A DNA stretch of 37,733 bases, taken from positions 1-37,733 of the forward strand of contig JASJCN010000013.1 in assembly GCA_030065975.1 (NCBI GenBank). Direction: 5' to 3'. Of the stretch, positions 1-37,733 are shown piece by piece (within the stretch, counting starts at the first letter, position 1; each line of letters opens with the position of its first letter). A program made the position numbers and the translations under genes. This stretch comes from Myxococcota bacterium. Lineage in GTDB: Bacteria; Myxococcota_A; UBA9160; UBA6930. The notes below the pieces were generated by a model. The model saw nothing but the letters and a program-made list of their open reading frames with translations, ran no database searches and had not been told where the DNA came from.

Positions 1-852
1 CTGCAGGACGTCGCCATCGGCCTCGACCGCGTCTTCGAGGTGCTCGACCTCGAGCCCGAGGTCGAGGATGCGCCCGACGCCCGGCCGCTCGAGACCGTGC
101 AGCACGAGGTCCGCTTCGACGACGTCCACTTCGGCTATGGCGCCTCGCGGCCGGTGCTGCGCGGCGTCGACCTGCACGCGCACGTCGGCACCATCACGGC
201 CATCGTCGGCCCCACCGGCTCGGGCAAGAGCACGCTGATGGCGCTGCTCTTGCGCCTCTTCGAGCCCGACTCGGGGGCCATCACGATCGACGGCGCGCCG
301 CTGCGCGACTTCACCATAGAGTCGCTGCGCGCCTCGGTCTCGATCGCCTTGCAGGAGAACGTGCTCTTCGGCGAGACGATCCGCGAGAACATCCGCTTCG
401 CCGTGCCGGACGCCAGCGACGAGGCCGTGCGCGCCGCGGCGCGCGTGGCCTGCGCGGACGAGTTCATCGAGCGCCTGCCCGACGGCTACGACACCCTGCT
501 CGGCGAGCGCGGCACCAAGCTCTCCACCGGCCAGCGCCAGCGCCTCTCGATCGCCCGCGCCGTGCTCAAGGACACGCCCATCCTGATCCTGGACGAGCCC
601 ACGGCCTCCCTCGACGCCGAGACCGAGCTGCGCGTCATGCGCAACCTGGCCGAGTGGGGGAAGGGCCGCCTCATCTTCCTCATCACCCACCGGCTCTCGA
701 CCATTCGCCGCGCCGATCAGATCCTGGTGATCCAGGACGGGCGCATCGCCGAGCGCGGCGGCCACGACGAGCTGATGGGACGGTCCGGGGTCTACCGGCG
801 CCTGGTCGAGGGCGAGCAGATGCCGCTGGCGGCCGCCGGAGGCGGCTCGTGA
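1..852 (+). CDS. ABC transporter ATP-binding/permease protein, C-terminal part (5' truncated by window)
   Basis: Open from base 1 (LQDVAIGLDRVFEVLDLEPEVED...); Walker A GPTGSGKST, signature LSTGQRQR, Walker B ILILDEPTASLD, H-loop THRLST. Confidence 0.93.
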   Translation: MQDVAIGLDRVFEVLDLEPEVEDAPDARPLETVQHEVRFDDVHFGYGASRPVLRGVDLHAHVGTITAIVGPTGSGKSTLMALLLRLFEPDSGAITIDGAPLRDFTIESLRASVSIALQENVLFGETIRENIRFAVPDASDEAVRAAARVACADEFIERLPDGYDTLLGERGTKLSTGQRQRLSIARAVLKDTPILILDEPTASLDAETELRVMRNLAEWGKGRLIFLITHRLSTIRRADQILVIQDGRIAERGGHDELMGRSGVYRRLVEGEQMPLAAAGGGS

Positions 853-2870
853 GCGCCGCCGCCAGCGATCCGAAGCGCGTCGACGAGACCCACGGCAGCC
901 ACGGCCGGCTCGAAGAGCAGCACGAGCTCGGAGACCTCGAGACCCTGCGCCTGCTCGGGCGGGCCTTCCGCTACGTGGCGCCCCTGCGCGGCCGCATGGC
1001 GATCAAGTTCTGCCTGCTGATCACGACGTTGATCCCCTTCCTGGTGCTGCCCTTCCCGATCAAGATCATCATCGACCACGGCATCCTGGCCCTGCCGCTC
1101 AGCGAAGCGCCGACGCCCTACCCCTTCTTCATCATGCCCTTGATCCACCTGCTCGAGGGCCGGAGCCCCACGGAGATCATCCTGTGGACGGCGGGGTTCC
1201 AGCTGCTGCTGGTGTTCCTGATCGGCGCGGTGGGCACGGGCGGGGGCGAGCGCGACCAGGCCGACGCCTATCTCGCGAGCGGGCACGACCAGGCCACCAG
1301 CACCGAGAACGCCGCCAACGCGGGCTTCAGCATGGGAAGCGGCATCCTCGGCCTCTTCGACATGCGCTTCACGATCCGGCTCACCCAGGCGCTGAACCAT
1401 CACTACCGCTCGCGCCTCTTCGAGCGCATCCAGTCGCTGCCCATGGCCGCCTTCGACGACGAGCGCATCGGGGACGCCGTCTATCGGGTGATGTACGACA
1501 CCCCCTCGATCACCAACAGCGTCTACCGGATCGTGCTCACGCCCTTCGCCTCGCTGCTCTTCGGCCTGCTGGTGCTGGCGGTGATGCAGGGCCAGTTCGG
1601 CAACCACCCGACCATCGTGTGGGCGGCGGCGGCCAGCCTGGCACTCACCTTCCTCGTGAGCCTGCCCTTCTCCGCGCTCCTGCGGCGCCGCAGCAGCCGC
1701 AGCCGGAAGGCCGGCGCCACGAGCACCTCGACCCTCGAGGAGGGCCTCTCCAACATCCTGGCCGTGCAGAGCCTCGGCGGCGAGGAGCGCGAGCGCAGCC
1801 GCTTCGACGCGGACAGCTGGGCGTCCTTCAGCCGCCACCGCGCCCAGCTGGCGGCGGGCATGGCCGTCACCCTGATCGTCGCGATCCCCGTGGCCATCGT
1901 GGTCGCCATCGCCTTCGAGTACATCGCCAACCTGGTGATCGAGGAGCGCATCAGCGCCGGCGACTTCTCGCTCCTCCTCTCCTACTTCGTGATGCTCGGC
2001 TACTGCTGCGTCGAGGTGGGCGCGCTCTGGATCCGCATCCAGGAGACGGCCGTCGGACTGCAGCGCGTGTTCTTCCTGATGGACCTCCCCGCGGACGTCG
2101 ACGCGCCCGACGCCATCGACATCCCCCCGATTCGCGAGGGCGTCCGGCTCGAGGGCGTGGACTTCGACTACCCCGACGGGACGCCGGCGCTGCGCGAAGT
2201 CGACATGGAGGCGCGCATCGGGTCGGTGACGGCGTTCGCCGGGCCTGCGGGAGCGGGAAAGACCACGCTCGCCTCGCTGATCCCGCGCTTCCACCGCGCG
2301 ACCGGGGGCCGGGTCCTCTTCGACGGCCAGGACATCGCGGGGGCCACCACCGAGTCGATCCGCTCCCAGGTCGCGTTCGTCTTCCAGGAGACCGTGCTCT
2401 TCGACGCGACCGTGATCGAGAACCTGCGGCTCGGGCGCCCCGAAGCGACCGAGGCCGAGGTCGAGCACGCCGCGCGCACGGCCGGCGCCCACGACTTCAT
2501 CGCGCGGCTCCCGAACGGCTACCACACCCGGCTGGGGCGCAGCGGCGGCAAGCTCTCGGTGGGGCAGCGCCAGCGGCTCTCGATCGCACGGGCGCTGGTT
2601 CGCGACGCCCCGATCCTGATCCTCGACGAGCCCACGTCGGCCCTCGATCCCGACACCGAGCGCGCCCTGGTCGCCGCCCTGCGCGAGGCGAGCCGGACGC
2701 GGCTGGTGATCGTGATCGCCCACCGCCTCTCGACCATTCGCGACGCCGACACCATCCACTTCCTCGAGGACGGCCGCATCATCGAGTCGGGCAGCCACGA
2801 CGAGCTGATCCGCCGCGAGAACGGCCGATTCCGTCGCTTCGTCGAGCTGCAGACCCGAGGCGCGGCCTAG
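849..2870 (+). CDS. ABC transporter transmembrane + ATP-binding protein (exporter half-transporter)
   Basis: GTG start overlaps previous stop (GTGA); hydrophobic TMD segments, then Walker A GPAGAGKTT, LSVGQRQR, ILILDEPTSALD, AHRLST. Confidence 0.92.
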   Translation: MSAAASDPKRVDETHGSHGRLEEQHELGDLETLRLLGRAFRYVAPLRGRMAIKFCLLITTLIPFLVLPFPIKIIIDHGILALPLSEAPTPYPFFIMPLIHLLEGRSPTEIILWTAGFQLLLVFLIGAVGTGGGERDQADAYLASGHDQATSTENAANAGFSMGSGILGLFDMRFTIRLTQALNHHYRSRLFERIQSLPMAAFDDERIGDAVYRVMYDTPSITNSVYRIVLTPFASLLFGLLVLAVMQGQFGNHPTIVWAAAASLALTFLVSLPFSALLRRRSSRSRKAGATSTSTLEEGLSNILAVQSLGGEERERSRFDADSWASFSRHRAQLAAGMAVTLIVAIPVAIVVAIAFEYIANLVIEERISAGDFSLLLSYFVMLGYCCVEVGALWIRIQETAVGLQRVFFLMDLPADVDAPDAIDIPPIREGVRLEGVDFDYPDGTPALREVDMEARIGSVTAFAGPAGAGKTTLASLIPRFHRATGGRVLFDGQDIAGATTESIRSQVAFVFQETVLFDATVIENLRLGRPEATEAEVEHAARTAGAHDFIARLPNGYHTRLGRSGGKLSVGQRQRLSIARALVRDAPILILDEPTSALDPDTERALVAALREASRTRLVIVIAHRLSTIRDADTIHFLEDGRIIESGSHDELIRRENGRFRRFVELQTRGAA

Positions 2871-2906
2871 CACGACGCGCGCCGACGAACCCGTGGAGCC
2901 TCCGCC

Positions 2907-3488
2907 ATGCGCGATCTCGCCATTCTCACCTTCCAGACCCTCGACGGCGTGATGCAGGCGCCCCGCTCGCCCGACGAGGACCGCTCGGGCGGCTTCGAGC
3001 GAGGAGGCTGGGCGAACCCGTGCTGGGACGAGGTGATGGCCCAGGTGCGACGCGAGGCGATGGCCGAGCCCTACGACTTCCTCTTCGGCCGCAAGACCTA
3101 CGAGACCTTCGCCGCGCACCGGCAGGCCACCGCGGACCAGGAGCCCGACGCGGTCGGCATCGACGCGGCGCGAAAGTACGTGGTGAGCGCGTCGCCGGAC
3201 GTGCCCGAGTGGGGCCGGACGGAGGTCCTGTCCGGGGACGTGGCGAAGGAGGTTGCGCGCATCAAGGCCGAGGAGGGCCCGCTGCTCCAGGTCCACGGCA
3301 GCTGGCAGCTGATCCAGGCGCTGCTCGAGCACGACCTGATCGACCTGTATCGCATCTGGACCTTCCCGGTCTTCGTCGGCTCGGGGAAGCGCCTGTTCGG
3401 CGCGGGGGGGCCGCCCGGCGACCTGGTGCTCGAGAAGACCGAGGGCTGCCCGAGCGGTGCGGTGATGCACCTGTACCGGAGACCCTGA
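2907..3488 (+). CDS. Dihydrofolate reductase family protein (RibD C-terminal-like)
   Basis: MRDLAILTFQTLDGVMQAP...FLFGRKTYETFAAHR...VHGSWQLIQALLEHDLIDLYRIWTFPVFVGSGKRLF, typical of the family. Confidence 0.85.
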   Translation: MRDLAILTFQTLDGVMQAPRSPDEDRSGGFERGGWANPCWDEVMAQVRREAMAEPYDFLFGRKTYETFAAHRQATADQEPDAVGIDAARKYVVSASPDVPEWGRTEVLSGDVAKEVARIKAEEGPLLQVHGSWQLIQALLEHDLIDLYRIWTFPVFVGSGKRLFGAGGPPGDLVLEKTEGCPSGAVMHLYRRP

Positions 3489-3511
3489 CCGGCGGTCGCT
3501 ACCGTCGCGCC

Positions 3512-4267
3512 ATGTCGTTGCGAGACCGCGTCGCCCTCGTCACCGGAGTGTCCCGACCCGTCGGCATCGGAGCGGCCGTCGCCCGCCGCCTGCACGGGAT
3601 GGGAGCCCGCGTGTTCGCCACCGGGTGGCCGCCCCACGACGAGGACATGCCCTGGGGAGCGGGTACGCTGGACGTCCCCTTCGACGTCGGGCGACACGAC
3701 CTGGGAGATCCCGACACGCCGGCCGCCCTGGTCGACGAGGTGTTCGATGCCCACGGACGCCTCGACGTCCTCGTGGCCGTGCACGCGCGCTCCTCGTCCC
3801 AGTCGCTCGCCGAGCTCACCGTCGACGAGCTCCAGCGATCGTGGGTTTCGAACGTCCAGAGCATCCTGCTCCTCGCCCAGCGCTTCGCGGCCCGTCACAC
3901 GCCCGCGCCCGCGGACGCACCGCCGACGGGCCGGATGCTCTGGTTCACAAGCGGGCAGCACAAGGGGCCCATGGACTCCGAGCTGGCCTACGCCGTCACC
4001 AAGGGGGCGCTGCACCAGATGACGAGCTCCCTCGACAAGGCGCTCTCGGCCCACCGGATCGTGGCCAACTGCATCAACCCGGGGCCGGTCGACACCGGCT
4101 GGGCCACGCCGGAACTCCATGCCCAGGTGGCGGAGCGCTTCCCCGACGGCCGCTGGGGAACGCCCGAGGACATCGCCAATCTCGTGGCGTTCCTCGTGGG
4201 CGACGAGGGATCCTGGATCCGCGGCCAGGTGCTCGACTCCGAGGGCGGCTTCGACCGCCTGGCCTAG
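3512..4267 (+). CDS. SDR family oxidoreductase
   Basis: ATG at 3512 in the long + ORF; ALVTGVSRPVGIGAAVA (Rossmann), YAVTKGA (YxxxK), NCINPGPVDTGW. Confidence 0.9.
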   Translation: MSLRDRVALVTGVSRPVGIGAAVARRLHGMGARVFATGWPPHDEDMPWGAGTLDVPFDVGRHDLGDPDTPAALVDEVFDAHGRLDVLVAVHARSSSQSLAELTVDELQRSWVSNVQSILLLAQRFAARHTPAPADAPPTGRMLWFTSGQHKGPMDSELAYAVTKGALHQMTSSLDKALSAHRIVANCINPGPVDTGWATPELHAQVAERFPDGRWGTPEDIANLVAFLVGDEGSWIRGQVLDSEGGFDRLA

Positions 4268-4288
4268 ACGGGCTTTCCGCCCTGCCGG

Positions 4289-5095
4289 TCAGACGGGCTT
4301 CCCGTCTTCCAGGATCCGGAACTGGCGGCTCTCGTCGTCCTGGGGCTCGGGGTCCGCTCCGTCGCGATAGGCGATGGCGCCGGCCGGGGCGAACTGCACG
4401 ATGTACGCCTTGCGCACCGCGTCCGAGGTGTTGGGCCCGGTGCGGTGGGGCGTGAGCGACGAGAAGACCACGATGCTCCCGGCGCGTGCCGGGACGGCGA
4501 CCGCGCCGTCGGGCTCTTCGAGGCAGCAGAAGCCGGCGTCGGTGCTCCAATGGCGCAGCGTGCCGTGGTGATGGAGGCCCGGGACGACCCACGGGCAGCC
4601 GTTCTCGACGGTGGCGTCGGTGAGGGCGACCCAGCAGGTCAGGTACTGCTGGGGCTCGATGTACGTGTAGCCGTTGTCCTGGTGCCAGGGGAAGACGCCC
4701 GGCTTGGCGGGCTTCTTGTACACGGCCTGATCCCAGTACAGACGCACGTCGGGGCCGAGCAGGTCCGACGCCAGGTCCTGGAACACCGGGTGGTGGCAGA
4801 ACGCGCGCGCCTCGGGCAGGCGCTGGACCAGGTGGGTGGTGAAGGTGATGTTGCCGGCCTCGGCGATCAGGAGCTTTCCGTCGGGGCGGGTCTCGAGGAA
4901 GTCCGCCACCTGCTGCTCGACCGGATCGATCGCCGCGATCAAGGGCCCGAGGGTCTCGGCGTCGAAGGCGTCCTCGAGCACGAAGAAGCCGTCCCGACTC
5001 CAGGCCTCGGCCTGCGTCGCGTCGATCCGGCGATGGGGCGGAGGCGGCGGGGCCCAGGTGAAGCCCCGGTTTCGCTCGTGGGTCTCGATCTGCAT
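4289..5095 (-). CDS. Phytanoyl-CoA dioxygenase (PhyH) family protein
   Basis: FFVLEDAFDAETLGPLIAAID; HQD iron motif in FPWHQDNGYTYIEPQQYLTCWVALTDATVENGCPWVVPGLH; distal H in LTPHRTGPN. Confidence 0.88.
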   Translation of the reverse strand: MQIETHERNRGFTWAPPPPPHRRIDATQAEAWSRDGFFVLEDAFDAETLGPLIAAIDPVEQQVADFLETRPDGKLLIAEAGNITFTTHLVQRLPEARAFCHHPVFQDLASDLLGPDVRLYWDQAVYKKPAKPGVFPWHQDNGYTYIEPQQYLTCWVALTDATVENGCPWVVPGLHHHGTLRHWSTDAGFCCLEEPDGAVAVPARAGSIVVFSSLTPHRTGPNTSDAVRKAYIVQFAPAGAIAYRDGADPEPQDDESRQFRILEDGKPV

Positions 5096-5194
5096 GGGTC
5101 CGGTCTATCCCGTCCGGCTCCGCGTCGCAAATCCGGCCGGCGCGGCGCGTCGATGGGGGCCGGCGCGGCACCGGGATGGGGTAGGCTCCCGGCC

Positions 5195-5986
5195 GTGATC
5201 GAACCGAGAGCCGCACGCGTCCTGCTCCTTCTGACCCTGCTCCTTCTGGCGTTCGGGTCGGCGCCCGGGTGCTCGAGCTTGGGCTCCGGCGACCCGACGG
5301 TCGAGGAGCCGCGGCCCCTCGCCGCACCGCCTCCGCCGGCACCCATCCCGGGAGACTCCCTCGACGCGGTGCTGGCGACCATCGAGGTGCCGAGCGAGGG
5401 AGCGAAGCTCGACCTGCACGAGCTGCAGCTGCTGCGCGTCGACGTGGACCCCTGGGAGCGCGTTTCGCCCGACGAGGCGCCCGGGGACGTCGTGATGATG
5501 GCGGTCCGCCGCTGCAACCACCGCGAAGGGCTGTTCAGCGACGAGGCCGTCCGCGCGTCGTGGTACGTGTTCGAGTCGGGACGCTTGCGCGTGTTCGACC
5601 ACTCCTCCTTCGACGGCCATTGCGGGGTGCGCCGCATCTTCACCCTGAGCCCGCCGGAGCGGCCCGAGCCCGAGCGGACGCTCGTGCGCTGGGTGTCCCA
5701 GCGGCACCCCGACGACCTCGCCGACTCCGCGGACAAGCTCCGGCTCGGCATCGCGCTCGTGGAGGCCGGCCGCCTCGACGAGGCCGAGCGCTGGCTCGAA
5801 TCGGGCAGCCGCGAGGTCGAGCGGCTCGAGAGCCGGACGCGCATCGAGGGCGACGACGACGAGATCGAGAAGGACCGGCGGCTGGACGAGCTCCGGCCGC
5901 TGCGCGCGACCCTCACCCGCGAGCTGCGCGACGCGCGAAAGGCCCTCGAGGCGGCCTCGGCCGAAGCCGATCAGTCGCTTCCGTAG
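5195..5986 (+). CDS. Putative lipoprotein of unknown function
   Basis: GTG start; N-terminal hydrophobic stretch VLLLLTLLLLAFGSAPGC resembling a lipobox; no family recognised. Confidence 0.65.
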   Translation: MIEPRAARVLLLLTLLLLAFGSAPGCSSLGSGDPTVEEPRPLAAPPPPAPIPGDSLDAVLATIEVPSEGAKLDLHELQLLRVDVDPWERVSPDEAPGDVVMMAVRRCNHREGLFSDEAVRASWYVFESGRLRVFDHSSFDGHCGVRRIFTLSPPERPEPERTLVRWVSQRHPDDLADSADKLRLGIALVEAGRLDEAERWLESGSREVERLESRTRIEGDDDEIEKDRRLDELRPLRATLTRELRDARKALEAASAEADQSLP

Positions 5987-7203
5987 CGCTTGCGCACGCC
6001 GTCGGCGTCGAGGCCCGTCACCCGACCGATCGCGGCCACGGTGTCCTCGCTCTCGAAGTCCGCGGGCTCCATGCGCACCTGGAGCGCGAACGCGCTCTGG
6101 TGCGACTGGGTCGAGGTGTCGACCATGCGGATGCGCGTCTTCCCGGTCGCTTCGTCGAGCATCTCGTCGAAGGGGATCGGGACGATCTGGCTGCCCTGGC
6201 GCGTGATCATCACGCCGCTCGTGCCGTCGAGGAGCGTGCGCACCGCCCCGGCACCGAGGTCGCGGGTGTAGTCGAGGTCGAAGGCGTTGGGCTGTGCGCA
6301 GCGAAGCTCGTAGCCGATGTCCTTCTCGACCACCGCCATCTTGATGCCGAGCTCGCCCAGCGACTTGCGCAGCTCCTTGCGAAGCACGGTGCCGAGGGGC
6401 ACCTCCTGGAGCCGGACGTGGCCGTGCTCGTCCCGCTCGGCGTCGCTCAGCCCCTCGAGGTCCTCCGGGTCGAGGAGCTCGCCGATCCCCTCGGCCAGCA
6501 CGGCGACGCCGTGTCCCCGACCCATGGAGAGGCGCTTCACCACGGCCCCTTCCAGCTGACCCACCACCCGCGCGAGCCGCAGCTTCTCGGGCCCCATGTC
6601 CTCGGGAATCAGGCAGACGGTGGCGCCGGCGGCCTTGGCGGCGCCCAGGGCCAGGTGGCCGGCCTTGCGGCCCATCACGACCGCGAGATACCAGCGCTGG
6701 GTCGTGCGGGCGTCCTCCATCAGGTGCGAGATCAGCCTCGTCGCGTGCTCGCGCGCCGTCTCGAAGCCGAAGGTGGGGATCTCGCCCGGGAGCGGCAGGT
6801 CGTTGTCGATGGTCTTGGGGACATGGGCGACGCGGATGCGCCCCTCGGCCGTCTCGGCCACGCGCCGCGCGGAGAATGCGGTGTCGTCGCCCCCGATGGT
6901 GATCAGGTGGTCGATGCCGAGCTTCTCGAGGCTCTCGACCACGCGCTCGAGATCGCCCGGCTGCTTGGTCGGGTTGGCGCGCGACGTCTGCAGGATCGAG
7001 CCCCCGAGCAGATGCACGCGCGACACCATGCCAATGCGCAGATCGAGGGTGTGATCGACGTTCCCCTCCATCAGCCAGCGGAACCCCTCGACGATCCCGA
7101 CGACCTTCGCACCTTCGCGCCTCGCGAGAATCGTCGCCGCGCCGATCACGCCGTTGATGCCGGGCGCCGGCCCGCCTCCGACCACGATTCCGAACGTCGC
7201 CAT
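5971..7203 (-). CDS. pfp: 6-phosphofructokinase, probably pyrophosphate-dependent type
   Basis: GGGPAPGINGVI, TIGGDDTAFSA, VPKTIDNDLP, VVMGRKAGHLAL; ATG preceded by GGAGG at 5 nt spacing. Confidence 0.88.
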   Translation of the reverse strand: MATFGIVVGGGPAPGINGVIGAATILARREGAKVVGIVEGFRWLMEGNVDHTLDLRIGMVSRVHLLGGSILQTSRANPTKQPGDLERVVESLEKLGIDHLITIGGDDTAFSARRVAETAEGRIRVAHVPKTIDNDLPLPGEIPTFGFETAREHATRLISHLMEDARTTQRWYLAVVMGRKAGHLALGAAKAAGATVCLIPEDMGPEKLRLARVVGQLEGAVVKRLSMGRGHGVAVLAEGIGELLDPEDLEGLSDAERDEHGHVRLQEVPLGTVLRKELRKSLGELGIKMAVVEKDIGYELRCAQPNAFDLDYTRDLGAGAVRTLLDGTSGVMITRQGSQIVPIPFDEMLDEATGKTRIRMVDTSTQSHQSAFALQVRMEPADFESEDTVAAIGRVTGLDADGVRKRYGSD

Positions 7204-7245
7204 CCGCACCTCCAGGGCCCGACCCGCGAGCGGGCCCGGCGTTCG

Positions 7246-8163
7246 TCAGGATCGCGTGCCGAGGCCTCGCAACAGCACGCTCTTCAGGGCGCCGCCCAGG
7301 GACGGGACGGCGGGAGCCTCTGCAACCGGATCCGCCCCTCGCAGCGAACCGCTCTCGCCCACGGACGAGGGGCCGAGATCGAGCAGCTTGGCCACCTCTT
7401 CCGCGAGCTCGCGCATCTGGGTGTGCACCCCGGTGCCGCGCGCGTGGTGCAGGATCGAGCCGGGCGCGCCGCCTGCCGAGATCATCGACTCGACGCGTGG
7501 GCTGCGCGAGATGGTCGTGGTGAAGTGGGGCCAGCCTCGCTCCTCGACGGCGTCGACCAGGCGCTCGTGGAGGTCGCGGCCCGAGGCGTCGACCCGGGTG
7601 CGGCGATCCACGAGGGTGAACAGCACGCGGCCGATGCTCTGCCCGCCGTGGAGCCGGCGCAGCCACTCGAACGACTTCTCGGCCTCCTCGAGGGAGGTGA
7701 GATCGGACACGGGCAGGATGGCGAGGTCGGCGGCGGCGAAGGCCGAGAGCGTGAGGGCCTCGAGGTCGCTCTTGGTATCCAGGATCACGAGGCCCTCGAA
7801 GCCGGTGCGCTCGAGGATCGTTCGCAGCAGGAGCGGATCCTCGGCACGCGTCTTGAGGGCAGCGGTGTCGGGAGGCGTGGGCACGTAGTGCACGCCGTAC
7901 TGCCCCAGCTGGATCACGTGCTCGAAGCTGCGCTCGGCCCAGCCGTGCTTCAGGTTGCGCTCACTGTGTCGCGGGGCGCCTCCCAGTCGGAACATCCGAT
8001 CGATCACCGACTGGTCGTCGAGGCCGACGACGAGGACGGGCAGGTCCTCGTAGAGCGCGCGCAGATAGACCGCGAGGTTGGTGGCCACGGTGGTCTTGCC
8101 GACGCCACCCTTGTTGGAGGCCACGGTCAGGACGGCGCGGGGAGACTGCAGGGGGGCAGACAC
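7246..8163 (-). CDS. ParA/MinD-family ATPase (AAA family ATPase)
   Basis: Deviant Walker A ASNKGGVGKTTVATNLAVYL, LVVGLDDQSVIDRMF, LVILDTKSDLEALTLSAFAAADLAILPV. Confidence 0.85.
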   Translation of the reverse strand: MSAPLQSPRAVLTVASNKGGVGKTTVATNLAVYLRALYEDLPVLVVGLDDQSVIDRMFRLGGAPRHSERNLKHGWAERSFEHVIQLGQYGVHYVPTPPDTAALKTRAEDPLLLRTILERTGFEGLVILDTKSDLEALTLSAFAAADLAILPVSDLTSLEEAEKSFEWLRRLHGGQSIGRVLFTLVDRRTRVDASGRDLHERLVDAVEERGWPHFTTTISRSPRVESMISAGGAPGSILHHARGTGVHTQMRELAEEVAKLLDLGPSSVGESGSLRGADPVAEAPAVPSLGGALKSVLLRGLGTRS

Positions 8164-8198
8164 GGCAACCAGGTTACCCTTCGGCTAGTGTCCCTTCC

Positions 8199-8951
8199 AT
8201 GACCGCCGTGGGCGTGATTCCGGCCCGCTTCCGGGCCAGCCGCTTCCCCGGCAAGCCGTTGGCCGAGATCGCCGGCCGCCCCATGATCGAGTGGGTCGTA
8301 GAAGGCGCACGACAGGCCCGCTCGCTCCGCGAGGTGTGGGTCGCGACCGACGACGAGCGCATCGTCAAGGTCTGCGAGGCCTTCGGCGCCCCGGTGGTGA
8401 TGACGTCTCCCGACCATCCGACCGGTACGGATCGCCTGGCCGAGGTGGCGCGCGGCCTCTCCGACGAGATCGTGGTCAACATCCAGGGCGACGAGCCGCT
8501 GATCGAGGGCCGCGTGATCGACGCCGCCGTCGATGCGCTCCTTGCGGCACCGGACGCCTCGATGTCGACCCTGGTCCATCCGGCCGACGAGAGCGCGCTC
8601 GCGGATCCCAACCGGGTGAAGGCCGTGCTGGACCGGGAGGGCAATGCGCTCTGGTTCTCGCGCCTGCCGATCCCCTTCGCTCGGGAGGGCGCCCCGAAGC
8701 CCCGGGTCTGGCAGCACGTCGGGCTCTACGCCTATCGCCGCGACTTCCTGGTCGAGTTCGTCGACCTCGAGCCCGGCGAGGCCGAGCAGGCCGAGGCCCT
8801 GGAGCAGCTGCGCGCCCTCGAGCACGGGCACCGGATCCGCGCGGCCGTGATCACGGGATGGCACGGCATTCCCGTGGATCGGCCGGAGGACGTGGCCCGG
8901 GTGGAGGCTGCGCTCGCCGCCCGGGGTGACCCGGCCCGCCCGAGCGCTTGA
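8199..8951 (+). CDS. kdsB: 3-deoxy-manno-octulosonate cytidylyltransferase
   Basis: GVIPARFRASRFPGKPLAEIAGRPMIEWV, DEIVVNIQGDEPLI, QHVGLYAYRRDFL, characteristic of KdsB. Confidence 0.95.
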   Translation: MTAVGVIPARFRASRFPGKPLAEIAGRPMIEWVVEGARQARSLREVWVATDDERIVKVCEAFGAPVVMTSPDHPTGTDRLAEVARGLSDEIVVNIQGDEPLIEGRVIDAAVDALLAAPDASMSTLVHPADESALADPNRVKAVLDREGNALWFSRLPIPFAREGAPKPRVWQHVGLYAYRRDFLVEFVDLEPGEAEQAEALEQLRALEHGHRIRAAVITGWHGIPVDRPEDVARVEAALAARGDPARPSA

Positions 8952-11464
8952 GCGAGGCGGGCGACAGAGGCGGCTCCGCGCTGCGATTCGCGGCCCTGCT
9001 CGCCGGGATCGGAATCGGCGCCCTGGTGATCGAGACCATCTGGATGCGCTGGCTGCGGCTGCACCTGGGAGCCACCGCCCCCGCCGTCTCGGCCACCCTG
9101 GTGGCGACCTTCCTGGGCCAGGGCCTGGGCGCCCTGGTCGGCGCGCGGCTCTCGGCCCGCCCGGGCGACCCCCTGCGACGTCTGGCCCGGGCCAGCGGGG
9201 TCGCGGTGGCCCTGGCCGCCTGTGTCCCCCTGCTCCTCGCCGCCGGCTGGCGCGGCCTCGAGGCCGTCTACGATGCCGCGCGCGAGCTTCCGGCCCTGCT
9301 GGTCGGCCTGCGTCTCGTTCTCGCCCTGCTGGCCACCCTGCCCGCCGCGGCGGCCCTGGGGGTGCTCTTGCCCCTGGTCTTCCAGGCGGGCGTCCCGGCC
9401 AGCGCGCTCGGATCTCGGGGCGGCGCCTTCTACGGGATCGAGGTCCTGGCCGCCGCTCTGGGCGTCGCGCTCGCGACCTTCGTCCTGCCCGACCTCGTCG
9501 GCATTCGCGCCGCCTACGCCGTGGGCGTGCTCTGCATCGGCGGCGTCGGGCTGACCGCGGCGCTCGGTGGCCGGTCCGCGCGGGAGCGGGAGCCCGGCTC
9601 CGCGCCTCCCGCCGGCGCGTCTCCGTTTCCCGTGCGCCTGCTGATCCTCGCCGGGCTGTCGGGGTTCGGGAGCTTCGCCGCCCAGGTCCTCGCCGTGCAG
9701 GCGTTCGCCCTGGTCCACAACCAGAGCGCCCATGCGTTCGGAAGCGTGCTGATCGTCGTGCTGTGCGGCCTCGGCGTCGCGGCTCTCGGGGTGAGCCGGC
9801 TGGCCCGCGTCGGGCTCGACTCGTCGCGCCTGCTGACCCTCGCGCTCGGCGCGGCGGCCCTCGGCACCGCGGCCTTCCCCTGGCTCTTCGTGTTCGTGAC
9901 CGGCGGCCTCGCCTATCTCCAGGCGGATGCGCCGTGGCCGGGCTACCTGCTTCGCGCCCTGGCCCTCGCCGGAGCGGCAGCGGGGCCGCTCGCCCTGTGC
10001 GCCGGGGGCGTGCTGCCGGCGCTCCTCGCCCACGCGGAGCGGTCGGGCGGAGATCTCCCGGCGGGCGCCCGGTTCGGCCGGCTGCTCGCCGCCAACACCC
10101 TCGGTGCCGTGCTCGGCGCGCTGTGTGGCCCCTGGCTGCTGCTGCCCCTGTTCGGGCCCTGGGGCGGCTTCCTCGCGATCGCATTCGTCTACGCCGTGGC
10201 GTTCGTCGTCACTGCGGCGGGCAAGGCGCCCGCGCTCGCGAGAGCGGCCGTCGCGGCGGCGGCCGTGGCGGCGATCGCCCTGGCGGGCGGGCCCGGCGCA
10301 CTCCCCCTGGTTCCCGTTCGCGCCGACGAAGAGCTGCTGCACGTGGAGCCGACGGCGGACGGGCTCGTCGCGGTGGTCGCGCGCGACGGGCAGCGGCGCA
10401 TCCAGATCGACAACCACTACATGCTCGGCGGCGCGGCGGACCGCGTGCACCAGGAACGCCAGGGACACGTCCCCCTGCTGCTGCGCCCCGGCGCAGAGCG
10501 GGTCGCCTTCCTCGGAGCAGCGACCGGAAGCAGCGCATCGGCTGCACTGGCCCACCGCCCCGAGACCCTCGCCGTCGTCGAGCTCGTTCCCGCCGTGGCG
10601 AGGCTGGCCCGCGACTGGCTCGAGGCCGACGGAGGGGCCGTCTACGGGGCCCCCATGGCCGACGTGGTGCTGGACGACGCGCGCAACTTCATGCGTGCCA
10701 CCTCCGAGCGCTACGACGTGGTGGTCGCCGACCTCTTCCTCCCCTGGCGCGCCGGAGCCGGCGCGCTCTACGCGGCCGAGCACTATCGCGCCGTCCGCGA
10801 GCGCCTGCGGCCGGGCGGCCTGTTCTGCCAGTGGCTTCCGCTCTACCAGCTCTCGGAAGCGGAGTTCCTCCTGATCGCCGCGACCTTCAGCGACGCGTTC
10901 CCGAACGGCGCGCTCTTCCGCGGAGACTTCTACGGACGCTTCCCCATCGTGGCCCTGGTCGGCTACCGCGACGTCCCCGCCAGCGCGGCCTCCGTCGCGA
11001 CGGCCGCCGCCGAGGCGGCGCGTGCCGGCGTCCGCGATCGCTGGGTCATCCACCCCGACGCCTTCTTCTCGCTCTACGTCGGCCCCCTCGGATCCCTGGC
11101 CGGGTCGCTGCGGGATCATCCGCGGAACACCGACGATCGCCCGCGCCTCGAGATGGGCGGCGCGCGCGCTCACGCGGGCCGCAAGCAGCGTCCCTTCGTC
11201 GGACGGGCCTTCGCGTCGTTCGCCGAGCAGGTGGCCGGACGGCGCGGGGATGCAGACCCGATCTTCCCCGATCTGTGGCCCGCTGCCCGTCGCGCCCGGG
11301 AGGGCGGGCTGCAGCTCCAGGCCGCTGGTGCCCTCTTCGTGGAGGGACGCCACACCGAGGCCTCGCGCACCCTCGGGCGTGCGGCAGATCTCTTGCCCCG
11401 CGCCGTCCTCGCCGACGCCCCGCCCGACCCGACGGCGGCGGAGCTCTGGTGGGCGGAGCCGTGA
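8948..11464 (+). CDS. Fused multi-pass membrane protein / spermidine synthase-like protein
   Basis: TTG start overlapping the kdsB stop (TTGA); many TM segments, then C-terminal Rossmann domain (VAFLGAATGSSASAAL...VVELVPAVARLARDWL...DDARNFMRATSERYDVVVADLFLPW). Confidence 0.82.
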   Translation: MSEAGDRGGSALRFAALLAGIGIGALVIETIWMRWLRLHLGATAPAVSATLVATFLGQGLGALVGARLSARPGDPLRRLARASGVAVALAACVPLLLAAGWRGLEAVYDAARELPALLVGLRLVLALLATLPAAAALGVLLPLVFQAGVPASALGSRGGAFYGIEVLAAALGVALATFVLPDLVGIRAAYAVGVLCIGGVGLTAALGGRSAREREPGSAPPAGASPFPVRLLILAGLSGFGSFAAQVLAVQAFALVHNQSAHAFGSVLIVVLCGLGVAALGVSRLARVGLDSSRLLTLALGAAALGTAAFPWLFVFVTGGLAYLQADAPWPGYLLRALALAGAAAGPLALCAGGVLPALLAHAERSGGDLPAGARFGRLLAANTLGAVLGALCGPWLLLPLFGPWGGFLAIAFVYAVAFVVTAAGKAPALARAAVAAAAVAAIALAGGPGALPLVPVRADEELLHVEPTADGLVAVVARDGQRRIQIDNHYMLGGAADRVHQERQGHVPLLLRPGAERVAFLGAATGSSASAALAHRPETLAVVELVPAVARLARDWLEADGGAVYGAPMADVVLDDARNFMRATSERYDVVVADLFLPWRAGAGALYAAEHYRAVRERLRPGGLFCQWLPLYQLSEAEFLLIAATFSDAFPNGALFRGDFYGRFPIVALVGYRDVPASAASVATAAAEAARAGVRDRWVIHPDAFFSLYVGPLGSLAGSLRDHPRNTDDRPRLEMGGARAHAGRKQRPFVGRAFASFAEQVAGRRGDADPIFPDLWPAARRAREGGLQLQAAGALFVEGRHTEASRTLGRAADLLPRAVLADAPPDPTAAELWWAEP

Positions 11465-11546
11465 AGGCGCGGTGATCGCGGCCTTCGCGCATCGACACCG
11501 TCGTGCGTAGCTTTTGCCCGCACCGGGTTGTCGCTAGGCTGCCGCC

Positions 11547-12146
11547 ATGAAAATCGCCAAGATCAAGCCCCAGCCGGACTCGCGCATCACCTTCCTGCGC
11601 GGCTTCCTCCGCAACCCCCAGCAGGTGGGATCGGTGATTCCGAGCTCACGTTTCCTGGAGCGACGCCTCGTGCGCCGCATGGATCTCGCGTCGGCACGGG
11701 TCGTCGTCGAGCTCGGCCCCGGAACCGGCGGTGTGACGCGGGCCATGTTGCGAGAGCTCGGCCCCGACGCCCGGCTGCTCGCGATCGAACGCGACCCGAG
11801 CTTCGTGCGCGTGCTGGGGGAGCACGCCGACCCGCGCCTGATCCCCCACCTGGGGAGCGCCGAGGACATCCGCCTCGCCCTTGCGAAGCACGGCCTCGAC
11901 GCGCCCGACGTGGTGATCTCGGGCATCCCCTTCTCGACCATGCCGAAGCCCGTCGGCCGGCGCATCCTCGAGGAGGTTCGCAGCAGTCTCGCGCCGGGCG
12001 GCTGCTTCGTGGCTTACCAGTTCCGCGACCGCGTCGCGGTGCTCGGGCGCGAGGTCTTCGGACGACCGCAGGTGGCCATGGAGATGCGCAACATCCCGCC
12101 GATGCGCGTGTACTCCTGGCGCAAGCCAGAGAGCCAGGCGGCCTAG
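11547..12146 (+). CDS. Class I SAM-dependent methyltransferase, phospholipid N-methyltransferase-like
   Basis: FLRGFLRNPQQVGSVIPSSRFLERRLV...VVELGPGTGGVTRAML, PmtA/KsgA-like motif I. Confidence 0.8.
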   Translation: MKIAKIKPQPDSRITFLRGFLRNPQQVGSVIPSSRFLERRLVRRMDLASARVVVELGPGTGGVTRAMLRELGPDARLLAIERDPSFVRVLGEHADPRLIPHLGSAEDIRLALAKHGLDAPDVVISGIPFSTMPKPVGRRILEEVRSSLAPGGCFVAYQFRDRVAVLGREVFGRPQVAMEMRNIPPMRVYSWRKPESQAA

Positions 12147-13547
12147 TCAGATCCCATCCGCGGCGCGGGCCAGCGCGACGTAGAAGTCGATCAAGAGGCC
12201 CTCGAAGTTCGAGACCGAGATCCGCTCGTCCACGCCGTGGATGCGCGAGAGGTCGCCGGCCCCCAGCAGGAAGGGCGTGAAGCGGAAGCTGTCGTCGGCG
12301 ACCTTCGCGTAGTGCTTGCTGTCGGTGCCCCCGACCACGAGGCCGGGAATCACCGGTGCCTCCGGCACCAGCTCACCCAGCGTCGAGACCAGCAGGCGGT
12401 AGCCCGGCGACTCGACGTCCGCGACGGGAGAGGCCTCGGTGCCCCGGTCCACGCGGATCTCGACCTCGGGATCCTCGATCACCCGCCGCACGTGGGTCAC
12501 GACGTCGTCGACGGTGTCTCCGGGTGCGATCCGGAAGTTCACCGTGGCCGTCGCCTCCGACGGCAACACGTTCTCCTTCACGCCACCGCTCACCATCGTC
12601 ACGGCCGTGGTCGTCCGGATCATCGCGCTCATCGCGCGGTCCTCGGAGAAGCGGGACTCGAGCATCCCTCCGGTGAGCCAGCGGTTGCTGAGCGCGAGAC
12701 GCGGCACCAGGGACAGGTGGGGTGCGATGGCGTCGAGCGTGCTGCCGACCACCCCGTCCATGCGTGCGGGCATCGGGTTCGCCTCGAGCCGACGCACCGC
12801 CTCGGCCAGTCGGCCGATCGCCGTGCTGCGGGGCGGCGTGCTCGAGTGGCCGCCGGCCGCGTGGGCGACGAGCTCGAGGGTCAGGTAGCCCTTCTCCGCG
12901 ACCCCGATCAGGGCGACCGGGCCGTCGATCCCGGGCAGCGCTCCGTCGACGATCGCGAAGCCCTCGTCGAGGGAGAAGAGCAGCTGCACGCCTCGCTCCT
13001 GCAGCCAGGCGGCGGTGGCGCCCGCGCCGGCTGCGCCGCCGATCTCCTCGTCGTGACCGAAGGCGAGATACAGGGTGCGCCTCGGCTGGAAGCCCTCGGC
13101 CAGGAGCCGCTCGGCGGCCTCGAGCATGCCGATCACGCCGGCCTTGTCGTCGAGGGTCCCGCGTCCCCAGACGTAGCCGTCGGCGATCACGCCCTCGTAG
13201 GGCGGGTGGGTCCAGGCCGACGGGTCGATCACGGGCACGACGTCGAAGTGCGCGGTCCAGAGGATCGGGGCGAGCTCCGGCTCGCGGCCCTCAAAGACGT
13301 AGAGGAGGCTCCAGTCGCCGATCACGTGACGTGTGAGGCCCGCGTGGACCTTCGGATAGGTGCGCTCGAGGAAGGCGTGGAAGCCGGCGAACGCCTCGGC
13401 GTCGAGGGCGGCCGGATCCTGATGGGACAAGGTGCGGAAGCGCACGGCCTCGGCGAGGCGCTCGGCGGGGCCGGCCTGGGCGATGGCGGGCACGATCCCG
13501 ACGATCCAGACGACGGCCCACGCGAAACGGGTCAGGCGGCGCTTCAT
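12147..13547 (-). CDS. M20 family metallopeptidase (carboxypeptidase, PM20D1-like), secreted
   Basis: Signal peptide MKRRLTRFAWAVVWIVGIVPAIAQA; WTAHFDVVPV, GRGTLDDKAG, AFGHDEEIGG, GGTDSKHYA; SD CAGGGAGGGA upstream. Confidence 0.9.
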   Translation of the reverse strand: MKRRLTRFAWAVVWIVGIVPAIAQAGPAERLAEAVRFRTLSHQDPAALDAEAFAGFHAFLERTYPKVHAGLTRHVIGDWSLLYVFEGREPELAPILWTAHFDVVPVIDPSAWTHPPYEGVIADGYVWGRGTLDDKAGVIGMLEAAERLLAEGFQPRRTLYLAFGHDEEIGGAAGAGATAAWLQERGVQLLFSLDEGFAIVDGALPGIDGPVALIGVAEKGYLTLELVAHAAGGHSSTPPRSTAIGRLAEAVRRLEANPMPARMDGVVGSTLDAIAPHLSLVPRLALSNRWLTGGMLESRFSEDRAMSAMIRTTTAVTMVSGGVKENVLPSEATATVNFRIAPGDTVDDVVTHVRRVIEDPEVEIRVDRGTEASPVADVESPGYRLLVSTLGELVPEAPVIPGLVVGGTDSKHYAKVADDSFRFTPFLLGAGDLSRIHGVDERISVSNFEGLLIDFYVALARAADGI

Positions 13548-14189
13548 GATTCCCTCCCTGCTGGACCCAAGCCGGGCCTGAGAAGACCCGGAGCCTCGTA
13601 GCGGAGGATGAAGTGCGTCGCCGGTCGGGCGCAACCCGGGTCGGCGCACCGGGGCCTAGGTGGCACTCTCGGCGTCAGGACGAGAAAATCCCCGAGAGCG
13701 GCTCCTGGAATCGTCCGACCTGGGTCCGATCCGAAGATCGGGTCCGAGGATCGGTTCGGCTTCGAGGGGCCCGATGGCGGCTACGGCGTCCGCGCTCTCG
13801 GGGACGGTGGCCTGGGACTGGCGTCCCCAACCAACCGAGAAGAAATCGGCGATGCTGGCGTTACGACGCCGCCACCTCACTCGCCGTAGGTTGACATTGG
13901 TCCAACTTTTCACCTCCTTCTCGGCGTGGTTCGTTCCTGCGAAGCCCAGTGCTCGCATCAGTCCCTGGGATGAGGCAGTCGCCGGACCCACCGTCCCGGG
14001 TCGCCCCCCAGAGCCCGAACCGGAGATTCACGAGGATCCCCCGGAGCCGGCCTGCGAGACTCGGGAAGGAGTGAGCTTCCCTGACCCCGGAGCCTATCCA
14101 AAGCTGCCGAGCTTGCACAAGGAGTTCCCGGGGCGGCACGATGGCCTCCGCGATCGCCCCCGGGCACGCAGCGGGCGGTCCGGGGGCGC

Positions 14190-15089
14190 TCAGCCGGTGG
14201 CGAACTCCTGGACGGCCCAGCGCGCGATCTCCTCGCCCCACTCCTGCACGAAGTGGCCGCCCCCGGCGATCTCGAGGGGCGGTGGGCAGCCGTTCAGGGT
14301 CTGACGCAGCTCCTCCATGACGGGCGGTCCGAGCACCGGGTCCGCCATGCCCACGGCCATCCGCACCGGTCCCTGCCACTGCGTGCTCAGGAACTCGCGC
14401 GCCGCGCGGCACTCCTCGACGCCCTCCATCCCGGGCTCCACCGGAACCAGCTGGGGGAAGCGCCGGACGCCGGCCTTGTAGCGCTGGTCCGGGAAGGGCG
14501 CGCCGTACGCGCTCAGGTCCGGAGGGTTGAGCACGCCGGGCGAAGAGAGCGCCAGCAGGCCGGCCACGGGAAGGTCGGGGTCCGACGCCGCGTACGCCTT
14601 CCAGCCGGCGAACCCCGGACTGACCGCTTCGCCGATCGGGAGCGCCGTGTTCATCACGAGCAGCCGCGCGAAGCGCTCGGGTGCCTCCATCGGCAGGGTG
14701 AGGCCGAGGATGCCGCCCCAGTCCTGGCACACGAGGGTCACGTTGCGCAGGTCGAGAGCCTCGAGCAGGCGCAGCAAGGAGCCGCGATGGAAGCCGAAGG
14801 TGTAGACCGGATCGTCGACCGGCTTGTCCGAGCGGCCGAACCCGAAGAGGTCGGGCGCGACCACGCGGGCCCCCGTCTCGAGGAAGACGGGCATCATCTT
14901 CCGATAGAGATAGGACCAGCTCGGCTCGCCGTGGAGACACAGGAAGGTGTGCTCGGCGTCCTCGGGGCCTTCGTCGAGGAAGTGCATGCGCAGCCCCTCG
15001 TAGCCCGGGAGGTCCTCCACGTAGTGAGGGCCGTAGTTCAGGAAGAGCAGGCGCTCGAATCGCTCGTCGGGGGTGCGGAGTACGTCCAA
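14190..15089 (-). CDS. Haloalkane dehalogenase (HLD-I type, DhlA/DhmA-like)
   Basis: Starts LDVLRTPDERFERL (TTG, SD GAGGA upstream); LCLHGEPSWSYLYRKMMPVF, VVAPDLFGFGRSDKP, nucleophile motif LVCQDWGGILGLT, GMADPVLGP, GGHFVQEWGEEIA. Confidence 0.9.
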   Translation of the reverse strand: MDVLRTPDERFERLLFLNYGPHYVEDLPGYEGLRMHFLDEGPEDAEHTFLCLHGEPSWSYLYRKMMPVFLETGARVVAPDLFGFGRSDKPVDDPVYTFGFHRGSLLRLLEALDLRNVTLVCQDWGGILGLTLPMEAPERFARLLVMNTALPIGEAVSPGFAGWKAYAASDPDLPVAGLLALSSPGVLNPPDLSAYGAPFPDQRYKAGVRRFPQLVPVEPGMEGVEECRAAREFLSTQWQGPVRMAVGMADPVLGPPVMEELRQTLNGCPPPLEIAGGGHFVQEWGEEIARWAVQEFATG

Positions 15090-15190
15090 GGGTTCCTCGC
15101 TGTCGGGCCTTCGGGGCGGACGGAGCCCCGGTACGCTAGCAGCGCCCGCGGCGGGGCGTCCCTCGGGTGCCCTGGCTAGAATCCGCGGCC

Positions 15191-16054
15191 ATGTCTGAGA
15201 CCGGAGACACCGCCGTCCTGCTCGTGACCTGCCCCGACGCACGGGGCATCGTGGCCGCCCTGGCGCAGACCCTGGCCGGCCACGGCGCAAACATCCTCGA
15301 TGCCGACCAGCACACCGACCCGGAGGCGGGATCCTTCTTCCAGCGGATCCGCTTCGACATGCGCGAGCTCCACACGGATCGCGCCACCCTGGAGCGCGCC
15401 GTCGGCGAGGTAGCGGAACGCTTCTCCATGGACCTGCGGCTCGCGGGCGAAGCGGTGCCCAAGCGCGTGGCGCTCATGGTCTCGAAGTTCGACCACTGCC
15501 TCTGGGATCTCCTGCTGCGACACCGCGCCGGCGAGCTGCGCTGCGAGATCCCTCTGATCATCAGCAACCACCCGGACCTGCGCTTCGTCGCCGAGCAGTT
15601 CGAGGTGCCCTACCACGTGCTGCCGATCACCAAGGCCACGAAGGCCGAGCAGGAGGCCAAGGAGATCGAGCTGCTCCAGTCGAACGGCATCGACCTCGTC
15701 GTGCTCGCGCGGTACATGCAGGTGCTGACGGGCGACTTCATCTCCCACTTCCCCCAGCGCATCATCAACATCCACCACTCCTTCCTCCCGGCCTTCATGG
15801 GCGGCCGCCCCTACCACCAGGCTCGCGAGCGGGGCGTCAAGCTGATCGGGGCGACGGCGCACTACGCCACGACCGATCTCGACGAGGGCCCGATCATCGA
15901 GCAGTCGGTGATCCGCACCAGCCACCGCGACACGGTGGGTGACCTGGTGCGCAAGGGCCGCGACGTCGAGCGCGACGTGCTGGCCCGCGCGGTGCGCTGG
16001 CACCTCGAGGACCGGATCGTGGTGTACGGAAACAAGACGGTGGTGTTCGAGTGA
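15191..16054 (+). CDS. purU: Formyltetrahydrofolate deformylase
   Basis: N-terminal ACT-like domain (VTCPDARGIVAALAQTLAGHGANILDADQHTD), C-terminal formyltransferase domain (IINIHHSFLPAFMGGRPYHQARERGVKLIGATAHYATTDLDEGPIIEQ). Confidence 0.95.
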   Translation: MSETGDTAVLLVTCPDARGIVAALAQTLAGHGANILDADQHTDPEAGSFFQRIRFDMRELHTDRATLERAVGEVAERFSMDLRLAGEAVPKRVALMVSKFDHCLWDLLLRHRAGELRCEIPLIISNHPDLRFVAEQFEVPYHVLPITKATKAEQEAKEIELLQSNGIDLVVLARYMQVLTGDFISHFPQRIINIHHSFLPAFMGGRPYHQARERGVKLIGATAHYATTDLDEGPIIEQSVIRTSHRDTVGDLVRKGRDVERDVLARAVRWHLEDRIVVYGNKTVVFE

Positions 16055-17016
16055 ACCGGCTCATCCTGCTCGGCATCCTGGCCCTCGTGGTCGTGCTCAT
16101 GTGGGTGATGTCGTTCGCGTCGAAGCGCATGGAGCACGTCGCCGCGGGCATCGCCGCCCTGCCCGAAGCGAGCTTCGAGCTCCCGACCCTCGTCACGCTG
16201 GGAACCGGCGGCACCTTCGAGAATCCCTGGCGGCTCGGCCCCGCGGTCGCGGTCGCGAGCGGGTCGGAGCTTCTGCTCTTCGACGCCGGGCGCGGGGTGG
16301 CCGAGGCCCTGCGCCGCGCGGAGATCCCGGCCTGGCAGCCCACCCACGTCTTCCTCACCAGCCTGCTGCCGGAGAACACCGTCGGCCTCGACGATCTGCT
16401 GACCACGGGATGGCACGGCCCCCGGGAGGCGCCCCTCGTCGTGCACGGCCCGAAGGGCACGCGCGAGCTGGTGGAACGCCTCGCATCGGCCCACGCAGAG
16501 GGCCTGGCCGCCCTCGCCGCCGACTGGGAGCTTCCCGAGGCCGGTGGGCGCATCGAGGCCGTCGAGCTCGGGACGGGCCAACGCATCCAGCACGGAGCGT
16601 TCGAGATCGAGGCGACGCTGCTCGAGGGGAACGCGCTCCCGAGCCTCGCCTATCGCGTGGAGGCGGGAGATCGATCGGTGGTGATCTCCGGCGCCGGCGC
16701 GGCGCCCGGACTCGAGGCCCTGGTCGCTCTCGCGACCGGCGCCGACGCCCTCGTGAGCCAGGCGGTCTACGGCGCGTCCCTCGAGGCGGCCGCCGAGGCC
16801 GGGGTCGATGGACTCGAGGTGATCCAGCGGGAGGCGGCCCAGCACCTGCGTCTGGAAGACATCGGTGACCTCGGCACGCGCACGGGCGTGAAGCTGCTCG
16901 TGCTGACGCGCATGCGGCCGCCGCCGGTCTTCGAGTTCCAGTACCGGCGACTCGTCAACGAGACCTTCCGGGGGCGCGTCGAGATCGCGCCGGACGGCGG
17001 CGTCTTCGAGTTCTAG
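16051..17016 (+). CDS. Membrane-anchored metallo-beta-lactamase/RNase Z-like protein lacking metal ligands
   Basis: GTG overlaps purU stop; N-terminal TM helix; fold-typical order LLLFDAGRG, HVFLTSLLPENTVGLDDLLTTGW, VVISGAGAAPGLEALVALATGADALVSQAVY, VKLLVLTRMRPPP. Confidence 0.7.
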   Translation: MNRLILLGILALVVVLMWVMSFASKRMEHVAAGIAALPEASFELPTLVTLGTGGTFENPWRLGPAVAVASGSELLLFDAGRGVAEALRRAEIPAWQPTHVFLTSLLPENTVGLDDLLTTGWHGPREAPLVVHGPKGTRELVERLASAHAEGLAALAADWELPEAGGRIEAVELGTGQRIQHGAFEIEATLLEGNALPSLAYRVEAGDRSVVISGAGAAPGLEALVALATGADALVSQAVYGASLEAAAEAGVDGLEVIQREAAQHLRLEDIGDLGTRTGVKLLVLTRMRPPPVFEFQYRRLVNETFRGRVEIAPDGGVFEF

Positions 17017-17071
17017 GCCCGGAGGTCGAGATCGCGCCGGACGGCGGCGTCTTCGAGTTCTAGGCCCGGAG
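16978..17071. repeat. Perfect 47-bp tandem duplication (two units: 16978-17024 and 17025-17071)
   Basis: gtcgagatcgcgccggacggcggcgtcttcgagttctaggcccggag occurs twice back to back, including the TAG stop. Confidence 0.97.
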
Positions 17072-17077
17072 GCCTAG
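17060..17077. terminator. Short hairpin between convergent genes
   Basis: CTAGGCC-CGGA-GGCCTAG perfect 7-bp inverted repeat overlapping the stop codon of the rhomboid gene; no T-tract. Confidence 0.4.
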
Positions 17078-18561
17078 ATCCGGATTCCGGGCGGATCCTC
17101 GGGCTCGGCCGGCAGGGGCTCCGGAGGCCCGGGCGGGGGCAAGGCATTCGCCGGAGGCTCGGGCCGGTCGTCGGCCGCTCGTTCGCCGCTGAAGCGCCGG
17201 CGCTGCTCGCGGAAGTACGGCTCGTCGGGCGCCAGCAGGATGGCCTCGTCGATGGTCTCGAGCGCGCTCGCCGCGTCCCCCTGCTGGAACTGCACCTCGG
17301 CCAGGGTGTCGAGGAGGTTCGGGTTGCCCCGATCGGTGCGGTCGACGGCGGCCTCGGCGAGACGCCGCGCCACGCGCAGCAGGCCCGGCTCCTGATCGGG
17401 GACGATCACGATCCCCCAGGCCTCGTTGTTCAGCACCTCGGGCCGCACGCCCTCGATCTGCAGCAGCCGCTCGGCCCGCAGCCGCGCGGCCGCCTCGCCC
17501 GGCGACCAGACGCCCCATAGCAAGACGAAGGCCGCCGCGGCCGCCGCCCCGGCGATGAGGCCATCCGCCACCAGCAGGAATCCGCCACCCCCCGACTCGC
17601 CCTTGGGCTTGGGCATCGCGACCACCGTCGCCGCCGCACCCGACACCAGCCCGAAGGCGTGGGCCATGTGGGCGATCCCCGGGACGAAGGCCAGAGCGAT
17701 GCTGTCGGCCACGATCGCGCCGATCAGGAGGCCCCGGGGCAGCCGCCAGGCGGCCGGCACGATCTCGGGAGCCACCCACTCGATCCAGAGCAGCGACCCG
17801 ACCAGCCCCGCCACGATGCCCGAGGCGCCGACGGCGCTGGCGTAGTTGGCCAGGTACGAGCCGCCCATGGCGCCCAGCGCCGAGACCCCGACCACGAAGA
17901 CCATCCCGCGCTTGCCGAGGATCCCCTCCACCAGGGCGCCCAGGATCAGGAGCCCTGCCGCGTTGACGGCGAGGTGCGTGACGCTGCCGTGGAGCACGTT
18001 GGCCGTCAGCAGACGCCACAGCTCGCCGGCACGGACGAGATCGGCGTTGAACGCGCCCGTGAGCTCGAAGTAGGGACGCAGCCACTGCAGGGCGAAGGCC
18101 ACCAGGCACACCAGCACCAGCGACCGCGAGATCCACGGCGCGATGGGTGCGCGCATGCGGGCATCGAGGGCCGCCATCCGCTCCAGGCGCTCCAGGCCGT
18201 CGGGAAGGCCGCCTACGCGGCTGCGCAGGGCCTGCACGAGCGCCTCGGCCTGCTCCGGGTGGCGCAGCTGCGATCGGCGCAGCAGCAGGCTCTCACGGCG
18301 CGAGCAGATGCGCAGGCTGCGACGCCCGAGGATCACGTGCGTGAGATCCGTGTAGGCGGTGAAGGACTCCGCCTGGGTGGGGGCGGAGATCCAGCTCGCG
18401 CGGGGATGACGCAGGCCGCTGGCGTGGAGCACGACGGCGGGAACGCGGCGCAGCTCGAAGCGGTCGGGGTCGCTCGCGGACCCGGCGTCCGACCCGGATT
18501 CTGCCGCGAAGGAATCCTCCCCCGGGGACGGCATGGGAGACTCGATCTCGCGCTCGTCCAT
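17074..18561 (-). CDS. Rhomboid family intramembrane serine protease with C-terminal TPR-like region
   Basis: LLTANVLHGSVTHLAVNAAGLLILG, catalytic AVGASGIVAG, HMAHAFGLVSG; C-terminus LAEVQFQQGDAASALETIDEAILLAPDEP resembles TPR. Confidence 0.85.
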   Translation of the reverse strand: MDEREIESPMPSPGEDSFAAESGSDAGSASDPDRFELRRVPAVVLHASGLRHPRASWISAPTQAESFTAYTDLTHVILGRRSLRICSRRESLLLRRSQLRHPEQAEALVQALRSRVGGLPDGLERLERMAALDARMRAPIAPWISRSLVLVCLVAFALQWLRPYFELTGAFNADLVRAGELWRLLTANVLHGSVTHLAVNAAGLLILGALVEGILGKRGMVFVVGVSALGAMGGSYLANYASAVGASGIVAGLVGSLLWIEWVAPEIVPAAWRLPRGLLIGAIVADSIALAFVPGIAHMAHAFGLVSGAAATVVAMPKPKGESGGGGFLLVADGLIAGAAAAAAFVLLWGVWSPGEAAARLRAERLLQIEGVRPEVLNNEAWGIVIVPDQEPGLLRVARRLAEAAVDRTDRGNPNLLDTLAEVQFQQGDAASALETIDEAILLAPDEPYFREQRRRFSGERAADDRPEPPANALPPPGPPEPLPAEPEDPPGIRI

Positions 18562-18620
18562 CCGGCGGAGCCTAGGGAATCCGGTCCTGGCCGGCTGGAC
18601 GACTGGGCGACTGGGCGCTG

Positions 18621-18652
18621 CGCATCCCCGGGCCAAGGGGCCCGGGGATGCG
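18621..18652 (-). terminator. Strong hairpin 7 nt after the actF stop
   Basis: CGCATCCCCGGGCC-AAGG-GGCCCGGGGATGCG: perfect 14-bp stem, 4-nt loop; no U-tract. Confidence 0.65.
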
Positions 18653-18658
18653 TCGAGG

Positions 18659-20044
18659 CTACTTGGCCGGGACGGCCAGGCCCGGGAAGACCCGGGTGTA
18701 GAGCAGGAAGACGCCGAAGAACGCGCCCAGGAAGCCGATCGCGATGCCGCCCTGGATCCAGCCCAGGAAGGCCCAGGTGTCCTCGGGGACGAGCGAAGGC
18801 CAGACCAGCACGTTGCGCTCCATCCAGAACCCGAAGGCCGAGATCAGCGCGATCGTAGCCAGGAAGTTCGGGCTCTTCTTGGGGCGCTGGCCGAGCAGGA
18901 ACCAGAAGGGGATGACCCAGACGCAGGCCCAGGTGAACAGCGTGACCACGGTCCAGGGCTCGCCGAGCACGCGATCCGACCACCCCTGCCAGAACCAGGT
19001 CGCCTGCAGGAACTCCGTTCCGAGCCGATCGCGGAAGTACTGCGTCTCCTCGGGCAGGTTGCCGTACCAGATCACCAGGTACTGGGCGAAGAACAGGTAC
19101 ATCCAGAAGATCGAGAAGGCGAAGATCATCTTGCCGAGATCGTGGAGCCGGTCGGTGGTGACCTCGCCCTGCATGCCCGCGTGGTTGCGGTGGAGCACGG
19201 TGAGGATCGTGGTGATCGACACGGCGGAGAGGATGCCGCCCCAGGCCACGAACGCGCCGAACAGGTTCGAGAACCAGGTCGGCTCGAGCGACATCACCCA
19301 GTCGAAGGCGATCAGGCTCCAGCCGAAGGCGTAGGCCAGGCAGAGGATCGGAGCCCAGAAGCGCATGCGCGCATCGGAAGCCGCCTTCTCCTCTTCGTCG
19401 CCGCGCCAGCCACTCGTCCAGCTCTCGGCCATCCGCTTCGCGAAGCCCTCGCCGTTCTCGGCGAGGTGGCGAAGCGTCGGACGCAGGGACGCACGCATGA
19501 AGAAGACCGAGAGGACCGTGAGCAGCCCGAGGGTGATGAGATCCCAGCTGTAGAGGCGGCCGACGTTGAGCCACGTCGCCTTCCACGGGAGGGGCTCGTT
19601 GATCCAGGGATAGATGTGGCTGCGGCCGAACCAGCTGACGATCGCCAGCAGGAAGGTCACGGGCACCCAGGCCCCGAGGCCCTCGGCGATGCGCTTCACC
19701 GGCCCGGGCCACCGCGCACCGACGATCGTGAAGATCGCCACCAGCACGACGCCCGCCTGGGCGATGGCACCGAAGTACACCGTGTTGACGTGGAAGGCCC
19801 GCCAGGTCGTGTCCGGATCGGAGCCGAGGCCCGCGAAGAACGTGACCAGACCGATCACGAAGAGGATTCCGCACAGGCCGAGGAGCCCGGGCGGCGCGGG
19901 GGTCGGCATCGCGATCTCGAGGCCGGAGGGCGTGGGGCCGTGGGCCTCCGCCGCGGCGACCGCGCGCGGATAGGGCGCCTGGGGGGCGTCCTCCACCTGC
20001 GGCTCGGCCTCGGGCTGATCGTACTGGGGCTGAGACGCGCTCAC
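18659..20044 (-). CDS. actF: Alternative complex III subunit ActF (quinol:cytochrome c oxidoreductase membrane subunit)
   Basis: Multi-TM protein in actABCDEF order; SWFGRSHIYPWINEPLPWKATWLN...RLYSWDLITLGLLTVLSVFFM. Confidence 0.88.
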   Translation of the reverse strand: MSASQPQYDQPEAEPQVEDAPQAPYPRAVAAAEAHGPTPSGLEIAMPTPAPPGLLGLCGILFVIGLVTFFAGLGSDPDTTWRAFHVNTVYFGAIAQAGVVLVAIFTIVGARWPGPVKRIAEGLGAWVPVTFLLAIVSWFGRSHIYPWINEPLPWKATWLNVGRLYSWDLITLGLLTVLSVFFMRASLRPTLRHLAENGEGFAKRMAESWTSGWRGDEEEKAASDARMRFWAPILCLAYAFGWSLIAFDWVMSLEPTWFSNLFGAFVAWGGILSAVSITTILTVLHRNHAGMQGEVTTDRLHDLGKMIFAFSIFWMYLFFAQYLVIWYGNLPEETQYFRDRLGTEFLQATWFWQGWSDRVLGEPWTVVTLFTWACVWVIPFWFLLGQRPKKSPNFLATIALISAFGFWMERNVLVWPSLVPEDTWAFLGWIQGGIAIGFLGAFFGVFLLYTRVFPGLAVPAK

Positions 20045-20622
20045 GGCTGGCCTCCCTGCTGCAGGTACCGCACGTAGTTCACGAGGTGCCAGCGATCCAG
20101 GTCGGGGATGTGCTTGTAGCTGGGCATCCGATAGCCGGGCGCCCCGCCGTTTCCGACGCGGATCAGGTTGTAGATGTATCCGTCACTCTGGCCGGTGGCG
20201 GTTCCCAGCGGCCAGACACCGACGAAGGGCCCCTGGCGGTCGCCGGCGATGCTCACCGGGCCGTCACCCATGCCGGTCGCACCGTGGCAGGTCTCGCAGA
20301 AGATCCCGTAGAGCTCCTGACCGCGGGCCACCGACTTGAAGTCGGCGGGAATGGGATTCTCGAGCAGGGCGGCGGCGGCGACGTCCGTGCGACCGACGAT
20401 GGGCGGAGCCGGATCGATCGGCACGGTTCCCTCGGGCGGGGTGAAGGGAGCGACGCGGCCCTCGTGCTGGACGCGCTCGAAGGCCTGGACGGCCTTCTGC
20501 CACTTCATCTGGGGGAACCAGCTCTCCGACCACTGCTCCCAGCATGCGACCGATCCCGACATCAGGATCAGCAGCACGCCGAACAGGACGTGGGAGCCGC
20601 GGCGCGTGCTAGGCCTCGACAA
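20041..20622 (-). CDS. actE: Alternative complex III subunit ActE, mono-heme cytochrome c lipoprotein
   Basis: Lipobox-like LMSGSVAC; single CETCH heme motif; GYRMPSYKHIPDLDRWHLVNYVRYLQ. Confidence 0.88.
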   Translation of the reverse strand: MSRPSTRRGSHVLFGVLLILMSGSVACWEQWSESWFPQMKWQKAVQAFERVQHEGRVAPFTPPEGTVPIDPAPPIVGRTDVAAAALLENPIPADFKSVARGQELYGIFCETCHGATGMGDGPVSIAGDRQGPFVGVWPLGTATGQSDGYIYNLIRVGNGGAPGYRMPSYKHIPDLDRWHLVNYVRYLQQGGQP

Positions 20623-21121
20623 CGGTGACCTCCTTCGCGTCGTGGGATCGCATCAGGGCGTCGACCTCGCGCACGTCGCGGTCCTGGCACTCGACCACCA
20701 CACCGAACTCCTCGGCGGAGAAGCGCGCGCTGTAGGCGGCGTCGTTCTTTCCGAAGCTCCCGTAGGGGAGCTTGCCGACGGCGAGCAGTCCGAGCAGGGT
20801 GGCGAGGCCGCCGAAGAGGATCGCGAGCTCGAAGCCGATCACCACGTAGGGCGGGATCGAGGCGAAGGGCTTGCCGCCGATCATCACCGGCCAGTCGTTG
20901 GACATCCAGATCGTGATGAAGAAGCCCGTCACGACGCCGGTGAGGCCGCCGACGAGCGTCCAGATCCGGACCCGGCTGGGGCCGTCCTCGACCGCTTCGT
21001 CCAGCTCCGGGAAGGCGGCCGGGGCGTACACCTCGACGTCCTTGAAGCCGCGGCTTCGCAGCCGACGCGACACGGCGGCCACGTCTCCGGGGAGGTCGTA
21101 GATTCCGAGTAGCGAGGGCAT
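20609..21121 (-). CDS. actD: Alternative complex III subunit ActD (DUF3341)
   Basis: LLGIYDLPGDVAAVSRRLRSRGFKDVEVYAPAAFPELDEAV plus two TM segments. Confidence 0.88.
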   Translation of the reverse strand: MPSLLGIYDLPGDVAAVSRRLRSRGFKDVEVYAPAAFPELDEAVEDGPSRVRIWTLVGGLTGVVTGFFITIWMSNDWPVMIGGKPFASIPPYVVIGFELAILFGGLATLLGLLAVGKLPYGSFGKNDAAYSARFSAEEFGVVVECQDRDVREVDALMRSHDAKEVTVVEA

Positions 21122-22485
21122 CAGTGCGCGCCTCCGTGAGCCTTCTCGTGGATCGCCAGCTCCTTCACCTCGGCGATGGCGATCACCGGGAAGGCCTTCA
21201 GGAAGAGCAGGAAGAACATCGCGAAGAAGCAGAAGCTTCCGGCCAGGATGATCAGCTCCGGCAGCGTCGGCGTGTAGACGCCCCAGACGGCGGGGTCGTA
21301 CTCACGCGAGAGCGACGTGATGATGATGACGTAGCGCTCGAACCACATGCCGATGTTGATGAACGTCGACACGATGAACAGCGTTGGGATGTGCGTTCTC
21401 GCCGGTGGGTACCAGAACACCATTGGGATCACGCAGTTGCAGACGATCATGATCCATGTGGAGAGCCAGTAGGGGCCGAAGGCGCGGTACCAGAAGGCCG
21501 TGGCCTCGGGCTCGACGCCGCTGTACCAGGCGATGAAGTACTCGGTGCCGTAGGAGTACCCGACGATCATCGAGGTCAGGAGCAGGAAGCGCGCCATGTT
21601 CTCGAAGTGGTAGTCGGTGATGTAGGCCTCGAGCTTGTAGATCCGGCGCACCGGGATCATCACCGTGAGCACCATGGCGAAGCCCGAGAAGATCGCGCCC
21701 GCCACGAAGTAGGGGGCGAAGATCGTCGCGTGCCAGCCGGGCACGATGGACATGGCGAAGTCCCAGGACACGACCGAGTGCACCGAGAGCACGAGCGGCG
21801 TCGCCAGGCCCGAGAGGTGCAGCACCGAGCGGGTGTGGCTCTTCCACTGGATCGAGGTGCCCTGCCAGCCGAGCGCGAGCGCCGTGTAGATGAGCTTGCG
21901 GATGCCCGTCGAGCGGTCGCGTGCGATCGCGATGTCCGGAATCAGGCCGATGTAGAAGAACACGATCGAGATCGTCCCGTAGGTCGAGATCGCGAACGTG
22001 TCCCACATCAGCGGGCTCTTGAAGTTGACCCAGAGGCCGCGCTGATTCGGGTAGGGGAGGATGAAGTAGGACTTCCACATCCGGCCGACGTGGATGCCCA
22101 GGAATTGCGCCGCCGTGAGCACGGCGAAGACCGTCATGGCCTCGGCGCTGCGGTTGATCGCGTTGCGCCACTTGGCCCGGAACAGATAGAGGATCGCCGA
22201 GATGAGCGTTCCGGCGTGGGCGATGCCCACCCAGAACACGAAGGTGACGATGTAGACGCCCCAGAAGACCGGGTGCGTGTAGCCGCCGATCCCGAGACCG
22301 GCATACACCTGATAGGCCCAGACGCCGCCGGCGACGTGGGCCCCGATCACGGCCAGCGCGACCAGGAACCAGTAGCCCGGCGACGTGCCCTCCATCACCC
22401 GGAGGATGTCCCGATTGATCTTGGAGTCCGGCGGCGCCGGCAGGCGCGTGGTCTCCGTGATCGGCATGGCAGGCGGCGGACTCAT
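21121..22485 (-). CDS. actC: Alternative complex III subunit ActC (NrfD-like polytopic membrane protein)
   Basis: GIGGYTHPVFWGVYIVTFVFWVGIAHAGTLISAILYLFRAKWRNAINRSAEAMTVFA; NrfD/PsrC family. Confidence 0.92.
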   Translation of the reverse strand: MSPPPAMPITETTRLPAPPDSKINRDILRVMEGTSPGYWFLVALAVIGAHVAGGVWAYQVYAGLGIGGYTHPVFWGVYIVTFVFWVGIAHAGTLISAILYLFRAKWRNAINRSAEAMTVFAVLTAAQFLGIHVGRMWKSYFILPYPNQRGLWVNFKSPLMWDTFAISTYGTISIVFFYIGLIPDIAIARDRSTGIRKLIYTALALGWQGTSIQWKSHTRSVLHLSGLATPLVLSVHSVVSWDFAMSIVPGWHATIFAPYFVAGAIFSGFAMVLTVMIPVRRIYKLEAYITDYHFENMARFLLLTSMIVGYSYGTEYFIAWYSGVEPEATAFWYRAFGPYWLSTWIMIVCNCVIPMVFWYPPARTHIPTLFIVSTFINIGMWFERYVIIITSLSREYDPAVWGVYTPTLPELIILAGSFCFFAMFFLLFLKAFPVIAIAEVKELAIHEKAHGGAH

Positions 22486-22488
22486 GTC

Positions 22489-25400
22489 TTACCCCTCGAT
22501 CTTTCCGCGCCGCACCTTCTTCAGGTAGGTGACGCCGGGTCGAGTGTTGAGCACCTGGAGTGCGTAGTAGCTGCGCGGATCGTCGGCCCGCTTGCTGACC
22601 TCGCTCTGGTCGTCCCGCAGATTCCCGAACCCGATCGCGTCGGTGGGACAGGTCTGCTGGCAGGCGGTCTGCACCTCGCCATCGAGGATCTCGCGGCCCT
22701 CGTTCTTGGCGATCTGGCGGGCGGTCTGCACGCGTTGGACGCAGAAGTTGCACTTCTCCATCACGCCCTGGCCGCGCACGGTGACGTCAGGGTTGAGCCC
22801 GAGCTCCATGGGTGCCGGCCACTTCGTGATCTGGTTGTCGAAGTAGTTGAAGCGCCGGACCTTGTACGGGCAGTTGTTCGCGCAGTAGCGCGTGCCGATG
22901 CAGCGGTTGTAGATCATCGCGTTGAGACCTTCCTCGTTGTGGTAGGTCGCGATGACCGGGCAGACCGGCTCGCAGGGAGCCGCGCCGCACTGCTGGCACA
23001 TCATGGGCGAGTTGCGGATGTCCGTGTCGCCGAGCTTCTCCGCGCTGGGGCGGGGGTGGTAGTCGCCGCGGTTCAGCTGCAGCGGGTAGTCGACCTCGCC
23101 CTCGCCGACGAAGCGGTCGATGCGCAGCCACGCCATCTGGCGCACGCGCCGCGTCTCGTCCTCGCCGACCATCGGGATGTTGTTCTCGACGTAGCAGGCC
23201 ACGATGCAGGAGCTGCAGCCGGTGCAGCGGTCGAGGTCGACCGTGAGCCCCCAGCGGTAGGGCGACGCCTTGACCGACAGCTCGTCGGGGTAGGCCGCGG
23301 CGAGCGCCTCGTCGGCTGCGTCGTCGGCCGGGTCGAAGTCCTCGAGGATCTCGTGGCCGCCGTGATCGTCGTGGCCACCTCCGTGCCCGTCGCCATGTCC
23401 GTCGCCATGCGAGCCGTGATCGTCCGCCTTGGCGTGCTCGTCGCCGTGGGCGTCGGCCTTGGCCTCTCCGTGGCCGTCGCCATGGCCGTCGCCGTGCCCG
23501 TTGCCGGCGAGATCGGCCAGGTCGATGACCTCGCCCAGCTCGCGCTTGCGCTTGTTGTCGCTGAACTGCAGGAGCGGCAGGCGCCGGTGCTCGCCAGTGG
23601 CCGTCAGCGCCACCTTCTCGGTCAGCCAGGCGCGGCCTCCGCCCTCGTCCACCAGGGGCGGCAGCGCGTCCGCGACGTTCACGCCGCGCGCGGTTCCCGG
23701 CAGGCCCTGCACCTCGCGGGAGGCGAAGGTGCCGACGGTGTGCCCCTGTCCGAGCGGCACGGCCACGACGTCGTCGCGGATGCCGCCGCGCGGGAACACG
23801 GGAACCTTGATCGGCTCGGCGGAGCCCTGGATCTCGATCAGGTCGCCGATCTCGACGCCGAGCTTCTCGGCGGTGGCCAGCGACACCTCGGCCCAGCTGT
23901 CCCAGGCCACGTGGGTCACGGGATCGGGGATCTCCTGCAGCCAGGGCAGGTTCGCGCCGCGGCCGTCGTGGAGCAGGCCCGTCGCGAAGGGCAAGAGCGT
24001 GTACTCCCCCTTGTCGGACAGGGCCGGCGCCGCGAACTCGAGGCGTCCGAGGTCGCCGCCGCTCGTGTCGGCGCTCTCGAGCTCACCGAACACGCCGCCC
24101 TCGGAGAGGGCCTTGCGCCAGTCGGTGTCCGACCACGCCTCCTCGAGCACCGAGCGGAAGCTCCCGGTGGGCAGCCGCGCGGCCGTGGCCTCGCCGATGG
24201 CGCGGCCGACGTCGAGCAGCGTGTCGCCGAGGGCTCGCGTGTCGTAGAGCGGGCGGAAGGTGGGCTGCACGACGGAGCGCGCGCCCGGGCGCGGAGCGCG
24301 GTCGCCCCACGACTCCATGGGTGCGTGATCGGGAAGGATCAGGTCGGCCGCAGCCGCCGTCTCGTCGGCGGACGTCGCGAAGGACACGACCAGGCCCACG
24401 TTCTCGAGGGCGGCCTCGAAGCCCGCGGCCTTCGGCAGCGAGTAGACCGGGTTCGAGTCGTGGACGAGCAGGACGTTCACGCCGCCGCTCTTCATCTTCT
24501 CGATGAGCGCCAGGGTCTCGCGGTAGCTCGGCTGGCTGCCCGTGGGAGCCGGCGGGACCCGCAGCGCCGTGCCGACGGCACCGACGACCTGGTTGAGGAT
24601 CAGCACCGCCGCGTTGGTCGCGACCGCCCGGCGGCTCGAGGCGGCGGGAGCCGGCGGCAACGCGACCGCGTGGCCGTGACCCAGCGCCTTGCCGATGCGC
24701 TCGATCGCCTCCGCGTCGACGTCGGCGATCTCGGCGGCGCTCTCGACGCTCGGGGCGCTCACGCCGGCGGGCAGCGAGCCGCCACCGTTGCGCGAGGCGA
24801 CGCCGGCCAGGGCCAGCGCGAGGATGCCCTCGGTGCCGGGCTTGGCGGTGAGCCACTCGTCGGAGCTCGACGCCGTGAGCGAGAGGCGCGATCCGACGTA
24901 CACCGTGCGGGCGCCGCCGTGCTCCTTCTTGGCGACGTCGCGCGCCGCGGCCCACTGGGCCGCGTGCTCCACCGTCGACGGCCCGTCCTCGAGGAACTCG
25001 GCCCCGAAGTCGATGATCAGGTGGGCATCGCTGAGATCGAAGATCGGCTCGCTGGCGACGCCGAACACCTGTCGGCTGGCCTCGCGCAGGGCCTCGTGGG
25101 CCAGGGGCTCGTAGACCGTGCGGCCACCGAGACCGGTTGCCGACACGAAGCGATCGACGAGATCGCCGGCCGTCGGGCCCGGATCCCCGCCGAGCACGTG
25201 CCCCTTGCCGGGATCCGCACGCAGCGCATCGGCGACGCGAGCGACGGCGTCGTCCCAGGAGATGGGCTCGAGCTCGCCGGCCTCGTTGCGCGCCACCGGG
25301 CCCTTGAAGCGGTCGGGGCTGTAGGTGCGCCCGACGCTGGCCTGGGCGCGGCCGCACAGCTTGCCGCGGTTGACCGGATGCTCCGGGTTGCCCTCGAGCT

Positions 25401-25620
25401 TGATGGGCCGGCTCTCGCGCGTGCGCACGTGCAGGCCGCAAGCGGCCGGGCACTCGGTGCACGTCGAGGCGTAGATCACGGCGTTGCCGGGCGTGACCTC
25501 CTCGGGCTGGACCACGTAGGGGATCAGGCTCTCCACGTGGTCGGCGCAGCCGGCGGCGGCTGCGGCGCCGGCGCTCACGCCGACGAGCTTCAGGAAATCA
25601 CGACGATCGAAGTCGGTCAT
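22489..25620 (-). CDS. actB: Alternative complex III subunit ActB (molybdopterin oxidoreductase-like domain fused to Fe-S ferredoxin-like domain)
   Basis: Tat-like MTDFDRRDFLKLVGVSAGAAAAAGC; MopB-like N-terminal half; C-terminal cluster motifs CTGCSSCIVAC, CQQCGAAPCEPVC, CIGTRYCANNCPYK, CNFCVQR...CQQTCPTDA. Confidence 0.92.
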   Translation of the reverse strand: MTDFDRRDFLKLVGVSAGAAAAAGCADHVESLIPYVVQPEEVTPGNAVIYASTCTECPAACGLHVRTRESRPIKLEGNPEHPVNRGKLCGRAQASVGRTYSPDRFKGPVARNEAGELEPISWDDAVARVADALRADPGKGHVLGGDPGPTAGDLVDRFVSATGLGGRTVYEPLAHEALREASRQVFGVASEPIFDLSDAHLIIDFGAEFLEDGPSTVEHAAQWAAARDVAKKEHGGARTVYVGSRLSLTASSSDEWLTAKPGTEGILALALAGVASRNGGGSLPAGVSAPSVESAAEIADVDAEAIERIGKALGHGHAVALPPAPAASSRRAVATNAAVLILNQVVGAVGTALRVPPAPTGSQPSYRETLALIEKMKSGGVNVLLVHDSNPVYSLPKAAGFEAALENVGLVVSFATSADETAAAADLILPDHAPMESWGDRAPRPGARSVVQPTFRPLYDTRALGDTLLDVGRAIGEATAARLPTGSFRSVLEEAWSDTDWRKALSEGGVFGELESADTSGGDLGRLEFAAPALSDKGEYTLLPFATGLLHDGRGANLPWLQEIPDPVTHVAWDSWAEVSLATAEKLGVEIGDLIEIQGSAEPIKVPVFPRGGIRDDVVAVPLGQGHTVGTFASREVQGLPGTARGVNVADALPPLVDEGGGRAWLTEKVALTATGEHRRLPLLQFSDNKRKRELGEVIDLADLAGNGHGDGHGDGHGEAKADAHGDEHAKADDHGSHGDGHGDGHGGGHDDHGGHEILEDFDPADDAADEALAAAYPDELSVKASPYRWGLTVDLDRCTGCSSCIVACYVENNIPMVGEDETRRVRQMAWLRIDRFVGEGEVDYPLQLNRGDYHPRPSAEKLGDTDIRNSPMMCQQCGAAPCEPVCPVIATYHNEEGLNAMIYNRCIGTRYCANNCPYKVRRFNYFDNQITKWPAPMELGLNPDVTVRGQGVMEKCNFCVQRVQTARQIAKNEGREILDGEVQTACQQTCPTDAIGFGNLRDDQSEVSKRADDPRSYYALQVLNTRPGVTYLKKVRRGKIEG

Positions 25621-25628
25621 CGGCGGTC

Positions 25629-26369
25629 CTAGTAGTGGCAGGTGAAGCAGTCTTGAGAGGCGCCATTGTCCCGATGGCAATTGATGCACCAGCCCATCTC
25701 GAGCTTCTTGGTGGGCATCGCCGTCGGGCCGAGCTGCCGATCCGGCACGAACCAGATCTTCTCCATTTCCTCGACGCGGCCGTGGCATTGCTGGCACTCG
25801 ATGCCGGCGCGCACGTGCGCCTGGTGCTGGAACTGCACGTGCTCGGGCGCGCGATGGACCTGCACCCAGCGGATGGGCTCGCGGGCTTCCCAGTGCTCCT
25901 TCAGGATGCGGATGCCCTCGAGCTCGTCGTAGGAGGCGTCGAAGTGCTCGTGGCAGCCCATGCACAGCTCCACGGACGGAACGCCGGCGGCCTGGGAGCG
26001 ATCGGTGCCCGCGTGGCAGTACAGGCAGGGGATCTCGTAGCGACCCGCGTGGTGCAGGTGGCTGAAGGGAATCGGCTGGTTCGGGCCTTCGACGTCGTCG
26101 CTCCAGGCGAGGTCATGGGACTCGCACGCCTCGAGCGTCGGGTGCGGCTTGTCGAACTCGGGCGGGATCTCGACGTTGGCGTCGGGATTCTCCGCCAGCA
26201 TGGCCTTCAGCAGCTGCGCTTCGCACACACTGCCCGCGAGGCGGGGCGCGTCGGCGCTGGCGCGCTGTTGGCCGACGGTGAAGATCAGGATTCCGAAGAG
26301 GGCCGCTGCGGAGAGTGCGATCGCAGCCGAGGCCAGAGAGGGACGAAGGGTCGAGAGCCGTTTTGCCAT
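25629..26369 (-). CDS. actA: Alternative complex III subunit ActA, pentaheme cytochrome c
   Basis: Five CxxCH motifs: CLYCH, CMGCH, CQQCH, CINCH, CFTCH; N-terminal TM anchor. Confidence 0.92.
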   Translation of the reverse strand: MAKRLSTLRPSLASAAIALSAAALFGILIFTVGQQRASADAPRLAGSVCEAQLLKAMLAENPDANVEIPPEFDKPHPTLEACESHDLAWSDDVEGPNQPIPFSHLHHAGRYEIPCLYCHAGTDRSQAAGVPSVELCMGCHEHFDASYDELEGIRILKEHWEAREPIRWVQVHRAPEHVQFQHQAHVRAGIECQQCHGRVEEMEKIWFVPDRQLGPTAMPTKKLEMGWCINCHRDNGASQDCFTCHY

Positions 26370-26716
26370 GTCTGGATTGGTGACCTTCCGAGACCAAGCG
26401 CGGCGCAAGGCGCAATTCGCCCGCTTCACCACAGTACGGGTCCAACGAACCCACACGGGGCCTGGAAGGAGGTGGCGCAACAGCCACCGGCGCGCTCCCG
26501 GCCGCGCTGGCGCCCGTTGATTAGGGGTTCCCCGAGTTGACGTCAAGCCTCGAGACCCCCGAGGGCGCGGCGGAATCAGGACCGAAAGTGGTCTCTTTGT
26601 GGGGTCCGTGCACCGCACTCCGGCGTCGATCGGGTCCCATGGTAGACTCGGCGCGCTGCACCTCCTCCCGAGGGGAGAACGGCTCTCTGCAGGCAGCCAT
26701 CCGCAGTCGCCCAGTG

Positions 26717-26743
26717 CACGAAACGCGCTGTGCGCGCTTCGTG
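26717..26743. promoter_or_regulatory. Imperfect hairpin in the actA / acyl-CoA dehydrogenase divergent intergenic region
   Basis: CACGAA-A-CGCGC-TGT-GCGCG-C-TTCGTG: 11 paired positions with one A/C mismatch. Confidence 0.45.
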
Positions 26744-26744
26744 A

Positions 26745-26768
26745 GTTCGATCGCGCGTTCGATCGAAC
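26745..26768. promoter_or_regulatory. Candidate operator: repeated GTTCGATCG with 12-bp palindrome
   Basis: GTTCGATCG-CGC-GTTCGATCGAAC; GTTCGATCGAAC is a perfect palindrome, about 110 bp upstream of the acyl-CoA dehydrogenase start. Confidence 0.4.
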
Positions 26769-26878
26769 ACAGGTGGAACGGCGGGTGGAGTCTCGATGGG
26801 AACGACCCTCAGCAGAAACCGGTGCAGCCCTCGCGCGCGAGACCGCCGCAACCCTCGAATGCGAAACAGGAGATCCGC

Positions 26879-27964
26879 GTGATCGGCTTCGATCCCACCG
26901 AAGAGCAGGCCCTCATCGTCGAGACGGTGAGCCAGTTCGCACAGAACGAGATCCGCCCCGTCGCCCGCGAGTGCGACGAGTCCGGAAAGCTCCCCGACTC
27001 GGTGCTGGCCCAGGCCCACGAGCTGGGTCTCGTCGCCAACGCGCTCCCCGAGAGTGTGGGCGGCGGCGGCGAGCGCAGTGCGGTGCTCGGCGCGCTGGTG
27101 ACGGAGGAGCTCGCGTGGGGCGACCTCGCCATCGCGCTCGGGATCCTGAGCCCGGCGCTGGTCGCCCTCCCCGTCGCGGAGTTCGGAACCGACGCGCAGC
27201 GCGAGCGGCTCGCCCACTACGCGGGCGAGAGCTTCGTGCCCGGCGCCCTGGCGCTTCAGGAGCCGCGCTTCGGCAGCGACCCGTTCCGGCCCGGCTGCAG
27301 CGCCGAGCGCGACGGCAACGGCTTCGTGCTGAACGGCTCGAAGTGTCAGGTGCCGTGGATGGACGGCGACGACACGGTGCTGGTCTTCGCGACCCTGGAC
27401 GGACGCGGCGAGGGGTTCCTCGTATCGCGCGCTGCCGACGGTCTCTCCGCCGAACGCGAGCGCAACCTCGGCATCCAGGCCCTGCCGACTGCCACCCTGT
27501 CGCTCGACGGCGTCCGGGTCGACGCGGACGCCCGCCTCGGCGGCGACGCCGGCTGCGACCTCTCGCGCATCGTCACCCAGGGCCGCGTCGCGCTGGCCGC
27601 GGCCGGGCTCGGCGTCTCGCGCGCCGCGTTCGAGGTGGCGCGCGACTACGCCAAGGAACGCGAGGTGTTCGGCGTGAAGGTGGCCCAGAAGCAGGCGATC
27701 GCCTTCAAGCTGGCGGACATGGCCATCGAGATCGACGCGGCGCGGCTGCTCGCCTGGGAGGCCGCGGCGCGTCTCGACGCGGGCCAGGACGCCCTGCGCG
27801 AAGCCACCCTCGCCTACGACCAGGTCCGGCGCGTCGCCCTCGAGGTGGCCGACGGCGCCGTCCAGGTGTTCGGCGGCCACGGCTACATCCGCGACTACCT
27901 TCCCGAGATGCACCTGCGCAACGCCCGCGGCTTCGCCAGCTTCGAAGCCCTGGCCCTGGTCTGA
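26879..27964 (+). CDS. Acyl-CoA dehydrogenase family protein
   Basis: GTG start with CAGGAGA SD; IGFDPTEEQALIVETVSQFAQNEIRPVARECDESGKLPD...GGHGYIRDYLPEMHLRNARGFASFE. Confidence 0.9.
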   Translation: MIGFDPTEEQALIVETVSQFAQNEIRPVARECDESGKLPDSVLAQAHELGLVANALPESVGGGGERSAVLGALVTEELAWGDLAIALGILSPALVALPVAEFGTDAQRERLAHYAGESFVPGALALQEPRFGSDPFRPGCSAERDGNGFVLNGSKCQVPWMDGDDTVLVFATLDGRGEGFLVSRAADGLSAERERNLGIQALPTATLSLDGVRVDADARLGGDAGCDLSRIVTQGRVALAAAGLGVSRAAFEVARDYAKEREVFGVKVAQKQAIAFKLADMAIEIDAARLLAWEAAARLDAGQDALREATLAYDQVRRVALEVADGAVQVFGGHGYIRDYLPEMHLRNARGFASFEALALV

Positions 27965-27974
27965 GGAGCGAGCC

Positions 27975-29201
27975 ATGACGATCTCTTTCGAGCCGACCGA
28001 AGCCTCCAAGGCTGCCCGCGAGCACTACCGAAAGGTGGCCGAGGAGCAGATGCGCCCGGTGTCGCGCAAGTACGACGACGAGGAGCACACCCTCCCCAAG
28101 GAATGGGTCGACTGGTTCTGGCAGGAGGGTCGCCACGGCGGCCCGCGTCCGACCGACGGCCCCGGCGACGGCTTCATCCAGGTGTGCATCCAGGCCGAGG
28201 AGCTCTGCTGGGGCGACGCCGGCCTCTACCTGCGGATGCCCACTCCGGCGCTCGGTGGCTCCGCCGTCTCGGCGGCGGGGACCGCCGAGCAGAAGAAGAA
28301 GTTCCTCTCGCCCTTCCGCGAGAAGGGCGGGCACCCGATCTGGGGCGCCATGGCGATCACCGAGCCCCAGGCCGGCTCGGACTCGGCCGCCATCGAGACG
28401 ACCGCCGAGCTCGACGGCGACGAGTGGGTGCTGAACGGCACCAAGATCTTCTGCACCGCCGGCGAAGGCGCCTCGACCGTGGAGGGCGGCTTCGTGGTCG
28501 TGTGGGCCACCGTCGACAAGTCGGCGGGACGCGGCGGCATCAAGTCCTTCGTGGTGCCGGCCGGCACGCCGGGGATGGAGCTCGTCGGCACCGAGCACAA
28601 GCTCGGCATCCGCGCCTCCGACACCGCCACCCTGCGCCTCGAGAACTGCCGGGTCCCCCAGGACCATCTGCTCGGCAGCTCGGCCGTGAAGAAGAAGGAC
28701 CCGAGCAAGACCGGCGACAAGGGCTTCAAGGGCGCCATGGCGACCTTCGACGCCAGCCGTCCGATCGTGGCGGCCATGGCCGTCGGCGTCGGTCGCGCGG
28801 CCCTCGACTTCCTGCTGGAGGAGCTCGAGCGCCAGGGCGTGCGCGTGCGCTACGACGCGCCGCCGGCCGAGGTGACCGCGCTCGAGCGCGACGTGATGGA
28901 GATGGAGGCCGAGCTCCAGGCCGCACGCCTGCTCACCTGGCGCGCCGCCTGGATGATGAACCACGGCAAGCCGAACAACCTCGAAGCCTCCATGTGCAAG
29001 GCCAAGGCGGGGCTCGCCGTCACCAAGATCACCCAGAAGGCGGTCGAGCTGCTCGGGCCCCTCGGCTACTCGAAGAAGCTGATGGTGGAGAAGTGGATGC
29101 GCGACGCGAAGATCAACGACATCTACGAGGGCACCCAGCAGATCAACCAGCTGATCGTGGCCCGCCGCATCCTCGACTACCCGTCCGCGATGCTCCGCTA
29201 A
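27975..29201 (+). CDS. Acyl-CoA dehydrogenase family protein
   Basis: GAMAITEPQAGSDSAAIETTAELDGDEWVLNGTKIFCTAGEG...INDIYEGTQQINQLIVARRIL. Confidence 0.93.
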   Translation: MTISFEPTEASKAAREHYRKVAEEQMRPVSRKYDDEEHTLPKEWVDWFWQEGRHGGPRPTDGPGDGFIQVCIQAEELCWGDAGLYLRMPTPALGGSAVSAAGTAEQKKKFLSPFREKGGHPIWGAMAITEPQAGSDSAAIETTAELDGDEWVLNGTKIFCTAGEGASTVEGGFVVVWATVDKSAGRGGIKSFVVPAGTPGMELVGTEHKLGIRASDTATLRLENCRVPQDHLLGSSAVKKKDPSKTGDKGFKGAMATFDASRPIVAAMAVGVGRAALDFLLEELERQGVRVRYDAPPAEVTALERDVMEMEAELQAARLLTWRAAWMMNHGKPNNLEASMCKAKAGLAVTKITQKAVELLGPLGYSKKLMVEKWMRDAKINDIYEGTQQINQLIVARRILDYPSAMLR

Positions 29202-29213
29202 GCTGTCGATCCG

Positions 29214-29465
29214 ATGCCGATCCCCGAAGACCTGATCGAGATCCTCGTCTGCCCCGAGACCCGCCAGCCGGTCGCCCTGGCGACGGCCGAGCAGCTCGAG
29301 CCCATCAACGCGAAGATCCGCGACGGCTCGCTCCGCAACCGCGGCGGCCAGCCGGTGAGCACCGAGATCCAGGAAGCCCTGATCCGCGAAGACGGCAAGA
29401 TCCTCTACGTGATCGACGACGGCATCCCCGTCATGCTCGTCGAGGACTCGATCGAGCTGGCCTGA
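29214..29465 (+). CDS. Trm112/UPF0434 family protein
   Basis: MPIPEDLIEILVCPETRQPVAL...ILYVIDDGIPVMLVEDSIEL, typical length and ends. Confidence 0.82.
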   Translation: MPIPEDLIEILVCPETRQPVALATAEQLEPINAKIRDGSLRNRGGQPVSTEIQEALIREDGKILYVIDDGIPVMLVEDSIELA

Positions 29466-29491
29466 CCGCCGCTTCGCTCCTCGCCCTTCGT

Positions 29492-29668
29492 CTTGGGAGG
29501 GTCGGGGGTGGGGACGGCTCCCGGCTCATGGCTCGCTGCCGGCCGCGCCGCCGCTCACGCAGGTCCGACCCCGGACGCCCGAGCGCTTGCGCGCTCGACG
29601 CCCGTTCCGCCAAGACCGCCGGACGGGCGAGGCTGCGCTTGACTTCCCCGGAAGCCGTCCCCACCCCC
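29492..29668 (-). ncRNA. Candidate structured RNA/DNA element, copy L (165-nt stem-closed body 29504-29668 plus conserved 12-nt 3' tail 29492-29503)
   Basis: Minus strand: closing stem GGGGGTGGGGACGGCT (29668-29653) / AGCCGTCCCCACCCCC (29519-29504); GAGCGC-GCAA-GCGCTC hairpin (29581-29596); blocks GAAGTCAAGCGCAGCCTCGCCCG and GCAGCGAGCCATGAGCCG; tail GACCCTCCCAAG. Confidence 0.6.
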
Positions 29669-29771
29669 TCCGCGCAGCTCGGGCGGCGGATCGGGCCCCC
29701 CATTCCAAAGAGAGCCGAACGAGCGTCGAGCAGCTCCCTACCGGAGCGCGCCCGCCTCCGCGCAACGAGGA

Positions 29772-29948
29772 GGGGCGGGGGATGGGTGGAGGCGAAGTCA
29801 AGCGCAGCCTCGCCCGGCACTCAGGCGTGAAGGACTGGACTGGAGCGCGAAAGCGCTCACAGGCCAGCGGCACCCACCCCCGAGAGCGGAGTCACCGCGC
29901 GCAGCGAGCCATGAGCCGCAACCCATCCCCCGCCCCGACCCTCCCAAG
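29772..29948 (+). ncRNA. Candidate structured RNA/DNA element, copy R (165-nt stem-closed body 29772-29936 plus conserved 12-nt 3' tail 29937-29948)
   Basis: Plus strand: closing stem GGGGCGGGGGATGGGT (29772-29787) / ACCCATCCCCCGCCCC (29921-29936); GAGCGC-GAAA-GCGCTC hairpin (29843-29858); blocks GAAGTCAAGCGCAGCCTCGCCCG (29794-29816) and GCAGCGAGCCATGAGCCG (29901-29918); tail GACCCTCCCAAG. Confidence 0.6.
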
Positions 29949-29981
29949 CAACCGCAGGAGAAGAACGCGGCCCCGTCCAAC

Positions 29982-30764
29982 CTACTGCGCGAACTCGCGG
30001 CGTTTGAGCTCTTTGACGTACTCGGACAGCGCCGGGTCCGCCGCCACCAGCTCGGAGACGTTGCGTTCGAAGGCCGCGGAGTCGCGCTCGAGGGGGGTGC
30101 GGTCCACGGGGAGGTCCAGGAGCTCCGCCGCCGTCTGCACCAGGGCCAGGGTGCCGCGCGGGTTCGGCGTCACCGTGATGTAGTGAGGCAACCCGGCCCA
30201 GAGGCTCGTCACCTCGAGCCCCTCTGCACGCAGTCGATCGGCCAGCACGCCGGTGATTCCCGTCGGCCCCTCGTAGTCCGAGGGCTCGACGGCGAGCTCG
30301 CCGAGCAGGCTCGGCTCCGAGGAGAAGCCGCTCACGCGAACCGGGCGCGAGTAGAGCACGTCGGCCAGGAAGCCTCCGAGGAGCACCGCACGCCGGATCG
30401 ACAGGGTGTCGACCGCACGCACCACGAGATCGCAGAAGCTGCGCCAGCGCAGGTGCGGCTCGGCGCCGACCCCGAACACCAGCTCGGGCCGGTCGGGGAT
30501 CGCCGCGAAGCGCAGCTCGAAGTCGGGCCAGGCGATCTCCCGCACGCCCTCCTGTCCGATGCGCACGTTGGGACGCCGGACGGTGAAGTCGTAGAAGTCC
30601 TGGCAGTCGATGCGACCCAGCGGGGCCGACTGGAAGCTGTCCGACAGGAAACGCACCGCTCCGGTGGCCGACTCGCCCGCGTCGTTCCAGCCCTCGAACG
30701 CCAGCATCAGGACCGGGTCCTCGAAGGCGGGCTGGACGTCGAAGCGAAGGGCGTTCAGGGTCAT
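29982..30764 (-). CDS. PAC2 family protein
   Basis: PVLMLAFEGWNDAGESATGAVRFL...GFLADVLYSRPVRVSGFSSEPSLLGELAVEPSDYEGPTGITGVL, PAC2 fold motifs. Confidence 0.88.
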   Translation of the reverse strand: MTLNALRFDVQPAFEDPVLMLAFEGWNDAGESATGAVRFLSDSFQSAPLGRIDCQDFYDFTVRRPNVRIGQEGVREIAWPDFELRFAAIPDRPELVFGVGAEPHLRWRSFCDLVVRAVDTLSIRRAVLLGGFLADVLYSRPVRVSGFSSEPSLLGELAVEPSDYEGPTGITGVLADRLRAEGLEVTSLWAGLPHYITVTPNPRGTLALVQTAAELLDLPVDRTPLERDSAAFERNVSELVAADPALSEYVKELKRREFAQ

Positions 30765-30826
30765 GCGGGGGCGGCTCTCCAGTGGGTCTCGCGAGCGCGG
30801 GCGTGCGGGTCGGACGCCGACGGACG

Positions 30827-31524
<698 letters not shown>

Positions 31525-31525
<1 letters not shown>

Positions 31526-32490
31526 CAGGAGCCGGCCGACCCCGCCGAGCCCGCCGTCGCAGCCACGAGCATGGGCTCGGGGGCCGCGCGCAGGGTGACC
31601 ACGAAGCGGCTTCCCTCGCCGAGCCCGGTGCTCTGGGCCACGACCTTGCCGCCGTTCCGGCGCACCAGGCTCCAGACGACGAAGAGGCCGAGGCCCAGGC
31701 CGGCGGCCTGGCGCTGGACGCCGCGCCCGGCGCGGTAGAAGCGCTGGAAGATCTGGTTGAGCTCCCCGGGCTCGATCCCGATGCCGCGGTCCTCGATGGC
31801 GACGCGCAGCCGACCGTCGGAGCCGAGCGTCACGTTCACGCGCACCTCCACCGGGGGGTCCGAGTACTTGATGGCGTTCTCGAGCAGGTTGCGGAACACC
31901 ACGCCGAGCTCGGCCGGGTTCCCGAGGGCCGCGTGGGTCGTCTCGACGCGGATGCGGATCGCGTCTGCGGGCAGGCCGTGGCGTTCGCGCAGCTCGGTCG
32001 CGCCGGCCTGGAGGACCGCGGCCAGGTCCACGGGCTCGGGGGCGGGGCGCGCCCGGTCCTCGGCGCGCGCGGCGGCCAGGACCTGATCCATGGTGTGCTC
32101 CAGACGCTCCACGTCGCGTCCCATCTTGCGCAGGAAGTCGGCCCGGGTGTCCGGGCCCGGATCCCTGCGTTGGAGCGTCTCCAGATACAGGCTGAGCGAG
32201 GCCAGCGGCGTCTTCATCTCGTGGGTCACGGCGTCCAGGAATGCCTGCTGACGCTGGTTCACGCGGATCTCGCGGGCCACCCAGACGCACAGCGCCACGA
32301 GCCCGGCGATGATCAGCAGGAAGAACACCGTGCCGAGCACGATCAAGAGCCAGTGCACCGGGCCGAGCCCCCGGGTCACCGGAGCCAGATCGGATACCAC
32401 CAGCAGGAGCCAGCCGACGGCGAGCGCCAGGGCGATCACCGAGAGGCTCACGCCGAGGGTCAGGGGGACGCCGATGGAACGACCACGCAC
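31525..32490 (-). CDS. Sensor histidine kinase
   Basis: Two N-terminal TM segments; H-box FLDAVTHEMKTPLASL, N-box NLLENAIKYSD, G boxes DRGIGIEPGE and GLGLGLFVV; stop overlaps response regulator start. Confidence 0.93.
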
Positions 32491-32564
32491 GAGACAAGCG
32501 TCGGCGCTGGCGGAGCCCGGCGCAAGGTGAGGCCCAGGGAGCGCGGAGAGGGCTCGCCCGAGGC

Positions 32565-34049
32565 TCAGTGGCCCTTCATCAGCTCGTCCGAGGAGGTCAT
32601 CTTGCGCAGCTTGCCGGGATCGAGCGGCAGGGACTGGACGCCATAGGACTCGCGGCGCCAGCCCGCGCCCCCGCCGGGCACGAAGTAGAAGTGCGAGGCC
32701 ACCGGGTCGAAGACGTTGGCCGTCTCTCCGCCCGGATACAGCGGGTAGCCCGGCTGGTCGGCGCTGTAGCGGTGCACCAGGATCCCGATGTCGATCAGGA
32801 AGCCGTTCTTCTTGCGCGTGATGTAGTAGAGGGGCTGGAGCGTCTGGTAGTCGACCCACAGCTCGACGGCGGCCACGTTGTCGACGTTGCGGCGGGCCCG
32901 GCCCTCGAGGACGACCGCCCAGCGCACGTCCCAGCGGTCGCTCGCCGGTGAGAGCCCGGAGGGCCCGTAGTTCCGCTCGTCGTAGTAGGGCCAGCCCTGG
33001 GCGCTCGCGTTCAGCGGGGCCAGCACCTCCTGCTCGCCCTTGAAGGTCCAGTCGTAGGCGTTGGGCCGGATCGCGAGCCCCGTGAAGCCGCGCCGGATGT
33101 CCTCGGTGGCCGCGATGGAGAGACCGGCCGTCGGCTGGATGGAGTCGATGCCCGCGCCGTAGCCGTCGACCTGGGCGCCGAACGCGAAGGGGATCGGGCC
33201 GCCGCCGTCGTCTCCACTCACCCGGTAGCGGGGCGTGAACACGCCGTCGATCCAGCTCGAGGCCGACCGGCGCGGCTTCCGCATGGTGGGGACGTAGACG
33301 AAGGTGTCGTCGGGCTCCTTCCAGTTCTCGAGGGTCTCGCGCGGACGCATCTGCCGCCACGCGAGGTGCCGCGCCGAGAAGGGCTCCTCGAAGCTGCCCC
33401 CGGCCACCCACACCGTCTTGGTGGCCTCCGGCATGCGGTAGTCGCTGGCGGCGAGGTCGGCGCGGTGCCCGGTCCGCACGTAGAAGAAGTCGCCGATGTA
33501 GGTCTGCGGCTTCCCGATCCGCCCGGGCAGGTCGAAGATCCGGAACTCGCCGACGGGCCCCGAGCCCCGGTAGCGCTGCTGGAAGTTCCAGGCCCAGCGC
33601 GTGCCTGCGTCCTCGGCGGTGGGGTCGATGGCGTCCGGCGGGAAGGGAACGCCTGCGACGTAGTCGGAGAGGTTGCCCTTCGAATCGAGCTTCGCGCGTC
33701 CCCCGAAGCGCTCGGTGGCCTCGGAGTAGAAGGCCGCGGGCGGATAGCGACGGTGGCACGCGCCCACCTCGAGCTGCATGCCCTCGTAGAAGAAGGCCTC
33801 GCGGTGATCCCAGATGACGTCGGGGAACAGGCTGCGCAGCTGCATCAGCTCGTTCAGCCCGATCATCATCCCCGGCTCGACCATGGGAACGCCGCGATCC
33901 TGGCCGTCTCCCTCCTCGCCGGCCGCGCCACTCCAATCGGGGCAGCGCCCCTCGGGCGGGAGCTTCGCCTCGGCCACGGGGGCCAGGCCGAGCGCCGCGG
34001 TGAGTGCGAGCGCGGCGCGCAGGGAGCGCGCGAATCGGGACCTCGTCAT
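32565..34049 (-). CDS. DUF1329 domain-containing protein (secreted)
   Basis: Signal peptide; NLSDYVAGVPFP, WNFQQRYRGSG, YVPTMRKPRRSASSWIDGVF, TFKGEQEVLAPLN; adjacent to DUF1302 gene. Confidence 0.87.
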   Translation of the reverse strand: MTRSRFARSLRAALALTAALGLAPVAEAKLPPEGRCPDWSGAAGEEGDGQDRGVPMVEPGMMIGLNELMQLRSLFPDVIWDHREAFFYEGMQLEVGACHRRYPPAAFYSEATERFGGRAKLDSKGNLSDYVAGVPFPPDAIDPTAEDAGTRWAWNFQQRYRGSGPVGEFRIFDLPGRIGKPQTYIGDFFYVRTGHRADLAASDYRMPEATKTVWVAGGSFEEPFSARHLAWRQMRPRETLENWKEPDDTFVYVPTMRKPRRSASSWIDGVFTPRYRVSGDDGGGPIPFAFGAQVDGYGAGIDSIQPTAGLSIAATEDIRRGFTGLAIRPNAYDWTFKGEQEVLAPLNASAQGWPYYDERNYGPSGLSPASDRWDVRWAVVLEGRARRNVDNVAAVELWVDYQTLQPLYYITRKKNGFLIDIGILVHRYSADQPGYPLYPGGETANVFDPVASHFYFVPGGGAGWRRESYGVQSLPLDPGKLRKMTSSDELMKGH

Positions 34050-34106
34050 CCAACCCTCCAAGCCGGCCCGAAGGGCCCGGCCGTCCGGGGGGCAGGGTAC
34101 CAACGC

Positions 34107-34140
34107 AGACGGCCGGCGCCCCGAAGGACGCCGGCCGTCT
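34107..34140 (-). terminator. Strong hairpin between DUF1302 and DUF1329 genes
   Basis: AGACGGCCGGCG...CGCCGGCCGTCT perfect 12-bp arms; on the minus strand extends to 15 bp capped by UUCG (AGACGGCCGGCGUCC-UUCG-GGGCGCCGGCCGUCU, one G-U pair); no U-tract. Confidence 0.65.
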
Positions 34141-34172
34141 CGATTCCCGGGGCTCGTGGCCCCGCCTTCGAC

Positions 34173-37100
34173 CTAGAAGGTGTACCGGATGCGGAGGAAG
34201 ACCTCGTCGCGCTGCCGGATCGCCGACAGGCCGTTCTCGACGAAGCTCGAGTTGCGCGTCGAACCCTGCAGGTTCGGCGGCGTACCCAGCGGCCGGATCT
34301 CGGCGCTTCGCTCCTCGAAGCGTCCCGCGAAGAACGCCACGCCGAAGCTCGCCGAGAACGCCTCGTTGAACCGGTAGGTGATCGAGGGCAGCAGCGCGCT
34401 CGAGTTCGACGAGAAGTCGTACACCATCACCAGGTTCGGAAGCAGGCGGTCCTGGAAGTAGCCCGTGCTCACCGCGAAGGTCATGAACACGTTCCAGGGG
34501 CCGTTCGCCGCGTGGCCCTTCGTGTGGCCGTTGATGTACTGGAAGAACCACTGACTGTTGAAGAAGAAGGTCCGGTTCGCGTTCAGGAAGTTGATGAACG
34601 TGGGCCGGTCCACCGACACGGTCAGGTTCCAGAGATCGACGTCCTCGTTGCCGTCGATCTCGTCGACGGAGCCGAAGGGCTGATCCTCGATCCAGGTGAA
34701 CTCGAAGCTCCAGTTGGACTTGGTGGTGTCCTCGGCGAAGTCCACCGAGACGCCCAGCACGTTGCGCTTCTCGTAGCGGAGGATCGCCTCGCCACCGCCG
34801 GCCCAGATGAAGTCCCGGCGCCCGAAGCGGCCGTTGCCGCCCGCCCTCAGGTCCGGACGGGTCTGGCCGGTGATCGCCAACACGCCCGTCACGGCCGAGC
34901 AGAACTGCACCACCCGGAACGAGCAGCCGTTCCGGCGCAGCGGCCGATTGGGATCGAAGTTCGTCTTCTGGATCGGCTCACCGGCTGCGGCCTGGGAGTT
35001 GATCACCAGGGTCATCAGGTAGTTCCACGACAGCACCGCCATCTCCGAGCGGAAGCGCTGGCCCGTGAACGGATGCACGCGCTGGATCAGGATCTGCTGG
35101 GCCCCGTTGGCGAAGCCCGCGGGGTAGCCCTGGGGGACGCCGACCGAGGCTGAGCCTCCCGTCGTGGATCCGTCCTTGTTGATCGTGTAGCCCGGGTCAC
35201 CGGGTCCCCGACAGCCGGGCAGGATGAAGGCTCGGCCGCGCTCGAAGCGGGTACACGCGGCGTTCTGATCGAACCCGACGGTCCCGGGCTGCTTGCCGAT
35301 GAACGTGTCCCAGCGGATGCCGAAGGTCGCGTCCTGGGCATTCGGCCACGAGATCAGCAGGGCGCTCACTTCGGCGTTGAGCAGGTCGATGCCTTGCGTA
35401 TCGCAGTCCGTCGAATAGAACGGGCCGCAACCCAGCAGGGCCTCCTGCTCATCGGTCAGGAACTGGTTCACCCCGAGCGCACCCAGCAGACCCGCGGTCG
35501 GAGACGCGGGGCCGTCCTGGGGGTCGATGGAGAGCGGAACCAGGGGCGTCGGCAGACAGGCACCGCCACAAGCCGGGGCCCCCGGAGGCAGGCCGATCCC
35601 GATGTTGAACCCTGCCGCCATGAACGGAAAGATGTCGTCCGGCGTGCCCTGGATCCCGTCTGGCCCGCCCAACGCCGCGAAGCCGTTCGCCGTGAGCCCT
35701 GCGAGGGCGTGGAAGACGGTGCCCGTGACGTTGCCCGTCTGGCCTGCGAGCGCGGCGCCGAAAGCCTCCGCGATGGGGAAGCCGGCCGCCAGCGCGCGAC
35801 TGTTGAACACCGACTGGCCACAAGAGGTGAGATCCAGGGTCGAGAAGCCGACCGAGCCCGCGCACACCACGGCGAAGAGCTGCTGGTTCAGGCTGTGCTT
35901 CTCGAGGGCCTCGTCCGGTCGCAGACAGGCGTCCTCGAAGCCGCTGCGGCAGCGACCCTGGTTGCGCAGCTCCGTGCGCTCGCGCGGCCGACCCGTGAGC
36001 GGGTCGACGTTGCGCGAGTAGAGGAAGAGCCGGTCGACCCAGAAGCCGTCGTTGTAGCCGTACCAGTCGCTGATCGCGACGGAGAAGCGGTCCCAGCGGA
36101 ACTCGACGCGGGCGCCGATCTCGATGCCCTTGATGTTCTCCCACGGCTTGGGCGGCCGATCCTCACCGGCGATGCCGGCGCCCGCGAAGCCGTGGCCGAA
36201 GAGACCGAAGCGCTTGCTGCAGACCGGCAGCGGCGAGTAGGGCTCACCGCACTGGCCGAGGTCGGTGGGCTCGTGGGTGTCGAAGTTGAAGGCGACCTCG
36301 AGGCGCACGTCCTCGAGGGGTCCGACCTCGTAGAAGGACCAGACGCCGCGGGCGGCCCAGAGGGCGATGCGCGACTCCTCGAGGCTCGGCAGCGAGGCGA
36401 GGCCGAGGTCCTGCGGGTTGAATTGGTCCGTCGTGCGGAAGAGCTCGGTCTTGCCCCAGACGATGTTCTGCTTGCCGATGCGCAGCCACAGGCGGCTGTC
36501 GAACATCTCGAGGTCGAAGTAGAGCTCCTTCAGCTCCCGCCAGGTCTTCTGGCTCGCGCCGTGGTTCCAGGCCAGCTGGTCCTGGCTGAAGTTCTGGTCG
36601 TGGTTGTCGAAGTTCCCGGCCTCGAGCTCGCGGGTGAGGGCCGCCGAGGGATAGAAGAGACCCTGGGCCCGGTTCGAGATCCCCTCCTGGTTGAAGTTGA
36701 ACATCGGAGCGGGGCGGTAGGGGAGCGCAGCCGATCCACCCGCTCCGCCGAGCACCGGCACGTTCTTGTCCGTGGCCTTGAACGGGTTCGGGACGTTGCG
36801 CAGAGCGCCGATCTCGTCGGTCTCGCAGCGCGGGTCCCAGGGGCCGAGGACCCGGGTTCCGTTGCCGTTCACGCTGCCCTTGACCTTCTGGTGTCCGAAG
36901 ACGCAGCGGCTGCCGATGTAGCGCCGGAAGGTGTTGCCGGCCGGATCGTCCTCGGTTCCGAGCACGCCGTCGACGCCGGCGATGCCGAAGAAGCCCTCCA
37001 CACCGGAGATGAAGGGGAAGTCCACCGGCCTCTTCGGGTCCTCCGGAGCGACCAGCCGGTTGTTGAAGCCGAGCTTTTGGACGTCGCGGACGGCGTTGAA

Positions 37101-37532
37101 GCGTCGCACGTCGCCGAGGAACTGCGAGCCGGAGAAGCCCGAACGACGACCGTCAGACGCGTACTTCGGCAGACGCTTCGCCTCGTCGCCGTAGCTGTTC
37201 ACGCTCGGGAACATCCAGCAGCCGCGGCGCCACACGCAGTCGTAGCGGACCTCGACGCGCGAGAACGCGGACACGAGATCGAAGGGTCCGAAGCCATCGG
37301 GTGCGATGTCGGCTTCGATCTCGAGATTGAGCACGTGATACCACTGAGTGAGATCCCACTCGTTGGCACCCGTGAAGTCTTCCCAGATCGAGCGCACGGT
37401 CATCTCGTAGTAGCCGTGCACCTGCAGGCGCCCATCGAAGAACTCGAAGGCTTGTGCCTGCGTGGACGCAACCAGCACGGCCAACGCAACACCGAACGAT
37501 CGCATCCCGAAGGATGCGCGGACTCCCCTCAT
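34173..37532 (-). CDS. DUF1302 family outer-membrane-like protein, unusually long (1119 aa)
   Basis: Signal peptide FGVALAVLVASTQAQA-FEFFDGRLQVHGYYEMTVRSIWEDFTG; LWLRIGKQNIVWGKTELFRTTDQFNPQD; SD AGGAGG upstream. Confidence 0.85.
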   Translation of the reverse strand: MRGVRASFGMRSFGVALAVLVASTQAQAFEFFDGRLQVHGYYEMTVRSIWEDFTGANEWDLTQWYHVLNLEIEADIAPDGFGPFDLVSAFSRVEVRYDCVWRRGCWMFPSVNSYGDEAKRLPKYASDGRRSGFSGSQFLGDVRRFNAVRDVQKLGFNNRLVAPEDPKRPVDFPFISGVEGFFGIAGVDGVLGTEDDPAGNTFRRYIGSRCVFGHQKVKGSVNGNGTRVLGPWDPRCETDEIGALRNVPNPFKATDKNVPVLGGAGGSAALPYRPAPMFNFNQEGISNRAQGLFYPSAALTRELEAGNFDNHDQNFSQDQLAWNHGASQKTWRELKELYFDLEMFDSRLWLRIGKQNIVWGKTELFRTTDQFNPQDLGLASLPSLEESRIALWAARGVWSFYEVGPLEDVRLEVAFNFDTHEPTDLGQCGEPYSPLPVCSKRFGLFGHGFAGAGIAGEDRPPKPWENIKGIEIGARVEFRWDRFSVAISDWYGYNDGFWVDRLFLYSRNVDPLTGRPRERTELRNQGRCRSGFEDACLRPDEALEKHSLNQQLFAVVCAGSVGFSTLDLTSCGQSVFNSRALAAGFPIAEAFGAALAGQTGNVTGTVFHALAGLTANGFAALGGPDGIQGTPDDIFPFMAAGFNIGIGLPPGAPACGGACLPTPLVPLSIDPQDGPASPTAGLLGALGVNQFLTDEQEALLGCGPFYSTDCDTQGIDLLNAEVSALLISWPNAQDATFGIRWDTFIGKQPGTVGFDQNAACTRFERGRAFILPGCRGPGDPGYTINKDGSTTGGSASVGVPQGYPAGFANGAQQILIQRVHPFTGQRFRSEMAVLSWNYLMTLVINSQAAAGEPIQKTNFDPNRPLRRNGCSFRVVQFCSAVTGVLAITGQTRPDLRAGGNGRFGRRDFIWAGGGEAILRYEKRNVLGVSVDFAEDTTKSNWSFEFTWIEDQPFGSVDEIDGNEDVDLWNLTVSVDRPTFINFLNANRTFFFNSQWFFQYINGHTKGHAANGPWNVFMTFAVSTGYFQDRLLPNLVMVYDFSSNSSALLPSITYRFNEAFSASFGVAFFAGRFEERSAEIRPLGTPPNLQGSTRNSSFVENGLSAIRQRDEVFLRIRYTF

Positions 37533-37676
37533 GACCCCTCCTGCTACCCGAATTCCCGTTCAGGAACCCAGGTGCCCTTTCCCCTCGACCCGCCTTCGTT
37601 CCGGGATCCCTGTCGGGTGGTTGTGGAGTCCACCAGGCAGTGACCGTGAGTCCGAAACCCGGACGGGTCGCATGCA

Positions 37677-37705
37677 CATATACGCGGAACTGGGCGTCGC
37701 CACAA
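37677..37705 (-). promoter_or_regulatory. Candidate sigma70-type promoter for the DUF1302-DUF1329 transcript
   Basis: Minus strand TTGTGG-N17-TATATG, about 145 bp upstream of the start codon. Confidence 0.4.
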
Positions 37706-37733
37706 GCGCTATTGGCGATTCACCCATGACGCG

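Follow-up and report, generated by a model that had tools for sequence, protein, structure and literature searches.

The window analysed here, a stretch of 37,733 nt, probably carries two back-to-back copies of a non-autonomous mobile palindromic repeat that is specific to one bacterial order. The copies, R on the plus strand and L on the minus strand, lie between a Trm112-like and a PAC2-family gene, and on balance we regard them as members of an undescribed family of mobile, hairpin-forming repeats in the uncultured bacteria of this order. The original prediction had presented the pair as a candidate structured RNA family. Selection on a folded strand and the lack of a match in Rfam agree with that proposal, but the elements proved to be interspersed repeats, gained and lost at orthologous sites. 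Because they are interspersed and variable at such sites, mobile repeat DNA is the best reading of them and an ordinary non-coding RNA family is not, and single-stranded DNA fits the folded molecule equally well.

The coordinates of the inverted pair and its two 165-nt bodies were verified, and the two flanking genes converge on the gap that holds them. Recomputed from the sequence, the closing stems of R and L are 16 bp each without mispairs; four of the 16 pairs differ between the copies, and all four differences are compensated. The 23-nt, 18-nt and 12-nt blocks that had been described as fixed align without a difference, and an independent search recovered inverted arms 73 nt (79%) and 59 nt (80%) long. 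Single-strand folding of the two elements gave z-scores of -3.6 and -4.1 against shuffles. The pair is not a product of chance: it far exceeds it, eight more matches occur in its own genome, and the same design is found order-wide. The features are as follows.

29214 to 29465, plus strand: Trm112-like gene, an ORF whose stop codon adjoins the L tail; orthologues in seven family members, where the gene order is conserved
29468 to 29482, plus strand: left outer repeat GCCGCTTCGCTCCTC, an exact pattern match that corresponds to the composite-unit terminal inverted repeat of genus g5
29492 to 29503, minus strand: L tail GACCCTCCCAAG, from the alignment
29504 to 29668, minus strand: element L, arms 29653-29668 and 29504-29519, from alignment, fold and a covariance-model match of 125 bits
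29526 to 29535, minus strand: L core half 2, CGAGCCATGA, invariant family-wide
29581 to 29596, minus strand: L inner hairpin GAGCGC-GCAA-GCGCTC, from sequence and fold
29633 to 29646, minus strand: L core half 1, GAAGTCAAGCGCAG, invariant family-wide
29669 to 29771, no strand: spacer separating the divergent elements L and R, from the sequence
29772 to 29936, plus strand: element R, arms 29772-29787 and 29921-29936, from alignment, fold and a covariance-model match of 181 bits
29794 to 29807, plus strand: R core half 1, GAAGTCAAGCGCAG, invariant family-wide
29843 to 29858, plus strand: R inner hairpin GAGCGC-GAAA-GCGCTC, from sequence and fold
29905 to 29914, plus strand: R core half 2, CGAGCCATGA, invariant family-wide
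29937 to 29948, plus strand: R tail GACCCTCCCAAG, from the alignment
29957 to 29972, plus strand: degenerate right outer repeat GGAGAAGAACGCGGCC, compared with GAGAAGCGAAGCGGC of relatives
29982 to 30764, minus strand: PAC2-family gene, an ORF whose stop codon adjoins the R tail; orthologues in eight relatives

Ten matches on seven contigs were found in the window genome with copy R as a blastn query, including a second divergent pair; two of the ten lie at contig ends and one begins in the first bases of a contig. A covariance model built from nine copies matched 28 of 61 relatives. Across the phylum, a pattern of the two core halves recovered copies in 31 of 379 genomes, every one of them from the order of the window, which numbers about 80 genomes, with no match in the roughly 299 genomes outside it and none for the reversed-pattern control. 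Carriers hold between 1 and 53 copies, with exact-pattern counts of 53 in G052, 35 in G009, 27 in G302 and 25 in G005. A narrower pattern run over about 85,000 species genomes matched a single contig, from the MAG Deltaproteobacteria bacterium OFTM60 (G010:C70), and viral contigs and plasmids gave no match to the element. Element sequences are closer to those of the same genome than to those at the same site. At four loci of G009 (L162, L167, L170 and L173) the partner elements carry the core variant GGAAGTAAAAGCGGAGCC...TGAGCCATGGAGC, so that these pairs consist of two subtypes, and two near-identical tandem copies with one stem arm in common were seen at a contig end in G052 (L189, G052:C22, 15-254).

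Family members measure 85-180 nt and follow one plan: outer stem, GGCGAARTNAAGCGCAGC, variable middle, GCGAGCCATTCGCC or GCGAGCCATGAGCC, and outer stem again, with a middle close to zero length in G042. The outer stem of about 26 bp is free in sequence and almost perfect in pairing, while the internal loop, GAARTMAAGCGCAG...CGAGCCAT, is invariant across the family. With the register anchored on the core, outer positions 7-24 were 86-99% Watson-Crick in 135 copies from 25 genomes, usually with four pair types. In-register pairing was also well above off-register pairing in 46 copies picked by core sequence alone, a set in which a few G302 copies were shifted by one base. The inner pair alternates between C-G, G-C and T-A and is paired in 98%; since it covaries, what remains is an asymmetric, invariant internal loop, RUMAAGCGCA/GAGCCA. 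At the edge of this loop GAA/UUC gives way to GAA/UGA in roughly one copy in four. The restriction of the hairpin loop to GNRA, part of the original prediction, holds for the window pair (GAAA in R, GCAA in L) but not family-wide, where GNRA accounts for 4 of the 19 middle tetraloops; other loops in the window genome were GUCA, GAAC, GAAA, GCCA, GAACA and GAA. GNA triloops, a weak pointer to DNA, are common in genus g5 and in G052.

Mismatches in the stems identify the strand that folds. Among 170 in-register copies, G.U outnumbered A.C by 66 to 10 unique events (p = 3e-11), with G.U in 22 genomes and A.C in 2. The corresponding changes in the unpaired middle of related copies stood at 115:67 (Fisher p = 1e-4 against the stem), so mutation bias is not the explanation. 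Reading the opposite strand would turn each G.U into A.C, and the strand originally chosen is therefore the folding strand. There is selection on the folding of one strand, plus for R and minus for L, as RNA or as single-stranded DNA; the claim of selection for a folded structure is thus upheld by order-wide covariation, by in-register stems in copies chosen by core sequence and by the excess of G.U over A.C.

The position of the elements relative to genes, called with a purpose-written codon-usage gene caller, is asymmetric. A gene end aimed at the element within 200 nt was found on the tail side of 106 of 127 copies, whereas the head side gave 40 of 128. Of 155 copies off contig edges, 49 had a neighbour, and all 49 were arranged head-to-head with tails outward; tail-to-tail or same-strand neighbours numbered 0 of these 49. 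A tail-side gene accompanied 44 of the 49 paired and 85 of the 106 single copies, and among single copies a gene on the tail side only was seen 40 times against 10 for the head side only. The distance from the stop codon to the stem, in the sense of the gene, is mostly 10-60 nt, the gaps are mostly convergent, and the flanking genes are ordinary. Orthologous genes carry the element in different families (thioredoxin, RpoD, GlnB, PAC2 and an LLM-class gene); by a rough estimate such recurrent sites exceed chance, a point against the mobile reading, and they could mean that the element has a conserved function in the host or that insertion favours certain hot spots. GAGNAGCGAAGCGGC was considered as a general gene-end motif and discarded, with 22 one-mismatch matches in the genome against 14 for the reversed control; the exact matches, which mostly adjoin elements, are the informative ones.

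Occupancy varies between sister genomes at syntenic sites, and the family is thus mobile. The Trm112-PAC2 gap is about 10 nt long in G010, holds one element in G005 and holds two in G009 and in the window genome (G000). Of eight G009 sites followed within genus g5, three were filled in G005 and none in G011-G013, and the flanking genes were kept at C272, C217a and C127 where g5 sites were compared. Composite units in this genus (G005/G009) are bounded by terminal repeats GCCGCTTCGCTTCTC...GAGAAGCGAAGCGGC, of which the window retains the left one intact. Terminal inverted repeats are clear in these composites and in G046, and are not evident in G022, G302 and G052. A possible target-site duplication, TCGCT, was noted at one G005/G009 site, and no clean constant duplication was found at the sites compared. 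In G261 a whole composite unit is duplicated with 90% identity; an autonomous copy was looked for between the duplicated pairs, and the region held just two related ORFs, lipoprotein-like by eye, with no transposase recognised. Most copies in G046 (L075, L079, L082 and other loci) are bounded by CCCTGATTCG...CGAATCAGGG. One locus of G005 (L256, 1230-1450) resembles a hybrid element, as if the two members of a pair had recombined into one.

One strand (plus for R, minus for L) folds into a hairpin with an outer stem, an asymmetric invariant loop and a short inner stem around the variable middle. If the elements are mobile repeats of this kind, the RUMAAGCGCA/GAGCCA loop would be the putative binding site of a trans-acting enzyme. 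The folded strand may be the form that is moved or copied, most simply as single-stranded DNA, as with REP/REPIN and IS200/IS605-type elements, and insertion beside stop codons, chiefly between convergent genes, would be tolerated because it breaks nothing. Mobilisation by a RAYT was rejected, as the Y1 transposase (PF01797) is absent from G052, G057, G046, G261, G035 and G017, each with at least 7 copies; so was a TnpB partner, a TnpB-type nuclease (PF07282) being present in 1 of 15 carriers tested (G035). The distribution of IS110 and reverse transcriptase families did not follow the element either. These negative results on a mobilising enzyme, like the lack of a constant target-site duplication, weigh against the mobile reading. 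There is also a slim chance that the folded strand acts as RNA, spreading itself by being copied back into DNA near gene ends or guiding a putative enzyme, with the loop as active or binding site. To our knowledge no RNA-level mobile repeat of this kind has been described in bacteria, and the element would, if this were true, be the first we know of. Most bacterial palindromic repeat families are known chiefly at the sequence level, and the present one adds order-wide, strand-resolved evidence of selection for a folded single strand. Its invariant loop offers a handle by which the enzyme or protein acting on the element might be traced, and the sister genomes offer known sites of copy gain and loss.

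A functional structured non-coding RNA, in which the folding strand is transcribed, the loop binds a protein or ligand and copies have spread secondarily, is a possible but unlikely alternative. Covariation, the strand-specific tolerance of G.U, the invariant asymmetric loop with its covarying inner pair and the stable fold of the element would all be expected of it. However, G.T is also the best tolerated mismatch in DNA, promoter-like conservation upstream was not noticed in the alignments, and presence is patchy even inside one genus; the range of copy numbers and the resemblance of elements to genome-mates and not to site-mates are likewise difficult to reconcile with such a role. Rfam covariance models returned no match at gathering score in the window (HEARO, GOLLD, ROOL and group II introns being among the families named for checking), where weak matches at E values up to 10 were implausible, and none in the element at seven loci with copies, the one match there being an ordinary tRNA outside it.

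A bidirectional terminator or insulator, each hairpin stopping antisense read-through into the convergent gene and so guarding the gene on its tail side, appears somewhat less likely still. The location just past stop codons in mostly convergent gaps suits this role, as does the filling of the Trm112-PAC2 gap in G006, G001 and G011 by other long inverted repeats, but the same gap in G010 is without any hairpin, no U-tract was seen past the stem on either strand, the invariant loop is not needed for termination, and the G.U/A.C bias indicates the strand opposite the adjacent gene. That wrong strand, together with the missing U-tract, led to the rejection of a terminator serving the adjacent gene itself. 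It is very improbable that the stems are kept perfect, free of selection, by template-switch correction during replication, the quasipalindrome mechanism that the original prediction had named as its own challenge. Stems in G022 are nearly perfect while differing almost wholly between copies, as such correction would produce, but correction is strand-blind and is disfavoured by the 66:10 bias of the stems relative to the middle; the invariant loop and covarying inner pair are left unexplained by it.

The family belongs among bacterial mobile palindromic repeats, resembling REPINs, MITEs and YPAL. Integron attC sites also fold as a single strand, have a variable middle and lie just downstream of genes, and these three properties are found here too, but the outer R-box pattern was not noticed, there are no tandem same-direction cassettes, and conservation is internal, not terminal. 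REPs are described as 20-40 bp palindromes tagged at one end by GTAG or CGTC, and for some of them (CGTC REPs) no transposase is known either (PMC3733652; PMC3116915); their heterodimers sit between convergent ORFs, near 3' ends (PMC3733652). The present elements are, like REP, REPIN and BIME sequences, palindromic, extragenic and found as inverted pairs at ORF 3' ends in convergent gaps; unlike REPs, they are 85-180 nt long, have an invariant loop within a long stem of free sequence and bear no constant end tag, the stem ends and tails varying between genomes and between copies, and the Y1 transposase of the REP/RAYT system is absent from several copy-rich genomes. By size, tag and transposase the element is not a REP. 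YPAL/RU-2 of Yersinia, in the account of its general properties, is about 168 bp, palindromic and intergenic, with internal inverted repeats and mobility shown by empty and filled sites (PMC2229807). The likeness, drawn from description, extends to all of these, whereas YPAL is enterobacterial and neither the pairing rule nor order-wide covariation features in that account (PMC2229807). Classical MITEs (Correia/NEMIS, ERIC, RUP) are summarised in the same account as small and non-autonomous with terminal inverted repeats (PMC2229807). The present copies are similarly small, non-autonomous, non-coding, dispersed and polymorphic, with terminal inverted repeats in the g5 composites and G046, but these repeats are lineage-specific, an internal folded core is conserved, and no TA duplication was seen.

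Other insertions were observed in the orthologous Trm112-PAC2 gap. That of G006 (L251) holds a different hairpin, near-perfect over about 40 bp (GGAGCGGGGACGGACTCCTCAAGTTTCAACTTTGCAAGTT...) and possibly from a separate repeat family, and those of G001 (L246) and G011 (L247) hold long inverted repeats of other kinds that lack the core; hairpins seem to be drawn to convergent gaps in the window's family. In G002 (L249, about 2320-2855) the orthologous gap contains a HicB/HicA-like toxin-antitoxin pair, as judged from sequence.
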